A model generated the notes under the pieces. The model was given only the letters and a program-made list of their open reading frames with translations, had not been told where the DNA came from and made no database searches. From Saccharofermentans sp. (GTDB lineage Bacteria > Bacillota > Clostridia > Saccharofermentanales > Saccharofermentanaceae): 64,000 nucleotides of DNA. The stretch covers positions 1 through 64,000 of the forward strand of contig JAIKYD010000107.1 of the NCBI GenBank assembly GCA_024683485.1, in the 5' to 3' direction. Within the stretch, counting starts at the first letter, position 1; the number at the start of each line of letters is the position of its first letter. Positions 1 through 64,000 of the stretch are shown here, one piece after another. The position numbers and the translations under genes were made by a program.

Positions 1-133
1 GTCGAGCCACGGTTTCGCTATTGCTTCTTCTCGCCTGTACCTCACGATACAAACCTTGCAAGTCGTTTTAAGGTTCGTCGGCAACTACGCCCCTCGGGAC
101 TTCCACCCGAGGTTCGGGACATGCCCGTCATAC
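1..133 (-). mobile_element. Group II (probably IIC) intron, 5' end, cut by window edge
   Basis: Read on the minus strand from 133, the sequence begins GTATGACGGGCAT and goes on with GTGGAAGTCCCGAGG, GGCGTAG, GACTTGCAAGG, a GTGAGGTAC hairpin and GCGAAACC. I recognise this order of elements as domain I of bacterial group II introns, closest in my memory to class C introns such as the one of Oceanobacillus iheyensis. The usual 5' boundary is GUGYG; here it reads GUAUG, so the exact first base is uncertain. The element starts three bases after the T-tract of a terminator hairpin on the same strand, which is the preferred target of class C introns. The maturase gene and domains II-VI would lie beyond base 1, so activity cannot be judged. 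Confidence 0.65.
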
Positions 134-136
134 TAC

Positions 137-173
137 AAAAAAGCGTCTCACCATAAAAGATGAAACGCTTTTG
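137..173 (-). terminator. Rho-independent terminator of the GG-leader peptide gene
   Basis: On the minus strand AAAAGCGTTTCA (172-161) pairs with TGAGACGCTTTT (150-139) across a 10-base loop, and a run of T follows. One pair is G-U in this orientation and would be C-A in the other, so the hairpin is best formed in the minus-strand transcript. It lies about 80 bases after the stop of the peptide gene and directly before the intron start. Confidence 0.8.
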
Positions 174-254
174 TTTCTAACTTTCTGCTATTTGATTATA
201 GCATTTTTGCTGCTATCCTTGGCAGATTTAATTTTGGTGTGAAATATCTGAAGA

Positions 255-566
255 TTACTGTCCCATAGGAGGGTTTCCGATCTGAGGTCCTTTGATCTCA
301 GGAAGTTCTCCAATCTTGGGACCTTTGACTCTCATCATGCGAAGCTGTTCCCATTCAATGAAATCAGTTGAGTATCCGTGAGCGGCAGCCCATTCACGTG
401 CTTCATCAAGATAATTGAAAGTTTCTACTACGTTGCCGGTCTCATCATCTATTACCTCGATAACTTCCTTATCGGCAACATTGTACCTTGGGCGGAAAAA
501 CAGGTAACCGCCTGAGACCTTATCGAGTTCAGTAGCGTTAAGTTCATTCTTATCTTTGGTTTTCAT
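255..566 (-). CDS. Small secreted peptide precursor with double-glycine leader
   Basis: The 103-residue product begins with a leader of the bacteriocin/ComC type: a charged N-terminus, then LNATELDKVSGG, in which the Gly19-Gly20 pair would be cut by a PCAT-type (C39) exporter. The mature part would be about 83 residues, acidic in the middle. It ends in an imperfect 11-residue tandem repeat, KGPKIGELPEI (81-91) then KGPQIGNPPMG (92-102). It has no cysteines, so neither disulfides nor lanthionines are possible. The ribosome site AAGGAGGAAAG precedes the ATG well. The gene stands alone between its own promoter (606-634) and terminator (137-173). No peptidase-exporter, immunity or modification gene lies in this window. 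Secretion through a C39 exporter is inferred from the leader; the role (bacteriocin, signal or adhesin-like peptide) is unknown. Confidence 0.75.
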   Translation of the reverse strand: MKTKDKNELNATELDKVSGGYLFFRPRYNVADKEVIEVIDDETGNVVETFNYLDEAREWAAAHGYSTDFIEWEQLRMMRVKGPKIGELPEIKGPQIGNPPMGQ

Positions 567-605
567 TTTTCTTTCCTCCTTGACGATGATTTGTTTTACG
601 GCTTA

Positions 606-634
606 ATTATCACAGGCGGCAATTTGTCAGACAA
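606..634 (-). promoter_or_regulatory. Sigma-A-type promoter of the GG-leader peptide gene
   Basis: On the minus strand TTGTCT (634-629) and GATAAT (611-606) are separated by 17 bases, with TG just upstream of the -10 (extended -10). Transcription would start near 598, about 30 bases before the ATG. Confidence 0.6.
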
Positions 635-722
635 TCAGTAATGTTGTGCCGTTCCGTTGATAAAGCAACATATATCGGGTTTGATGTTGCAAATCATAAA
701 ATGACAGCTTACTGATAATCAA

Positions 723-2057
723 TTATTTCACGGTCATTATTCCGCCGAAATATTCAGGGTTGCCGTCCTTGTCACTTAATACAAAACCCCTGGTGGAAAG
801 CAATGCATATGTGCCGTCTTTTTTCCTGGCACGATATAAGATCGGTCTGACTACAGCGTCGCCACTTAACACAGCATCGACCGCATCCCTGTATGCAGAC
901 ATGTCATCAGGATGAATATATTCCTGCCATATCCTGTCAGCATGATACATATATTCAGATTCGATACCGAAATCATCTACAAGCGGTAATGACCAGCGGG
1001 AAAAATCATATTTCATATCATTCAGGTAAACATACCCTTCACCCGCAATGGTATACATGGCCCCAAAGAGCCCGTCCAATAAGCGCCGTCTATCATCAGA
1101 AATCTGGGCATCTATCTTTTTTATGTTCGAAAACCCATCTCTTGCGTTAATGGATTTAAGATCTTTTTTATCCTCATACATTATCTTATCAGCGCGGGTA
1201 TATACAGAATCAACACTATGATCTTTTTCAGGATCAAATATAGCCATTCCACATGCCACAACCGGGCCTGAACGTGACCGTCTGTTGGCAATCGATTCTT
1301 CTCTGAGTTTCTTTATAAGATCATCCCGCTGATTGTAATCATGCTCAGTCAGAACGGCAACGAATTCGTCCCCTCCCACTCTGAATATCGGACTGTGTTT
1401 ATATATATCACAGATCATCCGGCTTGCACGCTGAATAACTTCATATCCGAAGCTGTGTCCTCTTGTGTCGTTTATGAGTTTCAGATCATTGATATCAAAC
1501 ATGACGATACCGAACGGAGAAAGCTCACTTCCTGACCGGATCTCCGAATCGATCGCGAGGATGTATTCTCTATAAGCATTGCTGTTACGGACACCAGTCA
1601 GCTCATCAAGGCGTGCCATCCGTTTTGCAGACTGAAGATCACGTTCTTTTTCTTCGCTCCTGCTGATCTCTTCTTCTATATTCTCAAGACAACATACTAT
1701 ATGCTTTCTGTCTTTGCACATAATCACAATATGTCTCATATGAAATATCTTGCCGTTGACAACAGCTCTGAATATAGTGGTAAAAACGTCATCTTTTGAA
1801 AGGTTCAAAAGTAATTCGTCTTTGTTGTAGAGCTTAACCATAAACTCAAGATCATCAGGATGGATGAACAGACCGGCATTTTTCTTTGCATCAGCGAAGA
1901 AATCATCTCCACCTTCGGGAAAATCAGAATCCGGTAATGATTCATTGTTCGAAAAAACAATATAATGGTCAGTCTCTAGGTCAACCAAATATACGCACTC
2001 GTAATGTTCGGCCAAAGATAGTGCTATCAGATTATTCGTTTCATAATCAAAATACAT
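723..2057 (-). CDS. PAS-GGDEF-PAS diguanylate cyclase
   Basis: This 444-residue soluble protein should make cyclic di-GMP from two GTP. Residues 1-125 resemble a PAS-type sensor. The GGDEF domain runs from about 145 to 310, opening with DELTGVRN (151-158) and carrying an intact GGDEF at 228-232 in RVGGDEFVAVL. No RxxD inhibitory site is visible in the five residues before the active loop, so product inhibition may be weak. Residues 320-444 form a second PAS-like region (IHPDDMSAYRDAV, then RKKDGTYALLSTRGFVL), which is unusual after rather than before a GGDEF domain. There is no membrane segment, so the signal is likely cytoplasmic. The gene is isolated and its effector is not in the window. 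The catalytic domain is clear; the ligand is not. Confidence 0.9.
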   Translation of the reverse strand: MYFDYETNNLIALSLAEHYECVYLVDLETDHYIVFSNNESLPDSDFPEGGDDFFADAKKNAGLFIHPDDLEFMVKLYNKDELLLNLSKDDVFTTIFRAVVNGKIFHMRHIVIMCKDRKHIVCCLENIEEEISRSEEKERDLQSAKRMARLDELTGVRNSNAYREYILAIDSEIRSGSELSPFGIVMFDINDLKLINDTRGHSFGYEVIQRASRMICDIYKHSPIFRVGGDEFVAVLTEHDYNQRDDLIKKLREESIANRRSRSGPVVACGMAIFDPEKDHSVDSVYTRADKIMYEDKKDLKSINARDGFSNIKKIDAQISDDRRRLLDGLFGAMYTIAGEGYVYLNDMKYDFSRWSLPLVDDFGIESEYMYHADRIWQEYIHPDDMSAYRDAVDAVLSGDAVVRPILYRARKKDGTYALLSTRGFVLSDKDGNPEYFGGIMTVK

Positions 2058-2168
2058 ATTAACCGCCTCTGATAATCATTTCCTGATGGTCTTTTATATA
2101 TTATACCAAAGCCTTGATCATGATCAGTTCTTCCGGCTGCTCATATCCTGGAATATCAATCCTCAATC

Positions 2169-2801
2169 TTATTTCTCAAACACCAGCATCTTACCGCGTT
2201 CAAGGCTGTCGAAAGTGACACCGCCCTTTTGCTGGTAATAGGGGCTGTACACCTTCTCGAAATGAATCCCCTCCAGATCCTTTTCGATATATTTGAATCC
2301 ATATCCGCATATTTCTTCAATCAGTTTTTTGTATGTATACTTGCACTTCTTTTTATTCTTATCCCGGAAATTCGACAGATGGAAAGGCAGGACAGCAAGA
2401 ATGCCACCATCCTTCAGTGTTCTTTGCGCTTCTTCTATCATCACGAAGCGGTGAAGCCCGCTATATGTTTTCTCTTCTCCGTGAAACATGTCCGCATAGA
2501 TGACAAGATCAAAAAAGGCTTTGTCAAAATCATGACGGTAATCTTCTCTTCCCTCAGCCGTTGTAATGCAGTCGATCTTCTCATACTTCGCTTTCCCGTT
2601 TATGTAATCCAGACACTGCATATTAATATCCACAGCATACACTTTGCATTTCTGCTTAAATGCATATGCCGCTGCAAAAGAATAATTACCGGCCCCGCAG
2701 CCGTAATCAAGGATTACCGGATCACTAGCATTAAGGATCAAAGAAAAGATATTTGCACCTTCAGTCTTCTCCCACCTGTTTACTTCATCGAAAATACTCA
2801 T
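2169..2801 (-). CDS. Class I SAM-dependent methyltransferase
   Basis: The 210-residue protein has the Rossmann fold of class I methyltransferases. Motif I is ILDYGCGAGNY (30-40), and the acidic ribose-binding residue is Asp58 in YAVDIN. Motif IV is FFDLVIYADMFHG, and the LKDGGILAVLPFHL segment matches the post-catalytic strand. The C-terminus YSPYYQQKGGVTFDSLERGKML is not one I can tie to a substrate. It is followed closely (8 bases) upstream by a DUF1648 membrane protein gene on the same strand, so the two are probably co-transcribed. The substrate is unknown. Confidence 0.8.
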   Translation of the reverse strand: MSIFDEVNRWEKTEGANIFSLILNASDPVILDYGCGAGNYSFAAAYAFKQKCKVYAVDINMQCLDYINGKAKYEKIDCITTAEGREDYRHDFDKAFFDLVIYADMFHGEEKTYSGLHRFVMIEEAQRTLKDGGILAVLPFHLSNFRDKNKKKCKYTYKKLIEEICGYGFKYIEKDLEGIHFEKVYSPYYQQKGGVTFDSLERGKMLVFEK

Positions 2802-2809
2802 ACTAACTT

Positions 2810-3268
2810 TTACTCCAGTTTGCTTCCATATATCCTAATTGCACTTACCACTATTGTTAATATAATAACCCCAACCATCAAATACATGGGCCACGAAGGA
2901 AATCCGGAATATATACACATAAAACCGGCAAAAGCACAAACCAGAATTATCGTTATCTTTAGAATTCCGAACATTATAAAACATGTGCGGAGTACGTTTT
3001 CTTCGTTATCGTATATTACCTCATCAAGTATATTCCATATCTTAGGAAAGCTTTCAACAACAGCTAAAAGAAGAAATAAACCAATCATAGCTGCCGGTTC
3101 AATAAAAAGCGAGCTCTTAGGACCAAATTCATCTGCAGTCCCTGATGCATTAAAATGAGTGGGGAGTTCCTGAGGAAAACTGTTCCAACCGATCACCAGA
3201 AAAACAATATACAGCAATATCAATACAATGCTTATTATGTTTGTTGCTTTTCTCATATTCATTGACAA
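2810..3268 (-). CDS. DUF1648 (SdpI-like) membrane protein
   Basis: The 152-residue protein has about four membrane segments. The first is followed by the DUF1648 signature PTHFNASGTADEFGPKS, found at the N-terminus of SdpI-type immunity and related membrane proteins. The usual larger SdpI C-terminal half is absent, so this is the short form of the family. It lies between a methyltransferase and a beta-lactamase-fold hydrolase on the same strand with small gaps, consistent with one operon. No matching toxin gene is visible nearby, so an immunity role should not be assumed. Confidence 0.75.
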   Translation of the reverse strand: MSMNMRKATNIISIVLILLYIVFLVIGWNSFPQELPTHFNASGTADEFGPKSSLFIEPAAMIGLFLLLAVVESFPKIWNILDEVIYDNEENVLRTCFIMFGILKITIILVCAFAGFMCIYSGFPSWPMYLMVGVIILTIVVSAIRIYGSKLE

Positions 3269-3293
3269 CCCTTCCCGGATATCTCAATTAACT

Positions 3294-3983
3294 TCAATCC
3301 TCTCCATATAACAGATCCTGAACAATAATGTTTTTAGGAAGTTCTATCCAGTGTCCCGGCAAGCACAGATCAGGATCAATATCATCTATAGTCTTTGCAA
3401 GCTTCTCAGCCAGTGTTTGATCCACAGTCCATTCGGGGAATTTTCCTCCTGTGCAGTCACCAAGTATCAGCACTTTATCCTCAATCACTTCTATTAGCGT
3501 GGAGTCATCTGTATGCGGAGCTTCAGCCTGGAAGATCCTGACTTGACAGTTGCCGAGATCCAACATCATCTCGCCGCTGAAAACCATATCAGGCATGGTA
3601 ACAACAACCGGTTTACAATCTTTATATTCTTCACGGATTCGCTCATCAAATGCAAAGAAGAAAGCTGTTCCTTCCTTTTCTATCCGGCTCTTGAAGTCAG
3701 CAATATATTGCCTGGTTTTCTCATTAGCCAGAGTAAGTCCGTTAACAGCATGCATTCCCAATATATGATCCCAGTGCCAGTGAGTGATCACAGTAATATC
3801 CGGAAGCGGAAACCCGGCCTCTTCAAGCGCAGCATAAAACTCCATAGTGTGTTCTTTGGAGTGTCCTGCATCAACTGCGAGGTTCCAATGTTCACCATGA
3901 ATATAGCTCAGATTCGGACGGTCCCTTTTCTCTTCATAAGGCAAATACCATACATGTTCACTTAGCCGTTTTAATTCAGTCAT
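3294..3983 (-). CDS. Metallo-beta-lactamase-fold hydrolase
   Basis: The 229-residue protein carries the metal site HxHxDH as H68-W-H70-W-D72-H73 in THWHWDH. Further candidate ligands are His in EAPHTDDS, Asp in ILGDCTGG and His in LPGHW, the standard order for this superfamily. It has no signal peptide and is expected to act in the cytoplasm on a hydrolysable ester or thioester. The start is supported by GGAGAAAC eight bases upstream. Sequence alone cannot separate glyoxalase-II-like, lactonase-like or other activities. Confidence 0.85.
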   Translation of the reverse strand: MTELKRLSEHVWYLPYEEKRDRPNLSYIHGEHWNLAVDAGHSKEHTMEFYAALEEAGFPLPDITVITHWHWDHILGMHAVNGLTLANEKTRQYIADFKSRIEKEGTAFFFAFDERIREEYKDCKPVVVTMPDMVFSGEMMLDLGNCQVRIFQAEAPHTDDSTLIEVIEDKVLILGDCTGGKFPEWTVDQTLAEKLAKTIDDIDPDLCLPGHWIELPKNIIVQDLLYGED

Positions 3984-4019
3984 CTGTTTCTCCTATTCCA
4001 TTTCGCAAGACTTTTCAAA

Positions 4020-4502
4020 TCAGATAAACTTCGAAAATGCAACACAGGTTTCCGATTCCACAAAGCCGTTCTTTTTATAGAATTCATACGCAGGAACGTT
4101 TGAGTCAGTCAAAAGAAAGATCTGTTTAAGCCCGAGTTCCTTTATTGCCTTCTCGATCGCACTTATAAAATATGTCCCTGCACCGGTTCCCTGTATTTCG
4201 GTCTTTATACACAGTTCATTGATGATGTATTCCGTACTGGTATACCAATGTTTGATATATCCGAGAGATATACCTATCAGTTCTTCCGTTTCGTCATACA
4301 ATCCATAAGTCAGGGAATAGCTTTGTCCGACCAGATCACAAATATACAGGTCCAGCTGCTTCTGGTCTGACCAGTCATCACACCACGGCTCTTTTGTAAA
4401 AACGCCGGTAAATACGGCTTTTATCTCCTCTTTATCATCAATACTGAGTCTTTTAAGCATGTACATAAATCTATCCAACTCTTTCGAAAATGTCACGGTC
4501 AT
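4020..4502 (-). CDS. GNAT-family N-acetyltransferase
   Basis: The 160-residue protein has the acetyl-CoA pyrophosphate loop in EIQGTGAGTYFISAIEKA and the closing VPAYEFYKKNGFVES strand typical of GNAT enzymes. N-terminal residues 15-30 (LKRLSIDDKEEIKAVF) resemble the usual GNAT start, so translation may begin at the ATG at 4466 instead of 4502; a GAGTTGG motif precedes that second ATG. The acceptor substrate is not predictable. It is one of five GNAT genes or remnants in the window, which is common in Clostridia. Confidence 0.85.
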   Translation of the reverse strand: MTVTFSKELDRFMYMLKRLSIDDKEEIKAVFTGVFTKEPWCDDWSDQKQLDLYICDLVGQSYSLTYGLYDETEELIGISLGYIKHWYTSTEYIINELCIKTEIQGTGAGTYFISAIEKAIKELGLKQIFLLTDSNVPAYEFYKKNGFVESETCVAFSKFI

Positions 4503-4694
4503 GACCGCTGATCATATTCTATACTTGGATTGTATCCCGGACAATTTGTTTTTAAATAAACTTCTGATTCTAATACGTAAAGTAAAATATAATAGATACA
4601 GATTTTGGTGCCGGACAAAAACGGATCGAAAATGACAGGAGAGTATTGTTTCCTGAAGTTATACTGACATCATCAAGGAAGGAGGAACGCATCA

Positions 4695-5579
4695 ATGGAA
4701 TGGCTTACAGGCATTAGAGCAGCAATTGATTTTATCGAGAGCAACCTTGAAGAAAACATCAGTGTACAGGATGTCGCAGGCAAGGTTTTCATCTCACCGA
4801 TCTTTCTGCAACGGGGCTTCTCGCTAATGACCGGATATAACGTCGGCGAGTATATAAGAAACCGCAGGCTTTATCTGGCAGCGATCGATCTCAGAAGCAC
4901 GGAAGATCCGGTTATCGATATTGCTTTCCGTTACTGCTATGAGACTCCGGAAAGTTTTTCCAAAGCATTCTCGCGTTTCCACGGCTCAACGCCCTCACAG
5001 GTGCGTTCAGGGGCACCGTTCAACGCTTTCCTTCCTGTAAAGATCAATATAACTGTTCAAGGAGGAGACAAAATGGATTACAAGATCACACCAAAGAAAA
5101 ATCTGAAGGTTATCGGATTTCAGAAGATATTTGACAGCGAGACTTCTTATACGGAGATCCCTAAGTTCTGGACCGAGATAACAGAAAAATACGCTTCAAA
5201 TATCTATGCAGGAAATGAGCCTGCAAATGAATATGAGAAGGCAGTAAAGGACAACAATATCGGCGAGTTCGGTATCTGCATTGATGATATAGGCGGTGCC
5301 AAGTTCAGATATCTGATCGCCGGAAAATACAATGGCGGTGAGGTTCCCGAAGGCATGGAGATATATGAATTCCCCGACTGTGACTGGGCGGTATTCGACA
5401 TCACAGGCCCATGTCCCGGAGCTTTGCAGTCAGTCAACACAAAGATCTTTACCGAATGGCTGCCGGGCAATCCTGACTATGAACTATCGGGCAACGCCAA
5501 TGTGGAATGGTACGCTGATGGAGATCCCACAGCAGCTGATTACAAAAGCGCGATCTGGATACCTGTAATGAAGAAATAA
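4695..5579 (+). CDS. AraC-type regulator with GyrI-like ligand domain
   Basis: Residues 1-105 contain the two AraC helix-turn-helix motifs: ISVQDVAGKVFISPIFLQRG, then DPVIDIAFRYCYETPESFSKAF. Residues about 130-294 form a GyrI/SOUL-like effector domain (ITPKKNLKVIGFQ to the end), which in homologues such as Rob and BmrR-like proteins binds bulky hydrophobic drugs. The architecture therefore fits a drug-responsive activator. AAGGAGG lies 12 bases before the ATG. No efflux gene is adjacent, since both neighbours are on the other strand, so its targets are elsewhere or unknown. Confidence 0.9.
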   Translation: MEWLTGIRAAIDFIESNLEENISVQDVAGKVFISPIFLQRGFSLMTGYNVGEYIRNRRLYLAAIDLRSTEDPVIDIAFRYCYETPESFSKAFSRFHGSTPSQVRSGAPFNAFLPVKINITVQGGDKMDYKITPKKNLKVIGFQKIFDSETSYTEIPKFWTEITEKYASNIYAGNEPANEYEKAVKDNNIGEFGICIDDIGGAKFRYLIAGKYNGGEVPEGMEIYEFPDCDWAVFDITGPCPGALQSVNTKIFTEWLPGNPDYELSGNANVEWYADGDPTAADYKSAIWIPVMKK

Positions 5580-5583
5580 GATG

Positions 5584-5611
5584 AAGGGGGCTGTCTTATG
5601 GCAGCCTCTTT
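5584..5611 (+). terminator. Terminator after the AraC/GyrI gene
   Basis: AAGGGGGCTG pairs with CAGCCTCTTT over an 8-base loop (with G-U pairs), five bases after the AraC stop codon. The 3' arm itself provides the T-rich end. Confidence 0.6.
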
Positions 5612-5641
5612 ACTTCATGATCGCTCAAAATCAATCATCCT

Positions 5642-6346
5642 TTACCTGACAGCCATCGCCTGTTTAATCAATTCTTCAATATGTATTTCAACGCTATCCA
5701 AACAAGGAACAGGACAATTACCGGAATTCAACAATAACGGAAGTTCCGTGCATCCTAAAACAACTGCTTCAATACCGTCGTTTTCCTTCATTTTCTTAAT
5801 GATAGCCTGAAATTCATTAAGAGTGGAATCTTTGATCACACCCAATTCCAATTCTTCCAATATTCTTTTAGCTATCAGATCCCTGTCTGTTTTGTCAGGA
5901 ACGGTAACACTGATCCCCGCATTCCTGAAATCCTCTTTCATATAATCTTTTTCCATTGTAAAAACAGTTCCAAGAAGACCGATCCTCTTGTATCCACGGT
6001 CAACCGCCTCATCGCATACTGTCCGGGGAATACTGACCAGATCAGCACCGGTTTCAGATATTACAGCATTGGCCACAATATGCATGGTAACAGCGGTCAG
6101 TGAGATGACTTCAGCACCGCTGTTTTGAAGTTTCTTAACTTTTTCCGAGAGATAGTCCGCGAGAAGATCGTATCTTTCAGAGACAACGTAATTCCAGGCT
6201 TTCCGGAAATCAACACTTTCAATCACAATATCCGGCATGGCCTCACCGTTTGTGATTTTATCTACTCTCGAATTGAGTTCCTTATAATACATTAAGGTCG
6301 ATTCCGGCCCGGTTCCGCCTACAAGGCCAATCTTTCTAATCGCCAT
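5642..6346 (-). CDS. Aspartate/glutamate racemase-family protein with an altered active site
   Basis: The 234-residue protein belongs to the Asp/Glu racemase superfamily: KIGLVGGTGPEST near the start and VVLGCTELPLL near the end, which carries the second catalytic Cys (C199). The first catalytic segment reads T84-A85-V86-T87-M88-H89. In E. coli YgeA the equivalent is T83-N-T-M-H, so the first acid/base residue appears to be Ala here. The enzyme may act in one direction only, accept another substrate, or be inactive. I chose the ATG at 6346, which has AGAGGG upstream, over one seven codons earlier without a ribosome site. Confidence 0.75.
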   Translation of the reverse strand: MAIRKIGLVGGTGPESTLMYYKELNSRVDKITNGEAMPDIVIESVDFRKAWNYVVSERYDLLADYLSEKVKKLQNSGAEVISLTAVTMHIVANAVISETGADLVSIPRTVCDEAVDRGYKRIGLLGTVFTMEKDYMKEDFRNAGISVTVPDKTDRDLIAKRILEELELGVIKDSTLNEFQAIIKKMKENDGIEAVVLGCTELPLLLNSGNCPVPCLDSVEIHIEELIKQAMAVR

Positions 6347-6388
6347 GTTCGCTATCCCTCTGATCATTTAAAGTTAGAGAGGATTATA

Positions 6389-6974
6389 TCAGATCTGAAG
6401 ATGCCAGATAAATTGAACTTCATCCGCGATTTCCGGTTCTGAGTCATAAGCATTTATATCGATTCTGGACAGTAAAGCTCCCTGTTTCTTATAAAACTGA
6501 CAGGCTGTAACATTGTTATTCTGGCATTCGATTATCATCAGTTTGTATCCGTCGGTTCTTGCGGCTGCAATGCCCTGATCCAGCAATCTCTGCCCAATTC
6601 CCATATGCTTGTATCTGTCATCGACACGGATGTCCCATAACACGCAGGCATCTGTCCGGCCTCCAAGCATATCCAAACCCTTTGTAGTTCCCGCAACAGT
6701 CATAGCTCCGACAGGAAGGTCTCCGTCAAATGCCATAAAAAACCTCCATTTTGATATATCAAACATCTCCTCATATTTAGTTGCTTGCTCGTATTTACTC
6801 AGGTCCTTTACATATGGAGTTACCGGCACTTTATCGAAAAAAAAATCCTCCGAGTCCGCTGTCTACCCTTTCCACCCGGTACTCGTATTTGACATCAACA
6901 TTCATTGAAACCTGATCATATAGCGGGAAGAAGGTCTTATCGACCTCTTTTACATCAATATTCTGTTTATCCAT
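6389..6974 (-). pseudogene. GNAT acetyltransferase split by a frameshift at a 9-T run
   Basis: An ATG at 6974, preceded by AAAAGGA, opens a frame encoding MDKQNIDVKEVDKTFFPLYD and onward to LGGFFFR, and stops at 6831. The same protein then continues in another frame as FFFDKVPVTPYVKDL and on to 6389, carrying the GNAT acetyl-CoA loop KHMGIGQRLLD and QFYKKQGA. The junction is a run of nine T on the minus strand (6837-6845). Eight T would give one uninterrupted protein of about 194 residues. The downstream part has only a GTG without a good ribosome site. It could be a pseudogene, a phase-variable or slippage-dependent gene, or a sequencing error. Confidence 0.75.
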
Positions 6975-7027
6975 AGTGTTTATTCCTTTTCCCTATTCAT
7001 TTTTATTAACGATCCTGCCGGGGCATA

Positions 7028-7525
7028 TTATTTTCGCGCCACGATCAGGAACCTGTGAACAGAACCTTCAACAACTCCGTTTTTATCGATCTTTTCCTGC
7101 ATTTTTAAGAGTTCACCAAAACACCTTTCAACAGAAAAGCCGGGAAACTCCCACTCAATGATGTGAGCAAACCATACAAACGCGCCAATATCATAAAAAC
7201 GGATAGGTCTGAATGCTTCTTCAGCCCGGATAACCTTTAATCCGGCATCTTCAGCTTTCTTCTTTTGGATCGATAACCTGAGTTCCGGAAAAGGCGATGT
7301 CATATCCGGCAATACCATTTTTACCAGATCGAGATCATTATCGGCACCAACCTGCTCGGTAATAAACATACCGTTTGGACGCAGCATTCTGAATATTTCT
7401 TCCGGATCGAGATCGCCATGCCTGTTTATGATCATGTCAAAGGAATTGTCAGCGAAAGGCACATCAGATGCGTTATCACAAGCTTTAAAATCAATTCCAA
7501 GCGGCAATAATTCTTTCCTGCCAGA
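7028..7525 (-). pseudogene. Methyltransferase remnant lacking the N-terminal SAM-binding part
   Basis: The open frame encodes GRKELLPLGIDFKACDNASD, PFADNSFDMIINRHG, MLRPNGMFITEQVG and a full C-terminus. These match the second half of a small-molecule class I methyltransferase family. The first 80-90 residues with the GxGxG SAM loop are missing: an in-frame TAA lies at 7526-7528 and the next gene ends at 7532. The only start candidate is a TTG at 7507 inside conserved sequence, with no ribosome site. A deletion removed the N-terminal half, and the protein should be inactive. Confidence 0.75.
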
Positions 7526-7531
7526 TTACAG

Positions 7532-7942
7532 TCATTCCTTTCCTCTTTGGCATCCTTCCAGGATCTTCTCAACAAAATAGTTGTATCTTATGAAGAAGCC
7601 GTCCTTAAAATACGGAAGTTCAATATAGATATTCTCCATCCTCCTCGACAGTATTATATTTGCCTCACCGGGCTCATACAGATATCCCACTTCCTGCAGA
7701 TCTTTTTCTTTAAGATTGGTCACTTTTTTGACGAAATCATCCTTTCGCGGACCTGCAAATCCCAAACCAACCACATGTGCTTCGCCATCCATTTCAAACC
7801 GGAAGGCATCTTCCATCCCGCAATCATACTCAACGTAAAAGGCAAAGGTGTGATCCAACAGTTTCTTACGTTTCTTGCGGCTATATTCCCTGAAGCACTT
7901 CCATTTCTCAGCAATATCGGCTTTTTTCTCCGTAGTCAGCAT
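7532..7942 (-). CDS. Uncharacterised 136-residue protein
   Basis: I do not recognise the family. The protein is soluble, rich in charged residues, begins MLTTEKKADIAEKWKCFREY and has a very basic stretch SRKKRKKLLD. It has alternating strand-like segments (FAFYVEYDCG, FRFEMDGEAHVVGLGFAG, NIILSRRMENIYIELPYF) that suggest an alpha/beta fold. The ATG at 7942 has GGAGGTG nine bases upstream, so I prefer it to a GTG six codons earlier. It lies just upstream of the methyltransferase remnant, and the deletion that made that remnant ends next to its stop codon. Confidence 0.6.
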   Translation of the reverse strand: MLTTEKKADIAEKWKCFREYSRKKRKKLLDHTFAFYVEYDCGMEDAFRFEMDGEAHVVGLGFAGPRKDDFVKKVTNLKEKDLQEVGYLYEPGEANIILSRRMENIYIELPYFKDGFFIRYNYFVEKILEGCQRGKE

Positions 7943-8108
7943 TCCGCTCAGCACCTCCACAATTATCAGCTGGCTTTTCCACTACTTTTCTATTATATCA
8001 ATTGCAATTCATGTGTTCGCTCCCGGATTGAATCTGTTACATAAGAACATCAGTCTTGATAAAATGTTAATGATTTTTTACTCTAAAGGAATTAAGGGAG
8101 GAAAGAAT

Positions 8109-8277
8109 ATGTCAGATCCTGATTACTACAACAACATTACTCAAGCACACTTAAAAGAGATAAATGATTCGTTTGTCGCGATGGCCGGAAAAGGCAGTTG
8201 TTGAAGAGAAGCCGCAGGAGCCGGCCAGAGGCACCAACTTCGATGATTTTGACGAATTCGGCAATCTGAAAAACTAA
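8109..8277 (+). pseudogene. Small acidic protein gene broken by a one-base frameshift
   Basis: An excellent ribosome site (AAGGGAGGAAAG) precedes the ATG at 8109. The frame encodes 31 residues, MSDPDYYNNITQAHLKEIND to GKGSC, then TGA at 8202-8204. Removing one A from the AAAA just before the end would continue the protein as GKAVVEEKPQEPARG and FDDFDEFGNLKN to a TAA at 8275-8277, about 55 residues in all. The strong terminator directly after 8277 supports the longer version as the ancestral gene. Its function is unknown. Confidence 0.6.
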
Positions 8278-8299
8278 AAGACGTATCATCAAAAAACGC

Positions 8300-8340
8300 C
8301 ATGAGGCTGTCTCATCAATTTGGAGACAGCCTCATGTTTT
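8300..8340. terminator. Bidirectional terminator
   Basis: A perfect 14-base stem, CATGAGGCTGTCTC / GAGACAGCCTCATG, with a 9-base loop is followed by TTTTT on the plus strand. It is preceded by AAAAAA, which gives a T-run for minus-strand transcripts. It serves the small plus-strand gene and the CPBP gene that converges on it. Confidence 0.85.
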
Positions 8341-8347
8341 TATGGCG

Positions 8348-9040
8348 TTATTTCGTAAAGAGCATTATCAGTGTAAGCCCGACAGTATTGTTCAGTATAT
8401 GAGCCAATGCCGGAACAGTCGGATTTTTTGTAAACCACAAAGCTGATCCGAACAGCAAGCCGGCAACAAATTTGTCCATGTTCAGCAGAATCTCCATCGC
8501 CGTAAATTCATGACAATGTATAAGCAAAAACAAAAATGATGAAATGACTATGCTTATCACAGTAATCAGCTTGGATTTATTATTATCGAGCGATGCCTTC
8601 TTTATGAGTATTATCCGGAAGATAGTTTCCTCCACAACAGGGCCAAGAATACCTGTGGCAAGAATTATTAATGCCGGCTGTGCAACTCTAATAAAGTTTT
8701 CAATATTCGAGTCGTTGATCGTTCCTCCATCCGGCCATATTGTATATCCGGGTATTAACACAATTGTTCCTAGGACCGGATTCAGAATGAGTATTCCGGC
8801 AAGCACTAATACATTTTTAAGCCAATGATCCTTCCAATCTTTAATCCCATCCAAAAAATCTTTGCGGAATATGAATATGACTATAATTCCAAAAGCAATG
8901 TAAAACGGGATATTTAATAATACTCTGCCGGTATCACTTAATCCCGGACCCCTTTCTGCGATCCTTTTGAAAATGATCCATAATGCATAGACCAATAACA
9001 CAATTGAAGCTTTAAGCGTAACTTTTTTTCTTTCTGACAT
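8348..9040 (-). CDS. CPBP-family intramembrane metalloprotease
   Basis: The 230-residue protein has about seven membrane segments and the CPBP/Abi signature. Motif 1 is EETIFR in GPVVEETIFRIILIKK, a histidine follows in FLLIHCHEFTAMEI, and another lies in HILNNTVGL. Family members are Rce1-like proteases, and in Firmicutes they are often linked to bacteriocin self-immunity or maturation. The ATG at 9040 has AAGGAGAT seven bases upstream and replaces an earlier in-frame start. It lies downstream of an HTH membrane regulator on the same strand. The link to the GG-leader peptide at 255-566 is only by distance and is not claimed. Confidence 0.85.
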   Translation of the reverse strand: MSERKKVTLKASIVLLVYALWIIFKRIAERGPGLSDTGRVLLNIPFYIAFGIIVIFIFRKDFLDGIKDWKDHWLKNVLVLAGILILNPVLGTIVLIPGYTIWPDGGTINDSNIENFIRVAQPALIILATGILGPVVEETIFRIILIKKASLDNNKSKLITVISIVISSFLFLLIHCHEFTAMEILLNMDKFVAGLLFGSALWFTKNPTVPALAHILNNTVGLTLIMLFTK

Positions 9041-9177
9041 TCCTATCTCCTTGTTCTTCACATCTATTCCATTCAGCACCTGGAACAGATGGATATTTCA
9101 CGTCAGAGATAGCATTAAAGCAGGCTGATTATCAACCTATGATTCGTAGAGTTGCCTAAAATAAAGGCTTTTGGGAA

Positions 9178-9729
9178 TCAGATAATGCCTTCGGCAAAGG
9201 AACAGGACAGAAGGATAAAGACGATTGTCACCGGTATGACCGCCAGTATTATTCCGCAAAATATACCTGTTTTATTCTTGTTTTTCAGAGCATCACTCAG
9301 GAGAAGAATCATCGCAGCCGTACAAACTATGGCGTAAACTATGCCTATTCCGGCAACGATGGGAATAAGTCTCAGAATAGATATCAATAAAAACACCAGC
9401 ACGGAAGGGATCAGTATGCATAGAAGAAGCCTTCTCTCTTTGTGACGCTCTTTCATGTTCATTTCAAGCGTACTGTTAAGGGATTCTTCTGCATCCTTGA
9501 GGGAGATATCTCCGGATTCGGACTTCTTGCTCTGCATCAGCTCAACTATGCTGACATCCAATTCCTTTGCAAGATCCCCCAAAGTTCCGATATCAGGAAA
9601 ACCGTGACCTGTTTCCCACCTGCTAATTGCCTTATCGGTAACATGAATGCGTTCAGCAAGATCTTTTTGTGTCATATTCTTTGCTTTTCTTTGTTCAGCT
9701 ATGAAGGAACCAAAAATCTTTGCATCCAT
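9178..9729 (-). CDS. XRE-type HTH regulator with C-terminal membrane segments
   Basis: Residues 1-65 form a Cro/C1 helix-turn-helix (RKAKNMTQKDLAERIHVTDK, ISRWETGHGFPD). Residues about 100-183 contain three hydrophobic segments. HTH proteins with a membrane tail of this kind are common in Clostridia and may sense a membrane signal while bound to DNA. GAGGT lies eight bases before the ATG. The gene precedes the CPBP protease (137-base gap) and follows the 396-residue zinc-binding membrane protein; co-transcription is possible but the gaps leave room for promoters. Confidence 0.85.
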   Translation of the reverse strand: MDAKIFGSFIAEQRKAKNMTQKDLAERIHVTDKAISRWETGHGFPDIGTLGDLAKELDVSIVELMQSKKSESGDISLKDAEESLNSTLEMNMKERHKERRLLLCILIPSVLVFLLISILRLIPIVAGIGIVYAIVCTAAMILLLSDALKNKNKTGIFCGIILAVIPVTIVFILLSCSFAEGII

Positions 9730-9860
9730 ATTAATACCTCTGCCTGTTCAGTTAATGCAGGATGGAATACCTATCGTCAGATTATAACTCTTTAACCATC
9801 AGGAACGAATCGACCGTGCGTCCGTCCTTATATCTCACTGTCAGTATTCCACCCGGATTT

Positions 9861-11051
9861 TTAAGCGTGCAGTTTCCTGACCGGCAAAACAGGCTTGTTA
9901 AAAATCTCCTGAAGTTCTTTTACCGTCTGCTCTGCATTTTCGATTTGAGGTTTTTTGGAGTTCGAGAAAACCTTAGTAGGGATTATCTGCAATGTGAATA
10001 CTTCCTCTTTCAGATACTTATCATCGATCGCAAATACAATTGTATTGTAATTTGTATATCTCCATCTTCCAATTGACTGGTCACTGTTACCGTCATCATA
10101 TTCATATACCATCTCATAACATATACCCAGAACAGCACTGTACGGATGAACTAACCCGCTTGGAACACCATACTTTGAGCTGTCATAACGATCTTCCTTT
10201 ACTTCTGCGATGCGGAAAAGAGAATTAGTCTCGTCCAGTTCCAGACATCCGTCACATATAACTTTTGTAGGAGCAAAATTTGAATACTGTTCCATATTTA
10301 GTTTTTTGTACTCAAGGCGTTCTTCCAAATCCTTCGATGATAATTTTGCAAGTGCATTTTCAACAGGAATCTTGGTTGTAATTCCATTCTCCTTTATATC
10401 CATGGGACTGCTTGTTCTTTTGGGAAGCATCGATACATATTTTTGCGCACAATCATAACAGATTACTCCGTCTGTCATTTTGTAAAGACGGTAACCTTCC
10501 CTTTTATTCTTTTTACAATACATGCAATAATGCCACTTTGCATTCGGATCAGATGCTACTCTTTCTTTCTTATAATCATCTCCGAGGATTTCTTCTCCAG
10601 CTCTCAATGCTTTTTCGCCAATGTGCAATTCATAGATTGTTCCGATTACACCAAAAAGTCCGCCGCATAATATATTTAGAACGAACAACTTCAAATCGCG
10701 GCGGCCCATCGATTCGTAAAACTCATAAAGTTCCTTCACGTCGACTTCGCCATTTTCGAGGCGTTTCAGGAATTTGTGCGTCTTAAGGAGGAAGATCAGG
10801 TTGACTACAAACATACCCACCATAAGAACACCGTACACGATCAGGCAAGCAACTAGTCCGACAATAAGAAGATATGCCAGTACCCCTATCCAAACACGGA
10901 AACAGGTCTTCAGGGCCTTTACCTGTTCCTGCATAAATTCATTTATGGCTTTCTCATCCCAGACTTTCTTTTCTTCCGGATTTGTTGGTTCTACTTTAAT
11001 AGCATTTTCTTCCTGATTAGTTGGTTCTGACTTAACAGTGTTTTCTTCCAT
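9861..11051 (-). CDS. Membrane protein with a CxxC zinc-binding domain, function unknown
   Basis: The 396-residue protein starts with a short acidic tail that repeats itself (EPTNQEENAIKV, EPTNPEEKKV). Two membrane segments follow around 48-90, another hydrophobic segment around 122-140, and then a zinc-binding module CMYCKKNKREGY with CYDCAQKY (DUF4428-like). A further CxxC (CDGC) begins the C-terminal 150-residue beta-rich domain. No catalytic motif is visible. AGGGAGC precedes the ATG. It is the distal member of a minus-strand run of zinc-ribbon membrane proteins, and I infer a shared but unknown process. Confidence 0.6.
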   Translation of the reverse strand: MEENTVKSEPTNQEENAIKVEPTNPEEKKVWDEKAINEFMQEQVKALKTCFRVWIGVLAYLLIVGLVACLIVYGVLMVGMFVVNLIFLLKTHKFLKRLENGEVDVKELYEFYESMGRRDLKLFVLNILCGGLFGVIGTIYELHIGEKALRAGEEILGDDYKKERVASDPNAKWHYCMYCKKNKREGYRLYKMTDGVICYDCAQKYVSMLPKRTSSPMDIKENGITTKIPVENALAKLSSKDLEERLEYKKLNMEQYSNFAPTKVICDGCLELDETNSLFRIAEVKEDRYDSSKYGVPSGLVHPYSAVLGICYEMVYEYDDGNSDQSIGRWRYTNYNTIVFAIDDKYLKEEVFTLQIIPTKVFSNSKKPQIENAEQTVKELQEIFNKPVLPVRKLHA

Positions 11052-11128
11052 AATTGCTCCCTCTGTTTATATTAAGATGCTCATATCAAAATAATACCAT
11101 TTCTCACCGAATATCGGCATCGATGATA

Positions 11129-11785
11129 TCATTTGGCTAATTTGCTCTTTATTCTCTGACAAGCTTCTATGTGCATGATCCAGTGTCTTGAGAACGGCAT
11201 CTGAATAAGACCCCGAACGTCTTTTTTGCACCAGTAATCGATCAGCCAGACAGCATTCTCATCTGTGCTGACTACTCCCAATGCCTGCAGTTTTTCCCTT
11301 CGTTCATCCGTAATCCCGCTCTTCAGATCGCTATAAGTCAGCCCGCTTAGTATTTCTTTAGTGCTTTTCTCAACTTCGGTAATATATGTATAAAGTTCAT
11401 CCAGATCCAACTGCTTTGTAAAGTCAGAGATCTGTTCTTTAACAAGTTCATTTCCCGTGGTTATCAATGGTGAGTTAATACGGCTCTGATAGTTTCCTGA
11501 GAACAATATCTCTTCGTCTCCGTTAATGAGCGTGTGTGCAACAATATCCTCGATCCTGAAAACATGCCAGATGGAATAAGCAATATTCTTGCTGTGATAT
11601 CCGTCGGCATTTATAAAAGGCATAGAATCAAAATCTTCCCTTTTAAGTTCTGTCTTAAGCGAAAATAAAGTATACATAAGATCATCCCGCAGCGCGAAAA
11701 GAACATCCCTGCCTTCTTCAAACGTGTCAGCTTTCCTGATCAACGACTGCATTCTTTTATTCTGTTCAGACCATTCCTTATTCAT
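11129..11785 (-). CDS. DinB/YfiT-like four-helix protein
   Basis: The 218-residue protein is largely helical and has a plausible DinB-superfamily metal triad: His in SIWHVFRIEDIV and the HxxxH pair in FSRHWIMHI. Family members include thiol-dependent S-transferases and stress-induced proteins. AGGAGATAAGC supports the ATG. It lies 21 bases downstream of the zinc-ribbon gene 11807-12964 and is probably in the same transcript. The substrate is unknown. Confidence 0.65.
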   Translation of the reverse strand: MNKEWSEQNKRMQSLIRKADTFEEGRDVLFALRDDLMYTLFSLKTELKREDFDSMPFINADGYHSKNIAYSIWHVFRIEDIVAHTLINGDEEILFSGNYQSRINSPLITTGNELVKEQISDFTKQLDLDELYTYITEVEKSTKEILSGLTYSDLKSGITDERREKLQALGVVSTDENAVWLIDYWCKKDVRGLIQMPFSRHWIMHIEACQRIKSKLAK

Positions 11786-11806
11786 GCTTATCTCCTGAAA
11801 GGTTTG

Positions 11807-12964
11807 TTATTTCTCTGAGTAATACTGTTCTCTTTCCTTTGCTTCCTGTTCTCTCTGCTTACGGAAAGCAACCATAAACATGATCACGAACATGAAGATG
11901 GCTGCGAAGGGAAGTATAAAACCGATCTGGAAATACCAGAATCCCATTTTCAGGATAGCTCCTATCAGTAAATATGTCATGAACAGTAATGGGACGATTA
12001 TGAACTTGGCGATCGAGATGGGTCTGTTGCAGTTGCCTCTCCCGTTAGTACCGCTCGCTACGACATTGTAGATCTTGCCTCCATACCTGCAGCCGGCCAG
12101 ATATACAGGTACCAGAACATATTTGAATTTGACATTATAGAACTCAGTCGAATATTTCAGTTCAGTATAACTGTCTGCATGTTCATTCTCACGCGTGGAT
12201 TCCATAATGTCTTTTTTTAGGCCGGCAGTCTTGGCATAATTCCATGCCTCATCAATACCTATCGTATAGATCTCCGCTGCCATGCCGGACAACGTTTCAG
12301 GTGTGTAAGGCAGACACTCACGGCTATTAAATGAGACTACAGAATTCAGCATTTTGTCATTAAAGAATTTCCTGCTTCCGCAGACGTTGAATTCATTGAT
12401 ATGCTTTTCGGCAATTCCGGTCTTCTGATACACTGTTGTCTTCGCATTATCACCACTTCCGATCGTATGACTGAACTTGCCGGAGTACGTTGTTACTGCA
12501 TCTGCTTCAAATGTCCAATAAGGAATATAGACCGGGACCAGATCCGATAGTATCTTTCCTCTTCTGTATTTTTCCGGCGACCAGAAAGCAAACTTGTTCC
12601 ATCTGTAGAACTTCTCGGCGACCTGTTCTTTTGTAAGTGTGAAAGGAATTATCGCTGTGGGAGCAACACCGCAATCCGCATCTTCCGCCGACAGCACAAC
12701 AGCCGAACCACAATACGGGCACATGCCTGACATCTGATCTGAATCATAAAGCATTTGAGCACCACAGCTTTTACAAATTACAAGTCTTTTTGTAACACCC
12801 CAATTAGTATTGGAACCTCTTAATGCAGTCGCGAAATCAAATTCGCCTATTGCAGCGCCTTCCTCAGGTCTGTGAAGGCGTTTCACCGTGCCGCAAAAAT
12901 CACATACCAGACCATAACTGGCAATATCGTATCTAAGAGTTCCCCCGCAGCTAATACATTTCAT
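11807..12964 (-). CDS. Double zinc-ribbon membrane protein (TFIIB/PriA-type ribbon)
   Basis: The 385-residue protein opens with two zinc ribbons: CISCGG...CDFCG in residues 1-25 and CKSCGA...CPYCG at about 63-90. A beta-rich domain follows, with the conserved phrases AIIPFTLTKEQVAEKFYRWN and LVPVYIPYWTFEADAVT. Two membrane segments lie near 320-370 and a highly charged tail follows. The family is widespread in Firmicutes and often mis-annotated as helicase or TFIIB-like because of the ribbons; the body is neither. It is a paralogue of the 13013-14482 product (same order, ribbons then IIPF/IVPF then PVYIPYW/PLYVPFW), 48 bases downstream of it. Confidence 0.75.
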   Translation of the reverse strand: MKCISCGGTLRYDIASYGLVCDFCGTVKRLHRPEEGAAIGEFDFATALRGSNTNWGVTKRLVICKSCGAQMLYDSDQMSGMCPYCGSAVVLSAEDADCGVAPTAIIPFTLTKEQVAEKFYRWNKFAFWSPEKYRRGKILSDLVPVYIPYWTFEADAVTTYSGKFSHTIGSGDNAKTTVYQKTGIAEKHINEFNVCGSRKFFNDKMLNSVVSFNSRECLPYTPETLSGMAAEIYTIGIDEAWNYAKTAGLKKDIMESTRENEHADSYTELKYSTEFYNVKFKYVLVPVYLAGCRYGGKIYNVVASGTNGRGNCNRPISIAKFIIVPLLFMTYLLIGAILKMGFWYFQIGFILPFAAIFMFVIMFMVAFRKQREQEAKEREQYYSEK

Positions 12965-13012
12965 CGTAAGACACCTCCCTTATCCCTCAATATGTATCAT
13001 AATATCCTGTAG

Positions 13013-14482
13013 TTAATATAGTTCGAAAGGAAGTTCAAATTCTTCCTTTTCCTCTTTGTCGTCCTGATCAAGTTCAATACGGAAGCGGTAATCATCAACT
13101 TTCAGCCTTGTGCCGCGCGTCGTGTCAAGATAAGAAGCCATTCCCGGAGCCTTATCGAAATCATTGGACTCATCAACGGTCTTATGGATCTTACAAGAAG
13201 TGTGGTCCGCGATTTTCCGCAACACAGACATCGCAACGATGAAAACAATGAGCATCAACTCAATAAAGCACAACACCATGAACAGAAAATAATGAAACGG
13301 ATCCGTATCACCCGACAAAGTTATAAGGAAGATCAAGACCGGCAATATAACAGCTGCAACTGCCGGAGCCCATCTCCAGGTACTTCTTGAGAAACTGATA
13401 AGACTGTCCAGCTTGTCGACAGCTTCGCTCGTTGGTGCCTGGCCACTTGCCTCTCCTGTTTGACCGTTAACTGCAAACTGATAATTCCTGCCGTCAAATT
13501 CAACCGTCATAAACCACACCGGAAGCAGACAATACTTTATGCTGACTTCACTCATCCATGTAAATGTCTTCTCGGGACTGGGTATGTACTCGTCATATTT
13601 CGCAGCGATAGTGTCATTCATATCCATTGAGATCCTGTCCAATCTCTTAATGAATCTGTCCATTATCTCAGTAGGACGCTGGTCATATTTGTCAGCGTAG
13701 AAACCCTGCAGATATCTGTTATCAAACTTTACCATCTCACTGTAATCAAAGGGCTCGATCGCTTCCATCAGTTTATTTGCTATCTTCAAGGAAGCATCAA
13801 ACGGAACGCCTTTTACATAGTAATTGGCTTTTGCCCTGATCGAGAATACTACAGGCTTATCATTGGTATACATCTTGCCGGTACCGTACATATCAGTATT
13901 AACAGCACAGTCCAGGAGCCAGAACGGCACATATAGAGGCTCCATCTTGGTTAGACGGCTTTTTGTCTTAAAACCTCCCCGGGTCATCTTTCTGGTCTTG
14001 AGCCATTGCTTCATGTTTTTCTCTGCAGTCTGCTTGTCGATCTTGAAAGGCACAATATAATCCGGCTTGAATTCTCTTGTCATTCTTCTTGTGATCAATG
14101 CCGGCGAACCGCAGAAAGCACACATTGTCGACATCATATTCGCATCTGCGATCATAGTGGCACCGCAGCTGTTACACACTATCTCATGACGCTTTTTATC
14201 TTCCTCCGAGATGTCATTGTCACCGGTGTAATCATGCTCTATGCTGTAACCCAGTGAACCCATCTTCTCAAGTGTTGACGGCTTGTAGATGTTACCGCAG
14301 TTACGGCACACCATTCCCTGAACCTCAGGCTGATAGAAAATATTAGATGCACAGGACGGACATTTGGCAGATTCAGCAACAAGCTGTTCCCCGCCGTTCT
14401 TGGCACGGTTCCTTCCAAACGGGTCCGGATTGTCAGAATTAAACGGTCTCGCAGTCCACATCTTTTTCGCCATTATCCCCAT
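13013..14482 (-). CDS. Double zinc-ribbon membrane protein, paralogue of its neighbour
   Basis: This 489-residue protein has the same plan as the 385-residue neighbour: ribbons CPSCAS...CRNCG and CNSCGA...CAFCG, then DYIVPFKIDKQTAEKNMKQW and MEPLYVPFWLLDCAV. Two membrane segments lie around 375-425. A 60-residue charged C-terminal extension ends in DKEEKEEFELPFELY. The start may be the ATG at 14473 (MAKKMW) instead of 14482; neither has a strong ribosome site. It is the first gene of the minus-strand zinc-ribbon run and diverges from the plus-strand zinc-ribbon gene at 14737. The function is unknown; a membrane-associated protein-quality or scaffold role is only a guess. Confidence 0.75.
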   Translation of the reverse strand: MGIMAKKMWTARPFNSDNPDPFGRNRAKNGGEQLVAESAKCPSCASNIFYQPEVQGMVCRNCGNIYKPSTLEKMGSLGYSIEHDYTGDNDISEEDKKRHEIVCNSCGATMIADANMMSTMCAFCGSPALITRRMTREFKPDYIVPFKIDKQTAEKNMKQWLKTRKMTRGGFKTKSRLTKMEPLYVPFWLLDCAVNTDMYGTGKMYTNDKPVVFSIRAKANYYVKGVPFDASLKIANKLMEAIEPFDYSEMVKFDNRYLQGFYADKYDQRPTEIMDRFIKRLDRISMDMNDTIAAKYDEYIPSPEKTFTWMSEVSIKYCLLPVWFMTVEFDGRNYQFAVNGQTGEASGQAPTSEAVDKLDSLISFSRSTWRWAPAVAAVILPVLIFLITLSGDTDPFHYFLFMVLCFIELMLIVFIVAMSVLRKIADHTSCKIHKTVDESNDFDKAPGMASYLDTTRGTRLKVDDYRFRIELDQDDKEEKEEFELPFELY

Positions 14483-14545
14483 AAGAATATATATGAATTA
14501 TAGCATGGCTTTAAAAGCGTTATCACATTTTTATCAACGCACAGT

Positions 14546-14591
14546 TACAGCGAAATGCCCTCTCACAAAGCTTGTTTCGCTGTATTTTTTT
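14546..14591 (+). terminator. Terminator-like hairpin in a divergent promoter region
   Basis: TACAGCGAAA (14546-14555) pairs perfectly with TTTCGCTGTA (14575-14584), followed by seven T. No plus-strand gene ends upstream of it, so it may end a short leader or attenuate transcription into 14737. A second copy of TCGCTGTA at 14629-14636 could compete for the first arm. Confidence 0.55.
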
Positions 14592-14736
14592 CGAAAATAC
14601 CGTGAAATGAGCATTTGGAAGACCTTTCTCGCTGTAATGATTCTTTCCGGGGTTAAGCAATGATATTCGCACTATGATAAAACCAATACAAATCTGATAT
14701 CATTGTATCAGTAGTATTACTATCAGGGTGGGGATC

Positions 14737-15693
14737 ATGGCTATTATCAAGAGCAACATATGTGATATGTGCGGCGGTCTTTTGGATATCGATATCGACC
14801 GTCAGGTATATATCTGCCCTTTTTGCGGTGTTACTTTCGATTATGAATACTTCCGCAAAGACAACGTTCTTACAATCGCCAAGACCGCGCTTAAGCGCAG
14901 AGAATACGGTTCTGCCCGGGACGCATACGAATACATGCTTAAGAAAGATCCCCACAACTTCGAAGCACTGCGCGGGTTGATCCTGTGCAAGTGCAGGTGG
15001 GTATCGATGACACCTTTACTTAAGAGCAGCGAAGTATTCCTGTCCGCACAGGAACCGGCATTGATAAATGCTATCAATAATTGTCTGCCGGAACACAAAG
15101 AGTATTTTCTCCTGATCCAGCAGGCCATCAGCATTCTCTCGGATTACAGAACTTCCAGATCTGAACTGGCGAATCTCGAGAATGACAGGCTGATAGCTAT
15201 TAAGCGTATTCATGACATAGAGATAGCCCAGGAGATCAACAGAACACGTTTCACTACAACATGGAGAGCGATGGTCGAGTACTTGAACGGAGGCGGAGAA
15301 CTTGCTGCTCTTCCGCTTTATATCTCAACCTTTATTCTTATCGGTCTTGGGTATGCAACATTTGTCGGTGCACAATTCTGGATACCGCTTGTTCTGGCCG
15401 GGCTGATCATACTTGCCGCAGTAATCTATAACGTCAGGAAATCTATTATCGATAAAAGCCTGGAAGTCTCTAAAGGTCCCGTTCTCGACAAGATCAAAGA
15501 AATAGACTCTAACATCAACGCAAAGAGAAACGAAGCATCCAATTACGAATCAAGTTATAAGCTGATGGCTATGAGCATAATAAACACTTATCCTATCGAA
15601 GAAGAAAAGCCAGCCCCTTCACGCAGAAGAATAGGGAGAAAGATCGTCACAAGAACATCTTCGGACTTCCCGTCAACACTAAAACTGAAATAA
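14737..15693 (+). CDS. Zinc-ribbon, TPR-like and two-segment membrane protein
   Basis: The 318-residue protein begins with one zinc ribbon (CDMCGG...CPFCG, residues 9-31). A TPR-like helical segment follows (ALKRREYGSARDAYEYMLKK, DPHNFEALRGLILCKC), then a coiled coil around 130-160, two adjacent membrane segments around 192-230, another coiled stretch and a very basic tail (RRRIGRKIVTR). I chose the ATG at 14737 with GGGTGGGG just upstream; a GTG three codons earlier is possible. It is divergent from the two zinc-ribbon paralogues, so the three may form one functional unit. The function is unknown. Confidence 0.7.
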   Translation: MAIIKSNICDMCGGLLDIDIDRQVYICPFCGVTFDYEYFRKDNVLTIAKTALKRREYGSARDAYEYMLKKDPHNFEALRGLILCKCRWVSMTPLLKSSEVFLSAQEPALINAINNCLPEHKEYFLLIQQAISILSDYRTSRSELANLENDRLIAIKRIHDIEIAQEINRTRFTTTWRAMVEYLNGGGELAALPLYISTFILIGLGYATFVGAQFWIPLVLAGLIILAAVIYNVRKSIIDKSLEVSKGPVLDKIKEIDSNINAKRNEASNYESSYKLMAMSIINTYPIEEEKPAPSRRRIGRKIVTRTSSDFPSTLKLK

Positions 15694-15700
15694 CTGCTCA

Positions 15701-16309
15701 TCACCCTTTTATTTCAGGAAGTGTATAAACAAAACTCATGACTCCGCCAAGGTTATTGATCCTGCAAAGTCTCCAGTCTCCAAGCCCATCCACGTTCTCG
15801 AAAACAATTTGCAAATCAATAGCAGTCTTATCCGGACAATTCTTAAGTTCTTCAAGAACTTCGTCATAATTGTTATGTGTCTTCTTATAGACCGCCTGCC
15901 AATCCACCATCTCATATTTCACGTCCAGACTCGCCTGATTGTAATTAATCTGTACAGATGTGATACTGTATTTTATGTTGATCGTGGAAGCTATATATTC
16001 CGTGCAGGATACAAACCCCTCGCCTTCAGTATCGCCATAGTAAGATGTATCGAAAATTTCCTCTATAGCTGTATAGTCAGAATCTGCTTCTGTCCAGTCC
16101 GTAAGACTTCTGACAGCTTCATAATCCAGTTCATTCAGAGCCTTGTTGAAGTTGATGAGCCTGTCATTCATTACACCCATGCTCTTACGGACTCCAAATG
16201 CATCACAGCCCGCAATTCCAATCACCATGGCGATACATAATACCACTGCCATTGATCTTTTATATACGTCTTTACATACTGCTTTCATTGGCTTATCGAT
16301 CCGCTGCAA
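15701..16309 (-). CDS. Lipoprotein of unknown function
   Basis: The N-terminus has a hydrophobic stretch ending in the lipobox VIGIAGC, so the mature protein would be anchored by a lipid-modified Cys. The remaining 165 residues (MNDRLINFNKALNELDYEAV, TSVQINYNQASLDVKYEMVD) look like an NTF2-like or DUF4878-type alpha/beta domain. The start could be the TTG at 16309 (AGGGAAATG upstream) or the ATG at 16288. It is convergent with the zinc-ribbon gene that ends 7 bases away. Confidence 0.7.
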   Translation of the reverse strand: MQRIDKPMKAVCKDVYKRSMAVVLCIAMVIGIAGCDAFGVRKSMGVMNDRLINFNKALNELDYEAVRSLTDWTEADSDYTAIEEIFDTSYYGDTEGEGFVSCTEYIASTINIKYSITSVQINYNQASLDVKYEMVDWQAVYKKTHNNYDEVLEELKNCPDKTAIDLQIVFENVDGLGDWRLCRINNLGGVMSFVYTLPEIKG

Positions 16310-16498
16310 TTCACATTTCCCTGCTTAGTAGTAATTCCAACAAATATTCTATACTAAAACTGATATCCGGACAGCAGATTTATTTCAGAATTTGTCAATA
16401 CAAAAGATAGAATTCCTCCGTTGTTGACAGACCATAATGCGTGCTAATCTTTCAAGTAATAGGAAGCGTTTTATTTGATCTAATCGGGAAAACTGTAT

Positions 16499-17206
16499 AT
16501 GGGAAAAAAGCACACCATGCCATTCAGCCGTAAAGAACTTCTGCAAGTGATGATCCTTCTCCTGATCTTTATTTCGCTTTTTGCCCTGATACATTTGTCT
16601 AATACCATATTCATTCCAACATATAAAAGATATGCTTCATGCCGCAAGTTGAAAAAGCAATCCGTTGAAGTCGGAGACATTTTATATCTTGGAAGACCGG
16701 ACCTGAATAACGAATGGCAGGTAATTGCCATTGAGAATTCCAAGGCACTCCTGATAAATAAAGATTATGTAAGGATCCTTTCTTTCGATGCTCAATATAA
16801 TATGAACTCCTGTTCTCACCTCGGAACCGGAGCAGGTATGACCTTTGCCTATATTGAACCCGGTCAGCAGGGTGTTCCGGCCGATGAGTGGAATGAAAGC
16901 GGAATAAAAACGTGGCTTAATGAGATATATCTGCCATATGAGTTTAACGAGTCCGAGACGGCTTTGATGTGTGACTGCGGATACGGAGATGTTTTCCTGT
17001 TGAGTGCTGATGAATATCAGAAATATGTGGAAGGCTCGTCTGACCTTAAGATAAAATTTCCCTGGTGGCTTAGAACTTCTAAAACCTATGATGATGAGAC
17101 TTACCCGGATTATGTTCAGTGCGATGATATTACGTTAAACTTACCAATCTACCGGGGTTCAAACCTTGCGATCCGTCCCGCTATGTGGGTTGAGACGGGT
17201 TCCTGA
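16499..17206 (+). CDS. Membrane-anchored DUF6273 protein
   Basis: The 235-residue protein has one N-terminal membrane segment (LLQVMILLLIFISLFALI). An extracytoplasmic domain follows, with the DUF6273 hallmarks WQVIAIENSKALLINKD, GIKTWLNEIYLPYEF, FLLSADEYQKY, WWLRT and a terminal AIRPAMWV. These domains occur in many surface proteins of gut Firmicutes and have no assigned function. The last 26 bases overlap the S37-like peptidase gene, which is read in the opposite direction. Confidence 0.8.
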   Translation: MGKKHTMPFSRKELLQVMILLLIFISLFALIHLSNTIFIPTYKRYASCRKLKKQSVEVGDILYLGRPDLNNEWQVIAIENSKALLINKDYVRILSFDAQYNMNSCSHLGTGAGMTFAYIEPGQQGVPADEWNESGIKTWLNEIYLPYEFNESETALMCDCGYGDVFLLSADEYQKYVEGSSDLKIKFPWWLRTSKTYDDETYPDYVQCDDITLNLPIYRGSNLAIRPAMWVETGS

Positions 17207-18770
17207 GTGACTCATCGATAAGCTCCTGGATATCATACCTGCTGTAAAGGTCTATACGGGAAAATATGTGGCCGTGCGCACTAAGGTCATCGACGAACGT
17301 GTGATAATTCACGCGGTCAGGCACATCCGGCAGGCGCAGAGGGTACCAGACATCAGAACCGCCAAACAGCACGATCACGTTGGACTCAGTTGTCTGCGAC
17401 CATGTGATTAGATCATCATGAAGTGAGCGGTCGAAAGACAGTGTCCCGAGAACTTCGGGATACAAAAACATCTTAAGGCTCAGCATGTCTTCCATATCTT
17501 CGGTAACGGCAAGTGTGGCACCGCTGCCGTCGGCTTCGAGCGCATCGCGCAAGTACGAGAAGTCTACCCGGAAGTAGCCGAGTTCCTTCAGGCACTGAAC
17601 ATAATATGGATAGTAATCGTAAGGAAGCGGCTCAGATTGTCCACTCATATCGTATGTATCTTCCCCGGCAGGTCTGTCGCCGGTCAGAAGATAATAGAGT
17701 TCATCGGTGTAGCCGTCTTCCCCCTTCAGATCGAGCACCTTGCGGATCGAATCGAAGTCCTGTGCGTACTGCCAGGTGCGGATAGCAAAACCGTGGACGA
17801 GATAATCATATATGATCTCCGGTGTTGCAATATCAGTGTATGTCTCACCGTTCTCCGCGATGTATTTGCAACATCTTTCCTGAAGCTCATCACGGTTCTT
17901 GATAGCTTCAACCTGCAGATCAAGAACGAGTTTGCGGTATTCTGCCGCCTGCTCAGGTCCATATCTGTCGTCACCGATCGTCTCGTAGATGTTCTTCATA
18001 AAGCATTCTTCCTGCGGACCCGACATGACCGGTGCGATCTGCGGAACAAAGACGTTCGCATCATCAGGGAAATACATCGACTGGACCATAGTAGCTATGC
18101 CGCCTTTGCTTGCACCTGTCATCATCCATTTTGCCGGCAGGACTTTTCTGAGTTCGGTTATTATATGGTGGAAATCACACGCAGCATTATAGCTTGTCAG
18201 GTATTCCCAGTATTTAGGATCGTGGTTGTCCAGATCTGCCGGTCTGGACTTTCCGAAAAACCTGTATTCAGCACTGATGTAGTTAACAACATGACTTACA
18301 GCGTATGAATCCAGATAACTTGCATAGATCAAAGTGTTATCGTTCAGATAATAACCACTGACATAGAACTCGTTGACATCCGCCCCGGTATACGACAGCG
18401 AGACCCGCTGCTCAAAAGTACCTTTGGACGGATCATTCCAGTCAAGCGGCTGTTCAAAATATATTACGTAATTCTCCTGATCACTAAAGGACTGGTTTGG
18501 CGAACCCATATAGGATTCTGGAGATACGGTTATATCTTCAACACGGGTGACCCCGTCAAGTGACTCAAGAGCTTCGATGCTGAACTCAGGCAGCTGCTCT
18601 TCAGGCTCAGTTTCAGTCCCGGTTTCTGTCTCAATCTCAGTTCCGGTCACTGAAGGTTCGGTTTCCGTTATCTGGTCCGGGTGCGAAAAGCAGCCTGTCA
18701 AAAGATTGGCTGCAATAACAGTCAACGTTCCAATGGCGATTATCTCTTTTATGTCATAGAATTTTTTCAT
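17181..18770 (-). CDS. S37-family (PS-10-like) secreted serine peptidase, lipoprotein
   Basis: The 529-residue precursor has a lipobox (LLTGC, Cys27) and a Thr/Glu-rich spacer of about 35 residues. It then has an alpha/beta-hydrolase body related to family S37 aminopeptidases of Streptomyces: YYLNDNTLIYASYLDSYAVS, the nucleophile elbow MTGASKGG with Ser221, an Asp in FGGSDVWYPLRLPD and a His in LSAHGHIFSRI. It is expected to cut short peptides outside the membrane and could feed peptide uptake. The gene stands alone. Confidence 0.8.
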   Translation of the reverse strand: MKKFYDIKEIIAIGTLTVIAANLLTGCFSHPDQITETEPSVTGTEIETETGTETEPEEQLPEFSIEALESLDGVTRVEDITVSPESYMGSPNQSFSDQENYVIYFEQPLDWNDPSKGTFEQRVSLSYTGADVNEFYVSGYYLNDNTLIYASYLDSYAVSHVVNYISAEYRFFGKSRPADLDNHDPKYWEYLTSYNAACDFHHIITELRKVLPAKWMMTGASKGGIATMVQSMYFPDDANVFVPQIAPVMSGPQEECFMKNIYETIGDDRYGPEQAAEYRKLVLDLQVEAIKNRDELQERCCKYIAENGETYTDIATPEIIYDYLVHGFAIRTWQYAQDFDSIRKVLDLKGEDGYTDELYYLLTGDRPAGEDTYDMSGQSEPLPYDYYPYYVQCLKELGYFRVDFSYLRDALEADGSGATLAVTEDMEDMLSLKMFLYPEVLGTLSFDRSLHDDLITWSQTTESNVIVLFGGSDVWYPLRLPDVPDRVNYHTFVDDLSAHGHIFSRIDLYSRYDIQELIDESLRNPSQPT

Positions 18771-18894
18771 ACAAAACCATCATGCAATCTTGGCTTTCCG
18801 CAGGATAAACATTTACCGCCGCCCTTATTTCGATACATACAGGAAGGGCATACCCATTCTGTATATCCGGTCCTTTGCCTCTAATAGAAAAATA

Positions 18895-19665
18895 TTAAGT
18901 GTTCATAGACTTTACAGTATCAGCCGGTTTAACTGTCATTTCAGCCCAGGCAGGTATCAGTCCGCTTTTGACGGCATTTCTTACCGATCTGATATTTGAC
19001 CATGCGGTACAGTAGAACGGAACCTTGTCACGATCAAGTATCTCTAATGCGAGTTTTGATGTTAAGGCAGAGGCTATGCCGTTTCTTCTGTACCCGGGCA
19101 GAACATCAACCCCGATCTGCCACATTTCGTCCGCATCAGCAGAACAACCTGCCAGACCAACGAGTTTTCCTCCGTCGTAAGCTCCGACAGCAAGCATATC
19201 AAGTTGTTTTCTGTCACTGCACAAAGCATTTGACCATTCTTGCAGGTAAAGATCTTCAAACTGTCCTTTTTCCAATACCCGCATTTCAAACACACAGGGC
19301 AGGCTTGCAAGTCTGTTTACATCAGGAAGATAGTATTCCGCCATAAAACATGTAGTCTGGCCTTTAGATGACAATCTCTCATTCAGCCAATGCATATTCG
19401 GAGTCTCAAAACAGTGATAAAACTCAAACTTAGATATGTATTCAGCCACTATGTCAGCAACTTCATCTGTTACAGCAGCGACAACATTGTTCCCATAAGA
19501 AATGAAATCGCATCCTATTGGAAGCTTATAATACCTTTTTGCATTAGAACCCATGTTTAATGGAACTACAACATTTTTATCTGAGAGGAAATCTTCAGCC
19601 TTACAGCCAATATCAGCTGCAGACTGCTCCATAGCAATATGTAATATGTCTTTATTGGTCATCAT
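18895..19665 (-). CDS. GNAT-family acetyltransferase, two-domain form
   Basis: The 256-residue protein has an N-terminal domain of about 120 residues without recognisable motifs. A GNAT domain follows, with the acetyl-CoA loop LPGYRRNGIASALTSKLALE and a final strand SNIRSVRNAVKSGL. This layout resembles GNAT enzymes of 250-270 residues found in Firmicutes. It ends 10 bases upstream-strand of the Nudix gene 19675-20196, so the two likely share a transcript. The substrate is unknown. Confidence 0.8.
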   Translation of the reverse strand: MMTNKDILHIAMEQSAADIGCKAEDFLSDKNVVVPLNMGSNAKRYYKLPIGCDFISYGNNVVAAVTDEVADIVAEYISKFEFYHCFETPNMHWLNERLSSKGQTTCFMAEYYLPDVNRLASLPCVFEMRVLEKGQFEDLYLQEWSNALCSDRKQLDMLAVGAYDGGKLVGLAGCSADADEMWQIGVDVLPGYRRNGIASALTSKLALEILDRDKVPFYCTAWSNIRSVRNAVKSGLIPAWAEMTVKPADTVKSMNT

Positions 19666-19674
19666 ATATCAAGT

Positions 19675-20196
19675 TTATCTCAAAGTATTAATATATTTCT
19701 CATATCTTTGGTTATGTGCTTTCATGGAATCCTCAGCATCCACATACAAAAGGAATCCTTCTATATCGACCCACTTATAATCCGTGGTCTCGCCCTCCTG
19801 AAGGACTACGCTGTCTTTATCACAACTGACCTTCGCAATGTATGAATAATACATTGCATGGCTGCTGTCCTTAAAAAGTGTCCCGACGAGTTCTAAGGAA
19901 TCCGCTGTCAGCCCGGTTTCTTCGAACATCTCCCTTTTTGCAGCTTCCAGCGGTTCTTCTCCACTAACGGCAGAACCTCCTGCACTTGCTTCCCAGTATC
20001 CGGGATAAACATCTTTTATATCGCTTCTTTTGGTCAAAAGGTACGTTCCGTCGCTGTGTAATATCAGGATATCCACTACCAGATGATACCTGCCTTCAGG
20101 AATGTTCTTATAGGTTCCGAATCCCCTCTCGTATGTCTCACCGGTCCTGTTCCCGTCACGGTCATAGAGATCCCATATTTCCTTTGTTCCGTCCAT
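19675..20196 (-). CDS. Nudix hydrolase, IDI/YfcD-like
   Basis: The 173-residue enzyme has a complete Nudix box at about 73-95 (GGSAVSGEEPLEAAKREMFE followed by ETGL), which binds metal and hydrolyses nucleoside-diphosphate-X compounds. The N-terminus EIWDLYDRDGNRTGETYERG and LLTKRSDIKDVYPGYWEAS match the subgroup related to isopentenyl-diphosphate isomerase, whose members in Firmicutes have unassigned substrates. It lies 5' of the GNAT gene on the same strand. Confidence 0.9.
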   Translation of the reverse strand: MDGTKEIWDLYDRDGNRTGETYERGFGTYKNIPEGRYHLVVDILILHSDGTYLLTKRSDIKDVYPGYWEASAGGSAVSGEEPLEAAKREMFEETGLTADSLELVGTLFKDSSHAMYYSYIAKVSCDKDSVVLQEGETTDYKWVDIEGFLLYVDAEDSMKAHNQRYEKYINTLR

Positions 20197-20348
20197 CAGT
20201 TTTCCTCACTTAATCTATTCATCACATATACTATTGTATCAGTAGCAACAGCACCTGCCAAAAACAGTTATATTCCATTAAAGAAATAACACAAAGCGTT
20301 TTTCTTTGTCAGATGTGATAATGTATATTCTGTTAAATAATCAGTGAG

Positions 20349-20882
20349 ATGTGTGGTTGCAGTAATATGAGACGGTTATTCGAGATAGATCTGAAAGATT
20401 ACGATGGCTGCACGAAGGTTTTCAGAAGACCTTCTGCAAGGGCGATCATTTTCAGGGACAGCAAGATAGCGCTTGTTTATGCCACGAATGAGAAGTACTA
20501 CAAGTTCCCCGGCGGTGGAATCCATGAAGATGAAGATAAGAAGGAAGCGCTGATCAGAGAAGTCAAAGAGGAAGCAGGACTCTCAGTAATACCTGAGAGC
20601 ATTACTGAATACGGCAGCGTGCTCCGCAGACAAAAGAGCGATAAAGATGCGGATACAGTTTTCGAGCAGGAAAACTACTATTACCGCTGCGAAGTTGAAG
20701 ACAAGTCCGGAGAACAAAACCTTGATGAATATGAGAAGGATGCCGGCTTCGTGCTCGTCTATGTTGATATTGAGGAAGCGATAAAGACCAATGGTGAATA
20801 CAGAAGTGAATGCTTCTTCAATGAAGTCATGATAGGACGTGAGAAACGGGTCCTGGAGATGTTGTTATCAGACGGATGTTAA
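20349..20882 (+). CDS. Nudix hydrolase, MutT-like
   Basis: The 177-residue protein has a full Nudix box at about 55-77 (GGGIHEDEDKKEALIREVKE followed by EAGL) after the strand KFPGGG. The ATG at 20367 (MRRLFEIDL) is an alternative start; neither start has a strong ribosome site. The last four bases overlap the end of the convergent GNAT fusion gene. The substrate is unknown. Confidence 0.88.
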   Translation: MCGCSNMRRLFEIDLKDYDGCTKVFRRPSARAIIFRDSKIALVYATNEKYYKFPGGGIHEDEDKKEALIREVKEEAGLSVIPESITEYGSVLRRQKSDKDADTVFEQENYYYRCEVEDKSGEQNLDEYEKDAGFVLVYVDIEEAIKTNGEYRSECFFNEVMIGREKRVLEMLLSDGC

Positions 20883-21868
20883 CCACACTTGATGCGTTTT
20901 CCGTGAATCTCACACTCCTGAATCCTGGTACCATCCTTCCTGATCACAACGTTTTCCCACTTAAAACTGTCAGAAGTAATATCCGAGAATATCCAATAAG
21001 TGTCCTCCTGATCCAGGACCTTGCCTACAAGTTTATCCCCTTCTTTGGTAAAACAAAGTCTCTTCATACAGTGATCACATGTATAGCAGACGTCATAACA
21101 CTTATCTTTGGCATTGAACATGCGGAAAGATGTGCCATACTCGCCGTCAGGCTGAGGGTTCTTCTCTTTGGTTGCTCTGGAAGGGAAAATGAAGATATCC
21201 TGAATTCCGGCACCCTCAAGAATCCTCCTGAATATCCATTCGCCTTTCACATATCTTTTCTGACCGTCATATTCGTCGTAATAGTCGCAGTCCCAATCAC
21301 CGATAAGTGGTGCGAACCAGTCATAACCGTCAGGAATCTTATCCGTCTTCCCGCATAATAATGCATCAATAAAACTGTCTGTTTCCAATAAACTTATCTC
21401 AAGATATCCGCATGTAAACGGGAAGAAATCGAATTTCTCGGTTCCGGTATGTGTAAACCCATGATCTTCATACCATTTGCGGAGAACAGTATTCTCTTCA
21501 ACAATACTAAGCTTCATCTTTGGAAAACCGAGAGCTTTGGCACGCTCCAACGCATCATTCAGCAAAATCCCTCCAATACCGCTGTGCCTGTATTCCGGCA
21601 AAACGCAGAGACTGCCTAATTCGCATTCCTTTGCCGTCGGGAAAGCAAGATTATAGTATCCGACCATCTTGCCATTGTCGAAATATCCGAACATCGGGCG
21701 GTGCTGTTCGTCCATCCAGAAATTAACTTTTGCTTCATCCGTAGCATACGCCGTAAAACGCGGTGCATTCTCCGGCGTGATATTAAACTCTTTTCCTACT
21801 GTCAAAAAACTGGTACGTATAACATTCACGCACTCGGGTATATCCTGTTTTGTCAGCTGTCTTATCAT
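20879..21868 (-). CDS. GNAT acetyltransferase fused to a DUF1579-like domain
   Basis: Residues 1-155 are a GNAT domain: the acetyl-CoA loop is in LPEYRHSGIGGILLNDALER, and LRKWYEDHGF closes the fold. Residues about 190-329 form a lipocalin-like beta-barrel of the DUF1579 type (LIGDWDCDYYDEYDG, GEWIFRRILEGAGIQDIFIF). In free-standing form that domain is thought to bind a small ligand. The fusion suggests the barrel presents the substrate or senses its level, but this is inference. AAGGAT precedes the ATG. Confidence 0.8.
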   Translation of the reverse strand: MIRQLTKQDIPECVNVIRTSFLTVGKEFNITPENAPRFTAYATDEAKVNFWMDEQHRPMFGYFDNGKMVGYYNLAFPTAKECELGSLCVLPEYRHSGIGGILLNDALERAKALGFPKMKLSIVEENTVLRKWYEDHGFTHTGTEKFDFFPFTCGYLEISLLETDSFIDALLCGKTDKIPDGYDWFAPLIGDWDCDYYDEYDGQKRYVKGEWIFRRILEGAGIQDIFIFPSRATKEKNPQPDGEYGTSFRMFNAKDKCYDVCYTCDHCMKRLCFTKEGDKLVGKVLDQEDTYWIFSDITSDSFKWENVVIRKDGTRIQECEIHGKRIKCG

Positions 21869-22003
21869 GATCTTTATCCTTTATCTGTTCATACTTTAAG
21901 CCATTAATGAATCAGGCAAATTCAATTATAAAACCATTCCCAATAAATGTCCTCACCGGCATCTGATAATCCCCTGACTTTACCATTCAAGATAATCAGC
22001 CAT

Positions 22004-22031
22004 TTGTCATTTGCGTAATGAGATATATTAT
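22004..22031 (+). promoter_or_regulatory. Sigma-A-type promoter
   Basis: TTGTCA (22004-22009) and TATTAT (22026-22031) are separated by 16 bases, 31 bases before the ATG at 22062. Confidence 0.5.
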
Positions 22032-22061
22032 AAAACTGAAATTGGAATAGGAGATACGTTT

Positions 22062-22805
22062 ATGGCATTTGCAGGAATGTTCTTGGCAGCTATTTTTATT
22101 ATCATTGCGGTAATTGTTTATGCTATTGCTTTAGTGGAATTGATCGTCGGCATAATACTCTTATGCAAGAAGAAAAAGGTCCCGGGGATCATTCTCCTGG
22201 TATTGTCAACAATACCGGCGATCGTCACGATAGTATTTGTGCTCGTTAATGTTTTCCAGAATCAATTCCGGGAATTCGAGACATATGACGGCAACACAGT
22301 TACGGTCAATATGAGTTATGTAAACCGCATGTATGATCTTCTCAGAGAGAAAGACATGGACGGTCTTGATGAACTCCTCGACAAGCATCCGGAGCTTATT
22401 TATTATCAGGATATAAATCATGAAACTCTTTTAGAATTTGGTGTCATGAGCTGCAGCATTAATGTAATGGAGATCGCGTATGATCATGGTGCGAGATTCG
22501 ATTAAGAGACGGTTTTTGAACATGTAGTGATGGACCATTCTCTTGAGTCTTTTGCTGATGAAACATACTGGAATTTTATATACAGTTACAATGATGATTT
22601 TGAGCCCTGGATCGTCCCGGGTGAGGCGACTGATGAGATCATCGAAGCCGCGAAATTCGCAGTAGATCACGGTGCAGAGACAGTCTGGGACAGACCTGGC
22701 ATAACGTGGACATTTGCCGAGCAGATGGAAGCGTGGACAAAGTCAGACGGAGTATATTCTGACAAGGACAAAGAACTTGTCAGATACGCACGGTCGGTCT
22801 GCTGA
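22062..22805 (+). pseudogene. Membrane protein with ankyrin-like tail, broken by one in-frame TAA
   Basis: The ATG at 22062 has AGGAG eight bases upstream. Two membrane segments (FLAAIFIIIAVIVYAIALVE, IILLVLSTIPAIVTIVFVLV) are followed by an ankyrin-like region (LLREKDMDGLDELLDKHPEL, INVMEIAYDHGARFD). A TAA at 22503-22505 interrupts it. The same frame then continues without shift as ETVFEHVVMDHSLESFADET to KELVRYARSVC, with a second ankyrin-like unit IEAAKFAVDHGAETV. The two halves are clearly one gene of about 247 codons. A single base change from GAA, CAA or AAA explains the stop. No internal ribosome site is seen, so only the first 147 residues would normally be made. Confidence 0.75.
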
Positions 22806-22818
22806 AACAGAATTATTG

Positions 22819-22838
22819 AGCCCGGATCACTCCGGGCT
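22819..22838. terminator. Hairpin between convergent genes
   Basis: A perfect stem AGCCCGGA / TCCGGGCT with a 4-base loop lies just after the plus-strand stop codon. No T-run follows directly (TTTTT comes 13 bases later), so termination efficiency is uncertain. Confidence 0.45.
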
Positions 22839-22865
22839 GCAATAGTAATCTTTTTAATGCAAAGA

Positions 22866-23534
22866 TCAGAAATCTTTCATCATAGCTCTGAGATCATCAT
22901 CGGATTTATCTCCGAGTGACGCCGATGCGAAGAACTTGGCTTCCATGACTGCAACAGCTTTGCCGTCCTTAACAAATACGATATCGTAGACACCGGGTTC
23001 TGCATAATCGGGATTCAGATATAATGCACCCCACTGATCGCCTGCCGCTTCGGGCTTTTCCAACGTGCATGTGGCAAGCACTCTGACGTCTTCTTCGGTA
23101 TAACCCATTTCCGTATAAGCTTTAGCATCATCTGCATGTTTAAATACATAGACCCACAAATTGTCGGTGCCGTTCGTATCAGGATAAAACTCGACCCATT
23201 CGTTCAGTTCGAAAACGCATCTTATTCCCTTTACGTCAGGATCCTTCTCAATAAATTCCCCAGAGCCAAGACAGTTGCCTTTTACAGTTATGCCTTTAAT
23301 CGCAGGACCGCCATCAGCGTCTTTATCAAACTGATAGAGCTCACCGGGCAACAGCGTCACAACATCTGCCCCTGCATTATTCTTTGTGGCATCCGCATTG
23401 CCGCCTGCGTCAGCTTCTGATCCGGTTTCCTTGGCTAAAGCTGACGATGTGGATCCGGTTTTATCCGTCCTGCTGCACGCAGCAAACGACAAGAGCATCG
23501 AAGCCGAAAGGATTAGTGCAAATATCTATTTCAT
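22866..23534 (-). pseudogene. Lipoprotein gene with a TAG at codon 3
   Basis: GGAGG lies eight bases before an ATG at 23534 that reads Met-Lys-stop (TAG at 23526-23528). It continues in the same frame as IFALILSASMLLSFAACS, a textbook lipoprotein signal peptide with lipobox FAAC. The next in-frame ATG, at 23498, starts inside the signal peptide and would give a short, poorly charged signal. The mature part of about 190 residues has a spacer rich in Ala/Gly/Asp and a beta-rich domain (ELYQFDKDADGGPAIKGITV, GVYDIVFVKDGKAVAVMEAK). The gene is probably off unless re-initiation occurs; a sequencing error cannot be excluded. Confidence 0.7.
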
Positions 23535-23648
23535 AACGGTTGCCTCCAAAAAATGAATACCTGTCTCACAGTTATACTTATAGCATACAAGGTCAAAATA
23601 AAAAAATACAAACCATGAATATTTTTATCCGGGACCTGCCTTTGAATG

Positions 23649-26036
23649 CTACATCTCTCCGACATACTTGGTTGTCCTGTCATTAAGATACTTAATGACA
23701 TCATCAATGGAACGGTCGCCGGCAAAGTAAGGTGTGACCTCCTCCATCACAAAACCAACGATTGTATAATCCTCATAATAGTATGTAGAGATCGTTGACA
23801 TGCTGTTTTGGAAAGACTCGCTCATATCATCTGTTGCATATTTGTCCGCGTATGCCATTTCCACGCCGGAAGCCGGTATAAACACACCGTTTTCTACCGA
23901 TTCGCGGTACTGTGCATATTTCTCATTATTAAGTTGTGACAGGCTCTCGATATTCCTGGCCATTATCTCCCTGTTGGTTACGATATTCCTGAAACTGCAG
24001 TCAGCGGATTTGAAAGCGCTGCCGGCAAAAAGGTAATTAATAAATTTTTTGCAGCCGTCTTTAACGTCGGTAGTTGCCGATACGGATATTGTCTCAAGTG
24101 CCTTGAACCTCGGACCGGATTCATCTACAGAAGGCGTTCCAATAATGGTATAGCGTTGTTTTTGTCTGCGGCATGCATGCACATACTCAAGAAAATCCGT
24201 GATCTTTGCATAACAGCATTCAGTTCTTAATCTGTGATTCCAGTCGTACAAATAATCTACCGGAATACTCGCTTCATCATCATATCCGAAATTGTCTCTT
24301 GCATACTCTATGACAGTACGGAACTGATCTGTTCCGAAATCAACGCGGTCACCTTCCAGAACACTTTTCGTATCTATACAGGAAAGAATAAAATCACGTT
24401 TGTTATAGTACGGTGAGAACGGATAATCATATGGAGAAAAGCCGTACAGATTATCTTCTATCAGTTTGTCATATTCTTCAAAAGTAATTCCGGCGGCACC
24501 GTCTTTTACCAGCTCTTCTTTTATAACAAGCCCTTCTATCTCCAGAGTCACCGGAAGGAAGTACAGCTTGCCGTCGATCCGCCCGGCTTCAAATATATTG
24601 TTATACTGTTTCTCCATAACCTCAGGATCAAGGAAGTCTGAAAGATCCATAAAGATATCATCGCTCATCGCAGATTCTTTCTGGATATCTATGGCCAGAT
24701 CCGGAGCATCATCACTTCTAAGGTCTTGTATCACCTCATATAATCTCGTCTCGTTCTCATCGGCATTCTGAACCATTCTGCCTAAAGTGAATCCGTTCTT
24801 ATGCTTATCCCAAACCCTGATAAGATATTCATTGTCTGTCTTATTGAATTCATACACCGCACTTGCCAGATATTCTGAAACATCCGAATCAAGAGGCAGT
24901 GCAAGCTCTATTATCTCTTTGCCGGCATGAGGGTTCTTATCAGCCTTCTTCAGTACTGTAACGGATTCAAAATAATCAGACTCCATCAATCCATAATTTG
25001 CAGAATCAGAATTGAATATGACTGTTCTTTCTTCAGTGCAGTTCAGGACTATGGAATAGTGAGATTGTTCTTCTGTGGATAAAGAATGAAAAAACGGTGT
25101 ATACCAGTTAGTGTCGACTACGGTCTGTGGCGTCATGTTGCTTACATTGATCTTCGTTATGTTTCCGAATGAATCGATCTGACACAGTTCACCATTATCC
25201 GTTGCTGTATATTCTGCTATATTGACCGTATCATCTTCTAAATCCAGAAGGCTCTTTTTGCTCTTGAGCTGTCCGTTATTCAGATCAAATTCCATGGAGA
25301 TGGTATCAGCTTCCTCATAACCTGCTGCATACAATGAGGAGGTCGATTCATCTATCGAGAAACCGTCAAACCAGTAACGCACATTTACAGTCGACAGATC
25401 GAGTTCACAATAGAACTCTTTGTCCTTAAACAATAACAGCTGCCAGTTGCCTGCCTGACTGCCTGAGTAATCACCCATCAGGATGACGACCGCATAATCT
25501 CCTATGCCTGTTATGTCGTATATGCTGGAATCCGGAATTCTAATAGCGTTGAGGCGTGAACTGTAAACATCCTTTACGTCCGATACCATTCCGGTTTCCG
25601 TATCGATGCTTACAAATGCCGGACCGCGCTTTTCTTTATTATTCAGATATACAGCAGCATTTAAGATCTTTCCATCAGGATCGGCATTTACAGTGAAAAT
25701 ATCCTGAACATAAAACCCGTCATAACATTTCACTTCCTGATGTTTTACCCGGTTACCGTCAAAATCATATACATCAAGAAGAGTTATGCAGGTTGCCCAT
25801 CTGTCCGGAGTCTTGGTGTAAATCGAGAATAGCCTGTCATTACTCGTGCAGATTTCACTGCCGCATAATTCATCGCCTTTTCCGACTTCTTTCTTGAGAT
25901 CAAATATTGTCGATTCATACCAGGGATCATCTTCTTTGACAACATTGTTTTTCTTTTTGACTGCCGAGCAGGATGCAAGTATCTGCATCAGCATGACAAA
26001 GATCATAGCAATAACAACAGACTTGAGTTTTCTCAT
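23649..26036 (-). CDS. Large lipoprotein: propeller-like N-half, solute-binding-like C-half
   Basis: The 795-residue protein has a lipobox (ILASC). About 350 residues of repeated beta segments (LFSIYTKTPDRWATCITLLD, GIGDYAVVILMGDYSG) suggest a beta-propeller. From about residue 390 it resembles family 1 ABC solute-binding proteins: LASAVYEFNKTDNEYLIRVW, APDLAIDIQKES, IDGKLYFLPVTLEIEGLVIK and a final YLNDRTTKY. Proteins of this mixed type are common in Ruminococcus and Lachnospiraceae. No permease genes are adjacent, so it may sense or bind a sugar rather than feed a dedicated importer. Confidence 0.7.
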   Translation of the reverse strand: MRKLKSVVIAMIFVMLMQILASCSAVKKKNNVVKEDDPWYESTIFDLKKEVGKGDELCGSEICTSNDRLFSIYTKTPDRWATCITLLDVYDFDGNRVKHQEVKCYDGFYVQDIFTVNADPDGKILNAAVYLNNKEKRGPAFVSIDTETGMVSDVKDVYSSRLNAIRIPDSSIYDITGIGDYAVVILMGDYSGSQAGNWQLLLFKDKEFYCELDLSTVNVRYWFDGFSIDESTSSLYAAGYEEADTISMEFDLNNGQLKSKKSLLDLEDDTVNIAEYTATDNGELCQIDSFGNITKINVSNMTPQTVVDTNWYTPFFHSLSTEEQSHYSIVLNCTEERTVIFNSDSANYGLMESDYFESVTVLKKADKNPHAGKEIIELALPLDSDVSEYLASAVYEFNKTDNEYLIRVWDKHKNGFTLGRMVQNADENETRLYEVIQDLRSDDAPDLAIDIQKESAMSDDIFMDLSDFLDPEVMEKQYNNIFEAGRIDGKLYFLPVTLEIEGLVIKEELVKDGAAGITFEEYDKLIEDNLYGFSPYDYPFSPYYNKRDFILSCIDTKSVLEGDRVDFGTDQFRTVIEYARDNFGYDDEASIPVDYLYDWNHRLRTECCYAKITDFLEYVHACRRQKQRYTIIGTPSVDESGPRFKALETISVSATTDVKDGCKKFINYLFAGSAFKSADCSFRNIVTNREIMARNIESLSQLNNEKYAQYRESVENGVFIPASGVEMAYADKYATDDMSESFQNSMSTISTYYYEDYTIVGFVMEEVTPYFAGDRSIDDVIKYLNDRTTKYVGEM

Positions 26037-26111
26037 ACACAGGTCCCCACTTATAATTCTTATTATCCCATGTATATTCTACAACCAAGTGGAATTAAAA
26101 AGATATACTTT

Positions 26112-26645
26112 TCAGACTTTTTTACGGTAGATAACCGATACATGAGTGATCTCATTTTCAGGATCCGGATACTCTTTCTCGAAATGCATACCGATTGATT
26201 CTGCAGTCTTATAAGAACCGGTGTTTGTATATTTGCAATATGAATAGAGAGCCGGATAGTCCGTGTTGGCAAAGGCCCAGTCGCGGACAGCAACTGCTGC
26301 TTCTTTTGCGTAGCCCTTATGCTGCTGATCAGCCCGGATGTGATATCCGATCTCAGGGAGCATCTCACCCTCAATATTCTGTAGCGTCAGCCCGCAGTCA
26401 CCGATCATCTCTCCGGTCTCTTTCAAGCACACAGCCCAAAGTCCAAAACCATTCTCACGGTAACGGTTTATATTTCTGATGATCCAGTCTCTGACTCTCT
26501 TCTCATCGAATGCATAAGGATAGTGCTGCATGATATCAGGATCCGCAAGGACCCTGTAAAGAGCATCATAATCATCCATATTCATTTCGCGTAAAAACAG
26601 TCTGTCTGTTTCTAATATTTTTCTGTGCTCCATTGTTTTGACCAT
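26112..26645 (-). CDS. RimJ/RimL-type GNAT acetyltransferase
   Basis: The 177-residue protein follows the RimJ/L pattern: LETDRLFLREMNMDDYDALY at the start, GDCGLTLQNIEGEMLPEIGY in the middle, the acetyl-CoA loop QQHKGYAKEAAVAVRDWAF and SYKTAESIGMHFEKEY at the end. Such enzymes acetylate N-terminal amines or small amines. Its first base coincides with the last base of the SPFH gene upstream, so the two are translated from one message. Confidence 0.88.
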   Translation of the reverse strand: MVKTMEHRKILETDRLFLREMNMDDYDALYRVLADPDIMQHYPYAFDEKRVRDWIIRNINRYRENGFGLWAVCLKETGEMIGDCGLTLQNIEGEMLPEIGYHIRADQQHKGYAKEAAVAVRDWAFANTDYPALYSYCKYTNTGSYKTAESIGMHFEKEYPDPENEITHVSVIYRKKV

Positions 26646-27754
26646 CAGGAATAATAGGATCTTATATCCGCATTGCAGGCCGGGCAGTATTCCAGCACTC
26701 TTTGCAGGGGCAGCGGTGTACCGCAGAATGGACAGGTCTCAGGTCCGGTGACGTTTTGAACGCCAATTGCAGGATTACCGTTTTGCATATTGCCGGAAAC
26801 AGTCCCCGCCATGCCTAAGCCTGCAAATCCTCCAACGGCACCTGCAGGATTTGAGGCTGCGGACTTCATTGCTTCCGTAAAACCTAATGCGACCAGTGCC
26901 TTTAGGGCATCCGGATCATCTGCGAAGATCTTCGCAGAATCAAATTGTTCAACACGGCTTCTTGAAGCCTCATCGAGAGTCAGATCGGTCAGCGCGATCG
27001 ACTCAACGACCATTCCGCGCTTCTCGAGCCACAGCTTCGATACTGCTTCATTAACAGCATCTTTCAGTTTGCTCTTATTAGACAGGAGCTGCGGGAAAGG
27101 CACTTTATCACGTGTACCGCAGATATTGAGCACTTCCTCCATGTGATCCAGCACTTCCAAAAACGGCATTTTCGGTCTGTAAGATGTCCCCATGAAACTG
27201 GAAACACTGGTATCCTTGCCTGTACACTTGAAGAATCTGACCGGGTCAACGATCCTGAACGAAAACATTATCCTGAATTTGAAATACAGATTCCCGTAAA
27301 CCGGATCGGGATAAGGGACATTCAGATATTCATCACAGGTCTGGTTCATTATCTCGAACGCATTAACAAAGTAGATCTTCTGACTTTTCGTAATTTCACC
27401 TGCAAATCTGAACCTGTCGAAAGCATCAGCCATGACACTCTTGACCCCGCCTGACAGAACAGATTTGGAAGATGAGTTTTCCCATGTGTACATGCCCGGC
27501 TCTGAAACGCTGTCGACGATCTGTCCGTTGTCGATCATAAGAGCATAAGTTCCTGCAGGAACAAGCACCTTGGAGCCTGCCGTGATAATGTCGCTGCTGC
27601 CCTGATTGAAGCCGCGCGCATTCTGCCGGTACGCGCGTTTAACAAGTGTTTCCTGACCTAAGGAATCTGTTCTGAATGATTCAAGATACTGGTCATTGAG
27701 TTCTGAATTTATTGAATCAGCCAGAGCACCTGTGACGTTGCTGATAAATCCCAT
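26645..27754 (-). CDS. SPFH-domain protein with C-terminal zinc ribbon (YdjI-like)
   Basis: The 369-residue protein has an SPFH/band-7-like core: KVLVPAGTYALMIDNGQIVD, then FRIMFSFRIVDPVRFFKC and EKRGMVVESIALTDLTLDEA. A Gly/Ala-rich linker (NPAGAVGGFAGLGMAG) and a terminal zinc ribbon CPFCGTPLP...CPACNADIRS follow. In Bacillus the related YdjI acts with membrane-stress proteins, so a scaffold role at the membrane is likely. I chose the ATG at 27754 with GAAGGGG upstream. It is divergent from the response regulator at 27868. Confidence 0.85.
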   Translation of the reverse strand: MGFISNVTGALADSINSELNDQYLESFRTDSLGQETLVKRAYRQNARGFNQGSSDIITAGSKVLVPAGTYALMIDNGQIVDSVSEPGMYTWENSSSKSVLSGGVKSVMADAFDRFRFAGEITKSQKIYFVNAFEIMNQTCDEYLNVPYPDPVYGNLYFKFRIMFSFRIVDPVRFFKCTGKDTSVSSFMGTSYRPKMPFLEVLDHMEEVLNICGTRDKVPFPQLLSNKSKLKDAVNEAVSKLWLEKRGMVVESIALTDLTLDEASRSRVEQFDSAKIFADDPDALKALVALGFTEAMKSAASNPAGAVGGFAGLGMAGTVSGNMQNGNPAIGVQNVTGPETCPFCGTPLPLQRVLEYCPACNADIRSYYS

Positions 27755-27867
27755 ATTTCCCCTTCTGAACAAATAGTCTTTTTCATTATAGCATTATGTT
27801 GAATGATATAATTATAGAGTCTTCCGCGGTTACCCGGGGAACAGCAAGGAATAAAGGTGATGAAGGA

Positions 27868-28527
27868 ATGATATTAGTAATCGAAGATGATCCGACAATA
27901 AACGCATTGCTTTGCGGCATACTGAAAAAAAGCGGATATGAGGTTAACAGCTGCACCGACGGCCTTTCAGGTCTTAATCTGGCTCTCGGAAAAGACTATA
28001 AGATGATCTTAATGGATCTTATGCTGCCGGTGAAGAGCGGAGAAGAAGTATTAAGATCTCTCAGGGAAGTTAAGAATACTCCGGTGATAGTATTGTCGGC
28101 CAAAAGTGATGTCCATAACAGGATCGAATTGTTAAGACTCGGTGCTGATGATTTTATCTGCAAACCGTTTGATATAGACGAAGTGATCCTCCGCCTCGAG
28201 GCCGTCCTCCGAAGGGTTGAGGACAGGAACGAGATTCTCTTATACAAGCAGATGAGGATAGAAAAAGACTCCAGAAGGATCTACATCGGAGATAACGAAC
28301 TTATCTGCACCGCAATGGAATACGCAATATTAGAACTGATGATGAGCAACCCCGGTAAGATATTCTCAAAGAGGAATCTTTTCGAGAGCGTTACAGGAAG
28401 CAGTTATATAAGTGAAGACAACACCATGAACGTCCATATGAGCAACCTCAGGAAAAAGATCGCAAAACTTACTGACGAACCGTACATCGATACTGTATAC
28501 GGCATGGGTTACAGAATGGCGGATTAA
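27868..28527 (+). CDS. OmpR-family response regulator
   Basis: Residues 1-115 are a receiver domain: acidic pair ED6-7, phosphoacceptor Asp50 in MILMDLMLPV, VLSAKS and the conserved Lys in ICKPFD. Residues 125-219 form a winged-helix DNA-binding domain ending YIDTVYGMGYRM. I chose the ATG at 27868 (MILVIEDD) after AAAGGTGATGAAGG. It ends 3 bases from the end of a histidine kinase on the opposite strand. The pair is therefore convergent, not an operon, and transcripts of the two genes would overlap. Confidence 0.92.
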   Translation: MILVIEDDPTINALLCGILKKSGYEVNSCTDGLSGLNLALGKDYKMILMDLMLPVKSGEEVLRSLREVKNTPVIVLSAKSDVHNRIELLRLGADDFICKPFDIDEVILRLEAVLRRVEDRNEILLYKQMRIEKDSRRIYIGDNELICTAMEYAILELMMSNPGKIFSKRNLFESVTGSSYISEDNTMNVHMSNLRKKIAKLTDEPYIDTVYGMGYRMAD

Positions 28528-28530
28528 CAG

Positions 28531-29415
28531 TCAGGCCTTAGGAAATGTAAGCATGATATCAAGTGTCTTGCCGTCCCGCTTAGCAGAGATGGAACCGTCC
28601 ATCATTTCCACAAAGCTCTTGCAGATATAAAGTCCAAGGCCCGCACCGCCTTTGCTCCTGGATGAATCACTCTGATAGAATCTGTCAAAGATCTTATCTG
28701 TATCTACTGCTGCAGAGGAATCCGTGATTATTCTCAAAGAAACCTCAGAAGGATCGTTATCATCTATCTTAAATTCCAACCTGCCATCCGAATACTTTAC
28801 GGCATTTGAAATAAGATTCTGCATTATCCTTGAGAGCTTCTTTCTGTCTGCTCTAATATATATGTCCCGGTCTGACTGTTCAAATAACGGAACTATACCC
28901 TTTTTGTCGATCTCAGGACTCTCGGCCAATATCTCTTCGCAGATCGTTTCCGAGAGATTTACTCTTTCAATATTGATGTCAACCTGTTCTGATTCTATGA
29001 GGGATATCTCGAAAAAATCATTTACAAGACCATTCAGATAACGTGCCCTCTCAAGTGCAATCTCAATATTGGCATTCTTCTCAACTTCGTTATCCGCCCT
29101 CTGCGCTACCTGAAGATATCCGATTACAGAAGTCAGTGGTGTTCTCATATCGTGAGAGATCATTGAGATCGATTCACGGATCTTTCTTTCCTCATCTTTG
29201 CTTTCTGCCTTTATATGCATTATCTGATCATAAAGAGCGTTAACTTCTGTGATCATGTTCTGAAGATCCCGGTCAATGAAATCCATGTTCATAGATTCAT
29301 TGCCGGGATTATTCTTCATCTCTTTGGTAACACGCTTCAATTCCTTCTTCAGGAGCAATAATCTGACAAATAAATAGAGGACCAGTATTATAAGGATAAT
29401 GATCACATATAACAT
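28531..29415 (-). CDS. Sensor histidine kinase with one membrane segment
   Basis: The 294-residue kinase has one N-terminal membrane segment (residues 2-22) and no extracellular domain. A short coiled linker follows, then HisKA with His88 in SMISHDMRTPLTSVIGY and an ATPase domain (N-box LISNAVKYSDG, G-box GGAGLGLYICKSFV). Kinases without a sensing loop usually read the state of a transporter. The ABC-2 permease and ATPase genes directly upstream on the same strand (29443-31082) fit that role. The likely partner regulator is the convergent gene 27868-28527. Confidence 0.9.
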   Translation of the reverse strand: MLYVIIILIILVLYLFVRLLLLKKELKRVTKEMKNNPGNESMNMDFIDRDLQNMITEVNALYDQIMHIKAESKDEERKIRESISMISHDMRTPLTSVIGYLQVAQRADNEVEKNANIEIALERARYLNGLVNDFFEISLIESEQVDINIERVNLSETICEEILAESPEIDKKGIVPLFEQSDRDIYIRADRKKLSRIMQNLISNAVKYSDGRLEFKIDDNDPSEVSLRIITDSSAAVDTDKIFDRFYQSDSSRSKGGAGLGLYICKSFVEMMDGSISAKRDGKTLDIMLTFPKA

Positions 29416-29442
29416 ATCCGGTCCTCCATATTAAAGACTGTT

Positions 29443-30165
29443 TTAATTTGCTACATCTTTTTTCTTGAAGATCAGTGATGCAGCGACAACAAGTGCCACA
29501 GTCGCTATTATTGCACATAGAGCACAGGGTATCAAATCAGATGCTGATGAGCTTTTTGACAGGCAGAAAAATGAGTGTTCGTAAATATAATTGCCTCTGA
29601 GAAAATTCCTTAACACGTTCCCGCCCAATGTAGAGACGGTTACACAGGCAAAGAGAGCCGTATAAACATTCCCGCAGATGACGGTAATGAACAGGTAGAA
29701 AGCAGTCATGGCGATGATCTGAAGAGTTACGACACCGAGCCATAACAGGTCGCTTCCTGAGAATCCCTCGAAAGAAAACCCGAACACCTTTCCATATATA
29801 GCCGTCTCTCCCGCCATTGACAGGAAGTGAAAGATAAATACCATTACGCTGGTTGAAATCAGTTTGGAAACTACTATCTTCCACCTCTTTGTTCCGGATA
29901 CTATGGCTCTGTGTATAGTCCTGTTGGTAAAATCTATTCCTGCAAACCATGCAACGATCATTCCGTACAGGAATGAGAACGAACAATCCTGAACTCCTTC
30001 CACATATCCGTCATGCATACTCCGAAAATTATACAGATCTATTGTTTCCTGCTTCAGGCCCTGAGTAAACCAGTCTATAATCATTATGAAGATTATTCCC
30101 AAACACACATAAAAAGGGATAAACCTTCTTGCTTTATACCCTTCTATTCTCAACAGATTAACCAT
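29443..30165 (-). CDS. ABC-2-type transporter permease
   Basis: The 240-residue protein has six predicted membrane segments and the ABC-2 pattern FAGIDFTNRTIHRAIVSGTK after the second one, which contacts the ATPase. It overlaps the ATPase gene by one base and is followed by the histidine kinase. The set of exporter plus kinase resembles lantibiotic- or bacitracin-type resistance modules. The substrate is unknown. Confidence 0.85.
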   Translation of the reverse strand: MVNLLRIEGYKARRFIPFYVCLGIIFIMIIDWFTQGLKQETIDLYNFRSMHDGYVEGVQDCSFSFLYGMIVAWFAGIDFTNRTIHRAIVSGTKRWKIVVSKLISTSVMVFIFHFLSMAGETAIYGKVFGFSFEGFSGSDLLWLGVVTLQIIAMTAFYLFITVICGNVYTALFACVTVSTLGGNVLRNFLRGNYIYEHSFFCLSKSSSASDLIPCALCAIIATVALVVAASLIFKKKDVAN

Positions 30166-31082
30166 TATTCCCTTCCCCCTGTAATGCTTATAAAGTATTC
30201 TTCAAGTGACATTTCTTTCTCAGTGAGTTCTGATACAGTTATTCCAGCCTGCATCAGATGCTCTGACAGTTCTGTCATGATCTTTGATCTGCCATATATC
30301 TTGACCGTGTCATCGGTTTCAACTTTGTAATTGATACCGGGGAAATACTTTTCGAGGATGGTCACAGTCTCTGGAATGTTGTTGTTCCTGACCAGAATAT
30401 ACTGGCTGCATTTATTCTCGAGCTGTTCGTGTGTCAAAGTCTCGATAATACTGCCCTTATGGATAAAAATGAAATCTGTTGCAAGAAGATAAAGTTCACT
30501 CAGGATATGGCTTGACACGAAGATCGTGCAGTCGCTATCCTGATTTATCTTCTTCAGCATGCTTCTCAACGTTACGATGTTCTTCGGATCAAGGCCGTTG
30601 ATCGGTTCATCAAGGATCAGAAATCTCGGATTGCCTACCATTGCCATGGCAATACCAAGCCTTTGCTTCATTCCCATTGATAACTTCCTGGCTTTTTTCT
30701 TTGAGCTGTCAGAAAGCCCGACAAGTTCGATAACTCTGTCAGTTGCAGACTCATCAGGATTGCCCACAAGAAGCCTTTGAAGCTCAACATTTTGTCTGAC
30801 AGAATATCCCGGATACAGATAAGGACCTTCGATCATCGTTCCGACACTTTTGCGCTTTTGCTCAATTGCTGAAGGATCTGTCTCTCCCATAAACGTCATA
30901 TCACCTGACGTTGGGAATATCAGACCTGCAAGTATCTTCATCAAAGTACTCTTGCCGGCACCGTTCTCCCCTATAAAACCGTAAATATGGTTTTTCTTTA
31001 AGGTAATGCTTACATCATTCAGTGCATACTGATTCTTATATTTCTTTGTAAGATTCCTTGTCTCAAGTATTACATCATCCAT
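30165..31082 (-). CDS. ABC transporter ATP-binding protein (ABC-2 exporter)
   Basis: The 305-residue protein has Walker A GENGAGKST, signature LSMGMKQRLGIAMAM, Walker B RFLILDEPINGLDP and the switch His in VSSHIL. About 80 C-terminal residues follow that vary between exporters of peptides or drugs. I chose the ATG at 31082 (MDDVILETRNLTKKY), where homology begins, rather than an ATG 22 codons earlier. It forms a unit with the permease 29443-30165 and the kinase 28531-29415. Confidence 0.92.
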   Translation of the reverse strand: MDDVILETRNLTKKYKNQYALNDVSITLKKNHIYGFIGENGAGKSTLMKILAGLIFPTSGDMTFMGETDPSAIEQKRKSVGTMIEGPYLYPGYSVRQNVELQRLLVGNPDESATDRVIELVGLSDSSKKKARKLSMGMKQRLGIAMAMVGNPRFLILDEPINGLDPKNIVTLRSMLKKINQDSDCTIFVSSHILSELYLLATDFIFIHKGSIIETLTHEQLENKCSQYILVRNNNIPETVTILEKYFPGINYKVETDDTVKIYGRSKIMTELSEHLMQAGITVSELTEKEMSLEEYFISITGGRE

Positions 31083-31150
31083 CCCGATCATTCCTTTCGT
31101 TTTGATGATGTAAGTATAAAAAACGATCTTAAGAGAATTATTCATCAAAT

Positions 31151-31168
31151 CTAAAGAAAAACTAAAGA
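31151..31168 (-). promoter_or_regulatory. Candidate response-regulator site, 11-bp direct repeats
   Basis: On the minus strand TCTTTAG occurs twice with a period of exactly 11 bases, and a weaker TCTTAAG follows 22 bases further on. This lies just upstream of a TATACT -10-like motif and the ATPase gene. Direct repeats in helical phase are typical of OmpR-type regulator sites; the convergent regulator 27868-28527 is the likely binder. Confidence 0.4.
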
Positions 31169-31241
31169 TTGATGATCACCTTAATATACCGGAAACGTAT
31201 TCCTTACAGTCAGATCTATTCAGGATCTATATGGATTCAAG

Positions 31242-32156
31242 TCAGACTTCCCCCACATATGTTCCGCCCCAGGTAGCTATGATGAAGGTTTTGTCCTCAT
31301 TGATCATTGTGAAATCAGAGGTAACATCCTCTCCGAATTCCATGACAAGTTCCATTGTGTTCATATCATATAAACATGCGGACGAGAAACCCATATAGAA
31401 AAAAGCATATTTCTCATAAGGTGAAACGTACACATGGAGAACCCTGGAGCGTGATTGACGCAGTTCCGGGGGCAGAAGTATAACCCGTGTCTCTTCAAAC
31501 GACTTGTCAGTCTCGATAAGTTCAGTGCGGTCGTTTGAAAGGAAATAAATATGATCCTTGCAAATAGATATTCCCGTGGTATGAGCGGGCAATCCATTCG
31601 TAAACTTATGTATTGGCCGGTATTCCAAATTATCTGCATCCGCAGGTGAGATAAATGCAAATTTTCCGTTTTTGGGATCCTTATCCTGTGCGAGCTTATA
31701 GATCTGCCTGCTGAAGCGGTCATAATACAGATACTCCATAGGTTTATTCTTATCGGTCTCATCTGCTTTCAAACCATCCAGTATCCTGAATTCATTGTTT
31801 TCAGTCAGGCTCATCGTGCGTCCATTCCAGTCAAAATCCAGAACGGTCTTACCGTCAACGGCAAAGGTCATCTGATAACCTTCTTTATTTGCCATGTCAT
31901 TTCTGCAGATCTCTTCTCCCGACTCCATGGATATCAATGCCATCTGACCGCTGGTGTTCTTTGCTGCAAGGATCTTCTTATCCGGAGAGATTGCCTTTTG
32001 GGCAACATTGCTGACAGTCCTCGTTTGAAAAACAGGTTTCATAGTATCCAGATCGTAAACGTAAACCCCATTTCTTGTATTTGAATTTGCTAAAAGCTTC
32101 TCGTCCTCTGTTACATACAGAGCCATGCCGCCTTTTATTTTTTTGAGTTTACCCAT
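31242..32156 (-). CDS. WD40/quinoprotein-like beta-propeller protein
   Basis: The 304-residue protein has no signal peptide. Repeated blade-like segments are visible: NTRNGVYVYDLDTMKPVFQT, AISPDKKILAAKNTSGQMAL, ISMESGEEICRND and YDMNTMELVMEFG. These resemble the WD/YVTN repeats of cytoplasmic propellers that hold protein complexes together. No catalytic motif is seen. Its neighbours are an ABC exporter and the metal operon, both separately transcribed. Confidence 0.65.
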   Translation of the reverse strand: MGKLKKIKGGMALYVTEDEKLLANSNTRNGVYVYDLDTMKPVFQTRTVSNVAQKAISPDKKILAAKNTSGQMALISMESGEEICRNDMANKEGYQMTFAVDGKTVLDFDWNGRTMSLTENNEFRILDGLKADETDKNKPMEYLYYDRFSRQIYKLAQDKDPKNGKFAFISPADADNLEYRPIHKFTNGLPAHTTGISICKDHIYFLSNDRTELIETDKSFEETRVILLPPELRQSRSRVLHVYVSPYEKYAFFYMGFSSACLYDMNTMELVMEFGEDVTSDFTMINEDKTFIIATWGGTYVGEV

Positions 32157-32256
32157 ATGACCCCTTCCTTAATTCCTGTCAGAACCGGTGATACTATCCA
32201 TTTCTGTGTATCCTGAATAATGTAATTCTATAATCACCGGCAGAATATATAAAGCC

Positions 32257-32284
32257 TTGACTTTACACCACTCAGCCTTATAAT
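32257..32284 (+). promoter_or_regulatory. Sigma-A promoter of the metal operon
   Basis: TTGACT (32257-32262) and a perfect TATAAT (32279-32284) are separated by 16 bases. The Fur-family box begins at the last base of the -10, so a bound repressor would cover the transcription start. Confidence 0.75.
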
Positions 32285-32300
32285 TGAGAACGATTCTCAA
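32284..32300. promoter_or_regulatory. Fur-family (probably Zur) operator
   Basis: TTGAGAA-CGA-TTCTCAA is a perfect inverted repeat; read as 7-1-7 it is TGAGAAC-G-ATTCTCA, matching the spacing of Fur/Zur/PerR boxes. The histidine-rich zinc-type binding protein downstream points to zinc, but iron or manganese is possible. The regulator gene is not in the window. Confidence 0.7.
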
Positions 32301-32327
32301 ATTGGTGTTAGAAAGAGGTCTGTTTAT

Positions 32328-32666
32328 TTGAACTCGAAAAACAGAACATCCGCTTCAAATATAATTATCCTCAAAAGGATTACAGCTGCCGTAATGTGCA
32401 TGATGCTGTTCTTTGTTCTGCTGTTCACAATAAGTTACATAACACTTGAATCAGATCACGACTGCTGCGGCAGAGACTGCCCTGTATGCGAGTGCCTTGA
32501 GGCGTGCGGGAATGCTCTTCGTTTATTCCGGTGCGGTTCAGGAGCAGATTCACATAACAGCATTGTTTCCGCACATGCAGTTTTCCTGACTCTTGCCATA
32601 GCGTTTGCTGCCCTTGTATTCAACAGGGAAACACCCGTCACCGACAAAATACGCCTGAACATTTGA
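32328..32666 (+). CDS. Small cysteine-rich two-segment membrane protein of the metal operon
   Basis: The 112-residue protein has two membrane segments (about 17-37 and 80-100). A 40-residue loop between them holds a dense Cys/His cluster, DHDCCGRDCPVCECLEACG, then LFRC and SHNS, well suited to binding a metal ion on the outer face. Translation starts at TTG with AGAGGTC upstream. I recall similar small proteins next to zinc transporters in Lachnospiraceae, but no function is established. It is the first gene after the Fur-type operator. Confidence 0.65.
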   Translation: MNSKNRTSASNIIILKRITAAVMCMMLFFVLLFTISYITLESDHDCCGRDCPVCECLEACGNALRLFRCGSGADSHNSIVSAHAVFLTLAIAFAALVFNRETPVTDKIRLNI

Positions 32667-32696
32667 TACATCTCCACAGGCAAAAACACATTCAGG

Positions 32697-32748
32697 TACT
32701 GTCCCATAACTACAAAATGCAGGATCAACCATGCATTCCGGGACAGTA
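32697..32748 (+). other. Long intergenic stem-loop before the ZnuA-like gene
   Basis: TACTGTCCC (32697-32705) pairs perfectly with GGGACAGTA (32740-32748), and inside it AATGCA (32716-32721) pairs with TGCATT (32732-32737). The structure ends 11 bases before the GGAGGTG of the binding-protein gene and has no T-run, so it is not a terminator. It could protect or pause the message, or modulate translation. Confidence 0.5.
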
Positions 32749-32774
32749 GGTTTCTCATATTGGAGGTGTATATT

Positions 32775-33806
32775 TTGAGAAAGATATTAGCCATATTTAC
32801 TGCCATTACAATAATGGCAGGCTGTTTTACAGCGTGCAGCACAGCCCCGTCTTCCAGTGAAGATAAGGCTAAAAACATACAGATAGTAACCACGATCTTC
32901 CCTGAATATGACTGGGTGTTGAATATTCTCGGCAATAACCCTGCCGGCGTGGAAGTCACGCTGCTCCTTGATAACGGTGCAGATCTTCACAGTTTTCAGC
33001 CCAGTGCATCCGACATCCTGAAGATCTCAACATGCGATGTGTTCGTTTATGTCGGCGGAGAATCAGACGAGTGGGTCGATGACGTTCTTAAGGAAGCAAC
33101 CAACAAAGACATGATCGCTGTTAACCTAATGGACGCGCTCGGCAATGCCATAAAGGAAGAGGAGATCATTGAAGGCATGGAAGAACATGACCATGAACAC
33201 GAGCACGGTGATGACGGCCATGACCACGAAGAACATGATCACGATCATCATCACGAAGACGGTGGGATTGAATACGATGAGCACGTATGGCTCTCGCTTA
33301 AAAATGCGGCAGTTCTTGTATCAAGCATTGCAGAAGCCATCGGAAAAGCTGAACCTGTCAATGCAGGGATTTACAGCGCAAATGCAGAAACCTACATAGA
33401 TAAGCTTAATAAGCTTGATAAAGAATATGCAGATATGGTAAGCGGTGCTTCACGGAACGTGCTCCTTTTCGGAGACAGATTCCCATTCAGATATATGGTT
33501 GACGATTACAATCTAATATACTATGCGGCATTTACCGGATGTTCTGCTGAATCAGAAGCAAGCTTTGAGACAATCACATATCTTGCAGGAAAGGCCGATG
33601 AGAATTCGCTTAACGCTGTCATGACAATCGAAGGAAAAGACCACAAGATTGCCGAGACGATCATAAACAATACCGCATCCAAAGATCAGAAGATACTTAC
33701 TCTGGATTCAATGCAGACAACAACCATAGTTGATGTTAAGAATGGTACAACTTATATGTCCATTATGGAAAACAATTTTGAAGTGCTCAAGGAAGCACTT
33801 AACTGA
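32775..33806 (+). CDS. ZnuA-like metal ABC transporter binding lipoprotein
   Basis: The 343-residue precursor has a lipobox IMAGC (Cys17). It follows the cluster A-I fold: TTIFPEYDWVLNILGNNPAG, a His ligand in DLHSFQPSASDI, a long acidic His-rich loop around 135-170 (HDHEHEHGDDGHDH, HDHDHHHED), a second His in YDEHVWLSLKNAAVL and a final AVMTIEGKDHKIAETI region. The His-rich loop marks zinc-type members. Translation starts at TTG, six bases after GGAGGTG. Unusually, no permease or ATPase gene follows; the next gene is a lipoprotein after a terminator. Confidence 0.9.
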   Translation: MRKILAIFTAITIMAGCFTACSTAPSSSEDKAKNIQIVTTIFPEYDWVLNILGNNPAGVEVTLLLDNGADLHSFQPSASDILKISTCDVFVYVGGESDEWVDDVLKEATNKDMIAVNLMDALGNAIKEEEIIEGMEEHDHEHEHGDDGHDHEEHDHDHHHEDGGIEYDEHVWLSLKNAAVLVSSIAEAIGKAEPVNAGIYSANAETYIDKLNKLDKEYADMVSGASRNVLLFGDRFPFRYMVDDYNLIYYAAFTGCSAESEASFETITYLAGKADENSLNAVMTIEGKDHKIAETIINNTASKDQKILTLDSMQTTTIVDVKNGTTYMSIMENNFEVLKEALN

Positions 33807-33818
33807 TCAGGCAAAATG

Positions 33819-33851
33819 CCCGGCATCCGGTATTTACGGGTGCCGGGTTTT
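33819..33851 (+). terminator. Terminator after the ZnuA-like gene
   Basis: CCCGGCATCCG pairs along its full length with CGGGTGCCGGG (one G-U) over a 7-base loop, followed by TTTT. It separates the binding protein from the next lipoprotein, so expression of the latter would need readthrough or its own promoter. Confidence 0.8.
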
Positions 33852-33867
33852 CACAAGGATGAAAAAA

Positions 33868-34467
33868 ATGAAAAGAACAATCAGCTTAACTATTTGCATC
33901 TGCACGCTGATTCTTGCAGGATGCGGAATTACATATCCGGATGCACGAATAATAAATGAGACCACCGGAGTAAAATCTATTCTTCAATCAGCGATGACTG
34001 AAGAAGTAAGTGTCAGCACTTCCCAATCTTCTGGAGAGAGCATTTCAGAACCCGATAAAGCTGCACCTGATTCTGAATCAATTCCTGAAAATTCCGGCAG
34101 TTCTGAAGATATTATCAAAAAGGACGTCGATATAGATCTTACTGTGGATAATGCCAATCTGGTTTATGCCGAAGTATTTGCAATGTTATATTCTCCTGAG
34201 GAATATATCGGTAAAACCGTAAAGATGAAAGGCCAGTTTACATTCTATTACGATGAGGAAAGAAACCAGTATTACTATGCCTGTATTATCGCGGATGCAT
34301 TGGCCTGCTGCTCTCAGGGACTCGAATTTATTCCTGCCGGAGAATGTGTCTATCCCGACAATTTTCCACCTGCACTTACCGAGATTTGGGTAACAGGTGA
34401 ATTCGGTGTTTTCGAGGATGACGGAACAACATATTGCGCATTAAAAGATGCGGTTTATTACTTTTAA
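33868..34467 (+). CDS. Lipoprotein with OB-like domain, probably metal-regulon linked
   Basis: The protein (199 residues) starts MKRTISLTICICTLILAGCG, a clear lipobox, with AAGGA eight bases upstream. It has a Ser/Glu-rich spacer to about residue 85. A compact C-terminal domain follows, reading VKMKGQFTFYYDEERNQYYY, ACIIADALACCSQGLEF and EIWVTGEFGVF. The Cys-Cys motif in a strand after a beta-barrel start recalls the TIGR03943 proteins of zinc regulons in other Firmicutes, but this resemblance is from memory and partial. Confidence 0.6.
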   Translation: MKRTISLTICICTLILAGCGITYPDARIINETTGVKSILQSAMTEEVSVSTSQSSGESISEPDKAAPDSESIPENSGSSEDIIKKDVDIDLTVDNANLVYAEVFAMLYSPEEYIGKTVKMKGQFTFYYDEERNQYYYACIIADALACCSQGLEFIPAGECVYPDNFPPALTEIWVTGEFGVFEDDGTTYCALKDAVYYF

Positions 34468-34520
34468 CCGCACTTTATTCCGTTGATACGTTTAACTGTC
34501 AGCTGTTATTTTGGGGTTCC

Positions 34521-35600
34521 TCAATTCATGCAGAATTTACCGCTATTGTTTACTGCTCCGCAGAAAGAACACTTCCATTCTTCAGGTCTTTGCACTCCGC
34601 ATTCCGGGCAGAACTTATCCCGGTTGCCTTTTTTTCCGCAAACAGCGCAGTCCCATGAATCAGGATCTGATGGGGCGGTGTTCTGCTGTACAGGCGAATT
34701 CACATTCGTAACAGGGGTCTGATTCAGAGGCATCGCATTCATAAAGCCCATCATTCCGAATGCATTGCCAGGATTCGTATGGTAGGGATAATACTTTTTT
34801 GTATCTATCTCCTTTATAGATTCAAATACCGATTTTGACGCAATATACTTAAGCAGTTCAAGCGTTTTGTCAGGATCTGTAAATATTCTTTCTTTCATCT
34901 TGCCAAATTGAAAGTAGGCTTCCCATTTACCCGGATCCACATAGGCTTCAGCAGGATTCTTGCACAACTCTTTAACCTTTTCCTTTATATCTGGAATAAG
35001 GTTATCCGGAACATTGTATTCGTTCTCGTTGATCCCCTCTCTGATAACAACATGTGCTTTGGCATTTAATATCCAGAAATGACTTGTCTCAGTATCGGGA
35101 AAGCACGTCCTTATAACAGATGTAGGTGTGTTGTCAGGACCGCAGTAGATCTGATGATATATCGTTTTCAGTTCAAAATCATCCGGCAGAGCGGGATTGG
35201 GATAGCAATAGTTTATCAGTCCTCTCTTATCCAAAGGGTTGCCGCACTCATCTTTTAATTCAGTCAGCATCCTGAGCATAAGCTCGTCATCAAAGTCGTA
35301 GTATCTGGTCCCCTGACCATCATCTATCTCAATTACCGCTGCAGTGTTTTTTCCGTTATGCTCGGTAATCATCATAGGAAAATGTCCAGGATGACTTCCT
35401 GTGGACTTTGATAAGACCTCATCCTTAAACCGTTCTACCCTTTCTTTGGAAACAGCATAATCCTGACCGCAGAATGTCAGAAGGTAAATATCATCCTTGA
35501 AATTGTAAAGACGCTGATCAGGATTCTCGGGGGTCCCTCCGCACACAATCATCCTGGCATTGTAATATGCAAGATCTCTGTATCCGATATAGATATTCAT
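34521..35600 (-). CDS. Uncharacterised protein with two C-terminal zinc ribbons
   Basis: The first 280 residues of this 359-residue protein (MNIYIGYRDLAYYNARMIVC to KYIASKSVFESIKEI) match nothing I can name. A Pro/Asn/Gln-rich linker follows, then two short zinc ribbons at the C-terminus: CAVCGKKGNRDKFCPECG and CSFCGAVNNSGKFC. The last ribbon ends two residues after its fourth Cys. The ribbons-at-the-end plan is shared with the SPFH protein at 26645. AGGAG lies 12 bases before the ATG. The gene is isolated. Confidence 0.6.
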   Translation of the reverse strand: MNIYIGYRDLAYYNARMIVCGGTPENPDQRLYNFKDDIYLLTFCGQDYAVSKERVERFKDEVLSKSTGSHPGHFPMMITEHNGKNTAAVIEIDDGQGTRYYDFDDELMLRMLTELKDECGNPLDKRGLINYCYPNPALPDDFELKTIYHQIYCGPDNTPTSVIRTCFPDTETSHFWILNAKAHVVIREGINENEYNVPDNLIPDIKEKVKELCKNPAEAYVDPGKWEAYFQFGKMKERIFTDPDKTLELLKYIASKSVFESIKEIDTKKYYPYHTNPGNAFGMMGFMNAMPLNQTPVTNVNSPVQQNTAPSDPDSWDCAVCGKKGNRDKFCPECGVQRPEEWKCSFCGAVNNSGKFCMN

Positions 35601-35829
35601 GATCCGGTACGCTCCTTTTCCTATAGCATAAAGATTTTTGATTATTCACTTTCCCATTATACAGTAAAGCCGGAAGAAAGCTCTCTTCTCACAATATATC
35701 TCCGCAAGTGCCCCTGCAGATAAAACTGTCATTGGAACAGGGAAATGTATTCCACATTTACGAAAATAAGGCATTATAACAATGTTAAACACCAAATAAA
35801 CTGGCTTTGACCGCGCTATAATTATCCCC

Positions 35830-36468
35830 ATGAAGTTCAAACTTGATATAAAGCGGATAATCGTTTGTTTTCTTGCAGTACTTGGAATGGGGTTCTTTCT
35901 CTCATTCCTGATGTTGTGCGGACTTGGCACAGACCCGTGTTCTTTTATGAACAAAGCGATCTCCCTCAGGATAGGCATGCTCTTTGGCACCTGGCAGCTG
36001 ATAATAAACTCTGTCATGCTCGTTATTGTTATTCTTTGGGACAGATCGAGCCTGGGGTTCGGAACCATCTTCAATATGGTGCTTGTCGGTTATTATGTGG
36101 ATTTCTTTGACTGGGTCTGGAGCAAGACGATACCGGATCACATCTTTACTGAAAATATAACCAGGTGGCCTATCTTCCTTGCGGCACTGCTGTGCTTTAT
36201 CTTCAGTGCGGCTGTTTATATCAATTCTGATATGGGAGTAGCTCCTTATGACGCACTGCCAAAGATCATTACACAAAAGGTTGCAGACAGATTCCCCCGG
36301 TTCCCCAAAATGCTGATCCGTATGGCCTGGGACTTCTCAGCTATTCTTGCAGGCATTCTTGCAGGAGGGACTCCTGTGGTCGGGATCATATTAATGGCGG
36401 TATTCTTAGGTCCTGCCATAAGTCTTGTCGGCAGGCTGTTCTTCAGCAAAAACAATAAGGACTTATAG
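35830..36468 (+). CDS. YczE/YitT-like membrane protein
   Basis: The 212-residue protein has five or six membrane segments and the two half-repeats of the YczE/YyaS family: GMGFFLSFLMLCGLGTDPCS near the start and AAVYINSDMGVAPYDALPKI in the second half. The function of the family is unknown; YczE in Bacillus influences surfactin production. No clear ribosome site precedes the ATG. A strong terminator follows. Confidence 0.8.
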   Translation: MKFKLDIKRIIVCFLAVLGMGFFLSFLMLCGLGTDPCSFMNKAISLRIGMLFGTWQLIINSVMLVIVILWDRSSLGFGTIFNMVLVGYYVDFFDWVWSKTIPDHIFTENITRWPIFLAALLCFIFSAAVYINSDMGVAPYDALPKIITQKVADRFPRFPKMLIRMAWDFSAILAGILAGGTPVVGIILMAVFLGPAISLVGRLFFSKNNKDL

Positions 36469-36476
36469 TGAAGGAA

Positions 36477-36518
36477 AAGAGGTTGTCACAAAATATTTCA
36501 GACAACCTCTTTCTTTTT
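36477..36518 (+). terminator. Terminator after the YczE-like gene
   Basis: AAGAGGTTGTC pairs perfectly with GACAACCTCTT over a 13-base loop, followed by TCTTTTT. Confidence 0.85.
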
Positions 36519-36550
36519 GAATTCATTGTTTTTTGAAGTCTCAAAACAAT

Positions 36551-37153
36551 TCAGGTCCCTGCCATATATATGTCAAAGAGTATCTTCGGCAGGATGAAAG
36601 TCGCGAAAAACAGTATTATCACTGCAATGCTGACCCAGACTGCCACGGTGATCCGTATCCTCTTCTTTGTCTTCTCCCGGTTCACTCTGCCCTTGAGCTG
36701 GAGTCCTGCCATGATAGTGTTGATCGAGAAGATACCGCTGGCCAGGATCAACAGAAATTGAGTCAGACTGAAGCTAATATTGAAAATATACATAATGAAA
36801 TAAACGATCATCGAGGCTATAGACACTATCATCATGCCCTGCCCGCAGATATATACCTTATTCAGGATCTTGGCCTTGTCAGCCTCAGTGTAGTCTGCCA
36901 CCATTTCCAAGGTTTCTTTTAAATCCTCATCCATTTTCTCACTCTTCCTTTCCCCGCTTATCAGTTCGCGGATGTCAATGTCATAAAAATCTGCCAGTTC
37001 TATCATCACACTGATATCCGGCATGGTATTTCCGTTTTCCCATCTTGAGATAGATCTTGATGAGACATTAAACTTGTCGGCCAGTTGTTCCTGTGATAAG
37101 TTATGCTCTTTTCTGAGTTCTTTAAGCAAAGCTCCTATCTTGACCTGGTCCAT
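36551..37153 (-). CDS. XRE-type HTH regulator with membrane tail
   Basis: Residues 1-65 form the DNA-binding domain (LRKEHNLSQEQLADKFNVSS, SISRWENGNTMPDIS). Residues about 100-200 contain three membrane segments with a short basic loop. It has the same plan as the 9178-9729 regulator. GAAAGGAGG precedes the ATG at good distance. An imperfect inverted repeat GCGAAAACA / TGTTTTTCGC lies upstream (about 37190-37240), but it could be chance. No target gene is adjacent on this strand. Confidence 0.85.
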   Translation of the reverse strand: MDQVKIGALLKELRKEHNLSQEQLADKFNVSSRSISRWENGNTMPDISVMIELADFYDIDIRELISGERKSEKMDEDLKETLEMVADYTEADKAKILNKVYICGQGMMIVSIASMIVYFIMYIFNISFSLTQFLLILASGIFSINTIMAGLQLKGRVNREKTKKRIRITVAVWVSIAVIILFFATFILPKILFDIYMAGT

Positions 37154-37349
37154 ATCTGACCTCCTTTCGGGGAAATCCTATCATCAGCCACGGGCGAAAA
37201 ACACGACAGAGAGTGAGAGAATGCATGTTTTCGCGACCTGACAGCGGTGTCTGGTATATATTATCACAGCAAAACAGCGGCTTATCCGGCTGTAAACAGG
37301 ACATCGGAGTCCGGAATGTCCCTGGAACCCATTTTTCTGAATATATCTG

Positions 37350-38366
37350 TCAACGGCTTACTGCATCTATAACGCCCTGAATGATCTCAGGATTAGGATA
37401 ACCTTTACCTTCTTTACCCTTGATGCCGTAGAGCATTGCATAAGCAAAATTGTCAGCCATGCATTCCTCAGGGTCGATCACATAATCTGTATTGGTTCCG
37501 AAAACATCATCAAAGTTAGATGCCTGTTCCTTAGTGTAATAAGTATCTGAACCGTCAACCGGAACAAGAACAACCATCTTCCAGGGATCTGATGATGAAC
37601 GGGATTCCTCATAGTCCATTGTTGTAAACCATGCAGCAAAGCAATCAACTTCTTTTCCGTCAATAACAAAGGTTGCATACGAATCGTGATGCTCAACATC
37701 AGGATTGCTGAGATAGCGCTCGAGAACACTGGGCGGCAGCTCAAAATCCGAGTCAGCAACCGTGAAATTAATAAGAGAATACATCTGTGCCCTGAATTCA
37801 GGATTGCATCTTGTCAGGCAATGGAAAAATTCATGCCATAATAACTCTTCAAAATATTCAGAAAAGCCCGGAATGATGTCCAAAATACTGTATGTTGTAA
37901 CGATAGTGGAATTAAGATAGATCTGTGTACCGTGAGTGTATCCGCTGTTTCCCATCTCCACAGACATGTCTGACTTAATGAATACTATCTCATCAACTTC
38001 AGGAAGCACATAATTATTTCTCGCGAGTGTTCTGGCCATTTTCGCAAGTTTACGGTCTATGAAGTATTTCTCGGTAAGAGTAAAACTCCTGATCTCATTG
38101 GATGAAACATCCAATAATTCATCCATTGTCGCGCCGCTCTTTTCAAGCCTGTATTCAATATCATTCCGTGTAAAGTTAGAATAATAATCTGTATTTGAAA
38201 GTATAAGTTCTTTTCCTTCCTTTGCTGAAGCAAAGCGGTGCGGGATCTTATGCGCATATATCTCTGTTATACAAACATCAACTGCAAACAGAACCACGAT
38301 TGATACAGCGATTATAAGAAATAGTCTTCCAACTACCTTTTTCTTACTCTTATTACCCTTGCTCAT
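37350..38366 (-). CDS. Membrane-anchored zincin-like metallopeptidase candidate
   Basis: The 338-residue protein has one N-terminal membrane segment (residues 12-34). Its outside domain carries a zincin motif HEFFH (His178-Glu179, His182) in EELLWHEFFHCLTRC. The rest does not match a peptidase family I know. A third metal ligand cannot be assigned with confidence; Asp/Glu residues follow in FTVADSDFELP. If active it would be a surface metallopeptidase. No gene on this strand is close enough to suggest an operon. Confidence 0.6.
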   Translation of the reverse strand: MSKGNKSKKKVVGRLFLIIAVSIVVLFAVDVCITEIYAHKIPHRFASAKEGKELILSNTDYYSNFTRNDIEYRLEKSGATMDELLDVSSNEIRSFTLTEKYFIDRKLAKMARTLARNNYVLPEVDEIVFIKSDMSVEMGNSGYTHGTQIYLNSTIVTTYSILDIIPGFSEYFEELLWHEFFHCLTRCNPEFRAQMYSLINFTVADSDFELPPSVLERYLSNPDVEHHDSYATFVIDGKEVDCFAAWFTTMDYEESRSSSDPWKMVVLVPVDGSDTYYTKEQASNFDDVFGTNTDYVIDPEECMADNFAYAMLYGIKGKEGKGYPNPEIIQGVIDAVSR

Positions 38367-38410
38367 AAACTATTTCCCCGTATTTATACAATTCTCTTTT
38401 CGATTGCCAG

Positions 38411-39202
38411 TTATTCTACACCTAGACAATTCATTTTCAACCATTGAGCCACACCATCTTCATCATTTGAAAGTGTTATCTCATCAGCTGCATCTGCGGC
38501 TTCCTTCACAGCATTGGAAACAGCTATTCCTTTGCCGCACATTTTCAACATCTCCACGTCATTGCTGTCATCTCCGAACGCTGCAAAATCTCCGGTGCTT
38601 ATCCCGCTTATCTTTGACAGCTCAGATATGGCGGCTGTCTTGCCCGAGCCTTCAGGCAGGAATGAATACCAGTTTTCTCCACGGTAACATTGGAGTCTGC
38701 ATCCTGTTTGTTCTGATATAGTCCTTGCTATCGTCTCATCCTGCAATTCAGCAACTATCTTGTTAGCCCTGACATTAAGATCAGAAGAGTAATCGTTATA
38801 TACAGCTTTATGAAGCCTCTCTGATTCAGCAATATGCAGACTGTTCCAGTAAACAGTCTTGCCGTGAGCAACTGTTATTTCAGATCCGGGAACCGCTTTC
38901 AGAAGGCTTTTCACGATCAGGTCAGTTTCTTCTTCAGAAAATTCACAGGAATATAAACACTTGTTATCAGAATGGATCAATGTACCATCCGTGGTTATCT
39001 CATAGTCAGGCTTTAATAACTCTATGTATTTCTCAGCCCCGATCCAGTATCTTGCAGTAGCTATTGCGAAAAGAACACCTTTACTTCTGCATTCCTGCAA
39101 TACACGGAGCGTATTCTCCGATATACTGCCGTTCTGTCTTAACAATGTGTGATCAAGATCTGTAAGAATAAGTCTGATCATATTAGGCTGCCTGTTCTCC
39201 AT
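38411..39202 (-). CDS. Cof-type HAD-IIB phosphatase
   Basis: The 263-residue protein has HAD motif 1 LTDLDHTLL with the nucleophile Asp, motif 2 at FAIATAR, the Lys region in GSGKTAAISEL and motif 4 GDDSNDVEML. The C2-type cap lies between about 85 and 185. Such enzymes dephosphorylate sugar phosphates or flavin precursors. Translation may start at MIRLILTDLD, eight codons after the first ATG. Confidence 0.88.
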   Translation of the reverse strand: MENRQPNMIRLILTDLDHTLLRQNGSISENTLRVLQECRSKGVLFAIATARYWIGAEKYIELLKPDYEITTDGTLIHSDNKCLYSCEFSEEETDLIVKSLLKAVPGSEITVAHGKTVYWNSLHIAESERLHKAVYNDYSSDLNVRANKIVAELQDETIARTISEQTGCRLQCYRGENWYSFLPEGSGKTAAISELSKISGISTGDFAAFGDDSNDVEMLKMCGKGIAVSNAVKEAADAADEITLSNDEDGVAQWLKMNCLGVE

Positions 39203-39336
39203 TTATATGTTTTCTGCCGGGCCTCCAGACAGGATTAATTATATCCCGATGAATGTAATACTCCAAAATTGCCTTTCCATCCCTGTGCCTCCAAACCCTG
39301 AAAAATAAAAAACCACAGGGAAAATGTAAAAAAGTC

Positions 39337-39365
39337 TTGTTTTCAAGGTACATGATTTATATAAT
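39337..39365 (+). promoter_or_regulatory. Strong sigma-A promoter of the HU gene
   Basis: TTGTTT (39337-39342) and a perfect TATAAT (39360-39365) are separated by 17 bases, about 45 bases upstream of the HU start. Confidence 0.8.
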
Positions 39366-39417
39366 CGCTTTTGTCGGTTATCCGGCAAAGCAATTCATTA
39401 TATTGGAGGTTCTATTC

Positions 39418-39717
39418 ATGAATAGACAGGAATTAGTTGATGCAATGGCAGCTAAGGCTGGTATTTCCAAGGCAGCAGCGGATGCAGCAGTTAAGGCTTT
39501 CATCGAGGTAGTTGGTGATGAGCTCCAGAACGGCGGCAAGGTTTCTCTCGTAGGCTTCGGTTCTTTCGAGACAACAAAGAGAGCTGCTAGAACAGGCCGT
39601 AACCCTCAGACAGGCGCTGCTACAAAGATCGCAGCTTGCACAGCTCCTAAGTTCAAGGCTGGTAAGGCTCTTAAGGATCAGGTTAACACAAAGCCTTCCA
39701 AGAAGTGCAAGAAGTAA
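39418..39717 (+). CDS. DNA-binding protein HU
   Basis: The 99-residue protein is a typical HU: MNRQELVDAMAAKAGISKAA, then GGKVSLVGFGSFETTKRAAR with the DNA-bending arm RTGRNPQTGAATKIAA, and a Lys-rich tail. It coats and bends DNA as a dimer. TGGAGG lies 9 bases before the ATG. Codon choice is clearly narrower than in its neighbours (AAG for Lys, GCT/GCA for Ala), a sign of high expression. It has its own promoter and terminator. Confidence 0.95.
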   Translation: MNRQELVDAMAAKAGISKAAADAAVKAFIEVVGDELQNGGKVSLVGFGSFETTKRAARTGRNPQTGAATKIAACTAPKFKAGKALKDQVNTKPSKKCKK

Positions 39718-39745
39718 TTCTTATCTACTGAATATGGGTTAAAAG

Positions 39746-39776
39746 AGGGCTGTCCGGTCGGGCAGCCCTTATTTAT
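39746..39776. terminator. Terminator between HU and the hybrid kinase
   Basis: AGGGCTGTCC pairs with GGGCAGCCCT (with a G-U pair) and TTATTT follows on the plus strand. AAAA precedes the stem, so it can also serve minus-strand transcripts. Confidence 0.75.
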
Positions 39777-42005
39777 CATTCATTTTTGCAGCCTGTCTTA
39801 TCCACCCATTCCCAGATGAGCTCCTCAAGTGTCTGATACAGGCGTTCGGGATCAACAGGCTTTGTAAGATGGGCGTTCATACCCACCTGCAGTGAACGCT
39901 GAACATCCTCATCAAAAGCATTGGCTGTCATGGCAATAATCGGGACCATAGCCGCATCAGCCCTGTCAAGTGCACGTATCCTTTCCGTTGCCTCAAGTCC
40001 GTCCATCTCAGGCATCCGGATATCCATCAATATTGCGTCATAATGATTCAGTTCGCTCGCTGCAAACTTCTCGAGAGCAATTCTGCCGTTCTCGGCATGA
40101 TCAATAATAGCGCCCTTTATTCTGAGCAGTTCTTTCATGATCTCCGCATTTATCAATACATCTTCGGCAAGAAGAATGTTCCTGTTAACAAGCTCCACAC
40201 GCTGTTTCTCCCGGAAGAGCGACATATTGTTTTTGCGCGCGACACGCTCAAATTCACCGATTACGTTTGATGCGAAAAGCGGCTTTGCAAGGAAACTGTC
40301 AACACCGATGTGAAGAGCATCGTCCATGATTTCATCCCAATTAAATGATGTGAGTATGATTATCGTTGTTTCCCTGCTGTAAAGCTTTCTTATTTCCTTT
40401 GCAACTTCTATGCCGTCCATATCCGGCATCTTCCAGTCAAGGAGCACAAGATTATACGGTTCGTGTTTTGTATGCTGAACCTCGAGCATATGAAGAGCGG
40501 TATTCCCGTCCAGACAAGTATCTGCCTTGATGCCGGCTTCATCCAGTACGATCCTCGCGTGCTCAGCAGCAATTTCCTCATCATCAACCACAAGGACACG
40601 CATATCATTCGGGTTAATGAAATAATCATTGACACTTTCCTGATCACAGTTCTTGAGGGTAACGATAACTGTAAACTCAGTTCCGCCTCCCTTCTCTGAT
40701 TCTACGGAGATCGAGCCGTTCATGATCTCAACGATATTCTTAGTTATGGCCATTCCCAGTCCGGTACTGCCATATTTGTTGGTCCTTCCGTTATCTTCCT
40801 GCGTAAACGTGTCAAACACCTTCGGAATAAATGATTCATCCATTCCGATTCCAGTATCCTTTATCGTAAATTTCAGTGTTGATTTATCTTCAAATACAGC
40901 CGTGCGTTCAACGATCAAAGTCACTTCACCGGGAGCATCCGTGAATTTTATGGCATTGCTCAAAATATTGATCAGCACCTGCTTAAGCTTCATGTCATCG
41001 CCGATATAAGAATCCGACACACCACCGAAAACCTTGCATTCATATCTCAGACCTTTATCACTGCACTGGGTCATGACCATAACATTGATCTGTTCCAAAA
41101 ACGACCTGAAAGAGAAAATCTCATTTCTGAGTACCATCTTTCCTGATTCAATACGGCTCATATCAAGGATATCGTTTATCAGCCCGAGAAGATGTCTGGC
41201 ACTTCCACCGATCTTTTCAAGGTACTCTCTTGTATCCTGGGCGAGGTCTTCCCTTCTGAGAGCCAGGCTGTCAAGTCCTATAATTGCATTCATAGGGGTT
41301 CTGATCTCATGGCTCATGTTTGACAGGAATGAAGTCTTTGCCTTGTTAGCCTCTTCTGCAGCCTTAAGAGCCTCACCCAGAGCGCGGCTTCTTGCCATAT
41401 CCTCACGCATCTCGGCATCTATGTTCGTCAATCCCAATCCGACAGCGTGAACTATATGGTCGTCCCGGTCCTCCGCGTGCCGCACGGTAACAGACACCTT
41501 CATCAAGATCAAGATCAACGTGATAGACGCTCCTGTAGTCTGAGGCAAGCGCGGTTATCATCTTATCCTGCTGCTCCCGCCTGACCTTTTCACTTATCAG
41601 CTGTTCTTTTAAATTTTTGCGTTCCTCAAGATCATGTTGTTCGGTTATATCCGCTATGAATACATAGTATATTCCACCGTAGTTATCAGTCTCGGTATAG
41701 TGTCCGTAATCATCGACCCAGCGAACAGCACCATCCTTACGGATAATACGGTATTCGACGTGATCCAGATTCTTACCGCTCGTCCTTATCTGATCATTTA
41801 CCGAATCCGTAACTGCGGCATAATCATCAGGATGGAGCATTCCTTTGAAAGTATTGCCCGTAAGTGCCTTGAAATCTTCAATATTGTCACAGCCAAACAG
41901 ATTTATGGTTGCATCATTAGCGTAAATAAGCTCTTCATTTCCTTCCGCTTTGTAAATAAAGAACCCGCCCGGCATATGCCGTCCGATCTCTTCGATAATA
42001 TGCAT
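39776..42005 (-). pseudogene. PAS-hybrid histidine kinase broken by an internal out-of-frame deletion
   Basis: The first frame (42005 to 41403) encodes a PAS domain (YANDATINLFGCDNIEDFKA, MLHPDDYAAVTDSV) and VYHVDLDLDEGVCYRAA, then loses homology. A second frame picks up at about 41490 with RHAEDRDDHIVHAVGLG. It continues through HisKA (SFLSNMSHEIRTPMNAIIGL), HATPase (GSTGLGMAITKNIVEIMNG) and two receiver domains (LVLLDWKMPDMDG and AILMDIRMPEMDG) to 39776. In relatives about 60-70 residues separate CYRA from RHPEDRDD, so a deletion near 41475-41490 removed them and shifted the frame. The kinase half has no clear start of its own. Confidence 0.75.
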
Positions 42006-42233
42006 TGTCTGTTCATTTAATTCGAAATTTTAGCCAAACATGTGGTTTCTCCTGATCAATGCGGATCGTATTATGCTATGAATCTTCCTGGTTGATTGCT
42101 GCCGCTCTCATGATTCATTATACAGCAAAGCCCCTGGAGTTATCCTTTCACGGTTAACCTGCAACTTTTATTCTTTTCTCAATGTATATATAGTATAAAA
42201 ACAGAAACATGTTCATATATGGGAAAATATCTT

Positions 42234-43373
42234 ATGAGGAAAATAATCGCGGTAATAATGGCTGGAAGTATACTTTTCGCTGCTTCAGCATGCGATGCAA
42301 AAACAGATCAGTCAAACTATTCCCTTGTGACAGAAGCAACGGAAACCAAGGCCGTGTATGGCTTTGAGGATGAGTCTTCTGATAATTCATCCGAATATAC
42401 AGTTGCTGATGAAGACAAGGCCCAAAAGGTGATCCGGAGTCCGCACAACAATCTTCTCGGAATCGAAAAAATAGTTCTGTTTGAGAACAGAGCCACCGCT
42501 GTTTTCGATAAGAAAACCAATGATAAGACAACGGGATTCCTTAAAGGCGGAAATGCCGGGATCCAGTATCTCTGGTTCAGCTTCAACAACTTAAGTCCGC
42601 TGGAGACTGTATACAATGTATCTGAGGATGAAGATAAATACATTCTGGAAGCCTCCTGCGGATATCAGAAATCAGATCTTATCGACCCTGACCGGGAAGT
42701 TAAGATCGTCGATCTATTTGTTAAGGGAATGGATGATTCAATATATATCGCCATCTACGGTGATGATCTTGAACTGAATCTTTATAAAGCAAACTACGAC
42801 ACATATACACATTATTTTGATTCAGCAGAAAACAAGTGGAATAAAGTCACTGCGGATATATATAAGCCGGAGGACGATTCGGATACCGGAATATCGGTTT
42901 CATATTCGCTTGGTCTTGAGAATCCCTGGTCCGGTGAAGTAACAGATGAAAACAGCGGTATCAAATATGTGATCAGAAACTTTGGACATTATCTTGATGT
43001 AGAGATCGAGAATACTACAGAAGAAACAAAGATCATCGGAGGAACGCGATATCTGCAAAGAGTAAAAGACAGTATGCTTATCGATCTGGGAAGAGACGGG
43101 CGTGAATTGACGCTTGTGGACAAAAAAGTCAAAGACATGTCAAAGGTTTTGATCTGGGACATTACAAGTGACGATCCTGATATGCCATATAATCTTTCTG
43201 AACATCCTGATATTGAATTAAATGAGAACGGGACTGCCAGTATCGGACCAGGTCAGAGGTACTACGTGCAAATACTGGTCCTTGATTTTGATGCCGACAA
43301 AGACGGCATGTACCGGATGACATTAGGCGATGTGACTATGGATTTCAAGACCCGCTGGGATATGATCTGGTAA
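42234..43373 (+). CDS. Lipoprotein of unknown function
   Basis: The 379-residue precursor has a signal peptide with lipobox FAASAC and a Thr/Ser/Glu-rich spacer. A large beta-rich domain follows (IEKIVLFENRATAVFDKKTN, DLFVKGMDDSIYIAIYGDDL, IGPGQRYYVQILVLDFD). No family could be assigned. The ATG at 42234 fits the signal peptide better than one five codons earlier. It lies alone upstream of the BceAB genes, 188 bases away. Confidence 0.65.
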   Translation: MRKIIAVIMAGSILFAASACDAKTDQSNYSLVTEATETKAVYGFEDESSDNSSEYTVADEDKAQKVIRSPHNNLLGIEKIVLFENRATAVFDKKTNDKTTGFLKGGNAGIQYLWFSFNNLSPLETVYNVSEDEDKYILEASCGYQKSDLIDPDREVKIVDLFVKGMDDSIYIAIYGDDLELNLYKANYDTYTHYFDSAENKWNKVTADIYKPEDDSDTGISVSYSLGLENPWSGEVTDENSGIKYVIRNFGHYLDVEIENTTEETKIIGGTRYLQRVKDSMLIDLGRDGRELTLVDKKVKDMSKVLIWDITSDDPDMPYNLSEHPDIELNENGTASIGPGQRYYVQILVLDFDADKDGMYRMTLGDVTMDFKTRWDMIW

Positions 43374-43464
43374 CAGGTCACCCGTTACACCCTACAGTTA
43401 AAGAGCAGCGCTGATCAGATATTCTCCGGTCAAATTGACTTCTTTTATTGCTTATACGAAAATG

Positions 43465-43478
43465 TGACAAACTTGTTA
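43465..43478 (+). promoter_or_regulatory. BceR-like response-regulator site upstream of bceAB
   Basis: TGACA-AACT-TGTTA matches the inverted repeat TNACA-N4-TGTNA described for BceR-type regulators of antimicrobial-peptide exporters. It lies about 45 bases before a TATACT -10-like motif (43523-43528) that has no good -35, as expected for an activated promoter. Confidence 0.55.
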
Positions 43479-43561
43479 GATTTGCGTAAGCAGATGCTAA
43501 GGAATGGACCGGCTTGTAATTCTATACTGAGCCCATAGATTATGGAAAGGACAATTGAATT

Positions 43562-44323
43562 ATGAGTCTGCTCGAAGTAAAAAGCATCAGAAAAGTATAT
43601 AAAACAAGATTCGGCGGTGCCTCTGTGGAAGCACTGAAGAATGTAAGTTTTACAGTCGAGAAGGGTGAGTATGTTGCCATCATGGGCGAGTCCGGATCAG
43701 GCAAGACAACTCTTCTGAATATCCTTGCCGCACTTGATAAGGCAACAGAGGGAACCGTAATCCTTGACGGTATGAACCTTACAAAAGTTAAGGACAAGGA
43801 CGTTGCTATGTTCAGACGGGACAACCTTGGTTATGTTTTCCAGGACTTCAATCTCCTTGATACATTCTCTCTTGAGGACAATATCTACCTTCCGCTGGTT
43901 CTCGCAGGCAAAAAACATAACGAGATGAAGGAACGGCTTGATAAGATCGCCTCCACATTGGGAATAGATGATATTTTAAAGAAATATCCTTATGAGGTTT
44001 CCGGAGGTCAAAAACAGAGAGCGGCTGTTGCTAGGGCTCTTATAACAAATCCGCGTATAATCCTTGCTGATGAGCCAACCGGCGCGTTGGATTCCAAGTC
44101 ATCTGATGAACTTTTATCGCTGTTTAAGCAAGTCAACAAAATGGGCCAGACTATCCTTATGGTTACTCACTCCACAAAGGCGGCCTCCAACGCTTCGCGT
44201 GTTCTTTTCATTAAGGACGGTGTGATCTTCCATCAGATCTATAAAGGCGAATGCACAGATCAGCAGATGTATCAGAAGATCGGTGATACTTTGAATCTCC
44301 TTGCACAGGGAGGTGAAAGATAA
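43562..44323 (+). CDS. BceA-type ABC transporter ATP-binding protein
   Basis: The 253-residue protein has Walker A GESGSGKTTLLN, the Q-loop in GYVFQDFNLLDT, signature VSGGQKQRAAVARAL, Walker B RIILADEPTGALD and the H-loop VTHSTKAA. It belongs to the MacB/LolD/BceA group that powers FtsX-like permeases. It overlaps the permease gene by one base (TAATG). Together they should remove peptide antibiotics such as bacitracin from their lipid targets. The usual BceRS genes are not adjacent. Confidence 0.93.
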   Translation: MSLLEVKSIRKVYKTRFGGASVEALKNVSFTVEKGEYVAIMGESGSGKTTLLNILAALDKATEGTVILDGMNLTKVKDKDVAMFRRDNLGYVFQDFNLLDTFSLEDNIYLPLVLAGKKHNEMKERLDKIASTLGIDDILKKYPYEVSGGQKQRAAVARALITNPRIILADEPTGALDSKSSDELLSLFKQVNKMGQTILMVTHSTKAASNASRVLFIKDGVIFHQIYKGECTDQQMYQKIGDTLNLLAQGGER

Positions 44324-46353
44324 TGAAAGCCGGTTTCTATCCTAAAATGGCCGTCAGCGGAATGCGCAAGAACGGCCGGCTTTATCTGCCGTATATCGCA
44401 GCATGCATCCTTATGGTCTCGGTATTCTACATCATGCACCTGCTCGGATTTTCCGATATGATGACGGGCTTCGAAGGCGCAGGGACCGCAAGAGAGATAC
44501 TGAAGTACGGAACGATCGTAATGGCTGTTTTCGGAACCATCTTTCTTTTCTATACACAGTCTACTCTCATCAAGGGCAGGCTTAAGGAATTCGGCCTTTA
44601 CAGCGTGCTCGGAATGAACAGAAGGAATCTTGGAAAGATCATTTTCTTTGAAACAGTTATTACTTGGTTCATATCTGTTGCGGGCGGACTTGCTTCCGGA
44701 ATCGGCATATCCAAACTGGCAGAACTCGGATTCAGTAAAATGATCGGGCTTGATTCCAGTTACAAGTTCATCGTCAGCGGTGAGTCCATACTCTTCACTG
44801 CTATCGTGTACAGTATTATCTTCTTTCTGATCTTCCTTAACGCAACAAGACAGGTAAGATTCTCAAGAACGATCAATCTCATCTATTCTGATAAAACAGG
44901 CGAGAAACCTCCGAAAGCAAACTGGTTTGTTGGAATTTTAGGACTTGTTATCCTCCTGACCGGTTATACTATCGCGCTCAAGATCGAACAGCCTCTGTCC
45001 GCGCTCATCTGGTTTTTTGTAGCTGTGATCCTTATCATCATCGGCACATACCTTACGCTGATCGCAGGTTCTGTTCTGCTCTGCAGGATACTTCAGAAGA
45101 ATAAGAAATACTACTACAAGACAAATCATTTCGTATCCGTATCCTCTATGGCATACAGGATGAAGCGAAACGGAGCCGGCCTTGCTTCGATCTGTATCCT
45201 GCTTACCATGGTTCTTGTAATAATGTCATCAACCTCCGCTCTCTATATAAACAGGGAAGAAACACTGCAAAACCACTATCCAAGACAGATCAACTGCACC
45301 GCAAGCAATGACGGATTCTCAGACAGCTATGGCAAAACAATTGAGAAGATTAAGGAAGGCATAAACACAAAAACACAGGAATATGGTGCGGAGATCGCTG
45401 ACAGTTATATATATACCACATGCTGTATCAGCGGTTATTTCGAGAATGGCAGAATGCGCCTTGATATTGATCCGTTAACAAATATGACGACCATCGATTA
45501 CGATAAAGTCATACAGGCATATTTCTTTGATATAGACGATTACAACAGAATGACCGGAAACAATGAGGTCTTATCTTCAGGTGAAATTCTGGCAGGCGTT
45601 GAAGGCAATATTGATTTTGGCAATGAACTGGTGATCGGTGACGAGTCATTCAAGGTTGCAAAAAGGATCAACTACAGACAGGGTGACTTCAAACACACAC
45701 TCGCAAGCACGGTTGTCTCAACTCTTTTCATTATTGTGGATGATCTTGGTGAAGTGGCATCAAAATATAACCATTATGCTGACTATAACGGTAACAAGAT
45801 GCTTGCATGGGAATGGCATTATTCTTTTGACACCGGACTTGATGAGGATAAGGAGACGGAACTCGGCAAACTGCTCAGTGATTATGTCAGGGATGAACTC
45901 TATCCGCAGGAATTCTGGGGAGTCCGCTGCGAGAGCAGGGCTGACCAGCGCAACGATTTCGTCAGGACATTTGGCGGACTCTTCTTCCTGGGCATCCTTC
46001 TCAGCGTGATCTTCCTCGTCTCCTGTGTACTTATCATATACTACAAGCAGATTTCGGAAGGCTTCGAAGATCAGTCAAGATTTGGCATCATGCAAAAGGT
46101 CGGCATGACCAAAGAAAACATCAGAAAGAGCATCAACTCACAGATGCTTACGGTATTCCTGATTCCGATCCTGTTCGCATGCATCCATCTGACAACGGTT
46201 CTTCCTATCATCCACAAGCTCCTCATGCTTTTCGGACATAATAATATGCCGCTGCTCCTTGCATCTGCCGGAATCTGTGTGCTGATCTGCGGTATCTTCT
46301 ATGCTGCTATCCATAAAGTGACATCAAACGCTTATTACAAGATAGTATCGTAA
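44323..46353 (+). CDS. BceB-type FtsX-like permease
   Basis: The 676-residue protein has about ten membrane segments: two FtsX-type blocks, the first up to about 310 and the last after 540. A large outer domain of about 215 residues lies between them (DEETLQNH-like start at INREETLQNHYPRQINC, ending before TFGGLFFLGILLSVIF). This large loop is the antibiotic- and kinase-contacting part in BceB. It functions with the ATPase encoded directly upstream. No terminator is obvious before the convergent SGNH gene. Confidence 0.93.
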   Translation: MKAGFYPKMAVSGMRKNGRLYLPYIAACILMVSVFYIMHLLGFSDMMTGFEGAGTAREILKYGTIVMAVFGTIFLFYTQSTLIKGRLKEFGLYSVLGMNRRNLGKIIFFETVITWFISVAGGLASGIGISKLAELGFSKMIGLDSSYKFIVSGESILFTAIVYSIIFFLIFLNATRQVRFSRTINLIYSDKTGEKPPKANWFVGILGLVILLTGYTIALKIEQPLSALIWFFVAVILIIIGTYLTLIAGSVLLCRILQKNKKYYYKTNHFVSVSSMAYRMKRNGAGLASICILLTMVLVIMSSTSALYINREETLQNHYPRQINCTASNDGFSDSYGKTIEKIKEGINTKTQEYGAEIADSYIYTTCCISGYFENGRMRLDIDPLTNMTTIDYDKVIQAYFFDIDDYNRMTGNNEVLSSGEILAGVEGNIDFGNELVIGDESFKVAKRINYRQGDFKHTLASTVVSTLFIIVDDLGEVASKYNHYADYNGNKMLAWEWHYSFDTGLDEDKETELGKLLSDYVRDELYPQEFWGVRCESRADQRNDFVRTFGGLFFLGILLSVIFLVSCVLIIYYKQISEGFEDQSRFGIMQKVGMTKENIRKSINSQMLTVFLIPILFACIHLTTVLPIIHKLLMLFGHNNMPLLLASAGICVLICGIFYAAIHKVTSNAYYKIVS

Positions 46354-46380
46354 GGATATCCACACACTGCGCAGCGTTCA

Positions 46381-47166
46381 TCAGGACTGATAGAAATACC
46401 CGTAGATTTTCTCAGTCAGATACCGGGCATAGAGCAAACGTCCTGATTCCGTCAGGTGAGCACCGTCTTCAAAGTATTTGAAAGGTTCATCTTTCGAGAA
46501 ATCAATTGCTTCAGACATATTTACACAAAGGAGATTTTCTTCCTGTGCCACTTTTTCGACAGCGTCAATATAGTCGTTTAATGTTCCACCACCGCAGTCG
46601 ATCTCTTTGAATGAGACATATTCCCCATCAACGAGTGTCCATCCGTTAAGCGGGGATATCAGGATGATACTCGCATCGGGATTCATCCGGTTAATAGTGG
46701 CAACAGCGAGCCTAAGAGCATTCTCAAAGCTGTTCCCCTCACCGGATGCCGGAACACCACCGGATTGATCATTACCGCCAAAAGCCAATATCACATAATC
46801 AGCTTCTGTGATGTCATCACGCATTCTTTTGCTGTATTTATCATCGTTGTACAGAAGGATAGAGATAAGACTTCCTTCTTCCAGATAATCTCCTTCAACC
46901 CTGGTGGCCATACTGCCAGAGACACTGTTATCTGTCACTTTAAAAGAAGTCATCTCTTCAAGTCTGGAAGCAATACCTGTAGGTCCGGGTTCTATTGCCC
47001 ATATGCTTGTACCGAAAACAACTACGTTTCCGGTCATTTCCTTATACCGGTTGTCAGTTGTGATATCAGCCGGTCCCGCCTGTGATGTGGTCTGAACAGC
47101 CACGCTGCACCCTGTAAGTATCAGCGCCAGAATCAGAAATGGCAGGATTTTCAGGTTCTTGATCAT
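46381..47166 (-). CDS. SGNH/GDSL-type hydrolase lipoprotein
   Basis: The 261-residue precursor has a lipobox LILTGC. The SGNH blocks follow: GTSIWAI with the nucleophile Ser, a Gly in SVSGSMATR, the Asn in LAFGGNDQSGG and the D..H pair in EDGAHLTESG. Such enzymes are esterases, often removing acetyl groups from wall or capsule sugars. GGGAG precedes the ATG, which overlaps the stop of the upstream lipoprotein by one base, so translation is coupled. Confidence 0.85.
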   Translation of the reverse strand: MIKNLKILPFLILALILTGCSVAVQTTSQAGPADITTDNRYKEMTGNVVVFGTSIWAIEPGPTGIASRLEEMTSFKVTDNSVSGSMATRVEGDYLEEGSLISILLYNDDKYSKRMRDDITEADYVILAFGGNDQSGGVPASGEGNSFENALRLAVATINRMNPDASIILISPLNGWTLVDGEYVSFKEIDCGGGTLNDYIDAVEKVAQEENLLCVNMSEAIDFSKDEPFKYFEDGAHLTESGRLLYARYLTEKIYGYFYQS

Positions 47167-47693
47167 TAGTCTCCCGATAGATATTTGTCCCGATAGGTGG
47201 TTCCTTCCTGTGCGCATTCATCCAAAAGGTCAGAGAACTGCTTTGTATAATCATCTTCGCATAAGTTGTACAGCTTTTCAAAATACCGGTTAAACCTGTC
47301 TCCGCCTCTCAGTTCGTATCCGCCTATCTCAATTTCATTTTCACCGGAATCATACAGAATGATATATCTGGAAGTTCCGTCGGTCATGTCATCTTCTTTG
47401 CCCACATTCATTGTATAAACCTTCTCAGGCGAGAAGACCTTCTTTATCTCACTCATCCTCTCATCTGATAGCTTCTCACGTCCAAGTTCAGTGTTGTAAT
47501 AAAGCACGATCAATGTTCCGTCGCTTTTCAGGGTGTAGTATAAAGATTCATAGATCCACGGTTGTCTTATCCGCAATGTGAACATTGTATCTTCGCTGAA
47601 TTGCGGCATATCTTTTTTTGCACACCCGGTCACAAAGAAAGATGCGATCAAAGAAATAACCAAAAGTGGAATGATAATCCTGCTTTTTCTCAT
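47166..47693 (-). CDS. Lipoprotein upstream of the SGNH hydrolase
   Basis: The 175-residue precursor has a lipobox FVTGC. The mature domain is beta-rich (FTLRIRQPWIYESLYYTLKS, SRYIILYDSGENEIEIGGYE). It resembles the small lipoproteins that sit next to BlaR1-type sensors in Clostridia, but I cannot name it. I chose the ATG at 47693 with GAGGT nine bases upstream. It is 96 bases downstream of the BlaR1-like gene and probably in the same regulon. Confidence 0.65.
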   Translation of the reverse strand: MRKSRIIIPLLVISLIASFFVTGCAKKDMPQFSEDTMFTLRIRQPWIYESLYYTLKSDGTLIVLYYNTELGREKLSDERMSEIKKVFSPEKVYTMNVGKEDDMTDGTSRYIILYDSGENEIEIGGYELRGGDRFNRYFEKLYNLCEDDYTKQFSDLLDECAQEGTTYRDKYLSGD

Positions 47694-47789
47694 GTTCCAA
47701 TACCTCATATACAGTCAATTACCTTATATACAAGTATTACTGAGTAAATGTTGCACCGGAACCGGAAACTTTTTATACAGCTGGAAAGA

Positions 47790-49910
47790 TCACACTATTC
47801 TTCTAACAGTAGCCACAACGTCCAGATTTGCGGTCAGACTTGATTCTACAATGCCCTGATTGGTCGGACAAAAACTTGCGTGAATAAATTCATTGCCGCC
47901 TGCATATATTGCCGAGTGATCCACCAAGCCGTCCTGATCGTTATCAAAGCAGATTATATCGCCGGCTTTGATCTCATCAACAGGTATTTCCTCTCCTACT
48001 TTAGCCTGTAATTCAGAAGAGTGCGGCAAATGGATTCCATAATAAATATAGTAACAATATGTAACAAATCCGGATGAATCAAATCCTTCAGATGGAGAAC
48101 TGCCTCCATATGTATAAGAACTGCCGGATAAGCTCCTTACATAGGAAACAAAGTCACTGTCTCCCTCTATCTCTGAAGAACTCTCATGTTCAGGTACAGG
48201 TGTAGCAGTAACCTCAGGTTCACCGTTATCCGGGGCTGTTCCCAGAATACGCTTGACCATTAACACGTCACTTGCAGAAGAAAGATCAGACTCAATAACA
48301 CATCCTGCAGAAGGCAGTGCATCAACATAAATGCCATTGCCTGCATATATAGCACAATGGTCCGCTGTACCGTCATGCTCAGCCTTGTCAAAGAAGATAA
48401 TATCTCCAACACTGATATCATCTATAGAAACTTCATAACCGCTGTTCCTTGCCATCTGGTCACAGCCGTGCGGGAGACTGATATCATAATAAGAACGGTA
48501 GAAATACACAACCAGTCCGGAGCTGTCAAATCCTGAAGAAGGAGCATCCCCCGCGAATGTAAATGCCGTTCCGGTAAAGCTCCTGATATACGAGGCAAAA
48601 TCGGCGGGGGTGTCTTCAGACAAAGAACTTCCGGAATCAGTATCCTGTTCTGAAGGTTCCGTTGCTTCAGTCTCCCCGGCAGCAGTAGTATCTTCAGGTT
48701 CTTCATCTTCAATTATTCCATTGCTTTCAGGAATGGTTTCTTTACTGACAACCGGTGACGGTTCAGAATGCGCTGGCGCCGGAGAAGGCTCTGCTGCCAA
48801 AATCAGTGTTTCTTCTGTATCATGGTCAGCTATGTCTTTTTTAGCAGTTTTTACCGAATACTTCTGATCATCAGTACTCTTCTGGGAATTAAGTCCGCAT
48901 GCAGCTGCAACAAACAGCAGCATAACCGAGATCAGCAATGCCGTGATCTTAGTGCCTTTTTTATAGTTGATAATATTTTTCACTCTGTTGGTAACCTCCA
49001 TATTGCTGAAATTCACTTTGCTGAATCCCAGTGGAGTTACCAGATATCTTTTGTTGCTTTTCCTGGCATAGGATACAATAGACATCGTATATGCCTTCTT
49101 CATTTCCGGATTCATTCCGGAGACAGAAGCCTCATCACAGCTCATCTCTATATCCTGCTCGAAAAGTGCGTATCCAAGCCATACCAGAGGATTGAACCAA
49201 TGCACTGCAACAATTATCATTCCGGCGATCTTGCTGAGCCAGTCACCATGCTTAATATGTGTTCTCTCATGCATCAGGATATATTCTCTCTCGTCATTTT
49301 CGAGAACGTCAGGCAAATAAATCCTTGGCACAAATAAGCCAAACACAAACGGCGCTTTCACTTTCCCGGATTCATACACATTTCCGCAGACTTTTGAAGC
49401 ACCATTAAGTTTATTCTTAAGCATTACAAAACGGAATGAACAATAAGCCATTATGCTCATCGTTCCGGCTAACCAGACCACTGCAAGTACCGTCTTGATA
49501 TCCGGTAATTTCTTGACATTTGTATCCGCGGTCATTTCAGACCATTTGCTCTCTGTTAACAGGTAAGTATTATTATCAATCCCGTCAATAGAGGCTTCAT
49601 ACTTCACCGTATCATAAGTGACATCCGTTCCAGCCGGGCTGTAATCAATGGCGATATTGTCAGGTATCATAGCTTCACTGACTTGTGCGGCAGGATCTTC
49701 TGTCAGCGCCTGTGAGGGAAGAAGATTAAAAATACTGAAAGAAGACTCGATGCTTACGGGCACGATCAGTCTGACCGCTACCACAGCCCACAGAATCATA
49801 ATGAATCTCTTGGATCTTTTGCGCAGGAAAAACCGGAACAGTATAGTGATCAGGATCACTATACTTCCCGTAAAGGACATTTCCAGCACTTTCCAAAACA
49901 GATCACTCAT
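47790..49910 (-). CDS. BlaR1-type M56 sensor fused to two NlpC/P60 domains with Cys-to-Ser change
   Basis: Residues 1-340 match the BlaR1/MecR1 membrane protease part: four membrane segments, zinc motif HERTH (214-218) in ILMHERTHIKHGDW and the downstream Glu/Asp cluster EQDIEMSCDE. The penicillin-binding sensor domain is replaced by a Pro/Glu/Ser/Thr-rich linker (about 345-445) and two NlpC/P60-like repeats of about 125 residues. Both keep the frame GFDxSGxV and the His in DHCAIYAG / DHSAIYAG, but the catalytic Cys is Ser in each: Ser463 (GFDSSGLV) and Ser612 (GFDSSGFV). They may bind wall peptides without cutting them. The gene overlaps blaI by four bases. Confidence 0.9.
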   Translation of the reverse strand: MSDLFWKVLEMSFTGSIVILITILFRFFLRKRSKRFIMILWAVVAVRLIVPVSIESSFSIFNLLPSQALTEDPAAQVSEAMIPDNIAIDYSPAGTDVTYDTVKYEASIDGIDNNTYLLTESKWSEMTADTNVKKLPDIKTVLAVVWLAGTMSIMAYCSFRFVMLKNKLNGASKVCGNVYESGKVKAPFVFGLFVPRIYLPDVLENDEREYILMHERTHIKHGDWLSKIAGMIIVAVHWFNPLVWLGYALFEQDIEMSCDEASVSGMNPEMKKAYTMSIVSYARKSNKRYLVTPLGFSKVNFSNMEVTNRVKNIINYKKGTKITALLISVMLLFVAAACGLNSQKSTDDQKYSVKTAKKDIADHDTEETLILAAEPSPAPAHSEPSPVVSKETIPESNGIIEDEEPEDTTAAGETEATEPSEQDTDSGSSLSEDTPADFASYIRSFTGTAFTFAGDAPSSGFDSSGLVVYFYRSYYDISLPHGCDQMARNSGYEVSIDDISVGDIIFFDKAEHDGTADHCAIYAGNGIYVDALPSAGCVIESDLSSASDVLMVKRILGTAPDNGEPEVTATPVPEHESSSEIEGDSDFVSYVRSLSGSSYTYGGSSPSEGFDSSGFVTYCYYIYYGIHLPHSSELQAKVGEEIPVDEIKAGDIICFDNDQDGLVDHSAIYAGGNEFIHASFCPTNQGIVESSLTANLDVVATVRRIV

Positions 49911-50278
49911 TGATTATCTCCCATATGTTCCTTAATGAGCTTGATCAACGCGTCTGCATCTTCGTCGTTAAGAGTCTTATTGTTTCCCAAAAATGCAGCC
50001 ACAAACTTCGGGAGCGATCCTGAGAAACTGTCTTCAACTATCTGATTGCTTTCAGATATCAGAACATCTTCTTTGGAAATAAGAACACTGACTATAGTGT
50101 CTTCGTTCTTAACAAAACCTTTAATGATCAGTTTGCGCAGAACTGTATATGTGGTTGATTTATTCCAATTAAGATCATTAGCCGCAAGTTTGACCAGCCT
50201 GCCTGACTCAAGCGGTGCCTCACGCCATATAATCTCCATTAGTCTTTTCTCAGCTTCAAATAATATCAGTTCTTCCAT
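49907..50278 (-). CDS. BlaI/MecI/CopY-family repressor
   Basis: The 123-residue protein has the BlaI winged helix (EAEKRLMEIIWREAPLESGR, NKSTTYTVLRKLIIKGFVKN) and the C-terminal dimerisation part (SGSLPKFVAAFLGNN) where the partner protease cuts in known systems. It is the first gene of the operon and overlaps the BlaR1-like gene (ATGA). Two dyads overlap its promoter, indicating autoregulation. Confidence 0.93.
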   Translation of the reverse strand: MEELILFEAEKRLMEIIWREAPLESGRLVKLAANDLNWNKSTTYTVLRKLIIKGFVKNEDTIVSVLISKEDVLISESNQIVEDSFSGSLPKFVAAFLGNNKTLNDEDADALIKLIKEHMGDNQ

Positions 50279-50301
50279 TCCGGTCTACCTCAACAAGCAT
50301 T

Positions 50302-50343
50302 GGTCTATCACAATAAACCCGCTATCAGTTTATTGCAGTAAAC
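50302..50343. promoter_or_regulatory. Two BlaI operator candidates
   Basis: GTTTATTGCAGTAAAC (50328-50343) and GGTCTATCACAATAAACC (50302-50319) are two inverted repeats with related arms (GTTTA/TAAAC and GGTnTA/TAnACC), 25 bases apart centre to centre. The first covers the spacer and -10 of the promoter and the second the start region, the usual layout of BlaI control. Confidence 0.6.
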
Positions 50344-50355
50344 CAAGAATGTCAA
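50327..50355 (-). promoter_or_regulatory. Promoter of the blaI operon
   Basis: On the minus strand a perfect TTGACA (50355-50350) and TAAACT (50332-50327) are 17 bases apart. The -35 overlaps the end of the upstream CPBP gene. Confidence 0.7.
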
Positions 50356-51281
50356 GCCTGTAATACATTTGCCTTATTTCTGCCTGAAAGACTAACAAGA
50401 AGAATAACAATTGCGTATCCCGCAATAGCAATAACAGAAGCTTCCGCTCCGAACACACCTCCTGTCAGTGCAACTGACTTTGAATCGATCACATATGTCA
50501 GGAGCGAGACATCCGAAGATGCGGAGGATATTGTGAATAAGCCTCCGGCCATAACAAGATTCCAGATAGAATGAACGATGGCGCTGTTCCAGACTGATCC
50601 GGTCTTAAGAGCGATGACCGAGAACATAATGCCGGCAAGAGTTCCGGCAGCCATAAGCTGAATGCCGTCAACAACCGAGCAATCCTCCAGTCCAATAAGA
50701 TGAACGAGCCCGAAAAGCACAGAAGGAAGGATCACAGCAACTGCCGTATTCCATCTTTTCCTCAGAAGATTCATAAGCACTCCTCTGAACAGAACTTCCT
50801 CAACGACAGCGGCACCGACCGCATTATAGAAAATGCATTCACCAAGAACACCAAGTGTTTTCTGCATTTCCATCTCACCGAATACAATATTCCCTTTTAT
50901 CAGGAGAAGATAAGCTCCGCATACGGCCAACGGCATGACAACTGCGAGGATTACAAAAGGAAGTTTCAGCGAGAACTTAGGCATAAAGAGTTCTTCTTTT
51001 TTGAACTTGAATCCTTTTCCGTAAACAAGTTTTACCAGGACAATGCCCAGCACTGCATATGTGATGCCATAAATGGCGACAGATACTATCTCCGGTATTA
51101 CCTTGATGTTTAGAAGACCCATGCAAAGCAACATAGCAGGTATATCGGCAGCAAACTTGAGGACGATGGCAAGGACCGCACCCAAGATCGCTTTTTTTGT
51201 GCTGACCGGTGTCCCCTTCTCATTACCGGGCATTCTGTCCTTGACCCGGTTCTTACCCTGAATTCTTTCTGCAATTGTCAT
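50352..51281 (-). CDS. CPBP-family intramembrane protease with a borrowed N-terminus
   Basis: The 309-residue protein has eight or so membrane segments and CPBP motifs EEVLFRGVLMNLL and FGLVHLIG, with a third His in VHSIWNLVMA. Its first residues, MTIAERIQGKNRVKD, match the start of the XRE regulator at 62234-62614 ([15 protein letters not shown]), and the DNA upstream is similar too, but no HTH follows. Homologous proteins in Clostridia often have a full HTH at this place, so this one may have lost it. GGAGGTG precedes the ATG. It is just upstream of the blaI operon. Confidence 0.88.
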   Translation of the reverse strand: MTIAERIQGKNRVKDRMPGNEKGTPVSTKKAILGAVLAIVLKFAADIPAMLLCMGLLNIKVIPEIVSVAIYGITYAVLGIVLVKLVYGKGFKFKKEELFMPKFSLKLPFVILAVVMPLAVCGAYLLLIKGNIVFGEMEMQKTLGVLGECIFYNAVGAAVVEEVLFRGVLMNLLRKRWNTAVAVILPSVLFGLVHLIGLEDCSVVDGIQLMAAGTLAGIMFSVIALKTGSVWNSAIVHSIWNLVMAGGLFTISSASSDVSLLTYVIDSKSVALTGGVFGAEASVIAIAGYAIVILLVSLSGRNKANVLQA

Positions 51282-51340
51282 AACTTTCACCTCCGGTGTT
51301 TTTGATGGCCTGAGCATACCAACCTATGCCTTAACATCAC

Positions 51341-51380
51341 CACCAACTACGCCTTGAGATTTGTCAACTGACGGTTGCAT
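51341..51380 (-). repeat. Upstream element shared with the XRE gene at 62614
   Basis: Forty bases here match 62673-62710 closely (both contain CCACCAAC, CCTTGA, TTTGTCAAC and CGGTTGCA in the same order and spacing). Similarity continues at lower level to the start codon. On the minus strand it contains TTGACA (51367-51362) and a degenerate inverted repeat CAAC...CGGTTG. It probably is a shared promoter/operator. Confidence 0.65.
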
Positions 51381-51501
51381 CCTTGATTTTATTGGGTTTT
51401 GGGGTCAGTTTCTCTTGAGTTTTATAGGTAACAGATAGATGAGAAATACCATGAGCGCCCATATTCATGTATATACAATATAAGGGATTATTTGAGCAAA
51501 A

Positions 51502-51708
51502 TCAGTCTTTCTTCTTTACGTCTTTAATGCTTCCGTCAGGATACTTTATCTTCATGCTGTCAAGCTGGGAGGACAAATTACCTACAACCAATGCACGGTA
51601 CTCGTTACGGAGTTCTGCCTGTTCCCTCTTTTCTTCTTCGCTAAGTCCCGTTGTTTTTGATTTCCTGCTCAGTTCATTTATACGTTTAATCAATTGATCA
51701 AATTTCAA
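51502..51708 (-). CDS. DUF896 family protein (YnzC-like)
   Basis: The 68-residue protein matches DUF896 over its length: LIKRINELSRKSKTTGLSEE, EKREQAELRNEYRALVVGNL and SQLDSMKI. The family is small, helical and widespread in Firmicutes; YnzC in Bacillus has no firm function. The gene is isolated. Confidence 0.85.
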   Translation of the reverse strand: MKFDQLIKRINELSRKSKTTGLSEEEKREQAELRNEYRALVVGNLSSQLDSMKIKYPDGSIKDVKKKD

Positions 51709-51746
51709 AACAGTTTCCTCTTTCAGCTAAATTTTCGAGTATTATA

Positions 51747-51935
51747 CTACAGTCGAAAATGTATCCTCTCTATGTACTCCCCTATAGTCTCTTTTACATG
51801 TTCAGGCTTGTCCTTCATACCACGATGCACCCACAAGGAAAAATATAACTGCAGATTAATTTGATTAGCAAACCATTTTCGGAGTATCATAAAAGACAAC
51901 TTATGGAACAGGAAATGTAAAAATGCACCCGGCAA
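51747..51935 (-). pseudogene. Possible remnant of a TetR-type regulator C-terminus
   Basis: An open frame ends in LYFSLWVHRGMKDKPEHVKE and TIGEYIERIHF, which resembles the last helices of TetR/AcrR regulators. There is no DNA-binding part, no ribosome site and no plausible start, and the upstream end overlaps the lipoprotein gene at 51923. It could equally be chance coding. Confidence 0.25.
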
Positions 51936-52630
51936 TCAGAAAAATTATTTGTATAAGCAGCATATTTGCAACAGTGTTATCTTCAGGATGCTCTCTGTCA
52001 GAGAGGCAGGATAAGAAGGTTGCTGAAAGATATATCACAAGCCACTACGGAAACAATTACGTTATTACAGGATATAAGGCAAAGCATAATTCTGACAGCG
52101 GACTCATTCCGGCTAAGATAAATGTCAGCCAGAATGACATTGAATATACACTCGATATTCAGGACGGAACAGTCACCGGGGACAATTACAGCAACAAATT
52201 CGCAGGACAGCTTTCACTCAATCTTATTATGGACAAAATGAATTCTAACGGCACACTGCCGGATCTGACAGAACGTGATGTAGTGATAACAGGGGATTTC
52301 TTCACTACACAGGATTATCAGGGTTTGAGTGTGGATCTGGATTATTCCGGGGCTCGGGACTTCAATGATATTACAAAGGCTGTCGCAGAGACCGGCAATG
52401 TTTATACTGTATATTTTTATATCCGGATTGACGGGTTCAAGAATATGGAGTCAGAGGAATGGATATATGATTTCTATCTTGCCTGTCAGGACGAACTGGA
52501 TACATATATGATTACCATTATTGGTTCCGGAAACGGAGAGATAGTATTTAACAAGAGTTTCGTTCAAACTGTTCCTCCCAAAAAAGAGAACATCACAAGA
52601 GAAGAATGGGACAAACTGATGGCGGGTTAA
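51923..52630 (+). CDS. Lipoprotein of unknown function
   Basis: The 235-residue precursor has a lipobox LSSGC. It then has a domain with KVAERYITSHYGNNYVITGY near the start, a pattern seen in small lipoproteins with a PepSY- or cystatin-like fold, and PDLTERDVVITGDFFTTQDY further on. AGGAAATG precedes the ATG. It converges with the 288-residue membrane protein gene that ends 14 bases away. Confidence 0.65.
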   Translation: MHPAIRKIICISSIFATVLSSGCSLSERQDKKVAERYITSHYGNNYVITGYKAKHNSDSGLIPAKINVSQNDIEYTLDIQDGTVTGDNYSNKFAGQLSLNLIMDKMNSNGTLPDLTERDVVITGDFFTTQDYQGLSVDLDYSGARDFNDITKAVAETGNVYTVYFYIRIDGFKNMESEEWIYDFYLACQDELDTYMITIIGSGNGEIVFNKSFVQTVPPKKENITREEWDKLMAG

Positions 52631-52643
52631 CCTTTAGTTCATC

Positions 52644-53510
52644 TCACTTTTTCAACCGTTCAAGTTCCTTTAACGTCAGTCCCCTGACCAGAATGGAATC
52701 CTGATTACTGTCTAGAATATACCGTTCAATTCCCGATAACGTTTGGAAATAATCACCGTCACCGATTATTTCACCATCTGTCAGGCTTACAAAAGCCATC
52801 TTCCAATTTGAAACAGTATTACCTTCGAGTGAAAAACGTTTTTGCGGTTCTTTGGGCAATACGGTTCTTGTTGCTTCTGTCAACGCCAATGCGCCGAAAG
52901 TTACCTGTTCAGAATCACTATAGAACTTCGGTTCTGCTTTATAGGCCCACTCCCAGTCTTCTGAAGTATATCCTCCCGCAGCCTCTTCAATGGTTTCCGC
53001 TTTGCCTGACATGATCAGTTTCCTTGCCTGTTTTGCTGCCATACTGCCGTGGCACGACAACGGGATAGCAGACTCGGCCTCGGCGATCTTGCGGTTGTCC
53101 AAATTAATTCTTTCCCGGCATCTGTCAGCTTCACTAATACCAATAATGTTTACTGCCTTCACCAGTTCTTTATTCTTTTTGCTCCTTGCCCTGTTTATCA
53201 GAACATGCTCGATCTTGGCCGCAGCAAAAGCTAACACAGCACAGCCTGCAAAAATAGCAACAGTTACCGGGAGTTCACTCTTATATGACAAATTGGATGA
53301 TATAACCATTCGTATTATCATACCCAGAACAGCAAATACGATTATAAAAGTCACAAGAAGTTTGCCGAAAGGATATTCCTCAAACGCGGCATCCCTGACT
53401 ATGCTTCTGCTCCCGTCATCTATCTTGCTGAGACGCTCCTCCGTCTCAGATCTCTCTTTCAGCGCATTGATATACTTGTTCAGGATATCCAGCGATTCTG
53501 TTTTATTCAT
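52644..53510 (-). CDS. Membrane protein of unknown function
   Basis: The 288-residue protein has an N-terminal helical stretch with coiled-coil potential (ILNKYINALKERSETEERLS). Two membrane segments follow (LLVTFIIVFAVLGMIIRMVI and VTVAIFAGCAVLAFAAAKIE), then a second coil and a cytoplasmic C-terminal half with SDSEQVTFGALALTEATRTV. No known motif is present. AGGGGACAGGGA lies upstream of the ATG. Confidence 0.55.
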   Translation of the reverse strand: MNKTESLDILNKYINALKERSETEERLSKIDDGSRSIVRDAAFEEYPFGKLLVTFIIVFAVLGMIIRMVISSNLSYKSELPVTVAIFAGCAVLAFAAAKIEHVLINRARSKKNKELVKAVNIIGISEADRCRERINLDNRKIAEAESAIPLSCHGSMAAKQARKLIMSGKAETIEEAAGGYTSEDWEWAYKAEPKFYSDSEQVTFGALALTEATRTVLPKEPQKRFSLEGNTVSNWKMAFVSLTDGEIIGDGDYFQTLSGIERYILDSNQDSILVRGLTLKELERLKK

Positions 53511-53548
53511 AAAGTCCCTGTCCCCTTAACTGATGATCCTATGAACCA

Positions 53549-54526
53549 TTATACTGTATAGTCAACATAGATCTGACATCCTGCATTGCCACACTCAGCA
53601 GGAACAGCGATCACATACTTTCCCGGGACCAGATATCCGTAAACACCAAGACAATAGTCTTTTGTTGTCGTACTTCGTTTTAAGACCATATTCTGACACA
53701 GCGACGTGCCGGCACCTATCGTATAATGAATCCTGTTAGAGTCACGGGGTATGGAATAAAGTCTCCCTTTTACTCGCAGATCCAATTCGCAATAATCGGA
53801 ATAATTCCAGTCTTTATCACTCCAGTTCTCAAACTCGATGGTTACCCAGTCGTACCCGTTCTTCTCATATCTGTTAATGACTTTTCCCTTGATATCCGCT
53901 GCGGTCTTTGAATCCTCATCATCGGACGGAACAAGAAAATCTGTATCCCATTTATTGTTTGCCATAGCGAGCGGCCGGAAAGTTCCAATCCATTTCATAA
54001 GATCTTCATTCTCATATTCCGATATCTCGAAAAGTTCTTCCGCTTTGGTAATAGGAGAAAAATCCATCTCACATTTATATACATCTCCGGAATCATTTAT
54101 CAGGTATCCGTTAGTCCATACTATTCTTCTTGTATAAACATCATCATTTACGCTAAACATTAATGGCTGAACAGAAAACGAATAGACCGGATATGTGATC
54201 TTGTCAGATGTGAAATCATCAGCCAGGCTGCCTTTGCGTGAAGCGGTCTTTCTTACCAGCTTTTTCATTTCTTCAATATCATTATAATATTGGTCTTTTT
54301 CATGAAACTTAATATGACTTCTGTACCTTGTAACAGCCGCGCCATCAAAGCAGTATAAATCTACTGACAAACCGCGTTTTTCTTCTTCGGTATAATCAAC
54401 AATATCAGCAAGTTCTTTTACCTGTTGTTCTTTGACCGGTTTCTTCAGTACAGACGGAAAACTGCATGCTGCAAGTGAAATAAATGCACTTGCAGCTATC
54501 AATACAGACACGATCTTTCTGAACAT
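53549..54526 (-). CDS. Lipoprotein of unknown function
   Basis: The 325-residue precursor has a signal peptide with lipobox ISLAAC. The mature protein (YDWVTIEFENWSDKDWNYSD, YCELDLRVKGRLYSIPRDSN, GYLVPGKYVIAVPAECGNAG) ends with an immunoglobulin-like beta domain similar to those in other Lachnospiraceae lipoproteins. AAGGGGAT precedes the ATG. The function is unknown. Confidence 0.65.
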   Translation of the reverse strand: MFRKIVSVLIAASAFISLAACSFPSVLKKPVKEQQVKELADIVDYTEEEKRGLSVDLYCFDGAAVTRYRSHIKFHEKDQYYNDIEEMKKLVRKTASRKGSLADDFTSDKITYPVYSFSVQPLMFSVNDDVYTRRIVWTNGYLINDSGDVYKCEMDFSPITKAEELFEISEYENEDLMKWIGTFRPLAMANNKWDTDFLVPSDDEDSKTAADIKGKVINRYEKNGYDWVTIEFENWSDKDWNYSDYCELDLRVKGRLYSIPRDSNRIHYTIGAGTSLCQNMVLKRSTTTKDYCLGVYGYLVPGKYVIAVPAECGNAGCQIYVDYTV

Positions 54527-54702
54527 AATAAATCCCCTTTATATGCAGAGCGATCATTTTACCAGTTGAATTCCTACTACCATAAAAAGATTAGCATGCT
54601 AAATCCATATTCAACAAGGGACAAACTCTAACGGATATACTGTCAAAACTTATGATATTGAATACTGCCGCGGAAACTGTGCCGGCATCATAAAGTTTCT
54701 TT

Positions 54703-54942
54703 TTATCTCAGTCTGTACCTGCCATGATATTCACTTCTGGCTTTGCATGACACTTCTGCAACAAATGAATATTTAGCGTTGGAATAGCCGTTCGGCTGGC
54801 CATTGGGCATCCGCTCAAGTTTGCCGGTACTGATGTCATTTAATATTTTCTCTTTCAGATTACTGTATTCGGCAGCAACATCGGGATTATCCAACAGATA
54901 ATCTCTGAAATACAATGTTATATGACGTGTTTCTTTCTGAAC
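54703..54942 (-). pseudogene. GrpB (UPF0157) C-terminal remnant
   Basis: From an in-frame TGA at 54943-54945 the frame reads VQKETRHITLYFRDYLLDNP, then VAAEYSNLKEKIL and YSNAKYSFVAEV. This is the C-terminal half of GrpB proteins (about 170 residues), which belong to the nucleotidyltransferase fold. The N-terminal half with the GSxAVpG catalytic part is absent, and conserved sequence runs upstream of the only start (TTG at 54915). It is a deletion remnant. Confidence 0.65.
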
Positions 54943-54968
54943 TCATGAACCATTATATAATACGGCGG

Positions 54969-55904
54969 TCATCTGCATTTCAGTTTAACTATAAAAGCTT
55001 TAGTATATCCGGGGTAAGTATTTGATAACGAGACAGAACCGCCATGACATTCAATGATCCTTTTTGTGACCGCAAGACCGAGACCGGTGCCTCCTCCTGT
55101 TGTTCTGGCGGTATTCTCCGTTACAAAGGGCTCAAAAATATCCATGCCCTGCGGGATATCATTGCCGTTATCCGCCAATGTAATAACACACCTATCACCG
55201 TCACGTTCCATGCGGACGTATAATGAAGTTCCTTCCGGATTATGTTTATAGGTATTGACTATAAGGTTTGTGAGGGCGCGTGTGATGTCACGTCTGTCAG
55301 CACTGATGACAACCGGGGAATCCGGAATATGGACATCGACATCAATGCCGTGTTCCTCAAGATCACAGTAGTTATCTGCAATTATTCCGCGCATCAATTC
55401 CGCAGCATCAAACTCCGTAATATCCGGTTTGTATTCAGCTGTACCAAGCTGTGAATACTCGAACAGAAGATCCACCATATCGTTCATTCTTGAACTCTTT
55501 TGGGAAATGATGCCGTATATCTCTTTCTTCTCTTCTTCAGGAATCTTATCTTCGGCAAGTGCTTTTGCAAACCCCTGAACAGAAGTCAGCGGTGTTTTCA
55601 GATCATGCGCAACAGCTGCATACATCAGGTTGTTCTCGCGAACCTGGCGTTCGCTCTCGATCCTGACAGCTTTCTTAACCACCAGATAGAAAACTATTCC
55701 GCCGGAAACATAGACCGCTATATCCAACAGTAATGCCAAAGGAACTATTGTAAACAAAAGTCTGTCATCAGATAAAAAAACTGGTTCCAGTTTCTCTATC
55801 AGAAAGTCGAGCATGGAACTTAACAGGCTCGTGACAACAGTTATTACAAGGAAAGTAACAACCACTTTGCGTCTAAGCTTCGCCATGCCTGTTTTATTCT
55901 TCAT
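54969..55904 (-). CDS. VanS-like sensor histidine kinase
   Basis: The 311-residue kinase has two membrane segments (about 12-32 and 50-75) with a 20-residue outer loop. HisKA has His100 in MYAAVAHDLKTPLTSVQGF, and the ATPase domain has N-box LTNLIVNTYKHNPEG and G-box GGGTGLGLAVTKRII. The ATG at 55904 lies inside the last codons of the response regulator gene (11-base overlap), so the two are co-translated. With the ABC-2 exporter upstream it forms a four-gene resistance-type module. Confidence 0.9.
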   Translation of the reverse strand: MKNKTGMAKLRRKVVVTFLVITVVTSLLSSMLDFLIEKLEPVFLSDDRLLFTIVPLALLLDIAVYVSGGIVFYLVVKKAVRIESERQVRENNLMYAAVAHDLKTPLTSVQGFAKALAEDKIPEEEKKEIYGIISQKSSRMNDMVDLLFEYSQLGTAEYKPDITEFDAAELMRGIIADNYCDLEEHGIDVDVHIPDSPVVISADRRDITRALTNLIVNTYKHNPEGTSLYVRMERDGDRCVITLADNGNDIPQGMDIFEPFVTENTARTTGGGTGLGLAVTKRIIECHGGSVSLSNTYPGYTKAFIVKLKCR

Positions 55905-56559
55905 AGCGGTAACCCAGTCCTCGTATGGTCTTGATATGATCACTGCCGATCTTATCGCGCAGACGGCTTATGATCACGCGGATAGTATTGTCATCTACAA
56001 CATCCGTGCCGCACCAGGCATATTCATAGATCTGTTCCTTGGTAAAAACACGGCGTGGGCTTCTCATCAACAACTCCAGAACTTTAAATTCATTTTTGGT
56101 AAGGACGACAGACACGCCGTCTTTTATTACCGTGCATTCGGCAAGATTAAGTGTAACACCGCCTGCTGTAATAACATCAACTTTGGCAACAGGATCTGTT
56201 GCTGTCTGGCGTCTTAACTGTGCCCTGACCTTGGCCTGAACCTCCAAAGGTTCAAAGGGCTTGGTAATATAATCATCCGCACCCATATCGATCCCTATGA
56301 TCCTGTCAGAGAGCGTTACCTTTGCAGAGATGACTATTACCGGTATGTACCTGTCTCTTTCACGGATCTTGCTTATCAACTGGTAACCATCGATCTTCGG
56401 CATCATGATATCCACAATAGCCAGATCAACATGTTCAGTGTTCAGAACAGCAAGGGCCTGCGCGCCATCGTTTGCTTCAAGAACGTTATAGTCTTTAAGA
56501 TAGATTTTAAGAAGCCTGATTATTTCTTTCTCATCATCTGCTATAAGGATATTCGGCAT
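55894..56559 (-). CDS. VanR-like OmpR-family response regulator
   Basis: The 221-residue protein has a receiver domain (Asp50 in LAIVDIMMPK, Lys in ITKPFEP) and a winged helix ending HIKTIRGLGYRYEE. It overlaps the kinase gene by 11 bases and lies 34 bases downstream of the permease gene. The repeats at 58279-58318 upstream of the ATPase gene are its likely site. Confidence 0.93.
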   Translation of the reverse strand: MPNILIADDEKEIIRLLKIYLKDYNVLEANDGAQALAVLNTEHVDLAIVDIMMPKIDGYQLISKIRERDRYIPVIVISAKVTLSDRIIGIDMGADDYITKPFEPLEVQAKVRAQLRRQTATDPVAKVDVITAGGVTLNLAECTVIKDGVSVVLTKNEFKVLELLMRSPRRVFTKEQIYEYAWCGTDVVDDNTIRVIISRLRDKIGSDHIKTIRGLGYRYEE

Positions 56560-56593
56560 ACCAGGACCCCCGCATTTTTTCTGATTATACTAT

Positions 56594-57325
56594 TTATTTT
56601 AATTCTTCTTTTCGAAAACGGATAAAGCTGACTGCCGCCACAAGAACTGTAAACATTACACATACAGAGAAGGCAAGTGCCAGATTCCCGTTGCTCACAT
56701 CACCCAGGAGCATCATGGTCTGTCCGGGAGGCGTTAATCTGATTATATTCAATGCCCATTCCTTTGTTGCAAGGATCTGAGATCCGATATTTGTTCCCAG
56801 CATTACAACCATATTGATAATGATCGCAAGTCCGGACTTCTTGATAAACATTGAGACAGCAAAGCAGGTCAGGAAATATGATATCTCGGCAAAAACAAAG
56901 ATGAGTGCTCTGACAATTACATTGCGGATGAAGCTTCCGTCATCTATCTCCGTCCCGAATACAGCAAAACCGATTGCTGAAGGCAATAGAACTGAACTTG
57001 CAAAATAGATCAATACTGTTGTTACATAAGACAGAAATTTTGCAGAAAGGACTTTGCTTCTACTGTTGCCGGCCATAACTGCCGCCTGGATCTTTCTGTC
57101 TTCAAAAGATCCTGTTACATGGAGTCCTGCAAAGATACCTATAAAGAACATCGCCAGAGAACTGAAGTCGTTGCAGTTTCCCAAAAACATATCATATCCT
57201 GTTATTCCGCCTTCTATGAAATCGCTTATATGGAACAATGTCCCGATAAGAAGCAATGCTATACCTATACTCCAAAAGACCTTTGACTTAAATGTCTGTT
57301 TCATTTCCCATTTATACAGATTCAT
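56594..57325 (-). CDS. ABC-2-type transporter permease
   Basis: The 243-residue protein starts MNLYKWEMKQTFKSKVFWSI, typical of this family. It has six membrane segments and the FEDRKIQAAVMAGNSRSKVL ATPase-contact loop. GGGGAGAAG precedes the ATG, which lies one base after the ATPase stop codon. It works with the 57327-58229 ATPase. The substrate is probably a membrane-active peptide, by analogy with similar modules. Confidence 0.88.
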   Translation of the reverse strand: MNLYKWEMKQTFKSKVFWSIGIALLLIGTLFHISDFIEGGITGYDMFLGNCNDFSSLAMFFIGIFAGLHVTGSFEDRKIQAAVMAGNSRSKVLSAKFLSYVTTVLIYFASSVLLPSAIGFAVFGTEIDDGSFIRNVIVRALIFVFAEISYFLTCFAVSMFIKKSGLAIIINMVVMLGTNIGSQILATKEWALNIIRLTPPGQTMMLLGDVSNGNLALAFSVCVMFTVLVAAVSFIRFRKEELK

Positions 57326-57326
57326 A

Positions 57327-58229
57327 TTATCTTCTCCCCAAAAGCTCAATGTAATGATCCTCAAGTGATTTCTCGTATCTTGTTATCTGCGTAAGGAAGA
57401 TCCCCGCATCAAACATGATCCTTGCCACTTCCTTCTGCTCCACATCATCATGGATCCTGATTTGGAAACCGTCTGTCTCAACATCTCTAAGGCCGCATCC
57501 TTCAAGAACCTTTATGGCTTTGGAAGTCTGTTCCGTCTCGATAACAATATAAGACGAACATTTCTTATCAAGTTCCTCTTTGGATATCACTTCGATGATC
57601 TCACCGTGCGAAATGATAATGTAATCGGTAACAAGCTGATAAAGTTCTGACAGGATATGACTTGATACCACGATCGTTATCCCGTCCTCAAAGCATAATG
57701 ACCTCAAAACTTCTCTCACAGCCACCATTCCCATAGGATCGAGTCCGTTAACCGGTTCATCCAATATCAGGAGTTCCGGATCATTGATGAGGGCAATTGC
57801 AATGCCAAGCCGCTGACGCATACCGAGCGAGAAGTCTTTAACCTTCTTATTCTTAACATCTCCAAGACCTACTCTCTCCAATAGCTTTCTGATCTTTACC
57901 TCATCATCTTTACCATATAATAGCTGCTGCATTTTCAGATTGTCTGCCGCAGTATCGTTCATGGAAAGAATCGGGCTCTCGACAAGACATCCCATTTTCC
58001 GTCTTCCGTTCAGAATACCTGTTTTGTCACCCGCACCGAAAAGTTCAATGCCTCCCCTATCTGCTTCGCTCAGTCCGGTTATGGTTCTGATAGCCGTTGT
58101 TTTACCGGCGCCGTTCTCACCAATAAATCCATAGATCCTGCCTCTTTCCACACTAAAACTTACATCTTTGAGGACTGTTTTGGTTCCATACTTTTTTGTA
58201 AGGCCGGACACTTTAAGTATCGTGTTCAT
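57327..58229 (-). CDS. ABC transporter ATP-binding protein (ABC-2 exporter)
   Basis: The 300-residue protein has Walker A GENGAGKTT, signature FSLGMRQRLGIAIAL, Walker B ELLILDEPVNGLDP and switch His in VVSSHILSEL. It is close in plan to the ATPase at 30165-31082, including the C-terminal extension with a TQITRYEKSLEDHYIELLG end like the SLEEYFISITG end there. AAGGAGATGATC precedes the ATG. It is the first gene of the four-gene module. Confidence 0.93.
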   Translation of the reverse strand: MNTILKVSGLTKKYGTKTVLKDVSFSVERGRIYGFIGENGAGKTTAIRTITGLSEADRGGIELFGAGDKTGILNGRRKMGCLVESPILSMNDTAADNLKMQQLLYGKDDEVKIRKLLERVGLGDVKNKKVKDFSLGMRQRLGIAIALINDPELLILDEPVNGLDPMGMVAVREVLRSLCFEDGITIVVSSHILSELYQLVTDYIIISHGEIIEVISKEELDKKCSSYIVIETEQTSKAIKVLEGCGLRDVETDGFQIRIHDDVEQKEVARIMFDAGIFLTQITRYEKSLEDHYIELLGRR

Positions 58230-58278
58230 CTGATCATCTCCTTTGCTTATGCTTTGATAACGAGATGATACTTTCTGA

Positions 58279-58318
58279 ACATTAACTTACCGCACGGGAA
58301 ACATTAACCGAACATTAA
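58279..58318 (-). promoter_or_regulatory. Candidate response-regulator site, three phased repeats
   Basis: TTAATGT occurs three times on the minus strand, starting 11 and then 22 bases apart (complements at 58312, 58301 and 58279). This is the helical phasing expected for an OmpR-type dimer plus a third half-site. A TATCAT -10-like motif follows about 10 bases after the last repeat, so an activated promoter is likely. Confidence 0.55.
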
Positions 58319-58370
58319 ATTCCGGAAGGACTACGGAATACGGACAATCAATAATGAGCCGAATACCTTC

Positions 58371-58766
58371 CTATTGTATTGCCGATCTCAAACGTGCTGC
58401 CACTTCTTCAGATACTTCCTTACTGCCCTCGGGATATATCCAGTCATAGCCATCGTCAGGAAATCTCGGAAAAACATGGAAATGGAAATGGCCGAATTCA
58501 CAGTTAGCACCACCGTTCTGCATGACGCCGTAACCTTTTGCATTGTAGATTACATCATACGCTTTTATAATTTTCCGTGCTGTATCAGCAATCTCCAGCA
58601 AATACTCATCGGGCAGCTCCACCAATGTATCCGTATGAAGTTTTGGAATGATGAGGACATGTCCCTCATTGGCGGGGTTGATATCAAGAAATGCGGTTAT
58701 CCTGCCGGTCTCATATACTATATGAGCATTCATCTTGTGTTCCGCTATATCACAAAACAGGCACAT
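58371..58766 (-). CDS. HIT-family nucleotide hydrolase
   Basis: The 131-residue protein has the histidine triad GHFHFHVFPR at about 104-113 and the conserved CDIAEHKM start and GHVLIIPKLH strand. It belongs to the Hint branch, which hydrolyses phosphoramidates of nucleotides. AAGGAGAATATT precedes the ATG. It is a single gene. Confidence 0.93.
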   Translation of the reverse strand: MCLFCDIAEHKMNAHIVYETGRITAFLDINPANEGHVLIIPKLHTDTLVELPDEYLLEIADTARKIIKAYDVIYNAKGYGVMQNGGANCEFGHFHFHVFPRFPDDGYDWIYPEGSKEVSEEVAARLRSAIQ

Positions 58767-58830
58767 AATATTCTCCTTTTGATCAGTACTATTCTCTCAA
58801 TGATCATTTCCGTGGAATCTTCACCGGCGG

Positions 58831-59901
58831 TCACTTGCCTTCGCGCTGATCCCGAAAAAGCTTTATCTGCAATACCGGCACCGAACCTATATCCACAACC
58901 TTGTAATCATTAAGTCTTTTTCCCGGTCTCCAGATAAAATGCGGAATGTTGATCATCTCCACTGCGTTTCTGCTGATATCCGCCGCATCAAGCAACCCTA
59001 TCAGTTCAGAATAACATTTTTGGATATCGGCAATGGCATCATACCTTTGCTGTGCGTTATCCACGCTCACTCTGAGAAGATAAGGATCATTGTTGTTTCT
59101 GTCTATCGAAAACATATTCATAAAGCCATGGTATGTATAAAAATAATATCTGTTCGATTCCGCATACACATCAAGATCCGAAGTACCCAAAAACAAAAGC
59201 GTTTCCCTGTTAATATCATCCGTTCCGTCTGAACCGAAGAGATCGGCCATACCGCCCTGTGCAGGAGCCGCTATCTTCAACTTATCCCATTGCTTGTCTG
59301 CCCAATCATCCGGCCAGTCAAAACACACATCTTTAGTCCCCATAAAAACTGTCTCATGTATCTTCGACTTTGACGAAGGCATCCTTACTGCACTCAGCAT
59401 AAAGCACCCGCTGAACGCATACGGACCTATCTCTTCAATGGAATAAGGCAAATTCACTGACTTAAGCCCGGTGCATTCTGAAAACGCATAACTGCCTATC
59501 TTCTTCAAAGAGTCCGGTAAATCGATCTTACCGAGATTATCACAACCCGAGAATGCATTGGCCTCTATTTCCTTTACGTTATCAGACAGACGGACCTCCA
59601 TTATTCCCCTGCAGTCCTCAAAAGCCTTACTTCCAATTACAGTTACATTATCCGGAATAACAACGCTTGGAGAAGCGCCATTGTATTTTCTCAGCACATT
59701 GTCTTCCACTCTGAATTCTTCGTATGCGGGGCTGTTTACGCTATTTGCTTTTGTATTTGAAAGCAGCTTTATGTAATTCTCTACAATAGCATCCTTAACA
59801 ACAAAAGGCTTGCCGCAGCAGCTGCATATTGCAGCACTCTCAGCTGAATCTATCCGTATCTCGGCTTCACACGAAGGACACTCTAATGGAATAACCGGCA
59901 T
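58831..59901 (-). CDS. Zinc-ribbon protein with BspA-type leucine-rich repeats
   Basis: Residues 8-32 form a zinc ribbon (CPSCEAEIRIDS...CSCCG). Residues about 80-195 contain four to five LRR_5/BspA repeats, for example VTVIGSKAFEDCRGIMEVRL, EIEANAFSGCDNLGKIDLPD and KIGSYAFSECTGLKSVNLPY. The last 140 residues are unrelated. BspA repeats are usually found on secreted proteins, but here there is no signal peptide, so the protein is cytoplasmic. GAGGTTAT precedes the ATG. Confidence 0.8.
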   Translation of the reverse strand: MPVIPLECPSCEAEIRIDSAESAAICSCCGKPFVVKDAIVENYIKLLSNTKANSVNSPAYEEFRVEDNVLRKYNGASPSVVIPDNVTVIGSKAFEDCRGIMEVRLSDNVKEIEANAFSGCDNLGKIDLPDSLKKIGSYAFSECTGLKSVNLPYSIEEIGPYAFSGCFMLSAVRMPSSKSKIHETVFMGTKDVCFDWPDDWADKQWDKLKIAAPAQGGMADLFGSDGTDDINRETLLFLGTSDLDVYAESNRYYFYTYHGFMNMFSIDRNNNDPYLLRVSVDNAQQRYDAIADIQKCYSELIGLLDAADISRNAVEMINIPHFIWRPGKRLNDYKVVDIGSVPVLQIKLFRDQREGK

Positions 59902-60026
59902 ATAACCTCACATTGAACGGTTTTCTATTATTCTATATAAAAATGGTCACGGAATAAATTCCTGTTGGATTATTTTTCGCGGTAAATACCAATCCAATCC
60001 GGTATTGGTGGTGATATTATTATTTT

Positions 60027-60677
60027 ATGGAATACGAGAATAGACATAAGAAAGCCTTTTTTATACAGACCATGATAATCCTGGGGATATCGCTTACGGC
60101 TCTGACTGCAGCGCTTCTTACAGGAATGCTTACGATGGCCGCGGTATTCGCAGTTACTTTACTGTTCGGATTACTGAAAATCAGATCGCTGAACCGCCCC
60201 AGAGATGTGTACAGGGGAACGGGAAGTTTTGTTACAGCTATTATCCTGTCATTGATCATCTGTTCAATTACCTCTCCGGTAATCTCGTGTTTTAAGATCC
60301 AGTACCCTTTTGTTTACAGGTCAAAAGCAACTTATCTTACAGAAAACTTTATCGATAAGATCCCTAAGGGTGCTTCAGGATATTATTTCGAGAGCATGCC
60401 CACCATTCTTCAGGGAGACGGGTTCTATAGACTGCAGTTCCGGGCAAATATGGAAGATATTGAAGAACTCAGGAAAAAATGCGAAGCTGATGCCATCTCT
60501 TCATTCAGGGTTTCTGAGCCTGATCCGGAAACGGATAATATCCGTATCTACTATTCGCATTTGTTCAGTGACCATCCTGAAGGAACGGTATATGTTTTTT
60601 CTTATCAGCCAGGCAATCATGCCTGCTTTATGTTCATTCTGATAGATGGTGATTTCGTCTATTGCTGCAGGCAATAA
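60027..60677 (+). CDS. Membrane protein of unknown function
   Basis: The 216-residue protein has three membrane segments in its first 95 residues. An outside domain follows (YFESMPTILQGDGFYRLQFR, EGTVYVFSYQPGNHACFMFI, DGDFVYCC) with no known family. No strong ribosome site precedes the ATG. It converges with the kinase-like gene ending two bases away. Confidence 0.6.
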   Translation: MEYENRHKKAFFIQTMIILGISLTALTAALLTGMLTMAAVFAVTLLFGLLKIRSLNRPRDVYRGTGSFVTAIILSLIICSITSPVISCFKIQYPFVYRSKATYLTENFIDKIPKGASGYYFESMPTILQGDGFYRLQFRANMEDIEELRKKCEADAISSFRVSEPDPETDNIRIYYSHLFSDHPEGTVYVFSYQPGNHACFMFILIDGDFVYCCRQ

Positions 60678-60678
60678 G

Positions 60679-61326
60679 TCAATCTGTTATACCCAGCAGC
60701 TGGTCGGCCAGCAGAACTGTATCCTCCTGACTCCTGTTCTCATCCCTGTAGATTATCTTGAAACCTGAGTTCTCGAGTCTGTCGTAACTTTCTTTTGAAC
60801 ATATCCTTGTGAGTATCTCGCGGTAATTATCAAGCGCCGCCTGCGGATCAGGTTCTTCCAGCATCAACTTATACAGAAACTGTTTCTCCGGATCCGGACG
60901 GTCAAAGAAGCGGTGGATGCTTATCTCAGGATCAGACAGCAATACCAGTACATGTTCAGTGTCAGAAATCTTATGAAGAGTATCTATACATATATTTGTA
61001 TCCACAAATATCTTCTTGTTCTTCACCTCAGGCTTCTGAAGCAGCTCTTCAAGGATCTGAAGCTCAACTGTCTCGCATTCCTTTTTCACATTGTTTACCC
61101 AGGTTACATACTCATCAGGTGTTCTGCGGATAAACTCATGCCAATCCTGAAGATCACGTGTGTAGGTCAGGTTTGGAAAATCTTTGCTGTCAAGTTCAGG
61201 CAGTTTCTCATCATGATAGTTCTCTTCAAGAGCTATCCCGTTATGTTTCTTAGCAAGATTTTTTACAATAGTAGATTTGCCCGCATAGGATGTTCCTATC
61301 ACGAAATACACATTTTTCAGATCCAT
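60679..61326 (-). CDS. P-loop kinase-like protein
   Basis: The 215-residue protein has a Walker A GTSYAGKST (residues 11-19) directly after the first strand VYFVIG. A Walker B-like FVDTNICID and an Arg-rich lid region (RFFDRPDPEKQFLYKL) follow, the layout of small nucleoside or sugar kinases. Conserved Tyr/Asp residues in the N-half (LPELDSKDFPNLTYTRDLQD) do not fit a known subgroup. AGGGAAAAG precedes the ATG at 61326. Confidence 0.7.
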   Translation of the reverse strand: MDLKNVYFVIGTSYAGKSTIVKNLAKKHNGIALEENYHDEKLPELDSKDFPNLTYTRDLQDWHEFIRRTPDEYVTWVNNVKKECETVELQILEELLQKPEVKNKKIFVDTNICIDTLHKISDTEHVLVLLSDPEISIHRFFDRPDPEKQFLYKLMLEEPDPQAALDNYREILTRICSKESYDRLENSGFKIIYRDENRSQEDTVLLADQLLGITD

Positions 61327-61374
61327 ACTTTTCCCTAAAAACAATCTAATAGTTACTAAACCGGTATATAAAGA

Positions 61375-62004
61375 TCAAAATCCCAGTGAATCATTAACCA
61401 GTATTACGTGGATCCTGCCCTCATGCCTGGAATACCTTGTCATAAGGAACTGGCAGCAAATCGTATCAGGCGATTTGCAGTCCATACACGAACCTGTCTT
61501 CGAACAGGGCGTATTAAGCCCGAATCTCTGGGCATTGATCGGAGCAGCCACGTTGCGGGCTCTCTTCATGGCACCGTCAACATCACTGCAGACCTTATTC
61601 ATTCCGACTATGAACAGAACCTTTTTGGGTCCCTGTGCGATCGCGGATACTCTGTTGGAGTTTCCATCGATGTTAATAAGAATACCGTCTTCAGTTATTG
61701 CATTGCAGCTTGAGAGGAAGAAATCCGCATCGTAAGCAGCGAGCATGGCTGCACGCTTGTCTTCTGCTTCATCTCTGTCCAGGAAGTTGTAATTTCCCTC
61801 CTTAAGCGCATCAACAAGGCCTATCTCATGCACGCTCATTCCGCCGCCCATTGTAACCACTGATCCCTCCGGGATCAATTCGAGAGCGATCTTTTTTGCT
61901 TCTTCTGCAGAAGAAGCATAGTAACCGCTCATATTACGGGAATTCAGACCCTTTATTACTTTCTGAGCCAACAGTTCATTGCGTTTTGTAATATTCGCGT
62001 TCAT
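61375..62004 (-). CDS. LUD-domain protein (LutC/DUF162-like)
   Basis: The 209-residue protein matches the LUD domain: GSVVTMGGGMSVHEIGLVDA, DADFFLSSCNAITEDGILIN, SAIAQGPKKVLFIVGMNKV and a Cys-rich stretch TPCSKTGSCMDCKSPDTICC near the C-terminus. Some relatives take part in lactate oxidation together with iron-sulfur subunits, but no such genes are adjacent. AGGAGGAG lies upstream of the ATG at 62004. Confidence 0.88.
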   Translation of the reverse strand: MNANITKRNELLAQKVIKGLNSRNMSGYYASSAEEAKKIALELIPEGSVVTMGGGMSVHEIGLVDALKEGNYNFLDRDEAEDKRAAMLAAYDADFFLSSCNAITEDGILINIDGNSNRVSAIAQGPKKVLFIVGMNKVCSDVDGAMKRARNVAAPINAQRFGLNTPCSKTGSCMDCKSPDTICCQFLMTRYSRHEGRIHVILVNDSLGF

Positions 62005-62233
62005 TAAGTTCTCCTCCTCTATAACATTACTCATGGATTGATCTTACTCCATATCCCGGCCGGTTATTTTGATATGTCAATAAATCTGCGTCTTTTCCAT
62101 TTCTGTGATATGGACCTGAATACAGGCCGCGTTATGCCATATTATTCCGGATCATCTTTCGATTTGAAATGCAACTCAAACAGGATAATTATACATCAAA
62201 GCAGCAATGCCCAAAAAGCGGAGGATACACACT

Positions 62234-62614
62234 TTAAACAGGCAAACCGTTAATTGCAAAATAGATAATCATCGATATAAGATCTATCGTAAGTAATGCG
62301 CCCAAACCAATAAGCACCCACTTAAGAATGGTTTTTGCCCGCGTCCCGTTCTCTTTGGTAAGGACTTTCTGATCGATCACATCGGCCATGGTCTTGTGAT
62401 CGGGAGTCTGGACCGGTTCAATTCCCTTAAGCAGATAATCAGTAGTTACTTCAAAGATATCGCTCATGATCACAACTTTCTCAAGATCAGGAGTAGCCTG
62501 TTCGCTTTCCCACTTTGAGACTGCCTGACGGGATACACCGACAGCGTCTGCCAGTTCCTCCTGAGACATGCCTTTTTGTTTTCTGAGACTTTGAATCCTA
62601 TCAGCTATTGTCAT
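62234..62614 (-). CDS. XRE-type HTH regulator with a single membrane segment
   Basis: Residues 1-65 are a Cro/C1 HTH ([39 protein letters not shown]). A linker follows, then one hydrophobic segment at the C-terminus ([20 protein letters not shown]). GGAGG lies nine bases before the ATG. It has a dyad-containing promoter region shared with the CPBP gene at 50352-51281, so it may control both itself and that gene. Confidence 0.88.
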
Positions 62615-62672
62615 TTTGTTTTGCCTCCAAGGTTTAATGGCTTGAGGATATTCTATTTACCCTTTACAAAGC

Positions 62673-62710
62673 CACCAACCGCACCTTGAACTTTGTCAAC
62701 CTGCGGTTGC
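62673..62710 (-). promoter_or_regulatory. Dyad operator and promoter shared with the CPBP gene
   Basis: CAACCGCA (62676-62683) and TGCGGTTG (62702-62709) are perfect inverted 8-base arms, with CCTTGA / TCAACC extending the symmetry. On the minus strand TTGACA (62699-62694) lies inside the dyad. A related copy is at 51341-51380. Confidence 0.65.
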
Positions 62711-62723
62711 AAACCCTGTAATA

Positions 62724-63047
62724 TCAATACTTATCATACATTGTGCAATGTTCGGACAGACCACATCCCCAGCAGCTTGATCTTCTTCCTGTCTTGGCTC
62801 TTTCGCAGTTCGGACTGTCCATGTAATTCTTTTTGGTATTTTCCGATATCCCGTTACCCAAAGCTACTCCGACAGCAGTCCTCAAGATGCCGCTGAGGAT
62901 CCCGCCACCGGATCCCCGGTCGTCCTGATAATCATCGGGACCTTGTATATAAGGGTTATATATTTCAGCAGGACAACCGCAGGACGGACATGCCGCAGCA
63001 TGTTCCGAGATCCAGGAGCCACAATCCGGACACTGTATCAATCCCAT
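62724..63047 (-). CDS. Small zinc-ribbon protein
   Basis: The 107-residue protein starts with CPDCGSWISEHAAACPSCGC, a standard zinc ribbon. A Gly-rich segment GSGGGILSGILRTAVGVALG that could touch a membrane follows, and a second Cys cluster (CERAKTGRRSSCWGCGLSEHC) ends it. GGAGGTG precedes the ATG. The function is unknown. It is one of at least nine zinc-ribbon proteins in the window. Confidence 0.7.
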   Translation of the reverse strand: MGLIQCPDCGSWISEHAAACPSCGCPAEIYNPYIQGPDDYQDDRGSGGGILSGILRTAVGVALGNGISENTKKNYMDSPNCERAKTGRRSSCWGCGLSEHCTMYDKY

Positions 63048-63224
63048 AACAACACCTCCAGCTGATTATTGGTTTCCCGGGTTCAAAACCATATTCATAG
63101 ATATATAGTACAGGTTTAATGTTTTAATAGTGTTGTGAAAATGTTAATCCCACGAAAATGCACATAAAGAATACACATCCGCATATTATCATTACCTCAT
63201 CAAGATATTAAGGAGATTACGGAA

Positions 63225-63482
63225 ATGAAAAATATGAAAATTAAAGCATGGGGCTGTGTCGGAATCATGATGCTGGGTGTACTTATCGGACTGTCATCAA
63301 TAGCATTCCTCGGCAACGATGTAATGATAGTTCTTATCTGGATTTTGGCCATTATATGTTTCCTGACCGGAATGATACTGCATTTCGTTCTTATAAGATG
63401 CCCTCATTGCGGTTCATATCTCGGAAGACTATATGGTCCAAAGTGCTCCTTCTGCGGCAGGGATTACAACAAGACAGAGTGA
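63225..63482 (+). CDS. Small two-segment membrane protein with zinc ribbon
   Basis: The 85-residue protein has two membrane segments (about 8-28 and 33-56) followed by a cytoplasmic ribbon CPHCGSYLGRLYGPKCSFCG. AAGGAGATTACGGAA precedes the ATG. Such proteins are common in Clostridia and have no known role. Confidence 0.75.
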   Translation: MKNMKIKAWGCVGIMMLGVLIGLSSIAFLGNDVMIVLIWILAIICFLTGMILHFVLIRCPHCGSYLGRLYGPKCSFCGRDYNKTE

Positions 63483-63493
63483 CTGAATGCCTC

Positions 63494-63528
63494 AGAGGCT
63501 GCCGGAACCATTCCTGGCAGCCTCTTTT
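63494..63528 (+). terminator. Terminator after the small membrane zinc-ribbon gene
   Basis: AGAGGCTGCC pairs perfectly with GGCAGCCTCT over a 12-base loop, followed by TTT. Confidence 0.85.
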
Positions 63529-63575
63529 GTTATAATACGTTTTATAACACCCGCAAAGGAAGTTGAAGATCAAAA

Positions 63576-64000
63576 ATGAAGATGAAGAAGTTTTTGGCAG
63601 GACTCCTGCTGCTATCTGTAACTGCAACAAGCGCCTGCACGGCATTGCCACTGGAAGCCGGAAATAACGGTGATACAAATATTTCCGGAGAACAGAACAC
63701 CGCAGCCCGTCTTGCGGATTATTCTTCAATGTCACCTGAGGAAATCTGCAATTCTCTGACATTGGAACAGAAGGCTTCACAGATGATCCAGCCGACAATC
63801 TATAATGTTAATCCCTCCGAGATGAAAAACACTGACTACGGTTCGATCCTGTCAAGAAATGATACCTTTCCGATGCCGTCAGCGGAAGAATGGAAGAATA
63901 TCGTGGACAGTTATCAGAAATATGCCATTCAGTCAGATGCATCTGTCCCGTACTTTTACGGAAATGATAGTCTTCATGGCGTAAATTTCGCATCAGGATG
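63576..64000 (+). CDS. Family 3 glycoside hydrolase lipoprotein, 5' part only
   Basis: The frame is open to the window edge (141 residues seen). It has a signal peptide with a lipobox-like ATSAC (Cys21) and a spacer. It then has the start of a GH3 domain: MSPEEICNSLTLEQKASQMI, TDYGSILSRNDT, WKNIVDSYQKYAIQSDASVP and YFYGNDSLHGVNF. The last phrase matches the substrate-binding strand of beta-glucosidases and exo-glucanases, where Asp and His touch the sugar. It should release glucose or similar units from beta-glucans outside the cell. The active-site Asp lies beyond the window. The ATG at 63582 is an alternative start. Confidence 0.85.
   Translation, partial: MKMKKFLAGLLLLSVTATSACTALPLEAGNNGDTNISGEQNTAARLADYSSMSPEEICNSLTLEQKASQMIQPTIYNVNPSEMKNTDYGSILSRNDTFPMPSAEEWKNIVDSYQKYAIQSDASVPYFYGNDSLHGVNFASG

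Follow-up and report, generated by a model that had tools for sequence, protein, structure and literature searches.

Double-glycine (GG) peptides resist easy interpretation when no transporter is linked to them (PMC7018657), and the precursor gene near the start of the stretch analysed here, a window of 64,000 nucleotides, raises the same difficulty: what would a GG-leader protein do, and how would it leave the cell, when no immunity gene or exporter adjoins it on the one flank available? The window opens contig C76 of assembly G000 (2.52 Mb, 125 contigs, 81.75% complete) and the contig ends at window base 1; the upstream neighbour is a GGDEF/PAS gene in the same direction, with the precursor's own promoter between the two. 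A first-pass annotation had read here a GG-leader precursor with its own promoter and terminator and without an exporter or immunity gene nearby, and each of these points was upheld.

By inspection, the leader reads L(-12)..L(-7)..V(-4)SGG, the C39 recognition pattern, and on sequence grounds the precursor matches the pattern of PCAT-exported GG-leader peptides, with hydrophobic residues at -12, -7 and -4 followed by Gly-Gly. These three positions were hydrophobic in 71/71 tallied peptides, a uniformity that the selection pattern itself demands. The TIGR01847 model for bacteriocin-type leaders gave 13.5 bits, below its curated cut-off of 15.7, Pfam and NCBIfam scans of the ORF returned sub-threshold matches only, with no family at cut-off, PADLOC gave no match and the protein was not found among plasmids. 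The mature part comprises 83 residues and no cysteine, which supports the earlier view that it is unlike ordinary bacteriocins. It ends, as had also been described, in two adjacent 11-residue KGPxIG repeats, which agree at 6 of 11 positions; when the mature sequence was shuffled 20,000 times, an adjacent 11-mer repeat of equal quality appeared in 4 cases. The gene is monocistronic, with its own promoter and a strong terminator (z = -4.9; 0/200 shuffles equally stable). Coordinates are given in Table 1.

Table 1 Features of the precursor gene and its promoter in the window.
Feature	Position	Strand	Basis
Precursor ORF, GG leader	255..566	(-)	open reading frame with ATG start, 103 aa; G051 homologue 44% identity
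Double-glycine leader, 20 residues, MKTKDKNELNATELDKVSGG	507..566	(-)	reading of ORF; sub-threshold TIGR01847
Mature core, residues 21-79	330..506	(-)	predicted beta-hairpin and helices, low confidence, mean pLDDT 55
Tail repeat 1, VKGPKIGELPE	297..329	(-)	translated sequence
Tail repeat 2, IKGPQIGNPPM, then GQ and stop	264..296	(-)	translated sequence
Shine-Dalgarno AAGGAGG	575..581, approximate coordinates	(-)	sequence
Intrinsic terminator, 10-bp GC-containing stem and T run	about 137-172	(-)	folding vs shuffles
Regulon promoter region	576..694	(-)	conserved with relatives, matrix score
Promoter dyad CAACA/TGTTGC	690-684, 671-665	(-)	alignment
Promoter element ACATTACTGATTG	644-632	(-)	alignment
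-10 GATAAT	611-606	(-)	20-bp spacer after ACATTACTGATTG

The promoter came to light in an alignment with a gene of RUG12201, a 'Ruminococcaceae bacterium' MAG whose tail protein (L007) is the same as that of G034, a genome of the window's own genus. The last 13 residues of its product, IKGPQIGNPPMGQ, are identical to those of the window protein and the core is different, and at the DNA level it is the upstream region that is conserved and not the core. The conserved elements are, in order, a CAACA-N-TGTTGC dyad, ACATTACTGATTG, 20 bases and GATAAT; the distance to the start codon is in most cases about 80-90 bases. The window holds an exact match at 606-644 (-), and the 50 sites with up to two mismatches have about 110 bp of conserved sequence in common, laid out in a fixed geometry. 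Run over 0.92 Mb of fetched loci, a matrix built from these 50 sites gave 78 places, most of which had also trained it; the reversed control gave none. The unbiased test was therefore the one in which the window site was left out of training, and there it scored 102.6 against -52 for the next best place in the 64 kb (68 against -25 with the promoter flanks alone). Given the exact match and this held-out score, the promoter is real. Allowing three mismatches, the pattern occurred in 57 of 85 genomes of the genus; a hand tally gave about 200 matches against 23 in the reversed control, so that many genomes with a single three-mismatch match represent noise.

The first ORF after the 78 sites was a GG-leader gene by pattern in 46 cases, a proportion biased upward by the fetching of loci for GG genes or promoter matches, another gene in 31, and absent in one. 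Sorted by eye, 11 of the 31 others are lipoproteins or have signal peptides, 6 are prepilin-like, 4 have further GG or AG leaders, 4 are membrane peptides of very short length, one is a cyclic-nucleotide-binding protein and 5 are unassigned; of two prepilin-like products compared with Pfam N_methyl, one lay above the cut-off and one just under it. Nine of the 78 sites lie in the window's own genome, six before GG-leader genes and three before others. The window gene is thus one of many dispersed genes under one elaborate promoter that precedes predicted GG-leader, lipoprotein and prepilin genes, and the label "orphan", which the first-pass annotation had attached to it, has to be given up: relatives occur in its own genome and across the genus.

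Other genes behind this promoter are of interest in themselves. In three regions (L141:10300-12900, L138 near 3301 (-) and L135 near 2908) it stands before 27-aa hydrophobic peptides and also before a protein with two cyclic-nucleotide-binding domains, adjoining a PAS/guanylate-cyclase-type protein (Pfam assignments of both made on the L066 copies), a set that is possibly a sensing arm. Five lipoproteins with the regulon promoter (L135:178-924 (-), L138:5280-6020, L141:7574-8320 (-), L139:9895-10623 (-) and L134:1312-1767) contain GGW...QVVSGTNHCFL segments; four of these proteins have two such segments each. All five look cystatin-like to us, an assumption for which Pfam and PDB profile searches gave no confirmation.

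A protein search of 148 relatives returned matches in four genomes including the window's own, all of one genus. Two GG-leader proteins of the window's genome align weakly with the window protein over leader and core, and the closest homologue, G051:C35 (44% identity over residues 1-89), has RGPKIAMPG at the place of the first repeat. Compared with a second, 112-aa family by profile (the A2/A3 comparison), the window type aligned over the leader only. Of 115 genomes of the taxonomic family, spread over five genera, 15 had the 112-aa family, and each of them belongs to the window's genus. Neither the L007 tail protein in phages nor the A3 family in viral contigs was found. In four pairs of relatives dN/dS was 0.55, 0.18, 0.20 and 0.36, from which the GG-leader relatives look like real, constrained proteins; the pairs exclude the window gene, which has no relative of sufficient closeness.

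The fold of the window core is a guess, since the model is poor (mean pLDDT 55). In the model of the 112-aa family, residues 22-100 are predicted with confidence (about pLDDT 90) and the tail is disordered (below 55). Foldseek and VIA-align searches with this model reached no better than E = 3.2 (Foldseek) and Z = 3.2, which is not convincing, and in a PDB sequence search no hit to the profile of either family fell below E = 0.2. Some GG-leader relatives carry LysM or CxxC pairs. At L066:11085-11333 and L027:1849-2100 the GG leader is followed by a LysM domain as the mature part (Pfam PF01476, 49.7 bits for L066), that is, a peptidoglycan-binding domain joined to a PCAT-type leader.

The tail is not confined to the window protein. 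Among 3102 ATG-to-stop ORFs in the fetched loci, 102 fitted the GG-leader pattern, and the motif [IVLM][KREQ]GP[KQRE][IVT] was present in 18 of these 102 against 1 of the 3000 others, and the last 40 residues of all 3000 lacked it. Near-identical orthologues are counted among the 18, which therefore do not represent as many independent events. By reading, 14 of them belong to the 112-aa family; the rest are the window gene, its G051 homologue, L083 with a Cys-rich core and L032 with a CxxC core and the motif internal, so that the IKGPxI tail would stand in about four core contexts. Self-assembly of the repeats, which the first-pass annotation also suggested, is a conjecture, and most relatives have the motif once and not twice. 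The tail DNA pattern (up to two mismatches) occurred in only 2 of the 85 genomes, the window's and G034, from which the exact NPPMG ending appears rare and the looser IKGPxI common among GG proteins. No paper mentioning KGPQIG was found in the open-access literature searched. The suggestion that the repeats could be binding units has gained ground: the tail recurs on different predicted cores and is disordered in the best model, as a binding unit might be. It is a short linear motif common to several cores and probably docks them to one and the same extracellular or envelope partner.

No C39 exporter, near or far, was found in the window's own assembly, where the first-pass annotation had proposed to look for one; as this assembly is 82% complete, the exporter may be unassembled. 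Across the genus, 32 of the 85 genomes had strong C39 matches (G053 included, though split), weaker matches, mostly about 300-aa frames, not being counted as exporters. Strong matches were present in 20 of the 27 genomes with peptides, defined by leader-covering matches (model start up to 7, short frame, E up to 0.1), against 12 of the 58 others (p = 6e-6), and at E up to 1e-3 in 15 of 20 against 17 of 65 (p = 1e-4); these statistics take each genome as independent and are not corrected for kinship. Among tail-bearing genomes the exporter was present in 8 of 13, no clear enrichment (p = 0.07). The first-pass annotation had expected homologues to keep the GG site and genomes with the gene to encode a C39-type exporter. 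The homologues do keep the site, and the second expectation is not borne out in G074, which is 99% complete and has two members of a related tail family, one with the tail itself; no C39 exporter was found there or in G011, also 99% complete.

An inspection of homologues and their neighbours had been proposed, and the closest homologue, in G051, is accompanied by an exporter. The operon encodes, in order, a GG peptide, a TetR protein, a short HlyD-like protein, TIGR03796 (904.8 bits, cut-off 853.3) and TIGR03797 (709.9 bits, cut-off 709.4), by which matches it is NHLP-type. The HlyD-like protein (151 aa) reached 28.5 bits against TIGR03794 (cut-off 156.2), over its N-terminal part only, and the tail families had no NHLP or Nif11 leader match. 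Related exporter operons were found in other genomes; among eight operons inspected, a degenerate form of the regulon promoter stood on that of G051 only. TetR was considered as master regulator and dropped, a different element lying upstream of TetR in several exporter operons; at L076, L079 and L085 this place is taken by a conserved GTGATAAA...TTTATCAC-like palindrome, unlike the regulon dyad. The ABC clusters G000:C109 and G074:C12, considered as alternative exporters, had no C39 match and by eye resemble a different transport cluster. Precursors beside a more distant C39 exporter (L043:2569-2904, L044:2547-2885 and L046:2565-2924, all (-)) end in TGPLG repeats, another Gly-Pro repeat tail, behind a long leader that we take to be Nif11-like.

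The most likely product of the gene is a small folded protein that leaves the cell by way of its double-glycine leader. A regulator would switch expression on, and the leader would bring the protein to a PCAT-type exporter with a C39 peptidase, in this genus an NHLP-type TIGR03796/TIGR03797 system, which would recognise it through the hydrophobic residues at -12, -7 and -4. The cut after Gly-Gly would free a small folded core with a flexible C-terminal tail, 83 residues in all, and the tail would dock the protein to a common partner. Through one regulated promoter on many separate genes, the regulon would yield lipoproteins, prepilins and a range of differently folded GG-leader proteins that together remodel the cell surface and its surroundings, probably for attachment or community life. 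It is the presence of prepilins and lipoproteins under the same promoter that points to surface and community functions, by analogy with the EbfG proteins of Synechococcus (PMC4997328, PMC8092324). As a whole, the reading of the product as a secreted accessory protein of a surface and secretome regulon, one that docks through the shared tail, seems to us evenly balanced between right and wrong.

The main rival is a role as a weapon, in which the genes would form a variable arsenal of GG-leader toxins, bacteriocin- or microcin-like effectors of competition, in species-specific sets and served by one NHLP-type transporter. GG leaders and NHLP-type exporters are classically associated with bacteriocins (PMC2887384), and the GG-peptide repertoire does differ between genomes, 71 mature parts falling into 39 clusters. 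However, the window gene stands alone between promoter and terminator with no immunity gene beside it, some relatives bring the LysM or CxxC pairs described above, and lipoproteins and prepilins appear to use the same promoter, and we judge a weapon role somewhat unlikely. Very unlikely, in our view, is a peptide pheromone consisting of the C-terminal KGPxIG segment, or a fragment, freed after export: a short, Pro/Gly-rich conserved C-terminus in a stretch predicted to be disordered would suit a signal, as would a conserved IKGP before a species-variable end, but G034 and G000 each hold different tail variants within one genome, no adjacent receptor gene was seen, and pheromones need no folded carrier of 60 residues.

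The tail might also lack a function of its own, having spread by recombination among paralogous genes, like the leader and the promoter. Between the window and RUG12201 genes, which also have promoter and leader in common, the final 42 bases (13 codons and the stop) are identical at 39 positions. Nevertheless, all three differences are synonymous, and in an alignment of 15 members of the 112-aa family, 13 keep KGP (L058 and L072 being without a KGP tail) across tails that have diverged far more than those of the window and RUG12201 genes; this combination suggests selection on the residues, and we consider spread without function quite unlikely. That the peptides of the window lineage are relics without an exporter, or users of another one, is suggested by eight genomes (G000, G074, G041, G058, G011, G040, G070 and G042) in which neither a C39 exporter nor an NHLP-type ABC protein over cut-off was found. 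We regard this as unlikely, as each of the nine regulon sites of G000 has an open ORF behind it, in one case truncated by the end of a contig, and the incompleteness of that assembly may account for its missing exporter.

PCAT-exported GG-leader proteins are already a known kind, and we know of no IKGPxIG tail in one such set, EbfG1-4. The EbfG1-4/PteB system of Synechococcus elongatus, as the relevant parts of its reports describe it, likewise has small GG-motif proteins secreted with a C39 peptidase transporter, in biofilm development, and a type IV pilus system belongs to that biology too (PMC4997328, PMC8092324); there, however, loss of pilus assembly leads to biofilm, whereas here prepilin genes share the promoter, and the likeness is drawn from descriptions. 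The PCAT1 substrate CtA of Clostridium thermocellum, likened by description, is a GG-leader polypeptide of 90 residues whose leucines at -7 and -12 are recognised, but no shared-tail family was seen in the available part of that report (PMC6959990). The NHLP/NHLM system (TIGR03794/03796/03797; PMC2887384) resembles the relatives' exporter operon in the two components over cut-off and a short HlyD-like partner, and differs in that the tail families lack its leaders and the partner falls far below cut-off. The pneumococcal Rtg peptides are, like the set described here, co-regulated GG peptides, with one PCAT and an inverted repeat in their promoters, but in the account available they lie in one locus with the PCAT, whereas window-type genes are dispersed (PMC7018657). 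We found no description of a large, dispersed, promoter-defined set with a common tail on different cores in the open-access literature searched.

Through their shared promoter, dozens of scattered genes in a Ruminococcaceae genus would form one secreted set. If this is right, the promoter, and not homology, could be the guide to the small secreted proteins of these bacteria, most of which are uncultured. A bolder proposal, to which we give a modest chance well short of even, is that IKGPxIG is a portable C-terminal address tag on PCAT-secreted small proteins, through which a common surface partner would capture unrelated cores born with the same promoter and GG leader. If true, this would be a plug-in secretome in which the leader at the start and the tail at the end are fixed and the middle is exchanged. 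The shared tail offers a testable handle and, if the reading is right, possibly a new sorting or docking motif.

Follow-up and report, generated by a model that had tools for sequence, protein, structure and literature searches.

The stretch of DNA analysed here, which we call the window, comprises 64,000 nucleotides (positions 1 to 64,000 of contig JAIKYD010000107.1, assembly GCA_024683485.1) from a member of Saccharofermentans, a genus of gut bacteria. On its reverse strand lies an operon (Table 1) in which the stop codon of a BlaI-type repressor gene overlaps by 4 bases (ATGA) the ATG start of a gene for an M56, or BlaR1-type, sensor-protease that ends in two NlpC/P60-like domains, D1 and D2. 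Pfam NLPC_P60 matches two stretches of this protein (E 1.7e-36 together), and the domains cannot be attributed to chance. They are separated from the membrane by an acidic Ser/Thr/Pro linker.

Table 1. Features of the BlaI-M56 operon and of the adjoining lipoprotein genes in the window
Feature	Position	Strand	Basis
Promoter TTGACA-17-TAAACT	50327..50355	(-)	best promoter match of the region
Predicted operator 1, GGTTTACTGCAATAAACT, inside the promoter spacer and -10	50327-50344	(-)
Predicted operator 2, GGTTTATTGTGATAGACC, past the promoter and ahead of the BlaI start	50302..50319	(-)
BlaI/MecI-type repressor, 123 aa	49907..50278	(-)	Pfam Penicillinase_R, E 7.3e-19
M56 (BlaR1-type) sensor-protease gene, 706 aa, two C-terminal NlpC/P60-like domains	47790..49910	(-)	ORF and Pfam
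M56 metalloprotease domain, aa 6-313	48972..49895	(-)	Pfam Peptidase_M56, E 2.1e-44
Cys338 codon, in lipobox-like LFVAAAC closing the last transmembrane helix	48897..48899	(-)	motif
Low-complexity linker from membrane to ectodomain, aa 339-430	48621..48896	(-)	sequence
NlpC/P60-like domain D1, aa 431-556; triad Ser463-His518-Asp530	48243..48620	(-)	Pfam and alignment
Ser463 codon AGC at the catalytic Cys position of D1	48522..48524	(-)
NlpC/P60-like domain D2, aa 575-706; triad Ser612-His665-His677	47793..48188	(-)	Pfam, alignment and model
Ser612 codon TCA at the catalytic Cys position of D2	48075..48077	(-)
Small lipoprotein, 180 aa, 81 bases downstream of the M56 gene	47166..47708	(-)
GDSL/SGNH-hydrolase lipoprotein, 278 aa, overlapping the 180-aa lipoprotein gene	46381..47217	(-)

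The 180-aa and GDSL/SGNH lipoprotein genes are possibly part of the BlaI-M56 transcript. The genes flanking the operon vary between species, and no homologue of the CPBP protease or of either lipoprotein was found near the other fusions described below, so that conserved neighbours were rejected as targets of the system. A defence system was likewise rejected, as PADLOC matched no defence family at the locus. Near the operon, on the opposite strand (43562-46353, forward), an ABC transporter ATPase and FtsX-type permease pair resembles exporters of the bacitracin/peptide type (BceAB-like).

In the protease half, an alignment places His214-Glu215-His218, Glu255, Asp259 and Arg309 on the active site of S. 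aureus BlaR1 (8exs), meaning that the HExxH motif, the downstream Glu and Asp and the Arg of the next helix are all present. The same residues have been described in BlaR1 as the zinc site and its helper residues (PMC9834060). With these residues intact the cytoplasmic half should work, and the M56 protease of the window is predicted to be functional; the full-length structure model was poor over the M56 part and unusable there.

The sequence-only reading that preceded this analysis had described an M56 protease with two tandem NlpC/P60-like domains, in both of which the catalytic Cys is replaced by Ser while the His is kept. Pfam and the alignment bear this out: the FD-C-SG motif reads FDSSG twice, with a different Ser codon in each domain, and the catalytic His stands in DH-CAIY (His518) in D1 and in DH-SAIY (His665) in D2. 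D1 has Asp530 as its third polar residue and Phe450 in place of the oxyanion-hole Tyr; D2 has His677 and retains the Tyr (Tyr599). The two domains share 47% identity. Modelled alone, D2 reaches a pLDDT of 92 and matches the C. difficile autolysin 7cfl (Z 22.2, rmsd 1.3 over 123 residues) as well as RipD, 4jxb (Z 17.1); in the full-length model D1 has a pLDDT of mostly 85-93 and the same secondary structure as NlpC/P60. The models thus indicate that the NlpC/P60 fold is kept. Much of the substrate-binding shell is kept as well in the window protein (Asp462/611, Ser464/613 and the His, with Tyr599 in D2); the Asp and Ser beside the Cys, the His and the Tyr are counterparts of ligand-contacting residues named in CwpFM (PMC7551459). 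Judged by their residues, both domains are non-catalytic, and they were not classified as C40 peptidases because, despite the fold, the catalytic Cys is missing.

In protease, repressor and operator layout the window protein is a variant of the BlaR1 type. It shares with BlaR1/MecR1-BlaI/MecI of S. aureus and B. licheniformis an M56 protease with HExxH, Glu and Asp, an extracellular C-terminal sensor, a BlaI repressor in the operon and, as predicted here, palindromic operators over its own promoter. It differs in that the class-D beta-lactamase-like sensor is replaced by two nucleophile-less NlpC/P60-like domains, that the window operator reads GGTTTA-N6-TAAACY, and that no beta-lactamase or PBP2a gene was seen in the operon. 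Pfam and the models found only NlpC/P60 at the C-terminus and no penicillin-binding, class-D beta-lactamase-like domain, for which reason we do not assign the protein to BlaR1/MecR1; against the NCBIfam model blaR1_generic it scores 91 bits (cut-off 400). RipD (Rv1566c) of Mycobacterium tuberculosis also has an NlpC/P60 fold with replaced catalytic residues (Ala-Ser-Glu), but it is a secreted, wall-binding protein without a fused protease, and the window protein scores 58.5 bits against the NCBIfam RipD model (cut-off 215). Standalone NlpC/P60 endopeptidases of the genus (for example G031 C12 and G000 C61; 454-478 aa) are about 50% identical to D1 and D2 and have the same fold and motifs, yet they all keep DCSG and the His, and are secreted and not fused to M56. 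Finally, RflaF_05439 of Ruminococcus flavefaciens carries two tandem NlpC/P60 modules, one of them with Cys changed to Ser in strain 17 (PMC3573020), but it is a cellulosome dockerin protein with no protease or repressor. Our literature search found no paper linking BlaR1 with NlpC/P60.

We found 16 full-length M56-NlpC fusions, all within Saccharofermentans (15 genus genomes, the window's included, and record L145), and the catalytic Cys is absent from every one. That homologues might mostly retain Cys, the window strain being a decayed exception, had been raised as a counter-case; the opposite is seen, and decay in a single strain is rejected because the whole clade is without the Cys. When the 18 fused domains are scored (window D1 and D2, 15 others and one truncated copy), the position holds S in 2, D in 4, E in 7, N in 3 and G in 2, while Cys and His are present in all 27 standalone NlpC/P60 domains, all but a few of them from Saccharofermentans. 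The catalytic His and the third residue are also lost in 12/18 fused domains: in the Glu, Asn and Gly members the His has become N, L or I and the third residue Y, and the most divergent members lack the whole triad and the LPH motif too. Most of the genomes compared are metagenome assemblies, and the reading frames are open in the 16 full-length fusions from 16 genomes. A search with a profile built from the fusions, over samples of order (188), class (392) and phylum (398) genomes, turned up no such protein beyond the genus; as no more than the top candidates of each genome (up to 7, later 3) were scored, this speaks for rarity, not absence. From these sequences, the dead domain is the rule in the clade and no accident, and it suggests a family of sensors in which recognition falls to a dead enzyme.

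How often the nucleophile was lost is less clear. The sequence-only reading had invoked two parallel losses in D1 and D2; these were inferred and not established, and the tree cannot decide the matter, since the branch that sets the fused domains apart is weakly supported (47/81) and D1 and D2 sit on long branches close to the standalone enzymes. A single ancestral loss, followed by drift among S, D, E, N and G at an unconstrained site, would fit the sequences equally well, and for this reason the two different Ser codons are no evidence for parallel losses.

The same chassis carries other outer parts in M56 relatives that are 50-60% identical to the window protein. Five of them (L081, L082, L084, L090 and L091) have alpha/beta-hydrolase ectodomains, and all five have lost the nucleophile Ser (to His, Gln, Gln, Asp and Gln, respectively); by sequence, this is a second type of dead hydrolase on the M56 chassis. 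Six others (L080, L083 and L085-L088) have an ectodomain that we name only by its motif, FENGVCKDCG. At the DNA level, L073 and L075 are 97.8% identical over M56 and 83.6% over the ectodomain, whereas for L074 and L145 the order is reversed (91.6% and 98.5%), and these opposite identities indicate that the ectodomain moves independently of the protease.

A BlaI gene (56-84% identity) lies directly upstream of M56 in all 32 loci scored, which include 15/15 other NlpC-type fusions, with gaps of -8 to +2 bases. The window promoter together with the second palindrome reads TTGACATTCTTGGTTTACTGCAATAAACTGATAGCGGGTTTATTGTGATAGACC, and the arrangement TTGAC-N6-GGTTTA-N6-TAAACT followed by GGTTTA-N6-TAAACC recurs in 16/16 NlpC-type operons and in nearly all relatives. 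Two operons of this kind are present in the isolate AB4001. The first part of it occurs without mismatch at the clade promoters, with reversed-pattern controls near zero, and the exact palindrome is found in about 47 places genus-wide, against 2 control matches. We predict that the paired GGTTTA-N6-TAAACY elements are BlaI operators over the operon's own promoter.

In the window genome the exact promoter with operator occurs once, at the BlaI-M56 promoter. A second operator pair (GGTTTACATGTGTCAACC and GGTTTACATATGTACACC, G000:C104:524-1864) precedes another M56 protein (1089-aa frame); it belongs to a second BlaI-M56 operon and was rejected as a sign of a wider regulon. One-mismatch matches at 34452 and on C109 were rejected as regulon members too and put down to chance: each is a lone site that lacks a paired promoter, and the one at 34452 also overlaps the end of an ORF. 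The operator search in the window genome found no wall-repair target and no standalone NlpC/P60 endopeptidase behind an operator, and autoregulation is the only visible output there, as the operator marks only its own promoter. Among relatives with a sensor of the FENGVCKDCG type, standalone lipoproteins that carry this domain (L275, L284, L287 and L289) are found behind the operator as well; the M56 protein L088 and the lipoprotein L287 are 45% identical over it. Secreted proteins of about 611-624 aa (L274, L276, L283, L285 and L288) and about 671 aa (L278, L279 and L281) also stand behind the operator, and a domain scan of two of them found LRR and transglutaminase-like domains in L276 and a BspA-type LRR in L278. 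A further operator pair, at L277:2710-2840 (G064 C40), is followed by only the first codons of a BlaI-like gene and is a remnant of a second BlaI operon.

From sequences, trees and predicted structures we propose, with a probability of roughly two in three, that the window encodes a BlaR1-like transmembrane sensor-protease whose catalytically dead NlpC/P60 tandem senses outside the cell by ligand binding and acts through BlaI, and that it exemplifies a genus-level chassis with exchangeable ectodomains. By analogy with BlaR1, the outer domains would bind a ligand without cleaving it, the binding signal would cross the membrane to the cytoplasmic M56 zinc protease, and the protease would cut the BlaI repressor encoded just upstream, which would then leave the paired operators and derepress the operon. 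The sequences themselves give the domain order, the missing nucleophiles, an intact M56 site, the adjacent BlaI gene, the conserved operators and the exchange of ectodomains; that a ligand binds, that its signal is passed on, that BlaI is cut and that the operon is derepressed would follow the BlaR1 precedent, in which BlaI is cleaved directly (PMC9834060). With the nucleophile lost, most members cannot rely on cleavage for recognition. Several of the exchangeable ectodomains are enzymes that have lost it, and recognition by a dead enzyme looks like a design rule of the BlaI/M56 chassis.

The most likely ligand of the window protein is a wall stem-peptide fragment, a guess to which we give slightly less than even odds and which is favoured by the largely kept substrate-binding shell. 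RipD, itself an inactive NlpC/P60 protein, binds peptidoglycan (PMC12067865). There may in addition be a second wall input, in the cytoplasm, since the BlaI of B. licheniformis binds a wall dipeptide directly (PMC3305447). Not all members can bind one wall peptide through the old active site, because the His and third residue are lost in the Glu, Asn and Gly members, and the more divergent ones may bind something else. Of the earlier proposal of a new wall sensor acting through BlaI, then, the BlaI-M56 operon with its conserved operator and the clade-wide non-catalytic domains stand, while no conserved ligand pocket is shared by the clade and, in the window genome, the operator is found only at the system's own promoter.

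A rather unlikely alternative is that the ectodomain serves as a surface receptor or decoy for proteins, such as foreign wall hydrolases, inhibitors or bacteriocin-like proteins, rather than for muropeptides, chassis and operator coupling its display to exposure. Ectodomains that are swapped and recombine between species would suit such a role, as would the fully degenerate catalytic pocket of 12/18 fused domains and the surface proteins under operators in trans (same-ectodomain lipoproteins, LRR and transglutaminase-like proteins); however, no partner protein is known, a good part of the NlpC substrate-binding shell survives in the window protein, and PADLOC found no defence family here.

It is unlikely, too, that the gene yields a protease and a separate wall-binding lipoprotein instead of one sensor, the last helix doubling as a lipoprotein signal and signal peptidase II cutting before Cys338. 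The lipobox-like LFV(A/G)A(A/G)C (LFVAAAC or LFVGAAC) keeps its Cys in 15/16 NlpC-type fusions, and in one species (G061, L218:4605-5294), where BlaI and most of M56 are missing, apparently deleted, operator and promoter stand directly before a GTG-start lipoprotein that consists of the last M56 helix and a dead NlpC domain. The Cys is nevertheless absent from fusion L076 (GVGF) and from most of the alpha/beta-hydrolase clade. Signal peptidase is reported to cut S. aureus BlaR1 just after its last helix (PMC9834060), which favours a cut here, but the cut could be a turnover step of the sensor, as in BlaR1. The lipobox-like Cys338, at which the ectodomain might be released, counts against the sensor scheme that we prefer.

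We consider it very improbable that Ser463 and Ser612 are themselves nucleophiles, giving slow hydrolysis or a lasting acyl-enzyme like that of the BlaR1 sensor with beta-lactams. A Ser-His-(Asp/His) triad is chemically possible, D2 having Tyr599, His665 and His677, BlaR1 does signal through a slow acyl-enzyme (PMC7593790), and the R. flavefaciens 17 module offers a Cys-to-Ser parallel (PMC3573020), but at this site the remaining 15 fusions carry Asp, Glu, Asn or Gly, unfit as such a nucleophile, and the oxyanion Tyr of D1 is Phe.

The fused domains are under purifying selection that is looser than that on the standalone enzymes: dN/dS is about 0.23-0.31 for the fused NlpC-like part in the better diverged pairs (noisy or higher, 0.4 to 1.2, in a few others), 0.03-0.15 for standalone NlpC/P60 domains and 0.2-0.3 for the M56 part of diverged pairs. 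That the ectodomain is a relaxed leftover, an NlpC captured by chance and decaying with no sensing role, would account for this looser selection and for the many lost active-site residues, but is likewise very improbable, given that the better diverged pairs stay well under 1 in dN/dS, that fold and core residues are kept across 18 domains, that frames are open in all 16 full-length proteins, and that the domain survives alone as a lipoprotein behind the operator in one species.

The broader proposition that emerges is tentative, and we hold it at somewhat less than even odds: BlaI/M56 systems across the genus may sense by dead enzymes, through interchangeable hydrolase ectodomains (NlpC/P60 and alpha/beta-hydrolase) with independent nucleophile losses. 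Such systems would switch themselves on, together with lipoproteins of matching ectodomain in some species, and wall peptides would be read by the NlpC/P60 version. Beta-lactam sensing is the known role of BlaR1 and MecR1. If the reading proposed here is true, their relatives, alike in protease, repressor and operator logic but with exchangeable dead-enzyme ectodomains, would show that the BlaR1 chassis serves transmembrane signalling in general, and would provide a simple test bed for the control of an M56 protease by its outer domain. Should the NlpC/P60 version indeed read wall peptides, it would detect wall fragments directly, outside the cell, and act through BlaI.
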